45,516 nt of DNA from a virus, in the IMG/VR virus record IMGVR_UViG_3300045743_000849, positions 1 to 45,516 of that record; one strand, 5' to 3'. This document shows, in pieces, positions 1 to 45,516 of the stretch. Under the pieces are notes generated by a model, which saw nothing but the letters and a program-made list of their open reading frames with translations, made no database searches and was not told the DNA's origin. Numbering within the stretch: the stretch's first letter is position 1; every line of letters starts with the position of its first letter. A program made the position numbers and the translations under genes.

Positions 1-1242
1 TCAGCCGACCAGTTTGAGCGCCGGGGCCTTGGGCTGCTGGTAATCCTGGGGGATGAACTTGCCGTAGACCTTGAAGACCATCTGCACGTCGACGTGGCCG
101 AGCTGCTGGGCGACGTACCAAGGGTTCTGGCCGGCGGTCAGCAGGCTGCTGGCAAAAGTGTGCCGCATCTGGTACGGGTTCCGGTATCGCACGCCAGCGC
201 GTTTGCATAGCGGCTGCCACAGCGTCTTGCGGATCTGCGAATCTGTCTCCCAGCTCTGCCCGGTGCGAGGGTTGTGGAACACGTGCTCGCCGGCCAAGAA
301 TGAAAACTCTTTCTGGCTGGCCAGCGCGGCGAGGGCTTCTGCGCTCAGGTCGACGTCGCGCACGCCGGCTTCCGTCTTCGGCCCTTTCTCGGTCCCCGCG
401 ACCTGGTTGACATCGATGCGGACGGTGTTGCCGACCCAGTCGATCCGATTCCAGCGCAACGCGATCAGCTCGCCTGGCCGCAGGCCGGTAGCCAGGGCAA
501 ACTGGATCTGCGGCCGCTCGTCGCTGCGACAGTGCTTCAGCAGTTCGACGCGCTCGGCCTGGTCGAACGGATCGACCTCGTAGTCGCTGGCCTTGCTGGT
601 CTGCTTCAGCAGTTTGTTCAGGGCGATGCGATCGAAGGGGTTGAAGTCGATCAGCTCGTCGTTCAAAGCGTCTTCAAAGACGGAGCGCAACGGCGTCAGC
701 AAGTTCCGCGCGAACTTGGCGGTGACGCCCATGCCGCTGATCCAGTCGCGCAGCTTGCTGGGGGTCGCATCGCGCAGCGCGACCGTGTCCCATACTTTCA
801 TGCGCTCACTGTTGATCGCCTTGGCATATCCTTCAAGGGTGCTTGGCGACAGGGTCTGATTTTTGACCTGGTGCTCATAGACCTCAAGCTGCTTGTTGAG
901 CAGCTGGCGCAGCATGATGCGGCGGCCGCCAACATCAAACTGCTTGGCGCGTTCGCTGTCCGGGAAATAGTCCGGGTAGTGGAAGGTGCCCTCGGCGATA
1001 CGGCGCTGGATCTCGGCCCTGAGGCCGCTGGCGATATCGACCGACGTCTTGGTGATTGGGCGAGGGGGGAGCAACTCGCGGCACTCAACCCCCTTGAATG
1101 AAAACGCGAGCTGTATGCGCTGCTCGGTCTTGAAGGTGCGGATGCTTACGCCGCGAGGGCAGACGATCTCGCGCTTCGCGGGGCCTGTGCTCGCTGCTGC
1201 TGGACTGGGGCCTGACTCGGCGCCTCGCTGCTTTCCACCCAT
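1..1242 (-). CDS. int: Prophage integrase, tyrosine recombinase with DUF3596-type arm-binding N-terminus
   Basis: Site-specific recombinase that would integrate and excise the prophage. The N-terminus (about residues 20-75) resembles the DUF3596/Arm-DNA-binding family, followed by a SAM-like core-binding domain and a C-terminal catalytic domain. Catalytic landmarks visible are the Arg in ATGLRPGEL, the RHTFASSLL block (its upstream HxxR histidine is replaced by Tyr in YQMR, which is common in this subgroup), the His in QLGHVD and the Tyr in FKVYGKF. I chose the ATG at 1242 because AGAGGTG lies 6 bases upstream; an in-frame start at 1269 also exists. The gene is last in the leftward early operon and overlaps the excisionase-like gene by 97 bases in another frame. 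The stop codon is the first three bases of the window, so attL must lie outside it. Confidence 0.95.
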   Translation of the reverse strand: MGGKQRGAESGPSPAAASTGPAKREIVCPRGVSIRTFKTEQRIQLAFSFKGVECRELLPPRPITKTSVDIASGLRAEIQRRIAEGTFHYPDYFPDSERAKQFDVGGRRIMLRQLLNKQLEVYEHQVKNQTLSPSTLEGYAKAINSERMKVWDTVALRDATPSKLRDWISGMGVTAKFARNLLTPLRSVFEDALNDELIDFNPFDRIALNKLLKQTSKASDYEVDPFDQAERVELLKHCRSDERPQIQFALATGLRPGELIALRWNRIDWVGNTVRIDVNQVAGTEKGPKTEAGVRDVDLSAEALAALASQKEFSFLAGEHVFHNPRTGQSWETDSQIRKTLWQPLCKRAGVRYRNPYQMRHTFASSLLTAGQNPWYVAQQLGHVDVQMVFKVYGKFIPQDYQQPKAPALKLVG

Positions 1243-1424
1243 TTGTTCACCTCTTCGGGATTGATCCACAAATTGCCGTCTGGGCCAATCTTGCAGTGTA
1301 GGCCGTCAAGCCATTGCTGTTTGCGGCGCCTGGCGTGCACGGCGTCGGTAGTGTCGCCGCTGAGCTGGCAGTAGGCTGGCAGCTTGATCCAGCGCATGGG
1401 GCTTTGATAGATTTGAGTGCTCAT
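1146..1424 (-). CDS. xis: Excisionase-like small DNA-binding protein
   Basis: 92-residue basic protein directly upstream of, and overlapping, the integrase. The segment RWIKLPAYCQLSGDTTDAV followed by RRRKQQWLDG and DGNLWINPEEVNKWVE has the layout of excisionase-type winged-helix proteins: an HTH, a basic wing, then a short helix. The C-terminal 25 residues are Ala/Gln/Ser-rich and probably unstructured. Its start (ATG at 1424) overlaps the stop of the ASCH gene, with AAAGG 8 bases upstream, indicating translational coupling. Function is inferred from fold-like features and position next to int. Confidence 0.75.
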   Translation of the reverse strand: MSTQIYQSPMRWIKLPAYCQLSGDTTDAVHARRRKQQWLDGLHCKIGPDGNLWINPEEVNKWVESSEAPSQAPVQQQRAQAPRSARSSALAA

Positions 1425-1855
1425 CAGAACAACCTTTCTTGTCCGCCGGCCGCTTCGGCCTCGGCTGGGGTGGCTTTGTGGATCTCGCTGGTCATCAGCT
1501 CGTCGGGCACCTCAAAAAAGCCCAATGAGCCCTTGAACGGCCTGGGCTGCAGCGGCTTGGCGTCGCGCAAAACGAAGCCAAACGGGCCGGTGAACCAAGG
1601 GCTGTGATGGTCCTGGACGCAGTCGAAGACGGTGGCCACGCCGACGACGCAGCCCAGCGAGTACTCGACGGGCATGCGGCTGGCCAGGTGCTGGAAGTTG
1701 GCCAGCACGCTGTCGAGGCCGGCCTGGTCAAACTCCTTGCCAGCATGGATCAGCAGCTCGCCCCGGTAGTTGGTTGGCCAAGTGCGATTTTCAACAGGCT
1801 TGAAGCCGTGGGTGATGAGCCAAGCCCAGGGCTGGCGGATGGAGAGGGCTTTCAT
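1424..1855 (-). CDS. ASCH-domain protein
   Basis: 143 residues. The opening MKALSIRQPWAWLI, then PVENRTWPTNYRGELLIHAG and GCVVGVATVFDC, is the standard signature of ASCH-domain proteins (PUA-like beta-barrel fold, RNA- or modified-base-binding; some members are amidohydrolases acting on N4-acetylcytidine). The domain covers residues 1 to about 120. Its specific substrate in phages is unknown. The ATG overlaps the exonuclease stop codon by four bases (ATGA), so the two are translationally coupled in the leftward early operon. Confidence 0.85.
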   Translation of the reverse strand: MKALSIRQPWAWLITHGFKPVENRTWPTNYRGELLIHAGKEFDQAGLDSVLANFQHLASRMPVEYSLGCVVGVATVFDCVQDHHSPWFTGPFGFVLRDAKPLQPRPFKGSLGFFEVPDELMTSEIHKATPAEAEAAGGQERLF

Positions 1856-2406
1856 GGCTTGCCGGCCTCGATGGCTCGCAAGTTTGCACTTTCAATAGCC
1901 AGTAGATGGCGTGCCTGGTGCATCGCGTCATCCAGCGCGTTGTGCGCTGTGCCGACACGCTCGGTCTTGATGTCGTGGTGTATCGATTTGAACGTGCGGA
2001 AGCAGCGGTTGTTGAAGAACTTCCAGGGCAGGGTAATGTTCCAGCGGCGGTAGGCGCTGGCGAGGATCACGTTGTCGAAGTCGCTGCCATTGCCCCACAC
2101 GCGGATCGCGTCGGACTCCAGCCCGCTTTCGCGTATCCAGGTCGAGAAGGCCACCAGCACGGTGCTGATGTGTTCGGTGTCTTGTAGCAGTGCCAGCCGA
2201 GCTGGCTCGCTTTGGCGCAGCCACCAGAGGATGGTGTCGGCGTCGACCTCGCCGCCGCTTCGTATCGAGCTGTCGAGGTCGACGACGCGATAGAAGGCGC
2301 GCCCCGTGGATAGGGACTTGATGTCGAACTCCACTGCGCCGATGGCGACGATGGCCGCATTCGGGCGGGTGGACATGGTCTCCAAGTCAATCATGACGTC
2401 ATGCAT
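1852..2406 (-). CDS. 3'-5' exonuclease of the DEDD/RNase T superfamily (Rv2179c-like)
   Basis: Begins HDVMIDLETMST, the Exo I motif with catalytic Asp and Glu (DLET). NGSDFDNVIL is the Exo II-like segment, and AHNALDDAMHQARHL supplies the Exo III motif (H..LDDA). This set matches the phage 3'-5' exoribonuclease/exonuclease family that includes Rv2179c and phage exonuclease VIII-like proteins, usually 180-200 residues. I chose the ATG at 2406 rather than the longer frame to 2442 because GAAGGGG precedes it by 8 bases and the protein then starts exactly at the Exo I strand. It overlaps the upstream gene stop by 8 bases. Whether RNA or DNA is the substrate cannot be told. Confidence 0.88.
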   Translation of the reverse strand: MHDVMIDLETMSTRPNAAIVAIGAVEFDIKSLSTGRAFYRVVDLDSSIRSGGEVDADTILWWLRQSEPARLALLQDTEHISTVLVAFSTWIRESGLESDAIRVWGNGSDFDNVILASAYRRWNITLPWKFFNNRCFRTFKSIHHDIKTERVGTAHNALDDAMHQARHLLAIESANLRAIEAGKP

Positions 2407-2806
2407 GAGCAGCCCCTTCAATGCTTTTGGCCGGCAGGCCACTAGATAAGGCTTCCTTCACCCCCGCGACGGCGGCGGTTAATTCGTCGTCAGTTGCGCG
2501 ATCGGCATGGGGGACTTCGGGTTCGATGCGGTCGCAGACGTCGACCAGCGTTTGCGCAGCCACGCGGAGCGCTTCCCCCGCAGTGGCGGCGCCGGCGAGA
2601 GTGGCCGTTAGGTTCGCTACCGTCACGCGGAGGGCGTGAGTCTTGGCGTTCAGGGCGCAAGGCTTCACCAGGTCTTTCATCACCCGCTCGTCGTCGCCGC
2701 ACTCGCGGATGCACTCACACGTTGCTTCTTTCTTGGTTGCCCCCCCCGCCCCCCCGTGAGGGGCGATCCAGCCGAGGGAGATTTCAGTCATCGGCTGCGG
2801 GCTCAT
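2399..2806 (-). CDS. Hypothetical early protein with predicted helical core
   Basis: 135 residues, not recognised. The N-terminal third is Gly/Cys-containing (residues 15-40 with CECIRECGDDE), and the rest is Ala-rich and helical (LTATLAGAATAGEALRVAAQ). The codons for the Gly-Gly-Ala-Gly-Gly stretch fall on an almost pure C run at 2740-2756 (plus strand), a low-complexity tract prone to length change. The gene sits between ParB and the exonuclease with overlapping ends on both sides, which supports it as real. Confidence 0.6.
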   Translation of the reverse strand: MSPQPMTEISLGWIAPHGGAGGATKKEATCECIRECGDDERVMKDLVKPCALNAKTHALRVTVANLTATLAGAATAGEALRVAAQTLVDVCDRIEPEVPHADRATDDELTAAVAGVKEALSSGLPAKSIEGAAHA

Positions 2807-4737
2807 GCTGTCACCACAAAATCAGCCAAAGCCTTGCCTTGCTCCATGGCGACCTTGAGCCATTTGGGCTGCAGGCCACGGCCGCTCCATGTCTCGCCCG
2901 TGGCGGCGTTGCGGTACTTGAGGTTTGAAGCCCGCTTGGCGGTGGTGTTGGCCTGCTCGGCATGCGCTTGCACAAAGGCGGCAGTGGGGTCAGGCAGGCC
3001 GAGGCGGGCGGCTTCGTCGGCGCGGACCTGCGTGTAGGCGTCGTCGCCGGCTTGCTGGTCGAGCAGTATCAGCTCGTCGGTGATGCCCAGCTCGCAAGCC
3101 AAGGTGTAGGTGGGCGCATCGGGGTACTGGCTATCTTCCAGATCATCCCAGCGGGCTCGATCCGTCAGCTCGCACAGCACCAGCGTCTCGATCAGGATCT
3201 CGCCCAGCTCGCGGCCACTCAAATTGGCGAGGCGCTGCTGCAGGTCGCCGGTCAGCGTTGCACCGTTGCGCCACGCGTGGGTCAGCTCTGGCATGGCCCA
3301 TCCGCGTGCAGCGTAGAGCAGCTTGAACTCTTCGACCGGCGCGTCATCCATGCTTTTGGTGATGAGCAGCTGGACAGCGCGCAGCGGCAGCTCTGGCGCG
3401 GCCTTGAGCGCCTTGTGCAGCGCTAGGTGCGCGTACTTGCCGAAGAGCTCTATCGCGACGGACTCGGTCTGGTTGTTCAGCTCCTGCGGGGTGCGCGGCT
3501 TAAGGTTGGGCGCGGGCTCGGCCGGGCGCTTGGGCTGTGCGGGGGCTGCGGCCTGCGACTCACCTTCGCTGGTCTCTTGCTCTGCCGCTGGTTCAGGCGG
3601 GGGCGGTGTTACCTTGAGCAGGCCCTTGGCCTTGAGCACCTTGCGTACAACGTCCTGGTGCACGATGCTGACGATTTGGCCAGAGGGGTGGTCCAGCGTG
3701 ATCACGTCGCTGGTCTTGGCGCCGAAGATCTCGCGCAGCGTCTGTGTGCTGGTGCTCATCTCGCAGGCCAAGTTGAACCAGAAGTACCCGCTGGGCAGGT
3801 AGTTGCTGGTGATCATCAGCTTGCGGGCTGCTTCGCCGCTCAAGACTGTGTGGCCGGCCTCGCGAGCGGCGTCCAGCAGGCCGTCATGGTGCTGGCTGGA
3901 CTTGGCGTTGTAGCAGCTGCTGTCCTGGCACATGTCGCCGCTCTTGACGTCGTCAAACAGGTCAGGGTTGGCGCCGCTGCGTTTGGGGCAGGCGGCGCAA
4001 GGGCCGGCGACGGGGTAGCACGCGGTGATGTCAAACGGGGCCTTGGCCAGGCTGAGCATGTATTCCTTGGCCAAGTACTCGGCAGCGGCGCGGAAGCTGT
4101 AGAGCTCGCCGCCCCAGCCGGCGGCAATGTGGCGGGCGGCTTTGGCTTGCTGCTCTGCGTCGGGCATGCGGGCGATGAGACCGGCGATGGTGGCCTTAAA
4201 GGCCCCAGACAGGAAAAGTTCGCGCACTTCGGTACAGAGGTTGAGCAGGGCAAGTCGTCCGAAAATCCAGCGCCGACCCTTGCTCAATGTGGTCGCGACT
4301 TGCTCGGCGGTGTCGCCGGTATCGGCCATCAAGCGGCGGATGCCTTCAGCTTCTTCAAGCTCGTGCAGGCTTTCCCGGTCAATGTTTTCCTTTAGCTGGA
4401 TCTGCAAGGCCTGTCGATTGGTCAGCGGGCGTACTAGCGTCAGTACTGTGTCAAGGCCGGCGATGCTGCTGGCTCGCCAACGGCGCTCCCCAGCCACAAT
4501 TTCGTACGGTGGCTGGCCGTCTCCATCGGTGTGATCCGGGTTGACGCGAGCGAGGATTGGCTGAAACACGCCACCCAGCTCGCGGATGCCATCAGCCAAC
4601 TCATTGAGTTTGGCTGCGTCGAATTTTTGGCGCGGGTTGGTGGGACTGGGTTTGAGTAGGCCAAGCGGGATATGCAGGGCAGACTCTTGCTTGAGGGTTT
4701 GAGTCTGCGTGCTGATTGGTAGCGCTATGGTATCCAT
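2803..4737 (-). CDS. ParB/Spo0J-type DNA-binding protein fused to an H-NS-like C-terminal domain
   Basis: 644 residues, the largest protein of the left arm. Residues 20-110 form a ParB N-terminal domain with the GERRWRA box at 83-89, followed by ENIDRESLHELEEAEG and an HTH region (about 125-165, TAEQVATTLSKGRRWIFGR). The middle contains a Pro/Glu-rich linker (about 380-430) and helical sequence of unknown role. The last 45 residues contain KYRNAATGETWSGRG followed by QPKWL, the H-NS C-terminal DNA-binding signature. A partition role is unlikely because no ParA or parS is seen nearby; binding phage or host DNA, or nuclease/CTPase activity, is more plausible. Cys residues at about 245-275 (CAACPKR, MCQDSSCY) could bind metal. 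The start ATG at 4737 is 13 bases downstream of the preceding gene. Confidence 0.85.
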   Translation of the reverse strand: MDTIALPISTQTQTLKQESALHIPLGLLKPSPTNPRQKFDAAKLNELADGIRELGGVFQPILARVNPDHTDGDGQPPYEIVAGERRWRASSIAGLDTVLTLVRPLTNRQALQIQLKENIDRESLHELEEAEGIRRLMADTGDTAEQVATTLSKGRRWIFGRLALLNLCTEVRELFLSGAFKATIAGLIARMPDAEQQAKAARHIAAGWGGELYSFRAAAEYLAKEYMLSLAKAPFDITACYPVAGPCAACPKRSGANPDLFDDVKSGDMCQDSSCYNAKSSQHHDGLLDAAREAGHTVLSGEAARKLMITSNYLPSGYFWFNLACEMSTSTQTLREIFGAKTSDVITLDHPSGQIVSIVHQDVVRKVLKAKGLLKVTPPPPEPAAEQETSEGESQAAAPAQPKRPAEPAPNLKPRTPQELNNQTESVAIELFGKYAHLALHKALKAAPELPLRAVQLLITKSMDDAPVEEFKLLYAARGWAMPELTHAWRNGATLTGDLQQRLANLSGRELGEILIETLVLCELTDRARWDDLEDSQYPDAPTYTLACELGITDELILLDQQAGDDAYTQVRADEAARLGLPDPTAAFVQAHAEQANTTAKRASNLKYRNAATGETWSGRGLQPKWLKVAMEQGKALADFVVTA

Positions 4738-4749
4738 GGTGATCCTTGG

Positions 4750-5346
4750 TTAGGCCGCTGCTGCAGCAGCAGGGCGGGCGGCTTGGTGTTGGCTGGGGTG
4801 GCCAGGCAGGCACACGGTGGTGCCCGGTGCGACTTGGCCGCGCAGGGCGGCTTGGACGCGGTGGATGACGGTTTGAACGGCGGCTGCCAGTTCGCCGCGG
4901 CTGCATTGATCGAGCTGCACTTTGTGCACAAACACGGCCAACTCCAGCGCTGCGATCTCGGGGCCGCGCAGGGTCCAGCTGCTGGTGACGGCGTGGCGGT
5001 CGTGGACGGCGCGCAGCGCGTCGGTACCGGCGGCAAAAGTGTCTTGGTGGTTGCTCGCGATATTGCGCTTGGACAGCACCGCGCCCACGTTGATTGCGTC
5101 GGCTAGTTGCGCCCAATGCTCAACCGTGCCGGCACCGGCGCGGAAGGCCTCGAAGCCCGCGTGCACGGGTGCCAGGATGGCGGTGCGCTCGGAGGGCAGC
5201 AGCAGCATGGCGCGGTTAAGCGCAATTTCCAGCGGCGAGCTGCAGTCGTTGGCGTCCGTCAATGGGTCGCCGGTGTTGCGCTGGCGGCTGGCGGGCGGGC
5301 GGTAGGCACGGCGCTTGGTGTCGGGGCGCTTGTTGCGGTGTGACAT
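4750..5346 (-). CDS. Hypothetical early prophage protein
   Basis: 198 residues, not recognised. A very basic N-terminus (SHRNKRPDTKRRAYRPP) precedes a helical body with no known motif, and the tail ends in an Ala run (PAAAAAA). A basic N-terminus in an early phage protein hints at nucleic-acid contact, but this is inference. Its start touches the stop of the next upstream gene (at 5346), consistent with translational coupling inside the leftward operon. Confidence 0.6.
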   Translation of the reverse strand: MSHRNKRPDTKRRAYRPPASRQRNTGDPLTDANDCSSPLEIALNRAMLLLPSERTAILAPVHAGFEAFRAGAGTVEHWAQLADAINVGAVLSKRNIASNHQDTFAAGTDALRAVHDRHAVTSSWTLRGPEIAALELAVFVHKVQLDQCSRGELAAAVQTVIHRVQAALRGQVAPGTTVCLPGHPSQHQAARPAAAAAA

Positions 5347-5675
5347 TACGCAGCCCTCCGGTGTTGCTGGACTGGGCGGCGGCGCACGTTGGCCGGGTCG
5401 CGGTTGGCTTGGGCGCCTTGCATGGCGCGCACACGCAGCATGGCTTGCTCGAAGCTGAGGACGCGACGGCAGAATTTGAACGGGTAGAAGTTGCGCGGGT
5501 ACTCACGCGTGATGATCAGCGTGTCGGTCAGCTCAAAGCTGGTGCCTTGCTTCCAATCCTCTTGGATGCGGCGCAAGCCCAGCGAGCGGGCGATCTGGTC
5601 TGCGTGGCGGCGCATGTCGCAGTCTTGAGGGCCGTAGAGGAACCAGCTTTTCTGTATGGCAGTTTTGGCGGGCAT
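5346..5675 (-). CDS. Hypothetical early protein, 109 residues
   Basis: Not recognised. The start at 5675 was chosen over the longer open frame (to 5969) because GAAAGG lies 7 bases upstream and the longer extension is low-complexity. The sequence contains WFLYGPQDCDMRRHADQIA, a compact charged segment, and ends in a basic tail (RRRPVQQHRRAA). It overlaps the next gene by one base. No domain or membrane segment is evident. Confidence 0.6.
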   Translation of the reverse strand: MPAKTAIQKSWFLYGPQDCDMRRHADQIARSLGLRRIQEDWKQGTSFELTDTLIITREYPRNFYPFKFCRRVLSFEQAMLRVRAMQGAQANRDPANVRRRPVQQHRRAA

Positions 5676-5721
5676 GGGTAGCCTTTCAGGTTGTGCCGCT
5701 GGAGGCGCGGCAAAGGGTGGG

Positions 5722-6012
5722 TTAGTCGTCGTCGCGCTCGCCAGCAGCGGCGCGCTTGTGGTCAAAAATCGGCGGGTGATGGGGCACGCGCACCGAGCTG
5801 GGCGCGGGCCGGGTTTGTGCGGGTGCAGGTGTTTGCACTGCAGTGGCCGCTTGGGCCGGCTGGGCCTTGCGCATCGCCTGGCCGTGCACCAGGCGATACA
5901 GCGCTGCTGCACGTTTGAGTTCAGCAAGCGTGGGCCAGTCGCGCTGGCGCAGCTGCTGCCAGGCGGCAAGCATGGCTTCGTCGCTGGGCGTGGCTGGCGT
6001 GCTGGCGTGCAT
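5722..6012 (-). CDS. Hypothetical small early protein
   Basis: 96 residues, not recognised. The N-terminal half is helical (EAMLAAWQQLRQRDWPTLAE), the middle is Ala/Pro/Gln-rich and the end acidic (GERDDD). A GGAG ribosome-binding site sits 6-7 bases before the ATG. It continues the run of short unknown proteins in the early operon. A 46-base gap separates it from the next gene. Confidence 0.5.
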   Translation of the reverse strand: MHASTPATPSDEAMLAAWQQLRQRDWPTLAELKRAAALYRLVHGQAMRKAQPAQAATAVQTPAPAQTRPAPSSVRVPHHPPIFDHKRAAAGERDDD

Positions 6013-6036
6013 GTTGGGCTCCAGTGGCGTTGCTGC

Positions 6037-6306
6037 TCAGGCGTAGGCCTTGAGCCAAGCGGTCTGCATCAGCACCGCCTCGGGGCCGCAGTGGCCGTCG
6101 CGGTGCCGGGCTATGTGAACGGGCTGTGGCCGCTGCTGGGTGGGCAGCGCGGGCGCATTGCATTGCCGCTGGCCGTGGTGCTGGGTGCTGTGGCTGCACA
6201 GCACGCAAGCGCGGTAGCTGTGCTGGGCCTGAGCGTCCCAAGCGGCCTGTGTAGCTGCTAGATAGGGGTTGCTTAGCGCTTGGCGCGTGGCAAGGGCGAG
6301 GCTCAC
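6037..6306 (-). CDS. Hypothetical small Cys/His-rich early protein
   Basis: 89 residues, not recognised. CVLCSHSTQHH, followed by a Cys and then RHRDGHCGPEA, could hold a zinc site, but spacing fits no family I know. The Ala- and Tyr-rich N-terminal helix (ALATRQALSNPYLAATQAAW) is typical of small phage proteins. The start overlaps the stop of the upstream gene by four bases (ATGA), which supports translation. Confidence 0.5.
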   Translation of the reverse strand: MSLALATRQALSNPYLAATQAAWDAQAQHSYRACVLCSHSTQHHGQRQCNAPALPTQQRPQPVHIARHRDGHCGPEAVLMQTAWLKAYA

Positions 6307-6827
6307 GGCTGACCACCCAGATCGCTCAAGGCCAAGTGGGCGGCGACGAAGTCACGGTTGAGCCCGGCCATCACCAAAGCATCGGCCGACATGCTCGCCT
6401 TGAGCGTTGGGCTGGTCTTGTATTCACGCTTGAGCGACTCGGCAATGGCCGCATCGATGTTCATGTGTTCCTCCAGCACCTTGATCGCACGCGCCAGGCG
6501 CCGGATGGTGCGGCGCAGTTGCCAGCGCTGCAGCGGCTTGGAGAGCCAGGCGCTCCAGCTGGTTGGCGCAGTGGCGCGAGGGATGCGATTTAGGCGCGGA
6601 GTGGGCGTCAGGGGAACAACCCATCTGCGGCCTTCGGTAAAGGGGAGCGGGTTAGCGTCGCCGGTGGTGAAGAAGTAATTGACCTCGCGCGCGGAGCTCT
6701 TGAAGTGCGCCGCGTCTATAGCCTCCGCGATAGTGCCGAGCAGCTCGCGCTCGCTGACGCGGTCATGATGGTGATGGGCATGCGCGTCGTTGGCGCAGTT
6801 GAGATTGGTCAGGGCACCGTGGTTCAT
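6303..6827 (-). CDS. Hypothetical early protein
   Basis: 174 residues, not recognised. A His-rich stretch (HAHHHH at residues 16-21) near the N-terminus is followed by a helical middle and a basic segment (residues about 100-120, RWQLRRTIRRLARAI). The C-terminal helix region contains ADALVMAGLNRDFVAAHL. No enzyme motif was found. It is the second gene from the leftward promoter and is translationally coupled to the next gene by an ATGA overlap. Confidence 0.55.
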   Translation of the reverse strand: MNHGALTNLNCANDAHAHHHHDRVSERELLGTIAEAIDAAHFKSSAREVNYFFTTGDANPLPFTEGRRWVVPLTPTPRLNRIPRATAPTSWSAWLSKPLQRWQLRRTIRRLARAIKVLEEHMNIDAAIAESLKREYKTSPTLKASMSADALVMAGLNRDFVAAHLALSDLGGQP

Positions 6828-6861
6828 GGTCGTTACCTTGCTCGGGGTGGTGGTGGGGGGA

Positions 6862-7389
6862 TCAGTGGGCGCAGGCGCTGGGCGCGGCGCGCGTCTTGCG
6901 GCGATCGCGCAGGCGCAGGGGCGCCAACTGCAGGCCGAGCAGCTCGGCGCAGGCGCTGGCGAGGCCTTGCAACTCGCGGCGCGAGGCGAAGACGCTTTCT
7001 TCGCGGCCGATGCAGAGCCGGTAGACGGGCTCTGTCAGGTCAACGGGTGTGGTCTGCTGGACGGAGATGGTGCTGGCGACCCAGCAGCCGGGCTCGTCCT
7101 CGGGTGTGATGGAGACGCGGACGGCGGGCTTGACAGGTTCGGGGGCCGGCTCGGGCGGGTAGTAGGCGAGCATTGATGCGTCATCAATGTCGGTGCAGTT
7201 GACTTCGTACCAGACCCATTCGACCCTGTTGGCCTCATCGCACCGCACCAAGTTGCCGAAGTCATCGCAGCGGGCGTAATAGTGGTCTAGGGTTGTGTAG
7301 GGGGCTACGGCTTCCTGGACCCAGATGGACCAGTTGCCGATGTAGCGGGTGCCTAGAGGGGTGGCGGTGGTGCGGGTTGGCTGGGACAT
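6862..7389 (-). CDS. First gene of the leftward early operon, hypothetical
   Basis: 175 residues, not recognised. The N-terminal half is rich in Trp/Tyr/Asp (NWSIWVQEAVAPYTTLDHYYARCDD), and the C-terminal half has alternating hydrophobic residues ending in a basic tail. AGGAG lies 8 bases before the ATG. It is the gene nearest the repressed leftward promoter (7405-7453), the position occupied in other temperate phages by antitermination or host-takeover genes; that comparison is positional only. Confidence 0.6.
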   Translation of the reverse strand: MSQPTRTTATPLGTRYIGNWSIWVQEAVAPYTTLDHYYARCDDFGNLVRCDEANRVEWVWYEVNCTDIDDASMLAYYPPEPAPEPVKPAVRVSITPEDEPGCWVASTISVQQTTPVDLTEPVYRLCIGREESVFASRRELQGLASACAELLGLQLAPLRLRDRRKTRAAPSACAH

Positions 7390-7400
7390 GGCTGACTCCT

Positions 7401-7465
7401 GTTTTGAGTTAACTTGCGTTACTCACTTGAGTTAATGTAACTCAAGTGAGTAATACCGCAAGAGG
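7401..7465 (-). promoter_or_regulatory. Leftward early promoter with paired repressor operators
   Basis: Read on the minus strand, TTGCGG, a 16-base spacer and TACATT could form a -35/-10 pair. The -10 lies between two operator copies: positions 7419-7434 and 7438-7453 form a perfect 16-base inverted repeat (TTACTCACTTGAGTTA) with a 3-base spacer. Each arm is itself a near-palindrome of the form ACTCAnnTGAGT. A further TTGAGTTAACTTG at 7404-7416 may be a weaker site. The promoter would drive the operon starting at 7389, so repressor bound here would block it. Confidence 0.75.
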
Positions 7466-7497
7466 GCAGCGTGAAATTTTTAGTTAGTGGGCAGACG

Positions 7498-7522
7498 AAA
7501 AAAAGCCTGCTCGACGCAGGCT
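7498..7522 (-). terminator. Rho-independent terminator of the repressor gene
   Basis: On the minus strand a 7-bp stem (AGCCTGC/GCAGGCT, 7504-7522) with a 5-base loop is followed by a run of seven T. It lies 33 bases after the stop codon of the XRE repressor gene and insulates it from the operator-controlled leftward operon. Confidence 0.85.
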
Positions 7523-7554
7523 ATGGATATGGGGTGACCTGGGCAGCGGGCGGG

Positions 7555-8325
7555 TCAGTCGCCCTCAATCATGAAAACCGCTAAGACTCGGCCAACCAAT
7601 TGGACCTGGTCAGTGAATGCAGCCACGCTGAGTTCATCGGCGGCGCCTGGCCGCTCCAGCCTGTAGCCTCGCTCGGTAAAGCGTACCCGGCAGGTCACCA
7701 TGGCGCCGCGCCATGTCACCAGCGCATGCATGCCGTCTGTGAGAGGCGTGTCCAGCTGCGCCACCACGTGGTGGCGGTGGCCCACAGCAGCTACACAGAT
7801 CGATGTGGATTCGGTGATGCCGGCCGGCAGCAGTTGCTGAGCCACGCCGAGGTAGTTGTTCTGCAGGCGCGGCGTCTTGCCGTCAGGCCCGATGGTAATC
7901 ACTTGCACAAAAAATACTCCCCCTGAGTGCGCTGCTTGTTGGTTTTGGCTTAGCGTAAGGGAATCAATCTTGGGGCTTTGTGTTGCGCGGTTGTTGCTGG
8001 GGTTTTCCCCAGCTTGGCCGGTCGCCAAATATAGTGCGCTGGTGCGCAGCGCCGCCGCAATTTGGGGCAGCCAAGTGGTGTGCTGGATCTCGCCCGACTC
8101 CAGCTTGCTGATCACGGACCGGTGCACGCCAGCCTCTTGCGCCAGGGCGCGCTGGCTCAGTTGGTTTTTTGAGCGTAGCTTTTTGACGCGGGCGCCAACG
8201 CCTGGAGGATCGGCGTGGATGAAGTCATCGCTGGCGCGACTCATGGCCAAAGGGGGTGCATACAGGGTGCAACAGGTGCAAATGGGGTGCGCTTTTTGCC
8301 TGCTGGTGCAGATCGGGAGCGCCAT
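7555..8325 (-). CDS. XRE-family HTH repressor with degenerate S24-like C-terminal domain
   Basis: 256 residues. A Cys3 HTH (about residues 42-100) is clear: GARVKKLRSKNQLSQRALAQ, then AGVHRSVISKLESGE. The C-terminal half has the beta-rich outline of LexA/CI S24 domains (DGMHALVTWRGAMVTCRV, GYRLERPG), but no SMxP serine and no lysine in the usual position, so self-cleavage is unlikely. The start at 8325 has GAGGAG 5 bases upstream; a shorter start at 8244 lacks a ribosome site but would remove a Cys-rich leader. The gene is flanked by operators and has its own terminator. It may repress the early promoters or act as an anti-repressor of the second regulator. Confidence 0.85.
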   Translation of the reverse strand: MALPICTSRQKAHPICTCCTLYAPPLAMSRASDDFIHADPPGVGARVKKLRSKNQLSQRALAQEAGVHRSVISKLESGEIQHTTWLPQIAAALRTSALYLATGQAGENPSNNRATQSPKIDSLTLSQNQQAAHSGGVFFVQVITIGPDGKTPRLQNNYLGVAQQLLPAGITESTSICVAAVGHRHHVVAQLDTPLTDGMHALVTWRGAMVTCRVRFTERGYRLERPGAADELSVAAFTDQVQLVGRVLAVFMIEGD

Positions 8326-8500
8326 GGACTCCTCTTTTATTTTGACTGTACGTCATCGAAAAGGGTAAACCCTAGGCGTAGCGCCCCAATTCGTGACATA
8401 TGGCAGGTGCGCCCTCGGGTTGTGACACCCAGGTGACTAAAAAGTCACTCTTTTGGGGGGTTTTTGGGGGGTGCGAGCTGGCTTTGTATCGCCAATGTTG

Positions 8501-8520
8501 GCCGCCGTAGCTTAGGCGGC
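8501..8520 (-). other. GC-rich hairpin after the second repressor
   Basis: GCCGCC/GGCGGC arms with an 8-base loop, 36 bases past the stop of the 8556-9218 gene. There is no T tract on the minus strand, so this would be at best a weak terminator or mRNA-end stabiliser. The remaining spacer up to 8325 shows only G runs and no coding signal. Confidence 0.35.
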
Positions 8521-8555
8521 AGGTGCATGGGCGCTTCGATCAGCGGCGGCGCGTA

Positions 8556-9218
8556 TCAGTCGTAAAAAGTAACTGAGCCGCGTATCCGCCCTGCAACGGT
8601 CACCTGGCTGCGGAACTCCGCTTCTGTCAATTCGATCGCGGCGGATGGAGCGGCGTCAAGGCTTAGGCGATAGCCGCGTGGGGTCATGTGCAGGCGCCGG
8701 ATGATGATCTGGTCACGCCAAGCGAGCGCGTACACCTTGCCGTCAATGGGTGTGGTTTCGCTGGTGTTGACCAAGACCTGGCTGCCAGGGTTGAAGGCCG
8801 GCACCATGTCGGCAGACTCTATGGGCAACCACGCGGCTTGGTCGGGTCGGGTGTGCGCAGCATCCAGCATCGCGAGTGGATAGGTCAGTGTCTGGAGCGG
8901 GTCGAGCTTGTTGGTCTGCTTGCTGCGAGTTAATTTTGGCACTTCGAAGAGTGCCCCGATTGGGCGCAAAGCAAGGTCGGGTTGACGAACCGTTAGCCCA
9001 TCCTCGCCATCCATATACCCCGCTGGCATGCCAAGCTTGTCTTCAAGCTTGCGCGCAGCTTTCTCGCCAATATCCCTGTGAGTACTCTCTCCGAGGTGCA
9101 GAACCGATCTAACCCACGGCGACTTGCAGCCATAGGCGCGAGCGATATCCGTTGGATTCAGCGCATGTTTGCGCATCCATTGCTGCAGGCGTTCGCGGCG
9201 GACAAGTGACTGACTCAT
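8556..9218 (-). CDS. CI-like repressor, HTH plus S24-like domain lacking catalytic residues
   Basis: 220 residues. The N-terminal HTH is RERLQQWMRKHALNPTDIAR followed by YGCKSPWVRSVL. The C-terminal half resembles LexA/CI S24 domains: LPIESADMVPAF aligns with the usual SMxP box but has Asp where Ser is expected, and IIIRRLHMT has Arg at the usual Lys. GKVYALAWRD and GYRLSLDA fit the remaining fold. The start at 9218 has GGAGAC 5 bases upstream; an extension to 9275 or 9302 would run through the operator. It faces the Cro-like gene across a short promoter region, which is the CI position. Confidence 0.85.
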   Translation of the reverse strand: MSQSLVRRERLQQWMRKHALNPTDIARAYGCKSPWVRSVLHLGESTHRDIGEKAARKLEDKLGMPAGYMDGEDGLTVRQPDLALRPIGALFEVPKLTRSKQTNKLDPLQTLTYPLAMLDAAHTRPDQAAWLPIESADMVPAFNPGSQVLVNTSETTPIDGKVYALAWRDQIIIRRLHMTPRGYRLSLDAAPSAAIELTEAEFRSQVTVAGRIRGSVTFYD

Positions 9219-9249
9219 GTCTCCATATTGGATAGAGTCAATTAATTCG

Positions 9250-9293
9250 GATGAGTCTTGCTCAATTGAACTCATTTGAGTTACATTCTCTCC
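9250..9293 (+). promoter_or_regulatory. Rightward early promoter and operator
   Basis: ACTCATTTGAGT (9270-9281) is a perfect match to the palindrome ACTCAnnTGAGT found at the leftward promoter, and it abuts TACATT (9282-9287), the same -10-like hexamer. TTGCTC at 9258-9263 could be the -35, with an 18-base spacer. TGAGTCTTGCTCA (9252-9264) is a looser palindrome that may be a second operator. The promoter would drive the Cro-like gene and the replication genes. Confidence 0.7.
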
Positions 9294-9557
9294 ATGGAAC
9301 AACTTGATCCAAGAACCTACATCCGCAGTCTTAGTGCTGCGGAACGAAGGGTGCTGGCTGGTGAATTAAAGATTTCTCCTGGGCATCTAAACAATATTGC
9401 CTATGGGCAAAGGGAAGTTACGCCCCTGAGTGCCGCTCGAATGGAGCGCATCACGGGAGGCCGAGTTCCGCGCCGTTTGTCTTGCCCCGATGACTGGCAG
9501 GAAATCTGGCCCGAACTGGTGGTGGGTACCACCCCAGTGATGGAACTGAACGCATGA
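9294..9557 (+). CDS. Cro-like/YdaS-type HTH protein
   Basis: 87 residues. LAGELKISPGHLNNIAYGQR is an HTH and TPLSAARMERITGGRVPRR followed by CPDDWQEIWPEL is the characteristic YdaS/Cro C-terminus (SARIERxTGGxVxRxxLRPDDW in the family). It is divergent from the CI-like gene and begins directly after the operator, so it is the likely lytic regulator. The ATG at 9294 was preferred over an in-frame TTG at 9276 because that codon lies inside the operator. Confidence 0.88.
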   Translation: MEQLDPRTYIRSLSAAERRVLAGELKISPGHLNNIAYGQREVTPLSAARMERITGGRVPRRLSCPDDWQEIWPELVVGTTPVMELNA

Positions 9558-9565
9558 GGACCCTT

Positions 9566-9655
9566 ATGAGTTACCCCCGTATTAAACCATTTGATGCACG
9601 AGTGACCCAGGGACAGCCCGTGCCTCGCGAGGAGGAGGCTGGCTGTGCAAGCTAA
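9566..9655 (+). CDS. Possible 29-residue small protein
   Basis: Short frame 8 bases after the Cro-like gene, with AGGA upstream of the ATG. It has mixed charge, an acidic patch (PREEEAG) and ends in a Cys-Ala-Ser tail. The end overlaps the GTG start of the next frame, and the GGAGGAGG serving that start lies inside it, suggesting coupling. No family is recognised. Confidence 0.4.
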   Translation: MSYPRIKPFDARVTQGQPVPREEEAGCAS

Positions 9656-9989
9656 CTCCGTTGGTATGGCCGCTGCCACAGAACCTACTTCTGGCGGTCT
9701 CAATCCTTTAGGCGAGGCAGCATCTACCGATCTGGTGTTGCCCGTGACTACGGCTGATGCAGTACGACTAGCTCTAGATTCAACTGGATGCTTTGCGTGC
9801 CGTCGCGCTCCCACAAGTGCATTCTCGAAACGACACGAAATGCAGCTCGCTCGCCTGACGGGTAGTTCACACCCCAGTGGCAAAACACGTCGCCTACTGC
9901 TGGTGCTGCTCCTACTGTGCACAGCAATTTTCCTGGCTGCGGTACTGATAGGCCCGCTAATTTCACAGCTGCTAGATCGTGGAAATTGA
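9645..9989 (+). CDS. Hypothetical protein with C-terminal membrane segment
   Basis: 114 residues starting at GTG with a very strong GGAGGAGG site 7 bases upstream. The N-terminal two thirds is soluble with no motif (CFACRR near residue 50). The C-terminus has one hydrophobic helix (LLLVLLLLCTAIFLAAVLIG). It conflicts with a plausible minus-strand gene at 9748-10011; the ribosome site and position after Cro favour this one, the protein-like composition favours the other. Confidence 0.45.
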   Translation: MQANSVGMAAATEPTSGGLNPLGEAASTDLVLPVTTADAVRLALDSTGCFACRRAPTSAFSKRHEMQLARLTGSSHPSGKTRRLLLVLLLLCTAIFLAAVLIGPLISQLLDRGN

Positions 9990-10011
9990 GTATCAGATTT
10001 TGTTTTTCCAT
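9748..10011 (-). CDS. Alternative minus-strand hypothetical protein
   Basis: 87 residues with GAGGG 5-6 bases upstream of the ATG at 10011. The sequence looks like a compact beta-rich protein (GKLLCTVGAAPAVGDVF, AAFRVVSRMHLW, LNLELVVLHQ) and has a balanced composition unlike most antisense frames. It overlaps 9645-9989 on the other strand, so probably only one is used. Transcription would come from 10012-10208, where I see no clear promoter. Confidence 0.45.
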   Translation of the reverse strand: MEKQNLILNFHDLAAVKLAGLSVPQPGKLLCTVGAAPAVGDVFCHWGVNYPSGERAAFRVVSRMHLWERDGTQSIQLNLELVVLHQP

Positions 10012-10208
10012 GGGTGCCCTCTTTGGTTGGTTTGCAGGTCTGGGAGCAGCAAGCATAACCACGGTAGGGCGCCCGCCTAACAGGCTGCCTGAGTGCATTC
10101 CGGTGGTCTTTAGATGATGGTTTTGGGCGGGGCATGGGCGCAGTGTGGCGCGCATGCCTCTTGAATGCGAAGCCGCAAACGCGGTGCCGTGCTTTGAGGA
10201 GTTAGGTT

Positions 10209-10682
10209 ATGGATAAGAGAAGGGCGCTGTATGGCGCAGTACATGGCTACAAACCCGGCACCGACTCGCTGGCTGCGGCAATGGTGCCGCCGATGAGCGC
10301 GACCACTTTGCGCCACAAAGTCATGCCTAACGATTTGAAGCAATTCCTCTCGCCAGAGGAGGGTATTCAGGTCCAGCAGATCACGGGCGACCATGGCGCG
10401 CTGCAGGTTGAGGCGCGGGAGCTTGGTTATGTGCTGCTGCGCCGGCCTGTGTTGTCGAGCGGGCCTTTGTCGCTGACCAAGGCTAATGACGCGATCAAAG
10501 AATTTTCAGAGTTCTTGTCGGCCGCGACCGCTGGCTTGGCTGGCGGCGCTATCACGGGCAACCGGCTTCGCCAGATTGAGGCGGAGTGTCTGGAGGCAAT
10601 TGCCGCGATTCAGGATTTGATGGCGCACATACAGGGCTTGCATGAAGCTGGGCAGCCTACCTCCGGTCGAGGTGCAGTATGA
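10209..10682 (+). CDS. Phage CII-type regulator (CP76 family)
   Basis: 157 residues. ALYGAVHGYKPGTDSLAAAM, then PPMSATTLRHKV, is the core signature of the P2-like CII/CP76 family (PF06892), which are HTH-like regulators upstream of replication genes. The following residues (GDHGALQVEARELGYVLLR) also fit. The C-terminal half is helical and may oligomerise. GAGGAG lies about 9 bases before the ATG, and the end overlaps the next gene by four bases. Confidence 0.85.
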   Translation: MDKRRALYGAVHGYKPGTDSLAAAMVPPMSATTLRHKVMPNDLKQFLSPEEGIQVQQITGDHGALQVEARELGYVLLRRPVLSSGPLSLTKANDAIKEFSEFLSAATAGLAGGAITGNRLRQIEAECLEAIAAIQDLMAHIQGLHEAGQPTSGRGAV

Positions 10683-10954
10683 GGCCCGCAGGCGAGGTGC
10701 GAGTGGCGCTGTTGACAGCGCTGCGCGAGGCCAAGGCCCCGGCCACTTCTAGGATGCTGGCTGGACGGGCTTGTGTGGGGAGAGAAGCGGCTCGGCATAC
10801 CTTGGACAACCTGGTGCGGGCCGAAGTTGCGGAGCGCACTGGCACGGTTCGCGTGCCTGGGGTCAAGCGGCCCGTGCCGGTGTATGCACTTCGTGTACCG
10901 CGCCAACTGGTGCTGCCGCTGGTGGCCAATGTGTTCGCGGGGCTGGCGCAATGA
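10679..10954 (+). CDS. Small winged-helix-like protein
   Basis: 91 residues. The order helix (EVRVALLTALREAKAPATSR), second helix (MLAGRACVGREAARHTLDNL) and beta wing (AERTGTVRVPGVKRPVPVYAL) matches small wHTH proteins common before phage replication genes. It overlaps its neighbours at both ends (ATGA-type), so it is part of the rightward early transcript. DNA target unknown. Confidence 0.65.
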   Translation: MRPAGEVRVALLTALREAKAPATSRMLAGRACVGREAARHTLDNLVRAEVAERTGTVRVPGVKRPVPVYALRVPRQLVLPLVANVFAGLAQ

Positions 10955-11214
10955 CGCGGCAGGATTTGGTGCGGGCCGATGCCGACGAGCGCATGGGGCC
11001 GGATGACATGGCCACACTGCGCGAGGCTCAGCATTTGCAGGCGGCTTTACTGGCGCAGCAGGCTCGCGCGGAGGCAGGGCCTCGGGCGGTGCCTGGGGTG
11101 TGCAGCAATTGCGGCAGCAGCTGCGTCGCGGCTGCAGTCTATTGCGATGACGACTGCCGCACCGACCACCAGCACCGGCTCGATGTGCGCACGCGGCAGA
11201 TGGGCAGGCGCTGA
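10951..11214 (+). CDS. Small zinc-ribbon protein
   Basis: 87 residues. CSNCGSSCVAAAVYCDDDC followed by RTDHQHRL supplies CxxC...CxxxC plus histidines, a zinc-ribbon arrangement seen in small phage proteins near replication genes. The N-terminal half is a charged helix. It overlaps the upstream gene by four bases and ends 3 bases before the primase start. Probably helps bind nucleic acid or the replication protein; inferred. Confidence 0.7.
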   Translation: MTRQDLVRADADERMGPDDMATLREAQHLQAALLAQQARAEAGPRAVPGVCSNCGSSCVAAAVYCDDDCRTDHQHRLDVRTRQMGRR

Positions 11215-11217
11215 GCA

Positions 11218-13851
11218 ATGGGCGCACGGGATGATGCCTTGGCCGCTCGGGCCGAGTTGATCGCGCAGCTTGAAGCGGCGGTGCCGCAGGCGCTGCGCGA
11301 GCGGCCTCAGTGGTTGATGTGGAAGCTAATCCGCAAACCAAATGCGGCACCTGGGGCTAAACCGCTCAAGGTGCCTTTTTACGTCTCAGGGCAGCTCAGG
11401 GGGTGGCCGAATGGAAAGCCTAAAGATGGCAAGCCAACAGAGGCGCAGCCACAAGTGGAGCAGGGGCACGATCTCGATCGCGCATCGCTGGTCGGCTTTG
11501 ATGTGGCGCTTCGGGCGCTAGCAGCAAACCAGACTTGGACGGGCGTGGGCTTTGCCTTCCTTCCGGGTGATGGCTTGATCGGTGTGGACATTGACGGCGC
11601 GATTGACCTGGAGTCGGGCGAGATATCGCGGCGCTGTCAGCTGGTGATGCAGATGTGCCCGTCCTATACCGAGGTCTCGGTGTCGGGCACCGGCGTGCAC
11701 ATCATCTTGACGGGCGATGTGGATAATTTCAAGGCGGACTCGATTGGCCTGGAGGTGTACTGCAAAAGCCAGTACTTCACGGTCAGCGGGAGGCACTGGT
11801 TAGGCTCGCCGGCCGAGGTTTTGCCGGTTGACCCGGAGTCGCTTTACATCATGCGCGGCATGGTGGAGCAGGCGCGGGCAAAGGACAAAGCTGAGCGCGA
11901 CCTGGCCGCTGCGCTGAAGCATGCAGCGGCGGATGGGCAGGCGGCACCGGCGCGGCCTCGGCCTGCTGCGTCGGGGAGTTCTGGCCGTAGCACCGGTAAT
12001 GACTTCAAGCGGGTTAACGCGGATGCTTTGGTGAACCTGGGTGCCTGGGTGCCGTTGTTGCTGCCTGCTGCAACGCGGTGGCGCAATGGCTACCGCGTGA
12101 AGAGCAAGGATATGGGGCGCGATCTGCAGGAAGACTTGCAGATCGTGCCTGAGGGCATCATGGATTTTGGCGAAGAGGCCGGCAAGAGCCCGATTGACCT
12201 GGTGATGCAGTTTGGCGGCAAGTCGCTGCAGGAGGCGTTGCAATGGTTGGCGTCGGCGTTGGGCATTACGTTGACCAAGCTACCACCGACTGGATCGGCG
12301 GGGCGAAGGCCTCAGCCTGAAGAGGATGGCCCGGCTGTTGAAGATGAGCGGCCAGAACCTCCTCCCCCCGCCCCCACCTCGGAAAAACGGCCGACTGCAC
12401 CCCGAGGGGGGCGGGGGGCTGAGGGCAAAGGCGGTCCAGCTGGCGGCGGCTCTGATGGCCAGCCACCCAAGGATATCGACTGGGAGAAGTTCGAGCGGCT
12501 GCGCTGCAACTTCGCCTTGATTTACGGCACCGATACGGTGTGGGATGGCGAGCAGCGCATGATTATGAAGATCGCCAATATGGGCCACGCCCATGGCAGC
12601 GATGCGGTGCGGCTGTGGAAGGGCGGCAAGAGCAGCCCGAAGCGCGGCGATACGCCGGGCGCGCGGTGGACTGTGATGCCGGCGCGGGTGGTGTTCGACC
12701 CAACGGAGTCTTGCGACGCTGACACACATGTCAATTTATACGGGGGCTTCCCGACGGTGCCGGTAGAGGGCAACGTAGCGCCGATGCTGGAGCTGATTAA
12801 GTTCTTGTGCTCGCGGGCGGCTGAATGCGAGGTTGAGTGCGAGGGGATTTATCACTGGTTTATGTGCTGGTGGGCGTATCCGCTGCAGAACAAGGGCGCG
12901 AAGCTGCGCACGTCAGTGGTGATGCATGGCGACGAGGGCGCGGGCAAGAACTTTTTGACCGACACGATGGTGATGATGTACGGCGAGTACGGCATCACGG
13001 TGGGCCAGGATGAGCTGGAAGACAAGTTCAATGATTGGCGCTCGGGCAAGACGCTGGTGATTGGCGATGAGGTGTCGAGCCGCGCTGAGCTGGTCCACAA
13101 CAAGAACCGCTTGAAGGCGCTGATCACCAGCACCGAGGTTCAGATCAACCCGAAGAATATGCCGCGTCGGACGGAGAAGAACCATATCAATGTGGTCTTC
13201 AACTCGAATGAGCTGCAACCGCTGGCCCTGGATAACAGCGACCGCCGCTACCTGGTGCTGTACACACCCAAGGCGCGGGAGTTCTTGTTCTATCGGAAGC
13301 TGGGCGAGTGGCGCGACAAGGGCGGCGTTGCGGCGTTTTATCACTACCTGCTGCACTACAACTTGGAGGGGTTTGACCCGTTCGCACCGGCGCCTGTAAC
13401 GCGGGCCAAGGCCGATCTGATCGACATGAACCGCAAGAGCCCTGAGCGTTTCTGGCTGGAGTGGAGCTCGGGCGAGCTGGGCCTGCCGTATCGCAGCTGT
13501 GCGGGGCCGCAGGCTTACGCGGCCTATGTCAAGTATGCCCATCGCACCGGGGATCGGTTCCCTGTCCAGCGGGCTCTGTTCACGCGCATGGTGCTGCGTG
13601 TCAGCGACACGATGGGCAAGCCGCTGATCGATAAGAACATGAATGTGGACTATGCGGCGATGGGTAAGGGCTCGGTCAAGCGGACTGAGGTGCGCACGAC
13701 CCGGATGCTGCTGGTGATGCCTCCGCCTGAGGATGTGGGGCAGGGCGAGTGGGCGACCGATTGCTATCACCAGTTCGAGATCGAGCTGAAGCGCTACCTG
13801 GGCCGATATGGCGACGACAGCGATGGCGGGGAGGGCGGCGCACCGGCTTAG
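11218..13851 (+). CDS. Bifunctional primase-polymerase/SF3-type helicase
   Basis: 877 residues. The N-terminal domain is PrimPol-like (NrS-1/archaeo-eukaryotic primase type): GVDID with D124 and D126, SGTGVHI with H161, and LEVY near 178-181. A Pro/Gly-rich linker spans about 370-420. The C-terminal helicase (DUF5906/D5-like) shows Walker A GDEGAGKN with K577, Walker B LVIGDE with D617/E618, and sensor NVVFNSNE. This is the phage replication initiator-helicase. The linker is encoded by an imperfect GC-rich inverted repeat (12359-12423), which suggests a tolerated insertion. The putative origin follows directly. Confidence 0.9.
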   Translation: MGARDDALAARAELIAQLEAAVPQALRERPQWLMWKLIRKPNAAPGAKPLKVPFYVSGQLRGWPNGKPKDGKPTEAQPQVEQGHDLDRASLVGFDVALRALAANQTWTGVGFAFLPGDGLIGVDIDGAIDLESGEISRRCQLVMQMCPSYTEVSVSGTGVHIILTGDVDNFKADSIGLEVYCKSQYFTVSGRHWLGSPAEVLPVDPESLYIMRGMVEQARAKDKAERDLAAALKHAAADGQAAPARPRPAASGSSGRSTGNDFKRVNADALVNLGAWVPLLLPAATRWRNGYRVKSKDMGRDLQEDLQIVPEGIMDFGEEAGKSPIDLVMQFGGKSLQEALQWLASALGITLTKLPPTGSAGRRPQPEEDGPAVEDERPEPPPPAPTSEKRPTAPRGGRGAEGKGGPAGGGSDGQPPKDIDWEKFERLRCNFALIYGTDTVWDGEQRMIMKIANMGHAHGSDAVRLWKGGKSSPKRGDTPGARWTVMPARVVFDPTESCDADTHVNLYGGFPTVPVEGNVAPMLELIKFLCSRAAECEVECEGIYHWFMCWWAYPLQNKGAKLRTSVVMHGDEGAGKNFLTDTMVMMYGEYGITVGQDELEDKFNDWRSGKTLVIGDEVSSRAELVHNKNRLKALITSTEVQINPKNMPRRTEKNHINVVFNSNELQPLALDNSDRRYLVLYTPKAREFLFYRKLGEWRDKGGVAAFYHYLLHYNLEGFDPFAPAPVTRAKADLIDMNRKSPERFWLEWSSGELGLPYRSCAGPQAYAAYVKYAHRTGDRFPVQRALFTRMVLRVSDTMGKPLIDKNMNVDYAAMGKGSVKRTEVRTTRMLLVMPPPEDVGQGEWATDCYHQFEIELKRYLGRYGDDSDGGEGGAPA

Positions 13852-14121
13852 TGCTTACACCATTACAGCAATGCGTAAGGCCGTTTTCCCAGTGTTCATC
13901 GGGGTTGTTACGGTGTTACGCGCTTGCACTGACTCCCTCGCGTGTGCGTGTGTGCATGTGTGTGCGAGAGATTACCGGCTACTTCTCTCACACGTAGCAA
14001 CGCTGCGTAACACCGTAACACCGTAACACGCTCGATTCCATGCGGTATTGCGGTATTGCACTCGCGCACGGATGCGTAATTCATTGTTTTATCTCTCTCT
14101 AGAGAGAAAAGGAAAAGGGAA
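13852..14121. other. Non-coding repeat-rich region, candidate replication origin
   Basis: Holds a 15-base inverted repeat, GTTACGGTGTTACGC at 13907-13921 and its complement at 14005-14019, with the right arm extended into a tandem of CCGTAACA units (14013-14028). GCGGTATT occurs twice at about 14042-14057, a GT-rich tract lies at 13938-13972, and TCTCTCTAGAGAGA (14094-14107) is a perfect palindrome just before the next ribosome site. Iteron-like repeats next to an initiator-helicase gene suggest an origin, but regulatory or attenuation roles are possible. Confidence 0.5.
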
Positions 14122-14475
14122 ATGGCCAAAGATGATCGAGTTGAAGCGCTATTGATTGAATGGGCTCAGTGGCTGACCGTGGGCGATGGATCGGGCTATG
14201 CCTCAATGTCCGTCTTGCATGTCGATTGGCAGCCTCCCAGCCCCGGCCAGACGCCGACGATGAAGACCTCGCATCCGAGTCGGGCGCGGCGTTTGCACCA
14301 GCGCATTGGGCTCATGAGTCAGCGCCTGTCCAATACGCTGGTGATCCACTACTGTTTGAGGCTACCGATCGATAAGCAAGCCTTGAGGCTGGAATGTTCG
14401 GTGAGTACGGTCCATGCGCGTATAGATATCTGCCATCGGGCCTTGCGTCAGTCGCTTGCTGAAGCGCTGATTTAA
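14122..14475 (+). CDS. Q-like late antiterminator / sigma region-4-like HTH protein
   Basis: 117 residues with a C-terminal HTH (LPIDKQALRLECSVSTVHAR then IDICHRALRQSL) resembling sigma-70 region 4 and antitermination Q-type proteins. It lies alone before the late operon, and a palindrome GTTATAGATAAC (14491-14502) containing a TATAGA -10-like hexamer and a terminator follow at once, as in the lambda Q-pR'-tR' order. GGAAAAGGGAA precedes the ATG. Identity is a structural and positional inference. Confidence 0.65.
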   Translation: MAKDDRVEALLIEWAQWLTVGDGSGYASMSVLHVDWQPPSPGQTPTMKTSHPSRARRLHQRIGLMSQRLSNTLVIHYCLRLPIDKQALRLECSVSTVHARIDICHRALRQSLAEALI

Positions 14476-14548
14476 AAAAGAGTTCTACGCGTTATAGATA
14501 ACTGCTACATTGCAGGCACTCTCGGTGATCTGTCACCTGATCGAGCCC

Positions 14549-14585
14549 AAACGCCCGCCGGCCTCCAGCCTGTGGGCGTTTTGCT
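14549..14585 (+). terminator. Terminator at head of late operon (tR'-like)
   Basis: AAACGCCC (14549-14556) pairs with GGGCGTTT (14574-14581) around a 17-base loop. It sits between the Q-like gene and the first late gene, where an antiterminator would act. The T run is short (TTTTG), so strength is uncertain. Confidence 0.6.
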
Positions 14586-14595
14586 TCTAAGTCCA

Positions 14596-15336
14596 ATGTT
14601 TCCCCAAATCAGCATCAAACACGACTTTGACCAGCTCACAAAGTGGGCGAAGTCGGTAGCAGCAGAGCAAGTCCCGTTTGCTGCCGCGCTCACGCTGACG
14701 ATGACGGGGCAGGACGTCAAGACGGCGATTGAGCTGGATCTAGCCACGATGTTGGATCGGCCAACACCGTACACGATGCGTGGTTTCAGGCTGTATCCAG
14801 CCAAGAAAACCAATCTGGTCGCCAAAGTGACGTTCCGCGAAGATGCACGTGATTACCTTGGCGCTCAGGTCGAGGGCGGCGAGCGCAAAGTGAAGGCGCT
14901 TGAGAAGGCGTTGCGGACAGTTGGGCATTTGCCGACCGGATGGGTTGTTGTGCCTGGTCAAGGTGCGCGGCTTGATCAATACGGCAACCTTGACCGGGGA
15001 CAGATCATCCAGATCTTGTCACAGCTTCGCATCACGCTGGTTGCAGGCTACACGCGCAATCTGTCGTTCAACGCCCGTAAGCAGATCGGAGCTCAGCGTC
15101 GGGCGGGGGGGCGGTTCTTTGTGGTCAAGCCGGGTGGGCCGATTCACCCCGGCGTGTATCAGCGCGAGCTGTTCGGTCGCGGCATCACACCTGTGTTGAT
15201 GTTCGTACGTACAGCAGCCTACAAGGTCCGCTTGCCTGTTGACCAGATCGGCCGGCGCGTGGTCGCTGACCGTCTTGAAACAAACTTCGGCATTGCATGG
15301 CACCGTGCCATGGCCAGCGCACGCAAGACCAATTGA
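14596..15336 (+). CDS. Conserved-looking phage protein of unknown function before terminase
   Basis: 246 residues. It contains GHLPTGWVVVPGQGARLDQY and RGQIIQILSQLR, a Gly-rich middle (FFVVKPGGPIHPGVYQRE) and LMFVRTAAYKVRLPVDQIGR near the end. The pattern resembles phage minor tail or virion-morphogenesis proteins that I recall only loosely, so I leave the function open. I chose the ATG at 14596 because the longer frame begins inside the terminator. A 170-base spacer to the terminase contains the palindrome CGGTTAACCG. Confidence 0.6.
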   Translation: MFPQISIKHDFDQLTKWAKSVAAEQVPFAAALTLTMTGQDVKTAIELDLATMLDRPTPYTMRGFRLYPAKKTNLVAKVTFREDARDYLGAQVEGGERKVKALEKALRTVGHLPTGWVVVPGQGARLDQYGNLDRGQIIQILSQLRITLVAGYTRNLSFNARKQIGAQRRAGGRFFVVKPGGPIHPGVYQRELFGRGITPVLMFVRTAAYKVRLPVDQIGRRVVADRLETNFGIAWHRAMASARKTN

Positions 15337-15509
15337 CCCAGCCAGCCTGTGCGGCCTGCTTGCCTTGCCCTCCACAAAATCGGCGGGTCCTTCCCAGCCG
15401 GGGGCCGGTCGTGGGTAATTCGGGCCACGCATAAACGCTACACGCAGGGCTGTGAAGTTACTTCACTTTGCCGGTTAACCGGGGGTTTGCTTAACTACTG
15501 ACTTCACCA

Positions 15510-16148
15510 ATGGACGGCTTCGTCACCAAATCACAATTTGCCAAGATCTACGGTTGCTCCAAGCCGTACGTCTCGCAGATGGTGGCGGCGAAGCGCCTGG
15601 TGCTCAGTGATGACGGCAAGCTGGTCAATGTTGATGCCTCACTCAAGCTGCTCGATGTCACCTCCGATCCGTCCAAAGTCGGCGTGCGCGAACGCTGGAA
15701 AGCTCATCGCGAGGGCAGGGAGTTTGAAGGCGTCGCGTCCGATGCCGTCATTGCGGCCCCGGCCCCAGCAACTTCAACTCTGCCCACCGAGCAGCTTGAG
15801 ATTGATGTTTCGCCAGATCCAAAGGCCCAGCCCGCTGAGCCTGTGCGCAATGACTACCGCGACGCCCGCACCCTGCGCGAGCAAGCGCAAGCCCAGATCG
15901 CGCAGCTGGAGCTCGCCAAGGCCATCGGCCGTGTGCTGGATGCCGAGTCAAGCCTGCGCGCAGTTGTTGACGCCCACACCGTGGCTCGAACTGAAATCAT
16001 GATGCTGCGCGACCGCCTCACCCAGCTCGTCGCACCGGTCACTGACCCGCGCAAGGTGTACGACATCATCAGCACCGAGTGCGAACGGGTCTGCGCACAG
16101 ATCCAAAAGCGTGCCCTGGCGATGGCTGAAGAGGCAGTGAAGGCATGA
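15510..16148 (+). CDS. terS: Terminase small subunit (Nu1-like)
   Basis: 212 residues. The N-terminal winged helix (FVTKSQFAKIYGCSKPYVSQ) would bind the packaging site. A flexible Ala/Pro-rich linker lies at 80-115, and a helical C-terminus (ARTLREQAQAQIAQLELAKA; LRDRLTQLVAPVTDPRKVYD) provides oligomerisation and TerL contact, as in lambda gpNu1-type proteins. It overlaps the large subunit by four bases (ATGA). Confidence 0.85.
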   Translation: MDGFVTKSQFAKIYGCSKPYVSQMVAAKRLVLSDDGKLVNVDASLKLLDVTSDPSKVGVRERWKAHREGREFEGVASDAVIAAPAPATSTLPTEQLEIDVSPDPKAQPAEPVRNDYRDARTLREQAQAQIAQLELAKAIGRVLDAESSLRAVVDAHTVARTEIMMLRDRLTQLVAPVTDPRKVYDIISTECERVCAQIQKRALAMAEEAVKA

Positions 16149-18277
16149 ACCTGCGCGACGGTTATCAGGCCGTCATGGAGGCCGTTGCCCGTGGCTGGCA
16201 ACTGCCGCCCGTGCGCACAGTCAGCCAGTGGGCGGATGAAAAACGGGTGCTGCCAACGGAGGGCTCTGCGGAGCCCGGCCAATGGCGCACCTCGCGCAAC
16301 CCCTTGTTGCGCGAACCGATGGACGCGCTGAGCGACCATCACCCCTGCAGCCAGGTCACCACCATGGCCTGCAGCCAGAACGGCAAGAGCGAGATCCTCA
16401 ACAACTGGATCGGCTACACCATCGACGAAGCGCCGTCTTCGATGTTGATGGTGCAGCCAGACGGCACCGCTGCCGAGCGCTACAGCAAGAAGCGCATAGC
16501 GCCGATGATCGAGGCCTGCCAGAGCCTAAAAGACAAAGTCTCCGACTCGGCGGCCCGTGATGGTGGCAACACCATCTTGGACAAAGCCTTCCCTGGCGGA
16601 TTCCTGATGATGGCCGGCGCCGGCTCAGCCAGTGCGCTGGCCAGCACGCCGATCAAGAAAATCGGCCTGGACGAAGTCGACAAGTTCCCGGTCGATATCC
16701 AAGGCCAGGGCAGTCCGGTCAAGCAGGCCGAGCAGCGCCGGGTCACTTACCCTCGCAGCAAGCAGTACAACAGCAGCACGCCTATCAAGATGCCGCTGCC
16801 AGATGAAGACGCCGTTGGCGGCTCCGAAATCTGGCGCATGTATCAAGCCGGCAGCAGGGCACGCTATCACGTGCCTTGCCCCCATTGTGGCCATCTGCAA
16901 GAGCTTGATTTCAGGCACCTGCGCTGGCAGAAGACGATTGACGAGAAGGGCATCAAGAAGCACCTTCCCGAAACCGCTGTCTACATGTGCCAAGGGCCAG
17001 ACTGCGGTGAAGCGATCGAAGAGCACCACAAGCCCGACATGCTGGCCGACGTCCCCATGGGCGGCCAAGCACGCTGGGTGCATGAGCGTCCCTGGATCAC
17101 CGACCATCTCAGCTACCACTGGTCGGCGCTCTACACCCCCATCGGTCTCGGCCGCACTTGGGCGGAGATAGCCAAGGAATGGTTGGCCGCTTGCCGCGAT
17201 CGCAGCAAGCTGGTCACCTTCTGGAACTTGATTCTTGGCTTGCCCTTTGACGATCATGCCGACCGCATGAGCGAGAAGGACCTTGAGGACCAGGCCGAGG
17301 ACTACCCGCTGCGCACCGTCCCGCGCGGCTACTTTATGTTGACAGCGTCCGTCGACACCCAGACCGATCACCTGGACTTCCTGGTGCGAGCCTGGGCCCG
17401 CAACGAACGCAGCATCGTCATCGATCGCGTCAAGGTTTGGAAAGACCCCGAGCATGACGACGCTTGGGCCGAGTTGACCAGGCTGCGCCACCAGACCTTC
17501 ACCAACGCCTTCGGCATCCCCCTGCGGATCGCGATGACGGCGGTGGATACCGGTGGTGACCACACCCAGCGCGTCTACAAGTACTGCCGCCAAATGTCCT
17601 TTGACAGCGTCATCGGCATCAAGGGAAGCAGTTTGAGAAGGCAAGTCATCCTTGGCAAGCCGAGCAAGAAGGAAGCAAAAAACAGCCGTGGCGATATGGC
17701 TAAGAGCGGCCTGGCACTCTGGATGGTCGGCACTGACACCGCCAAAGAGGCCCTGTTCCTTCGCCTGCAAGACTGGCAAAGCCCCGACTGTTTGCAAGAC
17801 CCGACCCGCCGTATGGTGCGCCTCTCCAAGCGCCTGGGCACCGAGTTCTTCCGTGAGCTGACGGCCGAGGTCTACAACGCGCAAACAGGCCTTTTCGACA
17901 AGGTCCGCCAGCGCAATGAAGCCCTTGACCTAATGGTCTACAGCCACGCCGCTGCCTGCCACCCGCAAGTCCGCATAGACAAGCTGGTGGCGGCGGATTG
18001 GGATCACATTGAGCAGTACCTCGAACCAATGAATGGCGACCTGTTCACCTCGGCGACCGACGGTGCGGACTCGGCCGCGCAAACACCGCTGCCAGTGCAA
18101 ACGTCAGCACTGGCCGTGGCTGCTGCTGCCGATGTAGTCGCGACTGAATCCGCTGACGCACCCACACCTGCACCCGCGCCCACCCCGGCGCCCGTGCAGT
18201 CGCCTGCACCCGCACCAGCCCCTGCCGAGCCAGCCCCGCAAAGCTGGATCGGCGACACCGACAACTGGCTCGATTGA
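16145..18277 (+). CDS. terL: Terminase large subunit, GpA family
   Basis: 710 residues, the packaging ATPase/nuclease. Walker A-like ACSQNGKSE (75-83, K81) and Walker B IGLDEVDKF (D176/E177) are visible. A CPHCGH plus CQGPDCGEA pair could bind zinc (about 245-290), and the nuclease domain begins near SVDTQTDHLDFLVRAW with later acidic residues. The last 45 residues are an unusual Ala/Pro/Thr-rich tail ending QSWIGDTDNWLD, the portal-binding end in lambda gpA. Length is slightly above the 640-residue norm because of this tail. Confidence 0.95.
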   Translation: MNLRDGYQAVMEAVARGWQLPPVRTVSQWADEKRVLPTEGSAEPGQWRTSRNPLLREPMDALSDHHPCSQVTTMACSQNGKSEILNNWIGYTIDEAPSSMLMVQPDGTAAERYSKKRIAPMIEACQSLKDKVSDSAARDGGNTILDKAFPGGFLMMAGAGSASALASTPIKKIGLDEVDKFPVDIQGQGSPVKQAEQRRVTYPRSKQYNSSTPIKMPLPDEDAVGGSEIWRMYQAGSRARYHVPCPHCGHLQELDFRHLRWQKTIDEKGIKKHLPETAVYMCQGPDCGEAIEEHHKPDMLADVPMGGQARWVHERPWITDHLSYHWSALYTPIGLGRTWAEIAKEWLAACRDRSKLVTFWNLILGLPFDDHADRMSEKDLEDQAEDYPLRTVPRGYFMLTASVDTQTDHLDFLVRAWARNERSIVIDRVKVWKDPEHDDAWAELTRLRHQTFTNAFGIPLRIAMTAVDTGGDHTQRVYKYCRQMSFDSVIGIKGSSLRRQVILGKPSKKEAKNSRGDMAKSGLALWMVGTDTAKEALFLRLQDWQSPDCLQDPTRRMVRLSKRLGTEFFRELTAEVYNAQTGLFDKVRQRNEALDLMVYSHAAACHPQVRIDKLVAADWDHIEQYLEPMNGDLFTSATDGADSAAQTPLPVQTSALAVAAAADVVATESADAPTPAPAPTPAPVQSPAPAPAPAEPAPQSWIGDTDNWLD

Positions 18278-18306
18278 CAAATCGAGCCGCACGAAAGATC
18301 TGACCC

Positions 18307-18537
18307 ATGGCCTTCACCGTCACCCAATACCAAGCCATCTGCGATGCCATCGGCACCGGCCAGCTCATGGTCCAGTACGACGGAAAGAAGGTCGAATACC
18401 GCTCCATCGCCGAGCTGATTGCTGCCAAGAACCATATCGAGCAAGACCTCATCGCCACCGGCCAGCTCGCCGCGCCCAGCTCAAGCGCTGGCGTCGAGCG
18501 CGGCGGCAGCACCTTCGCGTCTTACGACCCGTCCTAA
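18307..18537 (+). CDS. gpW-like head-tail joining protein
   Basis: 76 residues. AFTVTQYQAICDAIGTGQLM followed by VQYDGKKVEYRSIAEL fits the gpW family (PF02831): a helix, a beta-hairpin with YDGK, then a helix. The C-terminal tail is Ser/Gly-rich (FASYDPS). It lies between terminase and portal, exactly the gpW position. It would complete the head by plugging the portal vertex. Confidence 0.85.
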   Translation: MAFTVTQYQAICDAIGTGQLMVQYDGKKVEYRSIAELIAAKNHIEQDLIATGQLAAPSSSAGVERGGSTFASYDPS

Positions 18538-18560
18538 CTTCTTACCCCAGGGCCTCACCC

Positions 18561-20057
18561 GTGAACTTTATTGACCGCGCGTTCGAGTTGCTGTCCCCCG
18601 CGTCAGCAGTCCGGCGTGAGCAAGCCCGCCTGCAGCTCAGCGTCATCCGCAAGTACGACGCCGCTACCACCGGCCGCCGCACGTCCGGCTGGCAAGCCGG
18701 TGGCGGCAGCGCCAACGCCGAGATCATCCAAGGCCTGGCCCTGGTGCGTAATCGCAGCCGCCAGATGGTTCGCGACAACGAGCACGCCAAGAAGGCAGTG
18801 CACACCCTCGCCACCAAGATCGTCGGCAGCACCGGCATCAACGTCATCCCTGAAGCCAAGGCCGAACGCAACCTCTGGGCGACCTGGTGCGCTGACCAAT
18901 GCGATGCCGATGGCCAACTCGACTTCGCAGGGCTCCAGCGCCTGGCTGCAATGACCTGGAAAGAATCTGGCGAATGCCTTATCCGCCGCCGTTGGCGTAA
19001 GGTTGAAGACGGCCTGGCCGTGCCCATGCAGATCCAGCTCCTGGAACCTGATCACCTCGACCACCTCAAGACCGGCATTGACGGTGCCACTGGCGACATC
19101 ATCATCATGGGCGTCCAGTTCGACGTCCTCGGGCGCCGCAAAGGTTACTGGTTATTCCCTGAGCACCCCGGCGAAGTGGCCATCATCCGCAAGAGCCTGC
19201 AAAGCAAGTTCGTGCCCGCCAGCGAAATCATCCACCTCTACCGTAAAGACCGCATCAGCCAGGTGCGCGGCATGCCCGAGCTAGCCGTCTCCATCATGCG
19301 TCTGCGTGACGTGGCCGGCTACGAGGAGGCCGAGCGGGTGCGCAAGAAGATCGAAGCCTGTTTCACGGCGTTCGTCACCACCGACAACCCCCGTATGTCC
19401 TTGGGTGACCTGACCAAAGAACAGGGCGGCACGGCCACAACTGGCGGCACCCGCACGATCGAGAAAATAAGCCCTGGTCTGATCAAGTACCTCACGCAAG
19501 GCGAGGGCGTCAGCTTCGGCACGCCCGCAGCCATGGGGGGCTATGGCGAGTACATCGCCACCCAAATGCACGCCATCGCAGCCGGTGCAGGCGTCAGCTA
19601 CCACCAGCTCACTGGCGACACCTCGCGCAGCAGCTACACCAGCCACCGCGCCGCCCTGCGCGAGTTTTACGACCTGATTGAGTGCGAGCAATGGCTCACC
19701 TTCATTCCTGGCTTCATCCGCCCGGTGCGCCGCTGGTGGCGCGAGGCCGCGCAGCTCAACGGTGTGCGTATCGGGACCAAGCCCGACCGCATAACCACGC
19801 CGCGCAAGGCCATGGTCGACCCGCTCAAAGACACGCTGGCGGACAAAGAAGAGATACGCGGCGGGCTGAAGAGCTGGAGCGAGGCCATTCGCGAACGCGG
19901 CATGGACCCCGAGACCGTACGGGCCGAGATCAAGAGCGAGCGCGACGCGTTCGCGCTGCTGCAGCTGATCTTTGACACCGATGCCACGGTCACCGATTTG
20001 AAGCTGTCGCCAACTGATGTGCTGGGGCTGGATGCCGGCGCAGCCCCTGCGAACTGA
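18561..20057 (+). CDS. Portal protein, lambda gpB family
   Basis: 498 residues. Typical features are the N-terminal FIDRAFELLSPASAVRREQA, NEHAKKAVHTLATKIVGSTG, LLEPDHLDHLKTG, FVPASEIIHLYRKDRISQVR and the SYHQLTGDTSRSSYTSHRAA segment shared by gpB portals. The C-terminal region (after about 460) is acidic. It forms the dodecameric channel for DNA. The stop is 8 bases before the cassette that separates it from its usual partner, the prohead protease. Confidence 0.95.
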   Translation: MNFIDRAFELLSPASAVRREQARLQLSVIRKYDAATTGRRTSGWQAGGGSANAEIIQGLALVRNRSRQMVRDNEHAKKAVHTLATKIVGSTGINVIPEAKAERNLWATWCADQCDADGQLDFAGLQRLAAMTWKESGECLIRRRWRKVEDGLAVPMQIQLLEPDHLDHLKTGIDGATGDIIIMGVQFDVLGRRKGYWLFPEHPGEVAIIRKSLQSKFVPASEIIHLYRKDRISQVRGMPELAVSIMRLRDVAGYEEAERVRKKIEACFTAFVTTDNPRMSLGDLTKEQGGTATTGGTRTIEKISPGLIKYLTQGEGVSFGTPAAMGGYGEYIATQMHAIAAGAGVSYHQLTGDTSRSSYTSHRAALREFYDLIECEQWLTFIPGFIRPVRRWWREAAQLNGVRIGTKPDRITTPRKAMVDPLKDTLADKEEIRGGLKSWSEAIRERGMDPETVRAEIKSERDAFALLQLIFDTDATVTDLKLSPTDVLGLDAGAAPAN

Positions 20058-20067
20058 AGGAACAAAA

Positions 20068-21588
20068 ATGTTAGTACCAAAACAAAGCGGCATCCGCATC
20101 ACCGCGACAGGAACGGAACCGGACGGTATGACAGCCGCCCAGTTTGCTCAAACTAAAGCCATGGTGTCAGCGGCTTGGAATGACACCATGGTCGGGCTGG
20201 GTGACTCGCTCACTGCCCGATCAAATGTGGCTAGCGGCGGCGCTCAAAACGCACAAGGAACGTCTTTCTTGGCCTGGGCGGCGGCTTTGATGGGCGCGGC
20301 ATTCACGTGGCTCAATGCCGGCATCTCAGGCAACACCACGGCGCAAATGCTGGCCCGGTACGCCACGGACGTTACGCCTCTTTCGGGTCGCTGGCTGCAC
20401 CTATTGGGTGGCGGCAATGATGTGTCAGCGGACGTTTCGGCCTCGGCCATCATCGCAAACCTGACTCAAATCATCGCGCTGGCCAAAGGGGAGGGCCGGC
20501 AGATCGTGCTCGGTACGATTTACCCATTCACCAGTCACACGACGACTGCCCGCCGGGCGGCAATTGCCGGCGTCAATGCTTGGATTCGTGCTCAAGGCGC
20601 GGCCGGAACGGTCATCGTTGCGGACTACTACTCTGCGATGGTTGATCAGGCTGGCGCCATCCGTTCCGGCTTGCTTGTCTCCGATGCAATCCACCCATCG
20701 ATTCAGGGCGCGTCTGTGATGGGGCGCGCGCTTGCATCGGCGCTGACAGCCCGAGTTGGGCCGCGTACTCACATCTTGAGCGCATCGCAGCTTGACGCTG
20801 ATAACGCTTGCCAAAACGGCTGCATGTCCGGGGCGAACGCCAGCGGGGCAAATGGCTGGTCTGTGGCTGGCGGCGTCACCGGAACTGGACCGCGTGGCTG
20901 GTCTGTCACTAGCACTGGCGCAATCGTGGCCGTTGCCAGCAAACAAGCGCGCACCGGTAACGCATCGGCTGCTGATTTTGCCCGCGTGGCGATCACGACC
21001 TCGGGCGTCGATGACAGCTATGTCCGGTATGAGCGAGCCGTCAATTACCGGGTCTGGTCATCGAGCGGCACGGCAAACACCGTGCGCCGGTTCTATGTGC
21101 CTGCGACTGGCGCTCAATACGATGTTCTGGTTGACGGAAGCTTGTCAGCGACTGACCTGACGGCAACATGGCCTACCGACATTGGTGCAACTTTCACGGA
21201 CGGCACGGCCACGCTGATGTGCGTGCAGCCTATCGTTCCCGGCTCGGTGCTGCGCATGGCGGTGGAGTGCAATATCAGCGGCGTCAGCGTCGGCCAAGTG
21301 CACCCCGAAGTCATGGTGTTTTGCCGCAACACAGCGGCGGCTACGGTCTGCAACACGCTGGGACTTGCGACTGCCGGTGTGGCGGTCGATGCCGCTGCGG
21401 CGCTGGTCAGTGAGTCGGGTAGCGGCCTAGTGATCGAAACCAATGATGTGACCGTGCCGGCGACCTTCGACTTGGCCGGTGCAACTTCTGCCGCTGGCCC
21501 TTCCATTGTTGTTCGGCTCAATCTCTACGTTCGTAACAGCGCATTGGCGACCATTGACTGGGGCCGCGCAACTGTGCGGGTCCGCTAA
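20068..21588 (+). CDS. SGNH/GDSL hydrolase with C-terminal beta-rich domain
   Basis: 506 residues. The SGNH blocks are in order: GLGDSLTA with nucleophile S47, NAGISGNTT, LLGGGNDVSA with N117, and SDAIHPS with D206/H209, giving a full catalytic set. The second half (about 260-506) is Thr/Ala/Val-rich and probably a beta-sandwich or carbohydrate-binding module. Such enzymes are esterases or deacetylases and in phages often act on surface polysaccharide. I chose the ATG at 20068 (GAAGGAAC upstream). It lies between portal and protease, an unusual position, so it is most likely a moron or a virion-associated enzyme. No signal peptide is obvious. Confidence 0.88.
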   Translation: MLVPKQSGIRITATGTEPDGMTAAQFAQTKAMVSAAWNDTMVGLGDSLTARSNVASGGAQNAQGTSFLAWAAALMGAAFTWLNAGISGNTTAQMLARYATDVTPLSGRWLHLLGGGNDVSADVSASAIIANLTQIIALAKGEGRQIVLGTIYPFTSHTTTARRAAIAGVNAWIRAQGAAGTVIVADYYSAMVDQAGAIRSGLLVSDAIHPSIQGASVMGRALASALTARVGPRTHILSASQLDADNACQNGCMSGANASGANGWSVAGGVTGTGPRGWSVTSTGAIVAVASKQARTGNASAADFARVAITTSGVDDSYVRYERAVNYRVWSSSGTANTVRRFYVPATGAQYDVLVDGSLSATDLTATWPTDIGATFTDGTATLMCVQPIVPGSVLRMAVECNISGVSVGQVHPEVMVFCRNTAAATVCNTLGLATAGVAVDAAAALVSESGSGLVIETNDVTVPATFDLAGATSAAGPSIVVRLNLYVRNSALATIDWGRATVRVR

Positions 21589-21617
21589 CTTCCAAGCCCC
21601 TCCGCGAGGACCGAACC

Positions 21618-21824
21618 ATGAGCGACCTATTGCGAAAGATTGAAGCCGTCCGCGTCAGGGCTGCCGAAGACGCCGTCATATCAAGCCTTCCTGCTCGCCT
21701 AGTCGAGAACATGCGCAAGGCGGATGCGGCCTTCAAGTCGAGCGGTGGCTGTCCTGGATGCGGCAGCCAAGTCATCGGCGTGCATTACGGCGACTGCCCA
21801 TCGATTCGCAATGACCTTTACTGA
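21618..21824 (+). CDS. Small Cys-containing hypothetical protein
   Basis: 68 residues, not recognised. An N-terminal helix (LLRKIEAVRVRAAEDAVISS) precedes CPGCGSQVIGVHYGDCPS, three cysteines and one histidine that could bind one zinc. Second gene of the cassette, two bases before the next one. Confidence 0.6.
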   Translation: MSDLLRKIEAVRVRAAEDAVISSLPARLVENMRKADAAFKSSGGCPGCGSQVIGVHYGDCPSIRNDLY

Positions 21825-21826
21825 TC

Positions 21827-22207
21827 ATGAGTGAGCTGCAATACACACCCGGCGATTGGTTCCAGGCTGCGACCGTTGACGATCTGGAGCGCTTCTTTGT
21901 GTCGCGCCTTCCTGCGATCCGCGAAGCGGCCCAGGCCCACGGTTACGCCATCGGCTTGCACGGCTCTTGCCGGCGCGACCTGGACCTGATCGCGGCGCCT
22001 TGGCGCGACGGAGCATCGGACGCCGACACCCTGGCTCATGCTGTCGCCCAGGCGGCTTGCGGTATTGATCGGGCCGGCGCCTACGGCTGGGAAAGCAAGC
22101 CCGCTGGGCGCATCGCCACAAGCATCCCGATCTGCTGGCCCGGCTGGCATGGTCAAGACGGCGCCGGTCACATCGACCTGTCGGTGATGCCGACAACCCA
22201 AATCTAA
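21827..22207 (+). CDS. Nucleotidyltransferase-like small protein
   Basis: 126 residues. GLHGSCRRDLDLIAAPW resembles the hG[GS]x(n)DhD core of minimal nucleotidyltransferases: GS followed by DLDL gives two acids. GWHGQDGAGHIDLSVMP near the end provides a third possible acidic residue. Related small phage proteins exist but activity is unproven. Translation is coupled to the preceding gene (2-base gap). Confidence 0.55.
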   Translation: MSELQYTPGDWFQAATVDDLERFFVSRLPAIREAAQAHGYAIGLHGSCRRDLDLIAAPWRDGASDADTLAHAVAQAACGIDRAGAYGWESKPAGRIATSIPICWPGWHGQDGAGHIDLSVMPTTQI

Positions 22208-22231
22208 GCCCCTGCCGGTATCCATAAAACC

Positions 22232-23263
22232 ATGAGCCTGACCACCACGGAGCTTGAAGAGCTGATCCGCCTCGCGCTGTCAGCGCTTCGTGGCCAGGCC
22301 GTTGCGCCGGCTGGTGCTGTTGCTGCGCTCGCTGCGGCTCAGCCTGAGCCAGTGCAGGCCGGGCAGACGTTGGGCGAGTGGCTGGTGACGTACCGGGCGA
22401 TCATCAGTGAGCGCGGGTACAAGGTGTCGACGATCAAAAATCGCGAAGCATCGTTGAAGCACATTGAGGCGATTCTTGGTGGCCGGCCGCTGAAGTTGAT
22501 CAAGCCTCACGAGATCGCGAGCCAGCTCAAGCAGTTCAGCCCGCACACGGCGGGCCGACTGCTCGGGGAGCTGCGCGACGTCTATGTCGAAGCGATCGCC
22601 AATGGCAGTTCAGAGTCCAGCCCGGCCGCGCATGTCAAAGCTCCGCAGGTGCATGGGCTGCGCAAGCGGCTGACGTTGGAGACTTGGCGGTCCATGTTGA
22701 CGCTGTCAAAAGCTGGGCCGCAAAAGTGGGTTCCAGCCATGCTGCTGTTGGCCCTTGCAACTGGGCAGCGGCGGGGTGACCTGGCCAAGATGCGCTTCGA
22801 TGATGTGGTCGGGGGTTGTTTGAGGGTTGAGCAGCAGAAGAAGGCGCGAAAGCCGATTGGGGCCCGAGTCGCGATTCCGCTAACTTTGAAATTGAACGCA
22901 AGTGGAATGACACTTGGTGATGTGGTTGAGTACTGCCGTGGTATCGGCGAGCCCGGCCCTACGCTGCTGCGCAAGTCAGGCGGCGGCCCAATCGAGATGT
23001 CCAGCTTATCGGCACGCTTTCACGAACACATCCTGTCCGTGGCTGGGCCTGACGCATACAAGCAGTACGAATGGCCCAGCTTGCATGAGATCCGCAGTTT
23101 GTCTGCCAGGACATATATCGCCGAGGGCATGACGCCCGTTCAGGTTCAGACACTGCTCGGGCACAAACATTTCGAGATGACAGATCTCTATCTTGATGAC
23201 CGAGGCCTGACCGATGGCGTTTGGAAGACGGTGGATTCAAACGTTACGGCGCAGCCCTCGTAA
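22232..23263 (+). CDS. Internal tyrosine recombinase within the late region
   Basis: 343 residues. A short N-terminal coil is followed by a core-binding domain (LGEWLVTYRAIISERGYK) and a catalytic domain with the full set: R180 in ATGQRRGDL, a Lys-rich beta turn (QQKKARKP), H285xxR288 in LHEIRSL, H311 in LLGHKH and Y320 in TDLYLDD. All residues needed for activity are present, so it should be functional. It is not a second copy of either terminal integrase. It ends 20 bases before a terminator, and it may move or invert the cassette. Confidence 0.9.
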   Translation: MSLTTTELEELIRLALSALRGQAVAPAGAVAALAAAQPEPVQAGQTLGEWLVTYRAIISERGYKVSTIKNREASLKHIEAILGGRPLKLIKPHEIASQLKQFSPHTAGRLLGELRDVYVEAIANGSSESSPAAHVKAPQVHGLRKRLTLETWRSMLTLSKAGPQKWVPAMLLLALATGQRRGDLAKMRFDDVVGGCLRVEQQKKARKPIGARVAIPLTLKLNASGMTLGDVVEYCRGIGEPGPTLLRKSGGGPIEMSSLSARFHEHILSVAGPDAYKQYEWPSLHEIRSLSARTYIAEGMTPVQVQTLLGHKHFEMTDLYLDDRGLTDGVWKTVDSNVTAQPS

Positions 23264-23283
23264 GTCGCACTGACACAGCCCAT

Positions 23284-23307
23284 AGCCCGCCCCGTGCGGG
23301 CTTTCTT
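23284..23307 (+). terminator. Terminator closing the cassette
   Basis: AGCCCGC/GCGGGCT (23284-23302) with a CCCGT loop followed by TTCTT. It lies between the integrase and the capsid gene inside what should be one late transcript, so either antitermination carries polymerase through or it marks the cassette boundary. Confidence 0.8.
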
Positions 23308-23325
23308 AATTCTGGAGTCCTCAAA

Positions 23326-25455
23326 ATGCCCCAAGCATCAACCCCTGTGGTCGAACACCGCAGCATGCCCCTGCAGACCCGTAGCGTGCCTGTCGTCTCC
23401 GTCAACGAGCAGGCCCGCACCTTTGAGTTCGTCTGGACGTCCGGCGCGCGCGTTAAGCGTTTCGACTGGAACACCTGGTCGTACTACCTCGAAGAGCTTT
23501 CGCTCGACCCTGCACACGTTCGTCTCGATCGCCTCAAAAGCGGCGCGCCGTTGCTCAACTCGCACCAGCAGTGGGATCTGTCCAGCGTGCTCGGTGTGCA
23601 TGAAGACGCCTGGCTGGATGGGGCTGAAGGCAGGGCCGTGGCTCGCTTCTCCGATCGCGACGATGAGGTCAACGCCTACTGGCGGGACGTCGTCAACAAG
23701 ATCATCCGCAACACCAGCGTCGGCTACATCGTCCACCGCTACATGAAGCTTGACCCCGAGGTCGAGGGCGGCCTGCCAATCTGGCAAGCGATCGACTGGG
23801 AGCCCTGCGAGAACTCGCTCGTTCCCATCGGCGCCGACCCGCTTGCCGGCGTGCGCACGCTCGGTGCGGGCGATCGCCCTGACACCGAGCAGCTGGGCCG
23901 TCAGGCCGCGCAGCTCGTCGGCGGTCGCAGCTTCCCCTGCGAGTTTGTCACCCGCGCGCTGCCCGCGCCAGGTGCATCCGAAGTTTCCCCCAACCCAGCA
24001 GCAGCCGCTGTTGTTCCACCCACTCCACAGGAGCGTTCCATGCCTCAAGCAAATCAAGACCCAGCGGCTACACCCGTCGCTGCCCCTGCCGCCACTCCGG
24101 TGTCGGCCCCCGCTGCTCGCAGCGAAGCCGACATCCTCGCCGGTGAACGCGAGCGTCAAAACCAGATTCGCGGCGCCGTCGCCGCATTCCGTCGCACTGC
24201 GCACGGCGATCTGGTGACAGATGCCGATGTGACCGGCATGCTCGAGCGCGGCCTCACGCTCGACCAAGCGCGCTCTGAGATGTTCGCCCGCCTGGAGACC
24301 GGCAGCAACAACACCGGCCCCACCCGCAGCGCGGCCGGCCTGCGTACCGAGCAAGACGAGCAAGAGCAGCGCCGCATCGACATGGGCGCGGCTGTTGCCC
24401 ACCGTGCCAATCCAAACGCCAACGCGCTGCCTGAAACCGCCCGCCGCTTCCGGGGCATGACGCTGTTCGAGCTGGCCCGCCGCAGCCTCGAACTGCAAGG
24501 CCAGAACACCGAAGGCCTGGGCCGCAATGAGATCGTCAGCCTCGCCATGGGCAACTCCGACGCCTACGGTTTCCGCTCCCTGCACGGCACCAGTGACTTC
24601 TCGATCGCGCTGGCCAGCACCGTCAACCGCACTTTGCGCCAAAGCTACCAAAGTGCCCCGCAGACCTTCAAGCAGTGGGCCCGCCGTGGCACGCTGAGCG
24701 ACTTCCGCGCCGCGACCCGCGTGGCTGTGGCCGGCAACTTGACGCTGGAGAAGGTCAACGAATTCGGCGAGTTCAAGCGCGGCAAGATGGTTGACTCGGG
24801 CGAAACCATCCAGCTCGGCACTTACGGCAAGGTGGTCGGCGTCACCCGCCAAGCGGTTATCAATGATGACCTCGACTTCCTCTCCCGCCTGCCGGCCATG
24901 TACGGCCGCGCAGCCGCTGACTTCGAGTCGGACATGGTCTATGCCATCTTGAAGAACAACGCCGCGATGAGCGACACCGTCGCGCTGTTCCACGCCACCC
25001 ACGGCAATCTGGGCACGGCCGGCGTCATCGGCGAGGTCACACTCAACGAAGCCCGCAAGGCGATGCGTCTGCAAAAAGACCCATCCGGCAACGGCGCGCC
25101 GCTCAACCTGGTGGCCAAGTACGTGATCGTCGGCGCTACTCGCGAGACCGAAGCGCAGAAGAACTTCCAGGCCGTCGTCATCGCCACGAAGAGCGCCGAC
25201 ACCAACGTCTTCAACAACGCGTATGAAGTCATCGTCGAGCCCCGCCTCGATGCCAGCAACCCGCTGGAATGGTTCATGGCCGCCGATCCGGCACAGATCG
25301 ACACCGTCGAGTACTCCTACCTCGACGGCGACGAAGGTCTCTACACCGAGCAGCGCATGGGCTTCGATGTCGACGGTATCGAAGTCAAGGCCCGCTTGGA
25401 CTTCGCAACCAAGGCGATTGACCATCGCGGCCTGTTCAAGAACCCTGGCGTCTAA
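23326..25455 (+). CDS. Prohead protease / major capsid protein fusion
   Basis: 709 residues. About 1-215 is an HK97/U35-type prohead protease (KRFDWNTWSYYLEELSLDPA, GAPLLNSHQQWDLSSVLGVH, NTSVGYIVHRYM, WEPCENSLVPIGADP). An Ala/Pro linker (235-275) leads into a Mu/HK97-type major capsid domain (after about 380: QSYQSAPQTFKQWARRGTL, FKRGKMVDSGETIQLGTYG, VTRQAVINDDLDFLSRLPAM). The start at 23326 has GGAG upstream. An internal ATG (24040, codon 239) with AGGAG 6-7 bases before it could give a free scaffold-capsid product. Fusions of this type are known in proteobacterial prophages. Confidence 0.92.
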   Translation: MPQASTPVVEHRSMPLQTRSVPVVSVNEQARTFEFVWTSGARVKRFDWNTWSYYLEELSLDPAHVRLDRLKSGAPLLNSHQQWDLSSVLGVHEDAWLDGAEGRAVARFSDRDDEVNAYWRDVVNKIIRNTSVGYIVHRYMKLDPEVEGGLPIWQAIDWEPCENSLVPIGADPLAGVRTLGAGDRPDTEQLGRQAAQLVGGRSFPCEFVTRALPAPGASEVSPNPAAAAVVPPTPQERSMPQANQDPAATPVAAPAATPVSAPAARSEADILAGERERQNQIRGAVAAFRRTAHGDLVTDADVTGMLERGLTLDQARSEMFARLETGSNNTGPTRSAAGLRTEQDEQEQRRIDMGAAVAHRANPNANALPETARRFRGMTLFELARRSLELQGQNTEGLGRNEIVSLAMGNSDAYGFRSLHGTSDFSIALASTVNRTLRQSYQSAPQTFKQWARRGTLSDFRAATRVAVAGNLTLEKVNEFGEFKRGKMVDSGETIQLGTYGKVVGVTRQAVINDDLDFLSRLPAMYGRAAADFESDMVYAILKNNAAMSDTVALFHATHGNLGTAGVIGEVTLNEARKAMRLQKDPSGNGAPLNLVAKYVIVGATRETEAQKNFQAVVIATKSADTNVFNNAYEVIVEPRLDASNPLEWFMAADPAQIDTVEYSYLDGDEGLYTEQRMGFDVDGIEVKARLDFATKAIDHRGLFKNPGV
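24031..24042 (+). promoter_or_regulatory. Internal ribosome-binding site and start in the capsid fusion
   Basis: GGAGCGTTCCATG-type spacing (AGGAG then ATG at 24040), in frame with the fusion at its linker. The first residues after it (MPQANQDPAA) resemble the true N-terminus (MPQASTPVVE), consistent with fusion of two genes that keep the second start. Confidence 0.6.
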
Positions 25456-25486
25456 ATAGACAGTTAGCAAAGCGCCATCGCAGCAA

Positions 25487-25517
25487 GGCCCGCCAGCACA
25501 AGCCTGGTGGGCCTGTT
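25487..25517 (+). terminator. Hairpin after capsid gene
   Basis: GGCCCGCCAG (25487-25496) pairs with CTGGTGGGCC (25504-25513, one G-T pair) and is followed by TGTTT. It may partly terminate or stabilise the mRNA so the capsid gene is expressed above downstream genes. Confidence 0.6.
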
Positions 25518-25560
25518 TGCATCCAGCTCCCAAACCATCCAATCGCAGGAACTCAACATC

Positions 25561-25896
25561 ATGAAAAACTTCGTGCAACCGGGCAGCGTCATCACGGCGA
25601 CCGCTCCCTACGCTCTGGCCTCCGGCGACGGCGCCTTGGTCGGCATCACGTTCGGCATCGCCAGCGGCGCCGCAGCCATCAGCACGCCTGTCGAGCTTCA
25701 GCTAGAAGGCGTGTACGACATCACCGCCCTGGGCACCGACGTGGTCGCTGCGCCAGCCATGGTCGCTGCCTACTGGGACAACACCAACAAGCGCATCACC
25801 ACCACGGTGGGCGCCAACACCAAGGTCGGCGTCATCATCTTGCCCAAGGCCAACGGCGACACCACCGCCCGAGTTCGCCTCAACGGCGCGTTCTAA
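25561..25896 (+). CDS. DUF2190 capsid-associated protein
   Basis: 111 residues. KNFVQPGSVITATAPYALAS, GALVGITFGIASG and VYDITALGTDVVAAPAMVA match DUF2190, a beta-rich decoration or capsid-stabilising family that follows the capsid gene. AGGAACTCAACATC precedes the ATG at 25561; the longer open frame to 25507 has no ribosome site. Confidence 0.85.
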   Translation: MKNFVQPGSVITATAPYALASGDGALVGITFGIASGAAAISTPVELQLEGVYDITALGTDVVAAPAMVAAYWDNTNKRITTTVGANTKVGVIILPKANGDTTARVRLNGAF

Positions 25897-25913
25897 CGTA
25901 TCGCTCCTGGACC

Positions 25914-26225
25914 GTGGCCATGCGCTTTCCTACCGAGGTTTTGTTCAAAGCCTTCAAGGGCAGCGGCATGCTCGAGGCGGCTGTTTACCAGCCTGCGTCT
26001 GGCTCGCCGGTGCCCTTTGATGTGCAGTGGGTTCGGCCCGAGCAGCTCCTGCTCGGTGACCAGGTGCAAAGCACCGAGTACGAGATTGAGTTCGAGACCG
26101 CCTCGGTGCCACGCATTGCAAAAGGGGTGCCCATCCAAGTGGGCGCCACCCTCTATCGGGCGCGTGCCCCAGCGCAGACCCAGGGCGACGGCTACTTCAG
26201 CCGCTGCGCACTCGAAAAACCCTGA
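25914..26225 (+). CDS. Head-tail joining/adaptor-like protein
   Basis: 103 residues, beta-rich (ALLLGDQVQSTEYEIEFETA region) with a small hydrophobic core. The position between capsid and tail terminator corresponds to lambda FII-like head-completion proteins; sequence similarity alone does not settle this. The start could be GTG 25914 or ATG 25920 (MRFPTEVLF). Confidence 0.55.
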   Translation: MAMRFPTEVLFKAFKGSGMLEAAVYQPASGSPVPFDVQWVRPEQLLLGDQVQSTEYEIEFETASVPRIAKGVPIQVGATLYRARAPAQTQGDGYFSRCALEKP

Positions 26226-26242
26226 CTGCCCCACAACAAGCC

Positions 26243-26689
26243 ATGGCCACCTTTCACACCCAATTGCTGCAAGCCGTTGCCGCCACCCTGCAGTCGCTCG
26301 CCAGCGTGCCCGCAGCACGCGTCTACGTCGAGCTGGAAAGCCCGCTTGAACGCGAAGACTGCCCCGCCATCAGCATCACCCCCGGTGACGCCCGTTCCGA
26401 GTCCTTCGGCAGCGACGGCACTTGGGACATTCTCAAAGTGCGCCTGCAGTTCACCCTTGGCGTCATCACACGGGGCGACCCGCAAACCGCGCTGGCCGAC
26501 CCCGTCATCGCCGAGGCCAACGCCGCGCTGATGGCCGACCCCTCGCTCGGCGGCCTGGCGCAGCGTTTGGCCTTCAGCGGCAGCCGGCCGCGCCGCGCCA
26601 ACGCGGACGGCACGGCCGGCAGCTATGACTTGATGTACGAGGTCACCGTCCTCGTCAATGAGCGCACGCTGCAAATCTGGTCGCAGTAA
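26243..26689 (+). CDS. Tail terminator (gpU-like) protein
   Basis: 148 residues. TQLLQAVAATLQSLASVPAA, AISITPGDARSE, LKVRLQFTLGVITRGD and PLIAEANAALM-like layout (actually PVIAEANAALMADPSLGG) match minor tail U / tail-terminator proteins, alternating helix and beta strands. It caps the tail tube and sets its length end. It precedes the tail tube gene as expected. Confidence 0.7.
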   Translation: MATFHTQLLQAVAATLQSLASVPAARVYVELESPLEREDCPAISITPGDARSESFGSDGTWDILKVRLQFTLGVITRGDPQTALADPVIAEANAALMADPSLGGLAQRLAFSGSRPRRANADGTAGSYDLMYEVTVLVNERTLQIWSQ

Positions 26690-26734
26690 CTCTTCATTCA
26701 CCCACACAACCCATCCACCCTAGGAGTCATCATC

Positions 26735-27493
26735 ATGGCCGGTCGCGGACAAATTGCCTTCCACAGCGGCGCGCTCTTCATCAAGAGCAGCACCGCCAAC
26801 TCCACCCCCATCCAAGTCGCTACGCTGCAAGAAACCAGCTTCGACTTCAAGGCTTCCAACAAAGAGCTCTTCGGAGAAAACTCCTTTGCCGAGGCCGTTG
26901 GCCGAGGCAACGTCAAGATCAGCGGCAAAGCCAAAACTGGCCGCTTCAACGGCCGGCTGATGAATGAGGTGTTTTTCAAGCAGCCCTCGGCCAACATCAT
27001 TGCGCAGGCCAAGCTGCTGGCCTTGGACGAGCTGGGTACCGTAGCGGCGGCAGCGGTCACCGTCACCAACGGCGCCAACTTCGTTGAAGACCTGGGCGTG
27101 CAGAACAACAGCACCGGCGAGGCCTACACCCGCGTCGCATCGGCACCCGCTGCCAAGCAATACAGCGTCAACGAAACCACCGGCGTCTATACCTACAACG
27201 CCACGGAAAACACCAGCGTGTTGCGCCACAGCTACCTTTACAAGAGCATGGCGGCCGGTGCCAGCACGCTGCAGATCAACAACCAGCTGGCCGGCGAAGC
27301 GCCTACCTTCCGGGCTATCTTTAGCCAAAAGTTCCAGGGCCAGACCATGACGTTGATCCTCAACGCATTGGTAGCTGAATCGCTTGGTTTCGGCTTCAAG
27401 GCCGAAGACTTCGCCATGCCCGACTTCAGCTTTGGCGCTCAGGCCGACTCGCTGGGCTCGGTGGGTGAGCTGAGCATGACGGCGTTCTCGTGA
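26735..27493 (+). CDS. Major tail tube protein
   Basis: 252 residues. GRGQIAFHSGALFIKSS, the repeated small residue pattern and FRAIFSQKFQGQTMTLILNA correspond to lambda gpV-like tail tube proteins. A mid region rich in Asn/Thr (VNETTGVYTYNATENTSVLR) may be an added loop or Ig-like turn. AGGAGTCATCATC precedes the ATG. It overlaps the next gene by four bases. Confidence 0.8.
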   Translation: MAGRGQIAFHSGALFIKSSTANSTPIQVATLQETSFDFKASNKELFGENSFAEAVGRGNVKISGKAKTGRFNGRLMNEVFFKQPSANIIAQAKLLALDELGTVAAAAVTVTNGANFVEDLGVQNNSTGEAYTRVASAPAAKQYSVNETTGVYTYNATENTSVLRHSYLYKSMAAGASTLQINNQLAGEAPTFRAIFSQKFQGQTMTLILNALVAESLGFGFKAEDFAMPDFSFGAQADSLGSVGELSMTAFS

Positions 27494-27843
27494 TGAGCAG
27501 CCCAGTCGCTACCCTCATCATTGCTGGCGTCAGCTGCCAGCTTTCGGCGCTGACCTTTGGCGCGCTTAAAAGCCAAGCCGCCAACATCAAGGGTCTGGCT
27601 CAAGGTGAGTTCACTCAGTCGGATCAGCTGTTCGACGCCATGACGGCCATCGTCCACGCCTCGGTGCTGCGCAAGCACCCCGAGGTGACGCTGGCCCAAG
27701 TCGAGGGCGAACTGGATTGGGAGCTGGCACAAGCGGCGGTGCGTGAAGTGCTGACGGCGTCGTTCCCGCAAGTGCCGGCGGGGGAGCCGGCGGCGGAGAG
27801 CCCATCTGGGAGTTCGACTGGGATGCCTGCATCCTCGATCTGA
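27490..27843 (+). CDS. Tail assembly chaperone G
   Basis: 117 residues, mostly helical (LALSQLTFGALKSQ region, LFDAMTAIVHASVLRKHPEV) with a Pro/Ala/Ser tail. It lies between tail tube and tape measure as lambda G. Codons 98-99 carry a GGGGG run (27780-27784) where a -1 slip would fuse to the T frame. It ends at 27843 in the zero frame. Confidence 0.8.
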   Translation: MMSSPVATLIIAGVSCQLSALTFGALKSQAANIKGLAQGEFTQSDQLFDAMTAIVHASVLRKHPEVTLAQVEGELDWELAQAAVREVLTASFPQVPAGEPAAESPSGSSTGMPASSI

Positions 27844-28085
27844 TTGCGTTCACAGGCTGGACCTGGGACGAAGTCGAACACCAAATGGATCTGCACCGCC
27901 ATGCCGCCTTTTTGCGGCACTGGCGGCGCTCTCCGCCGCTGCAGCACATGGTGCAGGCCTACCTTGAAATTGAACCTGCAGCTGACCCCGTTGGCAGCGC
28001 TGCGCCTTTGGCCCCTGAAGACGAGCAGGCCGCCATCAATGACTTCATCCGCAATTTTGCTGCCGCTGGCGGCAGCATCACCTGA
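27747..28085 (+). CDS. GT extension read by probable -1 frameshift
   Basis: The -1 frame opens after a TGA at 27744 and stays open to 28085. It gives PIWEFDWDACILDLIAFTGW, EVEHQMDLHRHAAFLRHWRR and PEDEQAAINDFIRNF, a real-looking globular sequence typical of T domains. There is no good start codon early in this frame, so expression would need frameshifting from G near the five-G run (27780-27784). Confidence 0.75.
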   Translation, partial: SADGVVPASAGGGAGGGEPIWEFDWDACILDLIAFTGWTWDEVEHQMDLHRHAAFLRHWRRSPPLQHMVQAYLEIEPAADPVGSAAPLAPEDEQAAINDFIRNFAAAGGSIT

Positions 28086-28094
28086 AAGCTTCCC

Positions 28095-30671
28095 ATGGCC
28101 GACCAAAAAGCCAAAGTAGAGATCATTGCCGACGCCTCCAAGGCCAGCCGCGAGTTTGATACTTTTGGCGCCAAGGTGACTGCCGTATCGGGCAGCATCA
28201 AGAGCACCATGGGTGGCATCCAGGGCGCTGCTCAATCGCTGCACGGGCAATTTATGGCTCTGAGCGCAGCGGTAGGTGCGGGCGCCTTCTTGGTCGGCGT
28301 GCGCCATCAAATCGACCTGATGGACGCTACTCGTAAGTCAGCGCAGGCGGCAGGCGTCTCGGCGCAGACCTTCAGTGAAATGGCCTATGCCGCCAAACTG
28401 GCAGACGTCGAATCTGATGTGCTTGCAAAAAGCATGGGCAAGCTGGCCAATCAGATCTACAAGGCTGCATCCGGCGACGCCGATATGAAGGCCTTGTTTG
28501 GTGACACCTTGAAGGTCAAGGTGCGCGAAGCCGGCGGGGCGATCCGCGAGACTGACAAAGTGCTGGAGGACATCGCCGGCCGCTTCGAGAGCATGGACGA
28601 TGGCGCCAAGAAGATCGCGCTGTCCATCGCAATATTTGGTGAAAAAATGGGGCCGCGGCTGATCCCGTTCTTGAACCAAGGCAAGGGCGGCATCATCGAA
28701 TTGCGCGAAGAGCTTAAGAAGCTCAAGGGCGAGCTGACCGACGACCAGGCTGCAGCCGCCGAGCAGTTCAACGACAACATGACGCGGGCCGGCGTCGCTG
28801 CAGAGCGCCTCAAGTTCCAGATCGCCAACGACGCCTTGCCGACGCTGGTGGAATACAGCAACTTCTTTGTCGAGGCGGCGAAGAATGTCGGCACGCTGGA
28901 GGCCGCCTGGCTGACCTTCGGCAAGGCCGTGGCCCGTATCACCGGGGCCGACGATCTGGGCCACGCCAAGAGCAGGTACGCCGACCTTGCGGCCGAAGCC
29001 ACGCGCTTGAAGCTGATCATGATCGGCGTGCAGAACACGCTGGATCGGGACCCCGGCAATGCCGGCGCCTTGCGCTACATGACGACGCTGACGGCCAAGG
29101 TGCGTGAGCTGCAGAAAGCTGCTCTTGAAGCAAGCGCGGAGATTGCACGCATTGCGTCAGGCGCAGGCGAGGCAGGGGGTGGGCGCGGCTTTGTGAACCC
29201 CACTGCGGTGGGTAAGCGTAAGGGCGACCAAACGGGAGACCTCGACGTTACCCCCAAGGTCGACAACCGCATGGCCGCCTGGGAGGTCGCGCTAGCCAAG
29301 CAAAAGCTGACCTTTGAGCGCATGCAGGCGGCACAGGGCACCTTCCACCAGTTTTCAAAAGAGGAGGAGGCGGCTTATTGGAAGGCCATCCTCACCACGC
29401 TCAGCGCCGCTGACAAAGAACGTTACGCCGTTGAGAAGAAGTATCTCGACCTGAGCCTCGAGCTGGGCAAGGCTCGCTTCGAGGGCCAGCAAGCCGAGCT
29501 GCTCACCCGCATTGATGCGGCTAAGGGTAACTACGCCGAGCAAGAGGGCTTGGCTCAGATCTACAGCGACCGCATGCGCGACCACTACGGGGCCGACAGC
29601 AAGGAGTTTCAGGCCTCGCTGAAGATGCGCCAGGGCCTCTACCGCGCGCATATGGACTCTCTGCGCGAGCAAGACAATATCCGCAGCGAGCAGAGCGCAG
29701 AAGACCAGCTTGAGCAAGTCGGCGCGATGATGCGTGCGGCACAGTTGGAGCGCGACCTTGGCCTCATCACCCAGATGCAACTTTTGGACGTGCGCCGCAA
29801 GGGCTTGGAGCTCAGCCGCGCCATTGAGCTGGAAGCCAAGCAGGCCGAGATCAAGGCGATGGAAGGCAACCCCTTTCACGACGCTGTAGCGCTGGAGAAG
29901 CTCGAAGCTGAGCTGGCTGGTATCCGCCGCAAATATCGGGGCCTGACGGATCAGAACGAAAGTGACAAAAAGGTAGAGAAGGCTTCGCCTTTGGAAAGCA
30001 TCCTGGGCGTGAGCGAGTCGGCCCTTGAGTCGGGGCTGACCAGCATGGTCACCCGCATGAAGATCACGCTCGGCGGCATCAAAGACGTGATGCGCTCGAT
30101 CGGCACGGTGATGCTTCAGGAGCTGGTCACAAAGCCTATCGCTGCCTGGATCGTGGGCCAAGCGCGGATGGTGGCGATGACCTGGCTGTTCGGCGAGCAA
30201 AAGGTCGCCGCCGAAGCCGCTGCGGCCGGGCAGACTGTCGCAATTCAGGGGGCATCGACTCTTGAGGTCATCGGCATGAAAGCCTACGAGGCCGCCGCCA
30301 GCGCTTACGCGGCGATCGCCGGCATTCCTTACGTTGGCCCGGTGCTCGCACCAGTGGCTGCAGGCGTCGCATTAGCGGGCGTGATGGCCTTCGCCAAGTC
30401 CATGTTCAGCGCCGAGCAGGGCTTCGACATTCCCGGCGGCATCAACCCGGTGGTGCAAACGCATGCTCGCGAAATGATCCTCCCCGCCAAGCATGCCGAC
30501 ACCATGCGCGCGCTAGGTGACATCGTCGCCAGCGGCGGGCAGATCGGCAGCGGTGGCGGCAGTGGCCAGGTCGTACTCAAGGCCACACCGCTCAAAGGCA
30601 ATTTTTTCATCGTTCACCGCGATGACATGGTCGCCGCCTTCAAATCCGCCAAGCGGGACTTCGCCCTATGA
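28095..30671 (+). CDS. Tail tape measure protein
   Basis: 858 residues. Lambda gpH-like: DQKAKVEIIADASKASREFD at the start, long helices with coiled-coil potential (LVDLEALQRAA-like heptads in 230-270 and 440-620), and a hydrophobic stretch near 730-780 (YAAIAGIPYVGPVLAPVAAG) that likely enters the host membrane. The C-terminal domain contains VVQTHAREMILPAKH. Its length sets tail length; by the usual 1.5 angstrom per residue rule this implies roughly a 130 nm tail, an estimate only. Confidence 0.92.
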   Translation: MADQKAKVEIIADASKASREFDTFGAKVTAVSGSIKSTMGGIQGAAQSLHGQFMALSAAVGAGAFLVGVRHQIDLMDATRKSAQAAGVSAQTFSEMAYAAKLADVESDVLAKSMGKLANQIYKAASGDADMKALFGDTLKVKVREAGGAIRETDKVLEDIAGRFESMDDGAKKIALSIAIFGEKMGPRLIPFLNQGKGGIIELREELKKLKGELTDDQAAAAEQFNDNMTRAGVAAERLKFQIANDALPTLVEYSNFFVEAAKNVGTLEAAWLTFGKAVARITGADDLGHAKSRYADLAAEATRLKLIMIGVQNTLDRDPGNAGALRYMTTLTAKVRELQKAALEASAEIARIASGAGEAGGGRGFVNPTAVGKRKGDQTGDLDVTPKVDNRMAAWEVALAKQKLTFERMQAAQGTFHQFSKEEEAAYWKAILTTLSAADKERYAVEKKYLDLSLELGKARFEGQQAELLTRIDAAKGNYAEQEGLAQIYSDRMRDHYGADSKEFQASLKMRQGLYRAHMDSLREQDNIRSEQSAEDQLEQVGAMMRAAQLERDLGLITQMQLLDVRRKGLELSRAIELEAKQAEIKAMEGNPFHDAVALEKLEAELAGIRRKYRGLTDQNESDKKVEKASPLESILGVSESALESGLTSMVTRMKITLGGIKDVMRSIGTVMLQELVTKPIAAWIVGQARMVAMTWLFGEQKVAAEAAAAGQTVAIQGASTLEVIGMKAYEAAASAYAAIAGIPYVGPVLAPVAAGVALAGVMAFAKSMFSAEQGFDIPGGINPVVQTHAREMILPAKHADTMRALGDIVASGGQIGSGGGSGQVVLKATPLKGNFFIVHRDDMVAAFKSAKRDFAL

Positions 30672-31267
30672 GCCAGCTCATCTTCCCCGCCAATTTGCCC
30701 GGCCGCACCTGGCCGCAATCCCGCACGGTGCTGGCCCCGCCCGTTGTCATCAAGACCACGCCTTCCCGGCGCGAGTTTCGGGCGCGCGACAGCACCGTGC
30801 CGCTCTACCTCTACAGCCTGCCGTTTTCGTTTCTGCGAATCGAAGCGGCCCGGCCTGACTGGCAGACGTTGATGGGCTTCTACAACCGGGTCGGCGGCAC
30901 GTTCGATGACTGGCTGTTTGATGACCGCGACGACAACACTGCGACCGCGCAGCTCTTTGGTGTTGGCGATGGTGTCACGGTGACATTTCAGCTAGCGCGC
31001 ACCTTGGGCGGGTTCCTGGAGCCCATCTATGGCCTCAACGGCGTGCCGGCTATCACCAAAGATGGCGTCGGCATCACGCCGCTCAATATCAGCCCGCTGG
31101 GGGCTGTGACCTTCGCCGCAGCCCCATCCGTTGGGGCGCTGCTCCGCTGGACCGGGGCATTTTATTGGCGCTGCCGCTTCACGAACGACTCGCTGGAATT
31201 CGCCAAAAGCTCAGCCAGCTTTTATGAGTGCAAGAAAGTTGAATTTATGACGGTGAAACCGCTATGA
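30668..31267 (+). CDS. DUF2460 tail protein
   Basis: 199 residues. SQLIFPANLPGRTWPQSRTV, FYNRVGGTFDDWLFDDRDDN and EPIYGLNG match DUF2460, a distal tail component in siphoviruses with NlpC/P60. It overlaps both neighbours by four bases. Confidence 0.85.
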   Translation: MSQLIFPANLPGRTWPQSRTVLAPPVVIKTTPSRREFRARDSTVPLYLYSLPFSFLRIEAARPDWQTLMGFYNRVGGTFDDWLFDDRDDNTATAQLFGVGDGVTVTFQLARTLGGFLEPIYGLNGVPAITKDGVGITPLNISPLGAVTFAAAPSVGALLRWTGAFYWRCRFTNDSLEFAKSSASFYECKKVEFMTVKPL

Positions 31268-32148
31268 GAACGGCCCTGTGGGAAACCAGCGTCGGTGCTT
31301 TGGCTGCGCTACTCAACAGCGGTGCGCCGTTGAGCAAATGCGACCTCTACACCGTCACCTTAAGCAACGGCACGGTGCTGCGCTGGACTAACTCAGAGTC
31401 AGCCTTCCGGGCTAATTCGCAAGTCTGGGCTCTCGGCCCCGGCATCGAGCGCAGCCGTTGCAAATGGACCACCGGTATCGAGGTCGACACGCTCACGATA
31501 AAGCTGGTCACAGATACCGCGCGACCCAATCTCATCGCCGGCATGCCGCTGATAGCGTTTATCCGCGCAGGCGGCTTTGCTGGCGCCACGGTACAGCTCG
31601 ATCGCTGCTTTTGGGGCGCGGGTGACGCCGGCCCTGTTGGCGCGTTGCTTTGGTTTGTCGGCCGCGTGGCCGATGTGCCCGAGATTGATCGTCGCAGCTG
31701 TACGCTCAGCATCAAGAGCGAGTTAAGTCGGCTCAATGTGGCGGTGCCGCGTGATGTATTTTCGGCACAGTGCGGCCGTACGGTGTACGACAGCGAGTGC
31801 GGCGTCAGCCGGGCTGCGTTCACATCCACTGGCGCGGCCACCTCGGTCAGTAGCCTGGGTCGCACCCAGTTCAGCACCGGCCTAGCTCAAGCTGCGGGCT
31901 TCTTCGACCTTGGTACAGTGACTTTCATTAGCGGGGCTAACGTAGGGATCAAACGCACTGTCAAGAGCCATGCGGCGGGCGGCACGCTGACTGTGCTATC
32001 GCCACTACCTGCTGCCGTGGCTTCGGGTGATTCTTTCAGTATCGTGCCTGGCTGCGATGGCCTGCAGGCCACTTGCACCGTCAAGTTCAATAATCTGGCG
32101 CGCTTCCGAGGTCAGCCCTACATTCCCCAAGCCGAGACCGTGGCATGA
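31264..32148 (+). CDS. DUF2163 / BR0599-family tail protein
   Basis: 294 residues. GAPLSKCDLYTVTLSNGTVL, IEVDTLTIKLV and CGRTVYDSECGVSRAAF fit the BR0599/DUF2163 family, found between DUF2460 and NlpC/P60 in many beta-proteobacterial prophages. Cysteine residues at about 171-179 and 264-272 may pair. Predicted to form part of the baseplate or tail hub. Confidence 0.85.
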   Translation: MRTALWETSVGALAALLNSGAPLSKCDLYTVTLSNGTVLRWTNSESAFRANSQVWALGPGIERSRCKWTTGIEVDTLTIKLVTDTARPNLIAGMPLIAFIRAGGFAGATVQLDRCFWGAGDAGPVGALLWFVGRVADVPEIDRRSCTLSIKSELSRLNVAVPRDVFSAQCGRTVYDSECGVSRAAFTSTGAATSVSSLGRTQFSTGLAQAAGFFDLGTVTFISGANVGIKRTVKSHAAGGTLTVLSPLPAAVASGDSFSIVPGCDGLQATCTVKFNNLARFRGQPYIPQAETVA

Positions 32149-32570
32149 GCCCGACCGTGCGCGAGCAAATCGCCACCGAGGCGTTGACCTGGCTGGGTAC
32201 GCCGTACCACCACCATGGCCGAATTAGGGGCGTGGGCGTGGACTGCGCACAGATCCTGCTGTCCATCTACGTTGATGCGCTGGGCTTGGCCCCGCCGCTC
32301 GATGTCGGGCAGTACAGCCCGCAATGGCATCTGCACCGCAGTGATGAGGTCTATCTAGCCTGGCTCGCCCAAGCCGGCGCGCGTGAGGTGCAGGAACCAG
32401 AGCTTGGTGATATCGCCATGTTCAAGTTCGGCCGCACCTTCAGCCATTCGGCTATCTGCGTGGGCAATGAGTTATGGCTGCATGCCTACGTGCGACTCGG
32501 CGTAGTTTCCAGCCGTTTGACCGAGGCCCCGCTTGAGGGTCGTGAAGTTCAATTCTGGAGTCTCTTGTAA
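32145..32570 (+). CDS. NlpC/P60-type tail peptidase (gpK-like)
   Basis: 141 residues. GVDCAQILLSIY carries catalytic C34, FSHSAICVG the catalytic H101 and WLHAYV a possible third histidine. These tail-associated peptidases cut peptidoglycan during DNA entry. It overlaps the preceding gene (ATGA) and ends at the J start. Confidence 0.85.
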   Translation: MSPTVREQIATEALTWLGTPYHHHGRIRGVGVDCAQILLSIYVDALGLAPPLDVGQYSPQWHLHRSDEVYLAWLAQAGAREVQEPELGDIAMFKFGRTFSHSAICVGNELWLHAYVRLGVVSSRLTEAPLEGREVQFWSLL

Positions 32571-35500
32571 TGGCCGGCAGCAGCAATTCAATGGCATCAA
32601 GCCCTACTCGGGCCGAGGCCATGACGTTTCAAAGCTCGGTCGCCGGGGCCGTCATCCCCTGGTTGAGAGGCATGCATCGCGTCCCCGGAAATCTTGTTTG
32701 GTATGGGGACTTCGCGGCGATCGCGCATCAACAACAGCAGGGCGGCAAAGGCGGTGGCGGCAGCACATCGACCTCTTACACCTACACGTCCAGCTTGGTC
32801 ATGATCGCCTCGCACGGCCCGATTGCGGACATCCCGACAGTCTGGAAAGGCAAGAGCAAGACCACCCGCGCGGCGCTCGGCTTGACCCTGCTCAACGGCG
32901 CCATAGGGCAGGCCACTTGGTCGGGTTTGAGTGGCAAAGGCGTTCAAGCAATCGGCTACAGCGGCCTGGCCGGAGTTGCTGTGGCGGCCTATGACTTGGG
33001 TGATAGCAGCAGTGTTGACAACCACTCCTTCGAGGTTCGCCACGCAAGCGCCTACACGACGGTTGCCAGCTCGCCCGATGTGGACCCGGTGGGTGCGGTT
33101 ATCGACTTGTTGACCGACGTTCACCGAGGTGCTGGTATGCCCGCCGCGCTGCTGGGCGACTGGACCAACTGGAGCCAGAGCTGTGTGGCCAACGGCCTCT
33201 TGATGAGCCCGCTGCTGCTGACCCAAACCCCCGCGCACGAGGCCTTTGCATTAATCACCGAGTTGACCAATGCGGCAATCGTCTGGTCCGAGGGCAAGAT
33301 CAAGGTCCGCAGCTATTTTGACCAGGCGGTGACTGGCAACGGCGTCACGTTCACACCCGATACCACGCCCGTCTACCAACTCGATGACAGCTGCTACATC
33401 AGCAGCGGCGAGGAGGCCCCGGTGCGCGTGTCGCTCAAGACAAGCGACGATCGTTTCAACTCGGTCACTGTCGAGTACAAGGATCGCAGCAACGGATACA
33501 ACATCTCCACGGTGACGGCCAAGGACCTGACAGATATCACCGCCAATGGAGTTCGCCAGTTGCCAAGCAACATTACCGCCCACTGGATCTGCGATGCGTT
33601 CGTTGCCAGACTGGTGGCTGAGATCAAAAAGCAGCGTAGCCTGCTGGTGGTCGGCGAATACACGATTCGCCTGAGTTGGCACTATGCGTTGATCGAGTGC
33701 ATGGACCTGCTAACGCTGTCTGATAGCGTGCTGCAGATGCTGGATGTGCCGGTGCTTGTCAAGTCCATCGTCGAGGAGTCCGACGAGGACCTAGTCATTG
33801 TTTGCGAGGACTACCCCGCCGGCTCAGCCAGCGCCCCGCGCTACCCGGCTCAAGTGCCGGCCGGCTTTGCTTCCGAGGCTCAGACCCCAGCGCCCAGCGT
33901 CACCGATGCGCTGATGTTCGAGGCCCCGGCCATGCTCGCCGCTGGCAACACCGGCCTGGAGGTCTGGTGCGCCGTCAATAGCCCCGGAAGCAACTGGGGC
34001 GGCGCGACGGTTTGGGTCAGCCTTGATGGCACCACCTACCGCGCCATTGGCCGCGTTGAAGGCGGCGCCCGCATGGGCACGGTGGCCAGCCCGATCAGCG
34101 GCGGCAACCTCGCGCTGAACGGGGTTGCTGGCCAGCTGATCAACGCCAGCGCGGCCGATGCTGCCGCGCTCACCACGCTCTGCCTGGTGGCCGGTACGCA
34201 GCCCGAATATCTGGCTTATCAAACGGCAAGCCTCACCGGTGCAGGCGCCTACACGCTCAGCGGCCTGGTGCGCGGTGCCTACAGCACGCTGGCGACGGCA
34301 CATTCGGCCGGTGACCGTTTCGTGCGAATCGATGAGGCTATTGCCAAGGGTGGCGGCCTGGACCCGAGCTATATCGGCAAGACCATCTATTACAAATTCA
34401 CCAGCTTCAACATTTACGGCGGGGCCGAGCAAAGCTTGGCAGAAGTCAGTGCGACGCCTTATGCCGTCACCGGCTTCTTTGCCAAAGCTGTGCCAGGCAT
34501 CGCCGGCAAAGCGCTCAAGCTCAGCAGCACCGCGCTGACGATCCAATACCCCAAGGCGGGAGGCTTTACACCGTCGTCGATCGCGCTGACGGCTGAGCCT
34601 AAGGGCGGGCTTGTCGGCAATGTGACTTGGTCCGTCCAGTCCGGTACCGCCACGCTGGCTGGCAGTGGCGACACCCGAACGATTGACCCGTCAGGCATGC
34701 TCACTGACAGCGTGAAAGTGCGGGCCTCGGTGACCGATGCAGTCGGGACCTATTACGAAGAGCTGACGATCGTCAAAGTGAGGGAGGGCGCGGACGGCGC
34801 AAATGGGGCGGCCGGTGCGCAGGGTCCGCAGGGACCACAAGGGCCGGCAGGGGCGGCTGGAGCAGCAGGTGCGGCCGGGGCAAGTGCAAAGTGGGTCAAA
34901 TCTACGGGCTGCAACTACAACGCCCAGTTGGCAGGCTTCGCTGGCTATGCCGCTTCCGCATCAAACGGTGCAATCCAAGAAACCGCAAGTCGCGGGCACA
35001 CATTGTCAGTCTTCGATGTGGCGTCTGACGCATTCGTAGGGACACAGCAGTCTTTTGACACGCATCTTGGTAGCACTGTTGGACTTGTCGCGGCGCTCGC
35101 CGCAGTTCCTGCCGGTAAGCTGGTCGTGATTTTTTCTGCTGATTCCGGCACTGTTGATGCGCCTCTTCGAGCTGCATTGGTTGGCTTTGGCTCTGCCGAT
35201 CCGACATTGTGGTTCGGATCTCGGGTTTCGCACGTCTTCATTGGCCAGCGCGGTTTGGCGCCGGGTGGGGCATACGAGCGCATCAGCACAGCAGCAGATG
35301 CTAGTGGTGTCATCAGTGTGCAGGCCTACTACACGGCCAGCGGCGTACTTTCAAATGGTGCAGCAGCGATAACCGGGACGCTAAGCAATGAGGCGGCCGT
35401 TTTCCCGGCTGATGCTGGGGGTAGCGTCATTAGCTACGCCGGTGGCAGCAGCACGCTGGCTATCTCGGTGGGCGGACTAGATGACTCTGCGAACTGGAGC

Positions 35501-36652
35501 TACACACATGCGGCTGGTCCGGGGGTGACAGTTAGCCGCAGTGGATCGACTGTCACGATCGATTCATTGTCAGCTGGACAGGAAGCCAGCTATGTGGACA
35601 TCACTGCGACTAGGGCTGGTTTTGCAAGCATCACAAAGCGCTTCACTGTTGGCAAGGCTCGGCAGGGCGGTGGTTCATACACGCTGATCGCGCGTGGCAC
35701 GGTAGTGAGTGGCAACACGATCAGCAAACCTTCGGGTGTAAACGCCTGGGATTGTGACGCTTACAGTGTTGAGTCGTATGTCGGCGGCGCCTTCGTGTCT
35801 GGGCGCTCTGGCAATCCGGGGGCAAGTCTGATGATCGCCCTCAATACCGACCCCCAAACTGACCAAAGTTACGGGTCACTCGATTACGCTTGGTATCTTG
35901 AAACTGGTGGTGTCAACTGCTACGTTTTTGAAAATGGGGGAAGCCAAGCGGGATCGCAGGGTAGCTACTCCACAAGCACTGTCTTTTCGGTGGTCTATGA
36001 CAACGCCACAATTTCATATCTGAAGGATGGGGTGGTTGCCTATTCCCATGCGGTCGCAGCAAATCAGAGACTCTATTTCGATTCGTCGTTTGCTACACCG
36101 GGTGCAATTGCAACGAACATAGCGTTTGGCCCCAGCGGCAAGCGCGGCACAGATGGTGCGAATGGAGCTACTGGAGCGCAAGGCGCTCAAGGCGCTCAAG
36201 GCCCACAAGGTCCAACCGGAGCGAATGGCGCCAATGGTGCCAACGGCGCAACAGGCGCCCAAGGCCCGCGCGGAGCCACCCGCGCCAGCCGCGCAATCAG
36301 CTCAGCCGGGTGGAGTGACAGCGAAGCCAATGCCGCGCTTACTGCGATGGGCTACGCCGTCGGCACTAATTTTGATGAAGTAACGCTTTTTGTCAGCGGC
36401 GGCATTTGGGCACAAACCCGCTACTGGTACAGCGGCAGCTGGCTGACTCAATCGGCCGTGGTGGACGGCAATCTGCTTGTGCGCGGCAGCGTCGGGGCAC
36501 TGGCGCTCAATGTTAATTCTCTGGATGCGATCACCGGCACGATTGGCACGCTGCAGTCCTCGACGAGCGGCCAGCGCAGCAAGCTCACCGACAGCGGCCT
36601 GCAGATCTACAACGGCAGCAATGTCGAAGTCATCACGCTGGGGATATTCTGA
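32570..36652 (+). CDS. Host-specificity protein J with collagen-like, ILEI-like and lectin-like segments
   Basis: 1360 residues. About 1-640 is J/tail-tip core (GAVIPWLRGMHRVPGNLVWY; SYLTLVAEIKKQ region). An Ig-like module lies at 640-740, and a collagen-type Gly-X-Y tract at 741-773. An ILEI/FAM3-like module follows (about 775-905: RGHTLSVFDVAS, FDTH, LVVIFSADSG, HVFIGQRGL), then another Ig-like repeat (930-1020) and a ConA/SPRY-like lectin region (1030-1185: YAWYLETGG, VFSVVYDNATISYLKDGVV). A second collagen tract spans 1190-1237. The end (DGNLLVRGSVGALALN) is usual for J. It probably determines receptor range. Codons in the C-terminal half look less GC-rich than in the core. Confidence 0.88.
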   Translation: MAGSSNSMASSPTRAEAMTFQSSVAGAVIPWLRGMHRVPGNLVWYGDFAAIAHQQQQGGKGGGGSTSTSYTYTSSLVMIASHGPIADIPTVWKGKSKTTRAALGLTLLNGAIGQATWSGLSGKGVQAIGYSGLAGVAVAAYDLGDSSSVDNHSFEVRHASAYTTVASSPDVDPVGAVIDLLTDVHRGAGMPAALLGDWTNWSQSCVANGLLMSPLLLTQTPAHEAFALITELTNAAIVWSEGKIKVRSYFDQAVTGNGVTFTPDTTPVYQLDDSCYISSGEEAPVRVSLKTSDDRFNSVTVEYKDRSNGYNISTVTAKDLTDITANGVRQLPSNITAHWICDAFVARLVAEIKKQRSLLVVGEYTIRLSWHYALIECMDLLTLSDSVLQMLDVPVLVKSIVEESDEDLVIVCEDYPAGSASAPRYPAQVPAGFASEAQTPAPSVTDALMFEAPAMLAAGNTGLEVWCAVNSPGSNWGGATVWVSLDGTTYRAIGRVEGGARMGTVASPISGGNLALNGVAGQLINASAADAAALTTLCLVAGTQPEYLAYQTASLTGAGAYTLSGLVRGAYSTLATAHSAGDRFVRIDEAIAKGGGLDPSYIGKTIYYKFTSFNIYGGAEQSLAEVSATPYAVTGFFAKAVPGIAGKALKLSSTALTIQYPKAGGFTPSSIALTAEPKGGLVGNVTWSVQSGTATLAGSGDTRTIDPSGMLTDSVKVRASVTDAVGTYYEELTIVKVREGADGANGAAGAQGPQGPQGPAGAAGAAGAAGASAKWVKSTGCNYNAQLAGFAGYAASASNGAIQETASRGHTLSVFDVASDAFVGTQQSFDTHLGSTVGLVAALAAVPAGKLVVIFSADSGTVDAPLRAALVGFGSADPTLWFGSRVSHVFIGQRGLAPGGAYERISTAADASGVISVQAYYTASGVLSNGAAAITGTLSNEAAVFPADAGGSVISYAGGSSTLAISVGGLDDSANWSYTHAAGPGVTVSRSGSTVTIDSLSAGQEASYVDITATRAGFASITKRFTVGKARQGGGSYTLIARGTVVSGNTISKPSGVNAWDCDAYSVESYVGGAFVSGRSGNPGASLMIALNTDPQTDQSYGSLDYAWYLETGGVNCYVFENGGSQAGSQGSYSTSTVFSVVYDNATISYLKDGVVAYSHAVAANQRLYFDSSFATPGAIATNIAFGPSGKRGTDGANGATGAQGAQGAQGPQGPTGANGANGANGATGAQGPRGATRASRAISSAGWSDSEANAALTAMGYAVGTNFDEVTLFVSGGIWAQTRYWYSGSWLTQSAVVDGNLLVRGSVGALALNVNSLDAITGTIGTLQSSTSGQRSKLTDSGLQIYNGSNVEVITLGIF

Positions 36653-36653
36653 A

Positions 36654-36929
36654 ATGGCAGACCCTGTCTTTATCGTGCGTAACGCAGTCGGCGCTGTGGT
36701 GATGGACAGCCGGGATGCTGTAGCTGGTGCCTGCGTTGATATGCTGGAAATAGCAGCGGGCGCCACGCCGACTTACACCTACCCTGAGTTTGTCGGCCGC
36801 TCTGCAATTGTTCTCGACGCCGGGTCTGGGTATGGCGACGGCATTGCAATTGACACGGCGCTTGGCTATCCGCGCCTGATTGCTGCCAGCCGGCTTTATC
36901 TGCGGTCCCTGGCCGTGATGGTGATTTGA
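36654..36929 (+). CDS. Hypothetical tail-fibre-associated protein
   Basis: 91 residues, not recognised. ADPVFIVRNAVGAVVMDSRD, then IAAGATPTYTYPEFVGRSAIV, suggest a beta-rich virion protein. It starts 1 base after the J stop, and its TGATG end couples it to the next gene. Confidence 0.65.
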   Translation: MADPVFIVRNAVGAVVMDSRDAVAGACVDMLEIAAGATPTYTYPEFVGRSAIVLDAGSGYGDGIAIDTALGYPRLIAASRLYLRSLAVMVI

Positions 36930-37702
36930 TGGCCGCGCCACGTTTCAGGGTATTCAACCCGGCTGGGGCGTTGGTAGTCGATCGCAACGCGCCTGGAGTC
37001 TATTTCCTTGGCCGAGCCACGCATATCAGCACGGTGCAGCCGTCTGGCGATGTCAATACGCTAAATGGCCGAAACGCCGGCGAATCGCTGTTTGAATTCA
37101 CATCCGCGCTGCCCGTGATCCCGGCGATAGAGCTGAAAGACGGCTGCGTCGTCAGGATGAGTTCCAAGTACGGCATGAGCCGCAGCGGCAACACTTTGCA
37201 GATTCGCCTGTACTGCGGAACATCAACGCTTGACGCAAATGGTTTCGCCACGCAGGTGACGCCTGAGGTCTATATGTTTGGCCGCGTCGGTAGTGTTGGG
37301 GGCCTTGGTTTGCGCTTGCGTGATGACGCTGGCAATGTGACCCATGCCTACACCGACAGCGGGCCTCCACCGCTGTGGTGCAGAAGCCGCGTGAGCGAGT
37401 CCGGGGCATCGCTGGACTTGGGCTCTGCGCGGAGCATCGCGAGCTTCGGGAAGCCAGCCGCCTTGAGCTGGCCAAGGCATTCGCGCGTGAAGCACAACTG
37501 GACCAGCACGACGACCAGACGATCCGAGGAATGGGATTACGGATGGCGCTGGAGCAGTTCAGCGCCGTCAAGTCTCTATCTCGCGGAGGCCAAGTCAAGC
37601 CAATACCGCGACAACGAAGCCGGCCCACCGAAGGGCTCGGACAGTGATGTAGTAACGCTGCGCCCCAGCGACACACTAATCCTCAATGCCACCAACTTAT
37701 AG
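36929..37702 (+). CDS. Hypothetical tail protein, Ser-rich C-terminus
   Basis: 257 residues. The N-terminal 150 residues look beta-rich and share the opening style of the preceding protein (FRVFNPAGALVVDRNAPGVY versus FIVRNAVGAVVMDS), suggesting a related fold. The C-terminal half is Ser/Arg/Trp-rich. Likely part of the tail-tip accessory set. Confidence 0.65.
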   Translation: MAAPRFRVFNPAGALVVDRNAPGVYFLGRATHISTVQPSGDVNTLNGRNAGESLFEFTSALPVIPAIELKDGCVVRMSSKYGMSRSGNTLQIRLYCGTSTLDANGFATQVTPEVYMFGRVGSVGGLGLRLRDDAGNVTHAYTDSGPPPLWCRSRVSESGASLDLGSARSIASFGKPAALSWPRHSRVKHNWTSTTTRRSEEWDYGWRWSSSAPSSLYLAEAKSSQYRDNEAGPPKGSDSDVVTLRPSDTLILNATNL

Positions 37703-37711
37703 GTGCTCGAA

Positions 37712-37972
37712 ATGCCCATAGCAAAAACAGTCACCACGCCAAATGGCGTGCCCTGCAGCTACCACAAAGCCGTCAGCGGCGAGTTTGCATTCGCTGATGG
37801 CGTGGTCGTGATCCGCATCGGCAGTTGGTACGACAAGGCCACACACGATGCAGCGGCTGGCGTGGTTTGGGTCTGGCCGCAGACGCTGCCGATCGCACAA
37901 GCGGCGGACGTTGAGACCGCATTGATCAATAGCCCCACATCGGAATTTTTTGAAGGGACGCCCACATCATGA
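37712..37972 (+). CDS. Small hypothetical tail-region protein
   Basis: 86 residues, not recognised. Contains FADGVVVIRIGSWYDKATHD and WVWPQTLPIAQA. The ATG at 37712 was preferred over GTG at 37703. It overlaps the following lipoprotein gene by four bases. Confidence 0.6.
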   Translation: MPIAKTVTTPNGVPCSYHKAVSGEFAFADGVVVIRIGSWYDKATHDAAAGVVWVWPQTLPIAQAADVETALINSPTSEFFEGTPTS

Positions 37973-38166
37973 TCCGCATTGTTCTGTTTGTTATTGCGCT
38001 TTTTGTTCTTGCAGTTGTGTCGGGCTGCGCGACAGGCCCCGTGCAAGGGCCGGATCGCCGCGCTGTTTGCACCAAGCCGTCTGTCTACCGCTGCGAGTTG
38101 ATGAGCCGCGAGGGTATTGATCGGCTGTATGACCGACTGCCGGCACCGCGAGCGACTGGCCGCTAA
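37969..38166 (+). CDS. Small phage lipoprotein
   Basis: 65 residues with an N-terminal signal and lipobox: IRIVLFVIALFVLAVVSGCA, cleavage before Cys at about residue 20. The mature part is short and Cys/Arg-rich. It could be a superinfection-exclusion or outer-membrane moron; no family assigned. A terminator follows 13 bases after the stop. Confidence 0.65.
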   Translation: MIRIVLFVIALFVLAVVSGCATGPVQGPDRRAVCTKPSVYRCELMSREGIDRLYDRLPAPRATGR

Positions 38167-38178
38167 ATCATCACCAGT

Positions 38179-38200
38179 GCCCACTTCTGTGGGCTTTTTT
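38179..38200 (+). terminator. Terminator between tail and lysis genes
   Basis: GCCCAC TTCT GTGGGC followed by six T. Strong factor-independent signal separating the tail accessory genes from the lysis cassette. Confidence 0.85.
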
Positions 38201-38221
38201 ACGTCTGCACGAGTACCAAAA

Positions 38222-38626
38222 ATGCCTGAACCAGCATCAACTACAGCCGCCATCACGATCGCCGCGGCCTCGGTCGCCGTGCCCGCCATCACCGCCTTTG
38301 GTGTGCCACTTGGCCTTAGGGCTGATCTGTTGATTGCCGGCTTCGGAGGCGCGTTGGTCGCCATCATTTTGCTCAACACCGTGCCGTCCACGGGCGATAC
38401 CTGGCGCGAATTGATCCGCGCCACCTTGCGGCGCATGTGCGTCGCTTGCGCATCGAGCCTTACAGCGGGCTACCTGGCGCCGCTGGCCTTGTTGGCTGCT
38501 GCACTGCCTGACTCCTTGCTGCTGGGCTGCGCATTTGCAGTGGGCGCGGGCGCACAAAAAGTGCTTCGCTTCACGATCAGTCGCTTCACCGGCAAGCCTT
38601 CAGCAACGCCGGAGGCCACGCCATGA
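38222..38626 (+). CDS. Holin-like membrane protein
   Basis: 134 residues with two to three hydrophobic segments (about 8-28, 32-52, 85-115; GLRADLLIAGFGGALVAIIL, YLAPLALLAAALPDSLLLGC) and a basic C-terminal tail. This shape and the position before a second small membrane protein and the endolysin indicate a holin. The ribosome site is weak. Confidence 0.7.
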   Translation: MPEPASTTAAITIAAASVAVPAITAFGVPLGLRADLLIAGFGGALVAIILLNTVPSTGDTWRELIRATLRRMCVACASSLTAGYLAPLALLAAALPDSLLLGCAFAVGAGAQKVLRFTISRFTGKPSATPEATP

Positions 38627-38904
38627 CCGCGCTGCTTCTCACCCTGCACTGGGTCGCCGGCCTGATCACGCTCGCCGAGGCCTTGAACAAGCTGGAGCGT
38701 ACTGCGCCGCTGCGGCCAGGTTTGAGCCCGCGCGAGCGAGTTACCGACTGGCTCAAGGCATTGGCCTGGGCGCTGTTGGCCACTGGGGCTGCGGGCGCCT
38801 TGATATCCCCATTTATGCACTTGGAGCCGCCGACGCTCCCGGATGTCTGCATCTTGCTCGGCTTCGCGGTCTTGGTTGTCCGGACTCGCATCAAAGAGGG
38901 GTAA
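38623..38904 (+). CDS. Second small membrane lysis protein
   Basis: 93 residues with hydrophobic segments at about 1-20, 46-64 and 75-88 (LLLTLHWVAGLITLAEALNK; ALAWALLATGAAGALIS; LLGFAVLVVR). Overlaps the first holin-like gene by four bases; probably a co-holin or antiholin. Confidence 0.65.
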   Translation: MTALLLTLHWVAGLITLAEALNKLERTAPLRPGLSPRERVTDWLKALAWALLATGAAGALISPFMHLEPPTLPDVCILLGFAVLVVRTRIKEG

Positions 38905-38910
38905 CTCACC

Positions 38911-39531
38911 ATGCAATTCTCAGTCTCCCAACTCATCTCCGGCGGCATCGCGCCGACACAGGCCCGGCTCTATCAAGAGCCGCTGGCTGCAGCCTGTCAG
39001 CGCTTTGACATCACCACACAGCCCCGCCTAGCGGCGTTCTTGGCGCAGTGCAATGTCGAATCCGGCGCATTCGTTCACGCCGAAGAAAACCTCTACTACA
39101 GCAGCCCCGAGCGCGTTCGCCAGATATTCCCTTCGGCCGTGCCCAGCCTCGGCGATGCCGCCCGCCTGGTGCGTAACCCGCAGGCGCTGGCCAACGTTGT
39201 TTACGCCGGCCGCAATGGCAATGGCGCGGCCAGCAGCGGCGACGGCTGGCGATATCGAGGCCGAGGCCTGATCCAGCTCACCGGCCGCGACAACTACGCC
39301 GATGCCGCCGAGTCCCTCCATCAGCCCTATCTTGACAACCCCGACCTCGTGGCAAGCCCCGAACATGCTGCGATGACGGCTGCCTGGTACTGGCATGTCC
39401 ACAAACTCAACGTGCTGGCTGACGCGGGCCTGGTCGACGCCATCACCAAGGCGGTGAACGGCCGGGCCATGCTGCACCGCGACCTGCGGCGCCAGCTCAC
39501 GGCCGACGCGGCGGCTGCGCTGCAGGCCTAG
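38911..39531 (+). CDS. Endolysin, glycoside hydrolase family 19
   Basis: 206 residues. AQCNVESGAFVHAEENLYYS has the GH19 catalytic acids (E50 and E59), and GDGWRYRGRGLIQLTGRDNY with AWYWHVHKLNVLAD is the classical GH19 core. It cleaves glycan strands of peptidoglycan. There is no signal peptide, so release depends on the upstream holins. It starts 6 bases after the second membrane gene and ends 4 bases before Rz. Confidence 0.92.
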   Translation: MQFSVSQLISGGIAPTQARLYQEPLAAACQRFDITTQPRLAAFLAQCNVESGAFVHAEENLYYSSPERVRQIFPSAVPSLGDAARLVRNPQALANVVYAGRNGNGAASSGDGWRYRGRGLIQLTGRDNYADAAESLHQPYLDNPDLVASPEHAAMTAAWYWHVHKLNVLADAGLVDAITKAVNGRAMLHRDLRRQLTADAAAALQA

Positions 39532-39535
39532 CCCC

Positions 39536-39907
39536 ATGCTGACCTGGCCGCTTATGCCTTGGCGCTTGATCGCCGCCGGCACCTTGCTTGCTGTGGCGAG
39601 CGCTACGGCATGGCACACCAGCGCCCGCCTCGTACGCGGCGAGTGGGCCGCTGCCGATCTCGCCCGCGAGCGAGCAGCCACAACGCTGCATGCGCAAGAG
39701 GTGCGGCGCCAGTCGATGCAGGCAGAGGCGTACGAGGCCAGCCGTCAACAGATTCGTTTGCAACTCACAAAGGCCACCGATGATTTACACCTCGCACTCC
39801 AGCAGCCGCTTAACTGCAAGCCCGGCCAGGCGCTGGCTGACCTGCCTGTCCCTTCTGCTGTCCTTGACAGCCTGCGCAACGCCGGGGCCAGCCAGCCCAA
39901 CGATTGA
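39536..39907 (+). CDS. Inner-membrane spanin (Rz-like)
   Basis: 123 residues: an N-terminal membrane helix (PWRLIAAGTLLAVASATA), then a long charged coiled-coil region (RAATTLHAQEVRRQSM to TKATDDLHLALQ). Position after the endolysin and the nested lipoprotein gene identify it as Rz. Confidence 0.85.
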   Translation: MLTWPLMPWRLIAAGTLLAVASATAWHTSARLVRGEWAAADLARERAATTLHAQEVRRQSMQAEAYEASRQQIRLQLTKATDDLHLALQQPLNCKPGQALADLPVPSAVLDSLRNAGASQPND

Positions 39908-40082
39908 CCCGCCCCCGGCCGGCCTGGCAGCGCCCTGTTGGGCCGGGCCGAACTATGGACAAGGGGAGGGCGTCACGCTGGGCGAGCTGCTGCTCGTCGT
40001 GGCGGCGCGCGAGGCGGCAGCGGCGGAATGCCGCGCCCGACTGGATCGGCTCGTCAAGGCGTGGCCGGTGCGTCCGCCGTGA
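39780..40082 (+). CDS. Outer-membrane spanin lipoprotein (Rz1-like)
   Basis: 100 residues in the frame overlapping Rz. A basic start then LTCLSLLLSLTAC gives a lipobox (LTAC), followed by a Pro-rich mature part (PGPASPTIDPPPAG), the classic Rz1 layout. The last 175 bases lie past the Rz stop and encode a helical tail, longer than usual for Rz1. Confidence 0.85.
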   Translation: MIYTSHSSSRLTASPARRWLTCLSLLLSLTACATPGPASPTIDPPPAGLAAPCWAGPNYGQGEGVTLGELLLVVAAREAAAAECRARLDRLVKAWPVRPP

Positions 40083-40126
40083 CTGCTGCCGGCCTGGCTG
40101 TGCAGCAAGTCAAAAAAACAGGGCGA

Positions 40127-40156
40127 CCCTGCTGGATGCGCTAACACCCAGCAGGG
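40127..40156. other. Hairpin after the lysis genes
   Basis: CCCTGCTGG (40127-40135) pairs with CCAGCAGGG (40148-40156), a 9-bp perfect stem. No T run follows on the plus strand; on the minus strand a T run begins 8 bases after the stem. It may be a processing site or weak terminator. Confidence 0.5.
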
Positions 40157-40247
40157 CCATCACCCCCACAGAGTAAGCCTGTGAGAGCAACCAAGGCCCC
40201 GCTACCTCCCGGGAGGCGGGCCGAGTGTATCAACTTGGAAACTCACA

Positions 40248-41036
40248 ATGGCAACACCCATCATTCCTTGGCTGGGCGGCAAACGCCGGCTCGCCGATCA
40301 GCTCATCCCGCGCTTCCCACCGCACAAATGCTACGTCGAGGTCTTCGCGGGCGGTGCGGCTCTCTACTTTCTGCGGCCGCAGGCCGAAGTTGAGGTCATC
40401 AACGATGTGAACGGCGACGTGGTCAACCTCTACCGCGTCGTCAAGCACCACCTTGAGGAGTTCGTGCGGCAGTTCAAATGGGCCTTGTCTAGTCGCGACA
40501 TGTTCAAGTGGTTGCAAGAGACCCGCGTAGAAACGTTGACCGATCTGCAGCGTGCCGCTCGCTTTTTTTACCTTCAGCACCACTGCTTTGGCGGCAAGGT
40601 GCAAGGGCAGACCTGGGGCACGGCCACTACGGCCCCTCCGATCAATCTGCTGCGCATCGAAGAGCAACTCAGCGCCGCCCACTTGCGCCTGGCCAGCACT
40701 TACATCGAGAGACTGGATTGGCAAGAGTGCATGCGCCGCTATGACCGGGCGCACAGCTTCTTTTACTTGGACCCGCCGTACTGGGAGACCGAAGGCTACG
40801 GCGTGGAATTCCCGTTTGACCAGTACGTGGCCATGGCCGAGGTGATGCGCAAGCTGCAGGGCAAAGCCATGCTCAGCATCAACGACCATCCTGCGATCCG
40901 CGAGTGCTTCACCGGCTTCCACATGGAGTCGCTTGACATCAGCTACAGCGTGGGTGGTGGGGGCAATGCGGCGGCGCGCAAGGAGCTGGTGATCTGGAGC
41001 TGGGACCAGGCGGCTGAGCCGGCGGGCTTGTTTTGA
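40248..41036 (+). CDS. DNA adenine methyltransferase (Dam/D12 class)
   Basis: 262 residues. GGKRRLADQL, EVFAGGAA (F33-G36) and DPPY (175-178) are the D12-class N6-adenine methyltransferase motifs. It has no partner endonuclease next to it. Likely protects phage DNA from host restriction or regulates timing. It is well separated from the lysis genes (165 bases), and its end is 138 bases from the ParB-like gene. Confidence 0.9.
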   Translation: MATPIIPWLGGKRRLADQLIPRFPPHKCYVEVFAGGAALYFLRPQAEVEVINDVNGDVVNLYRVVKHHLEEFVRQFKWALSSRDMFKWLQETRVETLTDLQRAARFFYLQHHCFGGKVQGQTWGTATTAPPINLLRIEEQLSAAHLRLASTYIERLDWQECMRRYDRAHSFFYLDPPYWETEGYGVEFPFDQYVAMAEVMRKLQGKAMLSINDHPAIRECFTGFHMESLDISYSVGGGGNAAARKELVIWSWDQAAEPAGLF

Positions 41037-41174
41037 ATTTTTGGCGAGGCGGGGCTGGCTTCCAGGCACCAATGCCGGTTCGATTTAGTTAGCAGGAATT
41101 GGAGAGGTGTCATTAATTCGGAATCTTCAACCCTGCACAGCAGGTATGCTCCTGCAGAACAATCGGGGGGGAAC

Positions 41175-42506
41175 ATGGCCAAAGACCAGAACGAGAAATT
41201 GATAAGCGTTGCCGCATTGCATCTTGATTCCGAGAACCCGCGACACGATTCGATCGACAATGAACCTGAGATCATTGCAGCTCTCTACCGCAAGGGCGTG
41301 CCCAAGCTGGCGGCACACATTGCCGACAACGGACTGAGCCCGCTGGAACGTCTGGCTGTTATGAGGCACGAGAGGGTGAAAGGCCGTTTTGTTGCATTGG
41401 AGGGAAATCGTCGCGTCTGCGCATTGAAGCTCCTGCGAGACCCTAGCAAGGCTCCGAATGCGGCCGGGCGCCGGCTCTTCGAGAAACTGAAAGCTGAAGC
41501 GGTGGCCTTGCCCGAAAAAATTCGCGTCGTGACGTTTGATGATCGCGAGTCGGCTGACAAATGGCTCGCGGTAAAGCATGAAGGACCACAGGACGGCATC
41601 GGTACGGTTGACTGGGACACCGATGACAAAACCCGCTTTAACAAGAGAAGCGGAAGCAAGCCTAACCCAAACTTGCAAGCGTTGGAGCTTCGGGACTATG
41701 CCGTGGCACAAGGACTGGTTTCCAAGGATGAGGGCGAACAGATCAGCCTAACCACCTTGACTCGATACTTGTCCAACAAGCTGATGCGTGAAGTGCTCGG
41801 ACTGATGAACGGAACTGACCGTACCATTGGCGTCGATCAGGGCGAGTTCGACCTCGTGCTTCAGCGGTTCTTGCGCGATTCCCTTCCTAACCCTGACCCA
41901 GACCAGTCGTCCCCTGTGAATTCGCGGACGCGTGTTTCGGAACGGGAGGGCTATGCCCGTCAACTTCGCACAGAGGGCGTGGCTCCCACCACGAGGCTGG
42001 ATATGCCCCAGGTGGCAGCGCCGATAGAAGAGCCTATTCCACAGGACAAGCCGCCTGCTACACGGCGCAACGTACGCGACCAAGACAAGAGGCCGTATGT
42101 CATTCCTTCGGACTTCAAACTTACTCATCCTGACCCGGTGCTGAGTAGGCTGGTGAAGGAGCTGCGGCGGCTTAAGCCCGATGACTTCCCCTTCAGTTGC
42201 AACTACCTGAGTCGGGCAATTCTGGAGCGAGCGACCATTCTGTATGCCAACAAGAAGAACATTACTGTCGGGAAGTACCTGCACGCCGTCTTGGAGGCCT
42301 GCACGGCAAAGTTGGTCGAGGAAGGTAGCAAGGAGAGCGAGGTAAAGGCGTTGAATATAGCTGCCAAGCAAGAACATGCTGCAACGTCGATCCAGTCACT
42401 GGGCGCGGGCGTGCATGGCAGCGTCGTACCACTGGCTGGCGATCTAAAGAAGGGTTGGGAGAGTAAGCAAAAGGGGTTGAATTTGCTTATCGATGGCTCG
42501 CAATAG
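41175..42506 (+). CDS. ParB-like N-terminal domain protein
   Basis: 443 residues. ISVAALHLDSENPRHD and FVALEGNRRVCALKLL (EGNRR at 76-80) are a ParB/Srx fold N-terminal domain. The remainder (about 110-443) is unrecognised, with charged helices and an acidic/basic linker at 230-300. There is no ParA, so it is not a partition system. A G-rich ribosome site precedes it. Its base composition is lower in GC than the structural genes, consistent with accessory cargo. It is unrelated in domain content to the ParB/H-NS protein at 2803-4737. Confidence 0.7.
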   Translation: MAKDQNEKLISVAALHLDSENPRHDSIDNEPEIIAALYRKGVPKLAAHIADNGLSPLERLAVMRHERVKGRFVALEGNRRVCALKLLRDPSKAPNAAGRRLFEKLKAEAVALPEKIRVVTFDDRESADKWLAVKHEGPQDGIGTVDWDTDDKTRFNKRSGSKPNPNLQALELRDYAVAQGLVSKDEGEQISLTTLTRYLSNKLMREVLGLMNGTDRTIGVDQGEFDLVLQRFLRDSLPNPDPDQSSPVNSRTRVSEREGYARQLRTEGVAPTTRLDMPQVAAPIEEPIPQDKPPATRRNVRDQDKRPYVIPSDFKLTHPDPVLSRLVKELRRLKPDDFPFSCNYLSRAILERATILYANKKNITVGKYLHAVLEACTAKLVEEGSKESEVKALNIAAKQEHAATSIQSLGAGVHGSVVPLAGDLKKGWESKQKGLNLLIDGSQ

Positions 42507-42569
42507 CGTAGCGCTGGCCAAGACCGTCGAACTGCGCTATCGTTCGGCCGGTTTTATCTGAATTTGCCC

Positions 42570-43487
42570 ATGCCCGTAACTGATTCCCCGCTTCGCTACC
42601 CTGGTGGCAAGAGCCAACTCACGCCGTTTGTTGTGGAGTTGTTGCGCACCAATGAATTGTTCGACTGCACTTACGTGGAGCCGTTCGCCGGCGGTGCCGG
42701 CATTGCGTGGACCCTGTTGCTTTCTGGGTATGTGAGCGAGGTGTGGATCAATGACTTCGATCCGGCGATCTTTGCGTTCTGGCACGCGGTGCTGAACGAG
42801 ACCGATGCGCTTTGCGAACGGATCGAGCGAATGCCGGTCAACATTGAAGAATGGCATCGTCAGCGTGCAGTTCAGGCACAGTCGGCCCCCTCGCTGCTAG
42901 ACCTTGGATATTCAACATTTTTCCTGAACCGGACCAATCGTTCAGGGATTCTCAAGGGCGGGGTCATCGGCGGTCTTCGCCAAGATGGCAACTATTTGGT
43001 TGATTGCCGCTTTAATAAGCGCGATCTCATCGCAAAGATCCGACGCATCGCCTTGTATCGGGATCAGGTAACCCTTACCAGACTCGACGCGGAGCAATTC
43101 ATACGCCGCAAGTTCAAGTCGTTGTCGGCACATGCACTCGTGAACGTGGACCCGCCCTACTACCGGCGAGGGCCAGAGCTGTATTGCAGCTTTTACAAAC
43201 ATGATGATCACGCAACGCTTGCGGCTGCTGTGCGAGGGATCAAGCAACCCTGGATGTTGACTTACGACGACACACCAGAGATCCGAGCGATGTACGGCGG
43301 CCTGCCGGCGCATAGCAAGGAATTACTTTACTCGGCTCAGGTTAAGCGCGCTGCCGTGGAGTTGCTGGTTTTGTCGCCAGCGCTTCAGTGGCCGACACAA
43401 CCTGAACAGCGCGTGCGGCGAACGGCTTCGTTGAAGGCGGCTGAGCCGGCGGGGCTGTTTGCCGCTAGTGAACAGGTTGTCATCTAA
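42570..43487 (+). CDS. Second Dam-like adenine methyltransferase
   Basis: 306 residues. RYPGGKSQLTPFVVELLR, EPFAGGAGIAW (F39-G42) and VDPPYYRRG (D194) give the full D12-class signature. Sequence differs clearly from the methyltransferase at 40248, so this is not a duplication. The ATG at 42570 was preferred over TTG at 42564. With the ParB-like gene it forms a possible two-gene accessory unit. Confidence 0.88.
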   Translation: MPVTDSPLRYPGGKSQLTPFVVELLRTNELFDCTYVEPFAGGAGIAWTLLLSGYVSEVWINDFDPAIFAFWHAVLNETDALCERIERMPVNIEEWHRQRAVQAQSAPSLLDLGYSTFFLNRTNRSGILKGGVIGGLRQDGNYLVDCRFNKRDLIAKIRRIALYRDQVTLTRLDAEQFIRRKFKSLSAHALVNVDPPYYRRGPELYCSFYKHDDHATLAAAVRGIKQPWMLTYDDTPEIRAMYGGLPAHSKELLYSAQVKRAAVELLVLSPALQWPTQPEQRVRRTASLKAAEPAGLFAASEQVVI

Positions 43488-43786
43488 GTGGGGCGTACCC
43501 ACCACGCTTGCCGATACTGGATATCGCCATCGCGCTGTATCCCCACAATAAGCATCCCTCGCTCGTCGGCTCGGGTGACTTCCGCGTCTTGCAAGGGAGC
43601 AAGCAAAGGGGGCTCGCCCTTGCTGTAAGTGCGGCGCAGCGATGCCTCGCGCACGATCCGCTCGCCGTCTTGGCCTAGCGTCAGTGTCCAGTGTTCGATC
43701 ACCAAGCAACCGGCGATCGCGCCCGCCAGGTCTTGTTTTGCTAGCTTGTGGCCCAGCCGGCGCAACTCAATGACTTCAACTCGCAT
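43484..43786 (-). CDS. Hypothetical minus-strand protein at prophage end
   Basis: 100 residues. VIEHWTLTLGQDGERIVREA and RGMLIVGIQRDGDIQYRQAW look like a small beta-rich phage protein. It is convergent with the methyltransferase, overlapping its last four bases. No strong ribosome site precedes the ATG. Function unknown. Confidence 0.6.
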   Translation of the reverse strand: MRVEVIELRRLGHKLAKQDLAGAIAGCLVIEHWTLTLGQDGERIVREASLRRTYSKGEPPLLAPLQDAEVTRADERGMLIVGIQRDGDIQYRQAWWVRPT

Positions 43787-43860
43787 GTCAGGATTTTGGC
43801 GGGTTCTTGGATCGGAGGGGGGTGCAGCTGTGACACGGTCTGCCCGGTCTGAGTTGCGGA

Positions 43861-43898
43861 CGGCGGTTCAATTCCAAAAATGGGAATTGAATTCGCCG
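43861..43898. repeat. Inverted repeat sharing the tRNA T-arm word
   Basis: CGGCGGTTCAATTCC (43861-43875) faces GGAATTGAATTCGCCG (43883-43898) with a 7-base loop. The GGTTCAATTCC part also occurs in the T-arm of the tRNA fragment at 44020-44030, so it may be related to attachment or be a coincidence of a stable hairpin. Confidence 0.5.
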
Positions 43899-43960
43899 AC
43901 ATGTGGAGCAGAATGCGGCCATTCAAGGCTTCTAGCTACTTGGGACTAGCCGTCTTGATT

Positions 43961-43982
43961 GATTCGCACGTGATTCGCACGT
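43961..43982. repeat. Tandem 11-base direct repeat near attachment site
   Basis: GATTCGCACGT occurs twice in tandem (43961-43971, 43972-43982), 36 bases before the tRNA 3' fragment. The spacing fits integrase arm-type sites of the prophage, but no protein evidence supports this. Confidence 0.5.
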
Positions 43983-44017
43983 ACGGTGCAAAAATGGCGT
44001 ATTTGCGCGGTTCGTCT

Positions 44018-44044
44018 AGGGTTCAATTCCCCCCGGCTCCACCA
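44018..44044 (+). other. 3' end of a tRNA-Ala or tmRNA gene, probable attachment core
   Basis: The T-loop TTCAATT and the acceptor end CGGCTCCACCA are intact, ending in an encoded CCA. The CTCC before ACCA implies the G3-U70 pair of tRNA-Ala or tmRNA. The upstream 50 bases do not fold as the rest of a tRNA: the needed GGAGCCG or GGGGCCG 5' strand is missing and the T-stem has mismatches. So only the end is present, as expected at an att site. Position between prophage end and an outward-reading integrase supports the call. Confidence 0.7.
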
Positions 44045-44075
44045 ATTTAGCATCCCAGGGGATGCAAGAAAGTAG

Positions 44076-44112
44076 AAATGCCCAAGTAAATCAACGACTT
44101 GGGCATTTTTTT
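44076..44112 (+). terminator. Terminator after the tRNA/tmRNA remnant
   Basis: AAATGCCCAAGT (44076-44087) pairs perfectly with ACTTGGGCATTT (44097-44108) and is followed by more T. A strong hairpin just downstream of the tRNA end. A smaller CATCCC/GGGATG hairpin lies at about 44051-44064. Confidence 0.85.
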
Positions 44113-44154
44113 CGTCCAAAAATGTTCAAGGAGATGTGGGGGCATCTCTCGCCA

Positions 44155-44216
44155 TTGGGGGCAACTTTGGGGGCAAGTCTAAAATTGGGGAAAACTGGCT
44201 TTGCAGTTGCCCCCAA
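44155..44216. repeat. 12-base repeats upstream of the right integrase
   Basis: TTGGGGGCAACT (44155-44166) and TTGGGGGCAAGT (44167-44178) are tandem, and AGTTGCCCCCAA (44205-44216) is the exact inverted copy of the first. They lie 16-78 bases before the integrase start and are candidate arm sites or an autoregulatory operator. Confidence 0.65.
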
Positions 44217-44232
44217 TTGAAGGATTTCTCCC

Positions 44233-45516
44233 ATGGCAAACGACAAACTGAGCGACATGCAATTGCGCAAGGCGAAGCCTGGTGAAAAGCCCATAAAGCT
44301 GGCGGATGGGGGCGGGCTTTATCTCGAAGTGCAACCCTCTGGGTCCAAATATTGGCGTTTGAAATACCGCATCGCCGGCGTCGAAAAGCGGCTGAGCTTG
44401 GGGGTCTATCCGGCGATTGGCCTGAAGGAAGCCAGGAGCAAGGCCGAAGACGCGCGCAAGCTGGTTCGGGATGGCACGGACCCGAGTGAGCATCGACAGA
44501 CCCTGAAGGCAGAAATCCTGAACAAGCGTGAGGTCGATCGACTGGCCGACGAGGGTTTGCCTCCGTTGGGGTCTTTTGAAAATGTTGCCAGAGACTGGCT
44601 CAAGACCGTTCATGAGGTGAAAGTCAGCCCTGGCCACGCGCAGCGAACGCAGATCCGGCTGGAGCAAGACGCCTTCCCATGGATTGGCAGGCGGCCGATA
44701 GGCGAGATTGAGGCGCCCGAGCTATTGTTGATGCTGCGCCGGATAGAAAGTCGCGGCGCTATCGAAACAGCCCATCGGGTCAAGGACGCCTGCGGCCAAG
44801 TCTTCCGGTATGGCGTAGCGACCGGCGCTTGCCAGCGTAACCCGGCGGCAGATCTGCGTGATGCGATGCGGCCAGTGCAGACGCGCCATCATGCGGCAAT
44901 CACCGACCCCGTCCTGGTTAGCAAGCTTTTGTGCGATATCCGAGCCTACCAAGGCCATCCGGTGACTCGCACCGCCTTGGAGTTGTCTGCGCTGCTCTTG
45001 CTTCGGCCGGGAGAATTGCGCAATATGGAATGGGCTTGGGTTGATCTCCCTGCTGGCATGGTGACACTCCCACCCGAAGTGATGAAACGCAAGAAGGCAG
45101 ACAAGGCAGACGGTCCGCCACATCTGGTGCCGCTGGCATCGCAGGCCGCTGATTTACTGTGTGAATTGCAGCGCCTTACCGGCGGAGGTCGCTATGTGTT
45201 TCCGGCTCTGACGACCAGTCAGCGCTGCATGAGCGAGAACACCGTGCGCAGTGCATTGCGGCGCTTAGGCTACGGCAATGACGACATGACGGCGCATGGA
45301 TTCAGGGCAACGGCCAGAACAATGATCGCCGAACGTTTGAGTATTGAGCCTCAGGTCATTGAAGCGCAGTTGGCGCATGCCGTTCCAGACGCGCTTGGGC
45401 GGGCCTATAACCGCACGCAGTACCTAGAGCAGCGCAAAACCATGATGCAGGCTTGGGGCAATTATCTGGATCAACTCTGGGCTGGCGCGCAAGCAGGAAA
45501 TCTGAGGGTTGTTTGA
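44233..45516 (+). CDS. int: P4-type integrase with DUF4102 N-terminal arm-binding domain
   Basis: 427 residues. An N-terminal DUF4102-like domain (LADGGGLYLEVQPSGSKYWR, KRLSLGVYPAIGLKEARSKA) is followed by a core-binding domain and a catalytic domain with R in LRPGELRNMEW, HGFR in MTAHGFRATA, H in QLAHAVPD and Y in RAYNRTQYLE. This class (CP4-57, P4 relatives) inserts in tRNA or tmRNA 3' ends and lies next to the att site reading away from it, exactly as here. It likely belongs to a second element extending to the right of the window. Confidence 0.93.
   Translation: MANDKLSDMQLRKAKPGEKPIKLADGGGLYLEVQPSGSKYWRLKYRIAGVEKRLSLGVYPAIGLKEARSKAEDARKLVRDGTDPSEHRQTLKAEILNKREVDRLADEGLPPLGSFENVARDWLKTVHEVKVSPGHAQRTQIRLEQDAFPWIGRRPIGEIEAPELLLMLRRIESRGAIETAHRVKDACGQVFRYGVATGACQRNPAADLRDAMRPVQTRHHAAITDPVLVSKLLCDIRAYQGHPVTRTALELSALLLLRPGELRNMEWAWVDLPAGMVTLPPEVMKRKKADKADGPPHLVPLASQAADLLCELQRLTGGGRYVFPALTTSQRCMSENTVRSALRRLGYGNDDMTAHGFRATARTMIAERLSIEPQVIEAQLAHAVPDALGRAYNRTQYLEQRKTMMQAWGNYLDQLWAGAQAGNLRVV

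Follow-up and report, generated by a model that had tools for sequence, protein, structure and literature searches.

Phage structural proteins are mosaic, and the clean joining of enzyme domains to unrelated anchors has mostly been ascribed to rare illegitimate or homologous events; short homologous boundary sequences have been proposed for lambdoid phages. Inverted sites around a C-terminal module are found in the R64 shufflon, which relies on Rci, and in the invertible tail-fibre segments of phages Mu and P1, which use serine recombinases. Integrons and integrase-less attC clusters have been reported in phages (PMC9892861), and modular phage receptor-binding proteins carry SGNH or depolymerase domains (e.g., PMC13123978, in whose main text neither recombination nor a recombinase appears). 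A search of the open-access PMC literature returned papers on phage integrons and SGNH receptor-binding proteins, and nothing that corresponds to the sites or to the arrangement described below.

The window examined in this study (the whole 45,516-nucleotide stretch of viral DNA) carries a block of four genes and a terminator-like hairpin between its portal gene and its protease-capsid gene (Table 1), confirming the gene order given in an initial annotation of this DNA. Because portal and capsid genes adjoin in relatives (Bordetella phage PBb001, Rhodobacter phage RcKemmy and viral contigs L249-L254), as that annotation had assumed, the insertion between them is real. The annotation had also allowed for an ancient block carried by all close relatives at this place; in relatives, instead, the junction is empty or is occupied by a single 87-aa gene or by other genes. 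Its view of the block as a mobile cargo unit survives in part: there is an exchangeable unit, but it is not the four-gene block, and mobility of the whole block was rejected since relatives have parts of the block in common rather than the block itself. The edges must therefore be redrawn, as the module begins at a site, L, inside the SGNH gene and ends at a second site, R, after the stop codon. No direct repeats or target duplication were seen by eye around the whole block, as first reported, but the relevant repeats are inverted and lie inside it. The name nucleotidyltransferase proposed for the 126-aa ORF is not supported, as this ORF has no Pfam match and its PHROG assignment is its sole annotation; a 38% identical relative lies directly behind the R site of contig L149.

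Table 1. Genes, sites and other features of the portal-capsid region (window coordinates).
Feature	Position	Strand	Basis or remarks
Portal gene	18561..20057	+	Phage_portal_2, Pfam E 4e-99; left neighbour, conserved backbone
SGNH/GDSL fusion gene	20068..21588	+	Lipase_GDSL_2, E 9e-23, residues 44-215
Exchangeable module L...R (SGNH passenger)	20163..21609	+	Anatomy as in 71 dereplicated L-R pairs
L site GGTGTCAGCGGCTTGGA	20163..20179	+	In frame (V-S-A-A-W); 2 mismatches to consensus GGTGTCAGGGGNTGGGA
R-type site TTCCAAGCCCCTCCGCGAGG	21590..21609	-	Directly after SGNH stop codon; core match; right half of CTCCGCGAGG type
Cys-rich 68-aa ORF, small cargo between two R sites	21618..21824	+	64% identical relative in small-gene array of phage contig L004
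126-aa ORF, small cargo	21827..22207	+	phrog_35913 (function unknown)
R site TCTAAGCCCCTGCCGGT	22203..22219	-	Overlaps 126-aa ORF stop codon; 12 nt before recombinase
Tyrosine recombinase, lambda-Int-like, without arm-binding domain	22232..23263	+	Phage_integrase, E 3e-13
Terminator-like hairpin	23284..23302	+	Sequence (stem-loop and T-tract)
Protease-capsid fusion gene	23326..25455	+	Phage_capsid_4; phrog_4523 'major head and protease protein'; right neighbour, conserved backbone

The block exemplifies a more widespread system with a common plan, in which a gene of the structural operon consists of a phage-specific leader, an in-frame L site and a passenger, with an inverted R site following the module's last stop codon. 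In the window, the fusion gene comprises a leader of about 32 codons, presumed to be a virion anchor, followed by L and the SGNH/GDSL passenger domain; homology to the passengers of other phages sets in near the L site, for the most part at residues 19-44, and the small genes and the recombinase lie behind successive R sites. The proposal that the cargo acts on surface polysaccharide agrees with the SGNH passenger here and with the passengers elsewhere, which are mostly polysaccharide-active enzymes (among 66 passengers, 19 SGNH, 7 polysaccharide deacetylases and 3 GH5, plus other glycoside hydrolase and lyase families).

The L consensus was derived from 89 dereplicated L sites, while the R consensus, TCCCANCCCCTGCCGGT, sits at the stop codon in the opposite orientation to L. 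Both contain a 12-bp core, CAGGGGNTGGGA, but the bases adjoining the core differ (GGTGT in L versus ACCGG in R). R sites occur in two types (CTGCCGGT and CTCCGCGAGG), and the right half of the R-type site behind the SGNH gene recurs in contigs L023, L159, L170, L185, L198 and L113. With up to one mismatch, the core CAGGGGCTTGGA has 6 matches in the window (0.31 expected), 3 of which are the L and R sites. Since the window sites, each tested singly within the window, are not significant, the case rests on related loci. There, an inverted R core was located no more than 4.5 kb downstream of 40 of the 80 L sites that the L pattern identified, and this single class out of four possible position and orientation classes held 43 of 48 core matches (binomial p ~5e-21). 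In addition, the start of the R site falls between -4 and +5 nt relative to a stop codon in 64 of 84 cases, and successive small accessory genes form tandem arrays in which each has its own R-type site (L012, L123, L018 and others). L is conserved as DNA: at loci not chosen by the L pattern, 24 of 26 VSG[AGD]G motifs are encoded by GTGTCAGGGG even though TCA makes up 6% of serine codons, a codon use that rejects conservation merely for the protein sequence.

The viral contigs contained 71 distinct dereplicated L-R pairs, and in all of them the reading frame starts upstream and passes through L into the passenger, with a median of 429 open codons downstream. The same pairs bear on whether the segment inverts and switches the C-terminus of the protein, as in a shufflon or the Mu G segment. 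The arrangement is reminiscent of the R64 shufflon, with inverted sites, one in a coding region and one past a stop codon, around the C-terminal module of a surface-exposed protein and with a recombinase gene (here a tyrosine recombinase) adjoining. In contrast to the R64, Mu and P1 systems, however, the opposite strand has no additional coding module (reading inward from R, a median of 25 codons is open), none of the 71 pairs was found inverted, L and R have different bases beside the 12-bp core, and modules are common to unrelated phages. A shufflon or phase switch was thus rejected and inversion is largely refuted, making it an extremely improbable account; of the earlier suggestion that the recombinase might exchange or switch its cargo, exchange is plausible while switching is unsupported.

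Complete L-to-R modules have been exchanged for one another among phages, and the junctions fall at L and R. One module of 1,376 bp occurs with 100% identity in four or more phages, with at least four different, unrelated flanks on each side, and another of 1,453 bp is 99% identical between unrelated flanks. Phages L035 and L036 are the same outside L-R and different inside, and in L108 and L131 one module is replaced by another at the same place. The junctions are resolved to the whole conserved site, so that the crossover is not placed inside L or R, and no second phage was seen carrying the window's own module. Some module and flank combinations could be metagenome assembly chimeras because an identical module acts as a repeat; however, an assembly artefact is hard to fit, as a full account, with L035/L036 or with modules that are 74-84% identical between unrelated flanks (L125/L221 and L195/L216). 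Inverted ends and an identical module in several phages are also what would be expected if L and R were the terminal inverted repeats of a non-autonomous transposon mobilized by a transposase in trans. We consider this very unlikely, given that all insertions continue the reading frame of a leader and that L035/L036 and L108/L131 show one module substituted for another at a single position.

The window recombinase is assigned by Pfam PF00589 and has, like lambda integrase, core-binding and catalytic domains. Lambda Int (PDB 1z1b) matched at a profile E-value of 4e-59, and lambda Int structures ranked top in the fold search. Residues R180, K203, H285, R288, H311 and Y320, which we take to be catalytic by comparison with lambda Int, are invariant in an alignment of 17 relatives, bearing out the claim of a full catalytic set. 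Unlike in lambda integrase, the arm-binding domain is replaced by about 45 unrelated residues, which vary among the 17 relatives, and the profile match begins only at residue 63. Two other integrase genes are located at the ends of the window phage.

Loci of close relatives of the recombinase (at least 53% identity) contained L-R pairs in 18 of 40 cases compared to 1 of 37 other loci (p ~1e-5), and whole records in 10 of 18 compared to 1 of 21, although the loci counted in these comparisons are not all independent phages. An R-like site was present at 30 of the 40 loci, in many cases immediately preceding the recombinase gene. The recombinase and the sites are found together even in genomes that have them far apart, as in record L003, which has an L-R pair at 2.4-4.6 kb and the recombinase with an adjacent R near 28 kb. 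This co-occurrence suggests that the window recombinase catalyzes the exchange and is likely the swapping machine. Among 21 long records chosen by their sites, only one encodes the recombinase (a copy cut off by the contig end), and 9 have no detectable tyrosine recombinase; since most site-bearing phages do not carry it, it must act in trans, or another agent must be involved. Isolated phages yielded no close relative of the recombinase (best ~35% identity), and among 401 genomes of one bacterial family L was found in 3 and the recombinase in 7, a result uninformative on the association.

The rarity of the recombinase bears on two further explanations. The first is that L and R are short homologous boundary sequences that let general phage recombination (Red/RecT-type) exchange modules, with the recombinase as a passenger gene. 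It draws on the L-R phages that lack a recombinase, on module junctions at short identical stretches and on the lambdoid precedent, but we still judge it unlikely: homologous exchange has no need of an inverted 12-bp core common to L and R, flanks beyond the sites are ~50% identical (the random level), leaving roughly 17-24 bp of homology, and sites and recombinase co-occur even when unlinked in the genome. The second, which appears quite improbable, holds that the recombinase is a selfish gene that inserts itself at R, while another enzyme recognizing the same sites exchanges the modules. The gene indeed has sharp boundaries, with 83-87% DNA identity between phages whose flanks are unrelated, is often situated directly behind an R site and is rare among site-bearing phages; however, no R site was regularly found after it (by eye), and phages with the recombinase have L-R pairs elsewhere in the genome as well.

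Compared to integrons, the system is similar in having a tyrosine recombinase beside arrays of small genes that each end in a conserved site abutting the stop codon, and in having clusters that lack an integrase. It differs in that the recombinase is lambda-Int-like rather than IntI-type, the sites span ~17-20 bp and show no evident attC-type consensus, the array precedes the recombinase and reads in the same direction, and a separate in-frame L yields fusion proteins. GTTRRRY boxes are absent from the site consensus, which is conserved over ~17 bp (by consensus inspection only; attC sites are long imperfect palindromes). Membership among integrons was rejected on the absence of an IntI-type integrase: no NCBIfam integrase or Xer equivalog reached its cut-off, XerC/XerD/XerA-type scores being weak and far below it, and in the fold search the integron integrase 2a3v came far behind lambda Int. 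Laboratory recombinase-mediated cassette exchange provides a closer parallel, as a cassette flanked by two inverted sites that are not identical is exchanged in its entirety; here, however, the system is natural, L is protein-coding, and catalysis is proposed from co-occurrence. The receptor-binding proteins of PMC13123978 likewise are phage structural proteins whose SGNH and glycan-degrading domains can be swapped, whereas the modules described here are bounded by defined DNA sites.

Natural recombinase-mediated cassette exchange of phage enzyme modules is thus the explanation that we regard as probable. The core would serve as a binding arm for the tyrosine recombinase beside the array, and LxL plus RxR recombination between co-infecting phages, or with a prophage, would swap the module, while the differing bases beside the core would block LxR inversion. 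RxR recombination at array sites may likewise gain or lose small genes, the recombinase is assumed often to act in trans, and the leader would hold the enzyme on the virion, where it could modify host surface glycans. We lean somewhat towards a broader statement, that several phage lineages share a natural site-specific platform in which a coding L and a post-stop R, of opposite orientation and different specificity, allow a dedicated tyrosine recombinase, often in trans, to plug surface-glycan enzymes onto unrelated virion proteins, and further R-type sites of distinct specificity provide small accessory genes with slots in a set order.

In dozens of unrelated phages, one and the same pair of DNA sites delimits passengers from many enzyme families (SGNH, polysaccharide deacetylase and several glycoside hydrolase or lyase families), and whether one recombinase moves these modules is now a directly testable question. 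If it does, the system would provide an orthogonal two-site cassette-exchange tool and a sequence tag for the discovery of new glycan-active enzymes, and it would account for the rapid spread of host-surface enzymes among phages.

The initial annotation held that four genes and a terminator separate the portal gene from the protease/capsid gene, and this order was confirmed: an SGNH/GDSL gene, two small ORFs, the tyrosine recombinase and a terminator-like hairpin lie between the portal gene and the protease-capsid fusion gene. Its premise that portal and capsid are normally neighbors also held, as the two adjoin directly in distant relatives. The junction is a variable spot, because gene content there differs among the closest relatives found, with three other genes in L242 (84% portal identity), an unrelated gene bearing an L-like site in L245 (73%), and a single 87-aa gene in L247 (64%). 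Two other integrase genes are found at the ends of the record; therefore, the recombinase of the block is not the only one in this phage.

Features of the 45,516-base window record
Feature	Position	Strand	Site sequence	Remark
Integrase	1-1269	-		stops exactly at record border
ParB-like protein	2803-4737			left arm
Portal	18561-20057			left neighbor of block
L	20163-20179		GGTGTCAGCGGCTTGGA	2 mismatches to consensus
R1	21590-21609		CTCCGCGAGG type
R2	22203-22219		CTGCCGGT type	2 mismatches to consensus
Tyrosine recombinase	22232-23263
Protease-capsid fusion	23326-25455			right neighbor of block
DNA methyltransferase	40248-41036			right arm
DNA methyltransferase	42564-43487			right arm
Integrase	44233-45516	+		stops exactly at record border

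Phage contigs that are otherwise unrelated carry relatives of the recombinase (45-76% identity) at varied operon positions. A variant of TGATTCCCATCCCCTGCCGGT lies directly 5' of the recombinase gene, and the stop codons of the genes before it often coincide with one as well. When all viral contigs were searched with this pattern, many had a match (site R) right behind the stop codon of a large structural-operon gene, and many such genes carried GGTGTCAGGGGNTGGGA (site L) near the end of an N-terminal leader, encoding V-S-G-x-G in frame. The L core, CAGGGGNTGGGA, is the reverse complement of the R core, while the core-adjacent bases are GGTGT in L versus ACCGG in R and the outer arm of L is partly symmetric, CCC(T/C). 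A near-invariant 17-bp stretch stands out in the logo of each site type (89 L and 78 R sites), where conservation inside the pattern is overstated since the sites were gathered by pattern. R abuts the stop codon in 64 of 84 cases. L is conserved as DNA beyond the needs of the protein, because GTGTCAGGGG encodes 24 of 26 VSG[AGD]G motifs in loci chosen without the L pattern, despite TCA representing 6% of serine codons. Genes 3' of the recombinase at two loci (L019:7729-8913 and L024:11142-12784) finish in another repeated motif, TTCCCATGGATGGAACTGAAGT-like.

The L-pattern search yielded 80 usable sites, 40 of which had an inverted R core at most 4.5 kb downstream; core matches in the inverted-downstream class numbered 43 of 48. 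L was in frame in all 71 dereplicated L-R pairs, with a median passenger ORF of 429 codons. An inversion switch is ruled out because the long coding module lies on the passenger strand only, with no reverse-strand counterpart in these pairs (median 25 codons). In the window, the module is the SGNH domain, R1 and R2 flank both small ORFs, and the recombinase follows R2. These sites are less perfect than most others and singly lack chance-corrected significance; jointly the three cores exceed expectation, and their position and orientation agree with the system. The two small ORFs have relatives between R sites in other phages.

Comparison of modules, from L through R, with their flanks showed that modules are exchanged with junctions at the sites. 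An identical 1,376-bp module occurs in L035/L138, L109, L143 and L113/L140 at a flank identity of about 0.5, and L041 and L191, whose flanks are unrelated, share a 1,453-bp module at 99% identity. Conversely, L035 and L036 are 99-100% identical on either side and differ solely between L and R, identity ending behind GGTGTCAGGGG and returning at TGATTCCCAT; L108 and L131 repeat this in a different type of phage. Some combinations of the identical module could be metagenome chimeras, but chimeras would not yield modules 74-84% identical within unrelated flanks (L125/L221, L195/L216). Right of the module in L113, two R-type sites (CTGCCGGT, then CTCCGCGAGG) stand nearly back to back, resembling an empty slot.

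The sites are associated with the subfamily of the window recombinase. Among loci picked solely by protein similarity and split at 53% identity to this recombinase, R-like sites were found at 30/40 loci at or above the threshold versus 5/37 below it, and L-R pairs at 18/40 versus 1/37. Across whole records, pairs occurred in 10/18 with close recombinases versus 1/21 with others. Both comparisons count loci as independent, which is not wholly so given that some contigs are near duplicates. The L003 record has its pair at 2.4-4.6 kb, whereas the recombinase and the R site beside it are near 28 kb; that sites and recombinase occur together even when unlinked speaks against mere hitch-hiking. The reverse direction is weak: only 1 of 21 long records picked by sites encodes the recombinase, so action in trans or another agent is required, and this rarity is where the model is weakest. 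The match to lambda Int spans residue 63 to the end of the recombinase, the arm-binding domain is missing, and AlphaFold predicts the structure with moderate confidence (mean pLDDT 79.6; low near the tyrosine segment). Isolated phage records contained no relative above ~35% identity. A homologue at L236 (genome G192) has one internal TAG stop and is probably a decaying copy.

The 66 passenger proteins included 19 Lipase_GDSL_2, seven polysaccharide deacetylase and three GH5 matches, with single matches to GH43, GH32, GH10, GH28, GH39, GH130, polysaccharide lyase and beta-helix families. The leaders are highly diverse and, judging from gene position and published phage SGNH receptor-binding proteins (PMC13123978), may serve as virion anchors for the enzyme. 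Among the products of small genes flanked by R sites are DNA methylases, an HNH protein, an acyl-carrier-like protein and an Acb2/Tad1-hairpin match. The aligned set of 38 small array genes also had crAss001_48 matches; together with the hairpin, methylase and HNH matches, these may represent anti-defense cargo. In three arrays (L009:3880-5935, L018:3865-5935, L004:232-2916), R-type right halves are similarly ordered (TCACAGGG, GCCGGTCGCAC, CATTGCCGCAC, ..., CTGCCGAC) in spite of differing genes, as though each slot carried an address.

No earlier description of the L-R system was found in the open-access PMC literature, although one may exist elsewhere. Integrons and shufflons are the nearest known systems, yet for each one tested defining feature fails here; integrase-less attC clusters are similar in that site-bearing phage records mostly lack the recombinase. 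In behavior, the system most resembles recombinase-mediated cassette exchange as practiced in the laboratory. The recombinase would catalyze module exchange, presumably in trans and at site types that may be orthogonal to one another, and the system may represent a natural cassette exchange of enzyme modules between phages.

What the first reader, a model, noticed from the sequence alone, without database searches (positions are those of the whole stretch)
43861..44233. Junction of two integrative elements at a tRNA-Ala/tmRNA 3' end
A tRNA or tmRNA 3' fragment (44018-44044), direct and inverted repeats on both sides, and an outward-reading P4-type integrase directly follow the prophage's last gene. 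The simplest reading is a tandem array: the prophage ends here and a second island starts, sharing the same attachment core.
Basis: partly seen in the sequence, partly recalled or inferred. Interest (0 to 1): 0.6.

Follow-up and report, generated by a model that had tools for sequence, protein, structure and literature searches.

The report
Prophage and island share tmRNA site
The end of a bacterial prophage abuts the start of a second integrating element, and both were inserted at the 3' end of the same host gene (ssrA, for tmRNA); such tandem insertions are already known, so this is an ordinary but clear example.

Summary
Window 44019-44044 is an exact 26-nt 3' end of a betaproteobacterial-type tmRNA gene (ssrA), not tRNA-Ala. 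It is the only copy in the window (0 expected by chance). Left of it lies an 11-bp-spaced pair TCGCACGnnnnTCGCACG (43964), unique in the window and 55 nt from the core. The same pair at the same distance marks the attR of a Methylibium ssrA element whose integrase is ~70% identical to the window's left integrase, and of viral contig L030 (63%). The core is therefore most likely the prophage's right attachment site. Right of it lie a hairpin, different repeats (TTGGGGGCAA) and a P4-type integrase. In 20 of its 30 fetched genome relatives (about 50-56% identical) an intact ssrA lies just upstream, usually 165-215 bp away on the same strand. The junction is thus a hybrid: prophage attR fused to the attL of a second element, one shared core. 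The predicted intact ssrA (left of 1) and third core (right of 45516) cannot be seen, because the record is a 45.5-kb provirus cut at both integrase stop codons. Tandem islands at tmRNA genes are a known kind.

The parts
1..1269 (-). INT_L: prophage tyrosine integrase with Arm-DNA-bind_2 arm domain; reads out of the left end, predicted convergent with an intact ssrA lying left of position 1
   Evidence: Pfam PF12167 and PF00589; Methylibium relative ~70% identical lies next to and convergent with intact ssrA; groups with ssrA-inserted elements
16145..18277 (+). terminase large subunit of the prophage
   Evidence: phrog_15, E 1.7e-208
23221..25455 (+). protease and major capsid fusion protein of the prophage (true start probably the ATG near 23326)
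   Evidence: phrog_4523, PF25209; similar to Rhodobacter phage RcOceanus gp8
42564..43487 (+). D12-class N6-adenine DNA methyltransferase, last large gene of the prophage
   Evidence: PF02086
43484..43786 (-). 100-aa ORF of unknown function at the prophage's right end
   Evidence: no Pfam or PHROGs match; may not be a gene
43960..43981 (+). P'-arm-like tandem pair TGATTCGCACG/TGATTCGCACG of the prophage, 55 nt left of the core
   Evidence: same pair at the same distance in Methylibium attR and L030
44019..44044 (+). shared attachment core: 3' end of ssrA (tmRNA); prophage attR and attL of the second element
   Evidence: 24-nt end identical in intact Achromobacter ssrA
44076..44108 (+). hairpin followed by a T run (terminator-like), probably carried by the second element
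   Evidence: similar hairpins upstream of relatives' integrases in L003 and L006
44137..44217 (+). arm-type-like repeats of the second element: TGGGGGCA at 44137, 44156 and 44168, inverted copy 44205-44217
   Evidence: GGGGGCAT repeats at the matching place in ssrA-inserted relative L067
44233..45516 (+). INT_R: P4-type tyrosine integrase of the second element (Arm-DNA-bind_3)
   Evidence: 20 of 30 fetched genome relatives flanked by intact ssrA

Best explanation
The junction is a hybrid attachment site in a tandem array at the host's ssrA (tmRNA) gene. A temperate tailed phage (about 44 kb, INT_L at its left end) integrated at the 3' end of ssrA. Its integrase recombined attP with the ssrA 3' end, restored an intact ssrA on the left (inferred, outside the record) and left the displaced 26-nt 3' end at 44019-44044 as attR, with its own P' arm sites at 43960-43981. 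A second element with a P4-type integrase uses the same 26-nt core as its attL, with its own arm sites upstream of the integrase gene at 44137-44217, and extends to the right beyond the record. The array would read: intact ssrA, prophage, core, P4-type element, core. Shown: the core, both sets of repeats, both integrases, and matching anatomy in relatives. Inferred: that the repeats are integrase arm sites, intact ssrA on the left, third core on the right, and separate excision of each element. The order of arrival cannot be read from this junction.
For: The core is exact and unique. INT_L relatives found by protein similarity alone, L008, L010, L011, L012 and L047, all have an ssrA 3' end near the integrase. 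In Methylibium the integrase lies convergent to intact ssrA (43854-44225), and the element ends 4.6 kb on at a second core copy inside a direct repeat of about 100 bp. Its attR carries TCGCACGnnnnTCGCACG 55 nt before the core, as do the window (43964, core 44019) and L030 (12966, core 13022); this pair occurs once in the window with 0.0 expected. INT_R: in 20 of 30 fetched genome relatives an intact tmRNA lies upstream on the same strand, usually 165-215 bp away (189 bp in the window); most others have a tRNA there. L006 (62-63% identical) has the ssrA 3' portion (95 bits) before its integrase. In the INT_L tree the window groups with the Methylibium ssrA integrase.
Against: Neither outer junction can be seen, because the record ends at both integrase stop codons. 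None of the sequences examined showed a three-core array with both integrase types, and none of the listed counts among 399 genomes of the order reached three exact cores. Nothing right of the INT_R gene is known, so the second element could be a remnant. Several INT_L relatives have the opposite polarity of integrase to core (L008, L011, L047), so only the Methylibium-like arrangement predicts the window's geometry. The Methylibium copy is degenerate (two stops in the integrase frame).
Confidence: 0.85

Rival explanations
1. INT_R belongs to the same prophage or to a composite that moves as one unit; the tmRNA fragment is an internal relic.
For: P4-type integrases also occur in complete tailed phages, e.g. 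Stenotrophomonas phage S1, 47% identical; no independent cargo of the second element is visible in the record.
Against: The fragment carries INT_L-type arm sites on its left at the exact 55-nt distance of a true attR, and INT_R in relatives sits just downstream of intact ssrA.
Confidence: 0.06
2. Assembly chimera: two strains, one with the prophage and one with the P4-type element at ssrA, were joined through the shared 26-nt core.
For: The core is precisely the sequence shared by both elements' junctions; the record comes from a virus-contig collection, where such joins can occur.
Against: 26 nt is shorter than most assembly k-mers and read overlaps (general knowledge); tandem islands at tRNA/tmRNA genes are documented (Islander).
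Confidence: 0.07
3. The match is a tRNA-Ala 3' end.
For: tRNA and tmRNA share the T arm and CCA end.
Against: 0 mismatches to ssrA over 24 nt but 4 of 25 to the tRNA-Ala(GGC) end in L057; relatives of both integrases sit at ssrA.
Confidence: 0.02

Closest known systems
Tandem genomic islands at tRNA/tmRNA genes (Islander database, PMC4383910; Williams 2003 'Traffic at the tmRNA gene' is cited there and was not read)
   Same: Each member has its own integrase and its own tDNA fragment; tmRNA is the most enriched target; 125 tandems of two or more among 3919 islands
   Different: Here only the middle junction is in the record; the pair is a tailed prophage plus a P4-type-integrase element
Methylibium sp. 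Root1272 ssrA element (NZ_LMDY01000001, 4.6 kb)
   Same: Integrase ~70% identical, convergent with ssrA, same arm pair and spacing at attR
   Different: Small, degenerate, single element; carries a reverse-transcriptase-like ORF, not a tailed phage
P4-type ssrA islands (E. coli CP4-57 type, from general knowledge; here L067, L075, L006)
   Same: ssrA 3' end, then about 190 bp with repeats, then a P4-type integrase on the same strand
   Different: Here the body of ssrA is absent and a prophage's attR stands in its place

Membership tests
tandem islands at a tmRNA gene (Islander definition) | each member has its own integrase gene | tested here: met
   INT_L 1-1269 and INT_R 44233-45516
tandem islands at a tmRNA gene (Islander definition) | each member has its own displaced tDNA fragment, plus an intact tDNA at one end | tested here: inconclusive
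   one fragment at 44019-44044; intact gene and second fragment would lie outside the record
tandem islands at a tmRNA gene (Islander definition) | fragment orientation consistent with the intact gene | tested here: inconclusive
   fragment on +; by comparison with Methylibium the intact gene should be on + left of 1; not visible
INT_L-type (Arm-DNA-bind_2) ssrA integrase | domain content and ssrA-inserted sister elements | tested here: met
P4-type ssrA integrase | Arm-DNA-bind_3 and catalytic domain, placed just downstream of the ssrA 3' end on the same strand | tested here: met
active integrative elements | excised circles, attP and empty attB | not testable with these tools
   needs reads or PCR

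The most novel reading that the evidence does not exclude
The P4-type element is a satellite that depends on the adjacent prophage, and the shared hybrid att core, with arm sites of two unrelated integrases on opposite sides, lets one integrase excise both as one circle and so links satellite and helper.
Probability: 0.07. Interest if true: 0.5.

Novelty: new member of a known kind. Interest (0 to 1): 0.2.

Why it matters
It fixes the likely right end of this prophage at the core 44019-44044, shows that the last 1.5 kb of the provirus record, including one of its integrases, most likely belongs to another element, and adds an ssrA tandem in which two unrelated integrase families use one core. 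Such junctions are a trap for automatic provirus calling, because geNomad extends provirus edges to the nearest integrase (PMC11324519).

Tried and rejected
tRNA-Ala identity: rejected on 4 mismatches and on the targets of relatives. Polarity worry (the core is + while INT_L is -, unlike L008 and L011): resolved by Methylibium, L053 and L065, where the integrase is convergent with ssrA. Phage collection DNA search with the junction: no match. G187, with both integrase types 27 kb apart, was examined as a possible array precedent; only one ssrA-like core was found there. In the pattern-matched viral contigs that carry an INT_L-type integrase beside the core, no INT_R-type integrase was found by tblastn. 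The repeat GGTTCAATTCC at 43865-43875 matches 11 nt of the core, but lies in an inverted repeat inside the prophage; treated as unexplained or chance. A papers search for ssrA tandem arrays gave no direct hit.

Full report
What was checked. The window is a virus record of 45,516 bases with no further flanks. It begins at the stop codon of one integrase (1-1269, -) and ends at the stop codon of another (44233-45516, +). geNomad, as published, extends provirus edges to neighbouring integrases within 10 kb (PMC11324519). That IMG/VR uses geNomad is my own knowledge; if so, both ends are explained and the right-hand integrase need not belong to the prophage.

The core. GGGTTCAATTCCCCCCGGCTCCACCA at 44019-44044 is the only match with up to 3 mismatches in the window; shuffles give 0. 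The 24-nt GTTCAATTCCCCCCGGCTCCACCA is exactly the end of the intact ssrA of Achromobacter denitrificans (G002:C20, ARAGORN tmRNA). A tRNA-Ala(GGC) end differs at 4 of 25 positions (L057). No upstream tmRNA motif tested is in the last 2.5 kb of the window in the expected place, so this is a displaced 3' fragment.

The left side belongs to the prophage. Relatives of INT_L found by protein similarity, not by the core, lie beside ssrA 3' ends: L008, L010 (Methylibium), L011 (Achromobacter), L012 and L047. More distant relatives use other sites, several of them tRNA genes. In Methylibium the ~70%-identical integrase gene (with two internal stops) is convergent with intact ssrA at 43854-44225, and a second core copy, with one base missing, closes a 4.6-kb element at 48821; the two ends share a direct repeat of about 100 bp. 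The pair TCGCACGnnnnTCGCACG occurs at both ends of that element, once in the window (43964) and once in L030 (12966), and lies 55-56 nt before the core at the Methylibium attR, in the window and in L030; Markov-shuffled windows give 0.0. I read these as integrase arm sites, so 44019-44044 is the attR of the prophage with INT_L. In the tree the window groups with the Methylibium integrase and L030, inside a clade whose members with a known target are all at ssrA; many of those members were fetched by the core pattern, so only the protein-found ones are unbiased.

The right side belongs to a second element. INT_R is a P4-type integrase. Of 30 relatives fetched from genomes of the same order (about 50-56% identical), 20 have an intact tmRNA upstream on the same strand, usually with 165-215 bp between tmRNA end and integrase (two have about 600); most others have a tRNA there. 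The window has 189 bp. L006, 62-63% identical, has the ssrA 3' portion (95 bits) before its integrase. Between core and INT_R lie a hairpin (-18.3 kcal/mol, z -5.2) and repeats TGGGGGCA three times with an inverted copy, laid out as in L067. These differ from the prophage's arm pair, which fits two integrases using one core from opposite sides.

What is not shown. Intact ssrA left of 1, a third core right of 45516, the cargo of the second element, order of arrival, and activity. Among 399 genomes of the order, 243 had an exact core of the searched form; none of the listed counts exceeded two, so arrays of three cores look uncommon there, although that pattern misses diverged copies.

Comparison. 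Islander (PMC4383910) defines tandem arrays by an integrase and a tDNA fragment for each member, reports tmRNA as the most enriched target, and counts 125 tandems of two or more among 3919 islands. This junction fits that kind. It is a new member of a known kind and of modest interest.

Noticed in passing
window 20036-23263: A third tyrosine recombinase gene (22232-23263) with a GDSL-lipase gene and a small ORF sits between portal and capsid genes, which are directly adjacent in phages LPPA33 and RcOceanus. An 11-nt repeat CGGCGCAGCCC lies at the 3' ends of the portal and recombinase genes (20036, 23247), within chance for the area searched. It resembles integrase elements embedded in late genes (HE-PICI, PMC10111431).
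   Followed up: partly
L103-L123: 21 viral contigs carry relatives of this internal recombinase (31-76% identical), in other gene contexts: near RecE/RecT-like genes, next to a second integrase, near portal genes.
   Followed up: partly
L097 351-5370 (Methylibium G001:C1 43850-48870): The 4.6-kb ssrA element carries a 493-aa ORF with a reverse-transcriptase-like FMDD motif (my reading of the sequence, not tested by HMM); L030, also with an INT_L-type integrase, carries an Rfam RT-15 RNA (178 bits).
   Followed up: no
L008, L011, L047 versus L010, L053, L065: Within the INT_L family the integrase points in the direction of ssrA in some elements and against it in others, so integrase polarity relative to the attachment core has flipped.
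   Followed up: partly
L014 about 650-1000 (reverse strand), L025 2560-3000: The ssrA core is flanked on both sides by the same arm-like repeats, as expected of attP in a circular phage or of a head-to-tail pair.
   Followed up: no
window 43865-43891: GGTTCAATTCC matches 11 nt of the core and forms an inverted repeat with GGAATTGAA; purpose unknown.
   Followed up: no
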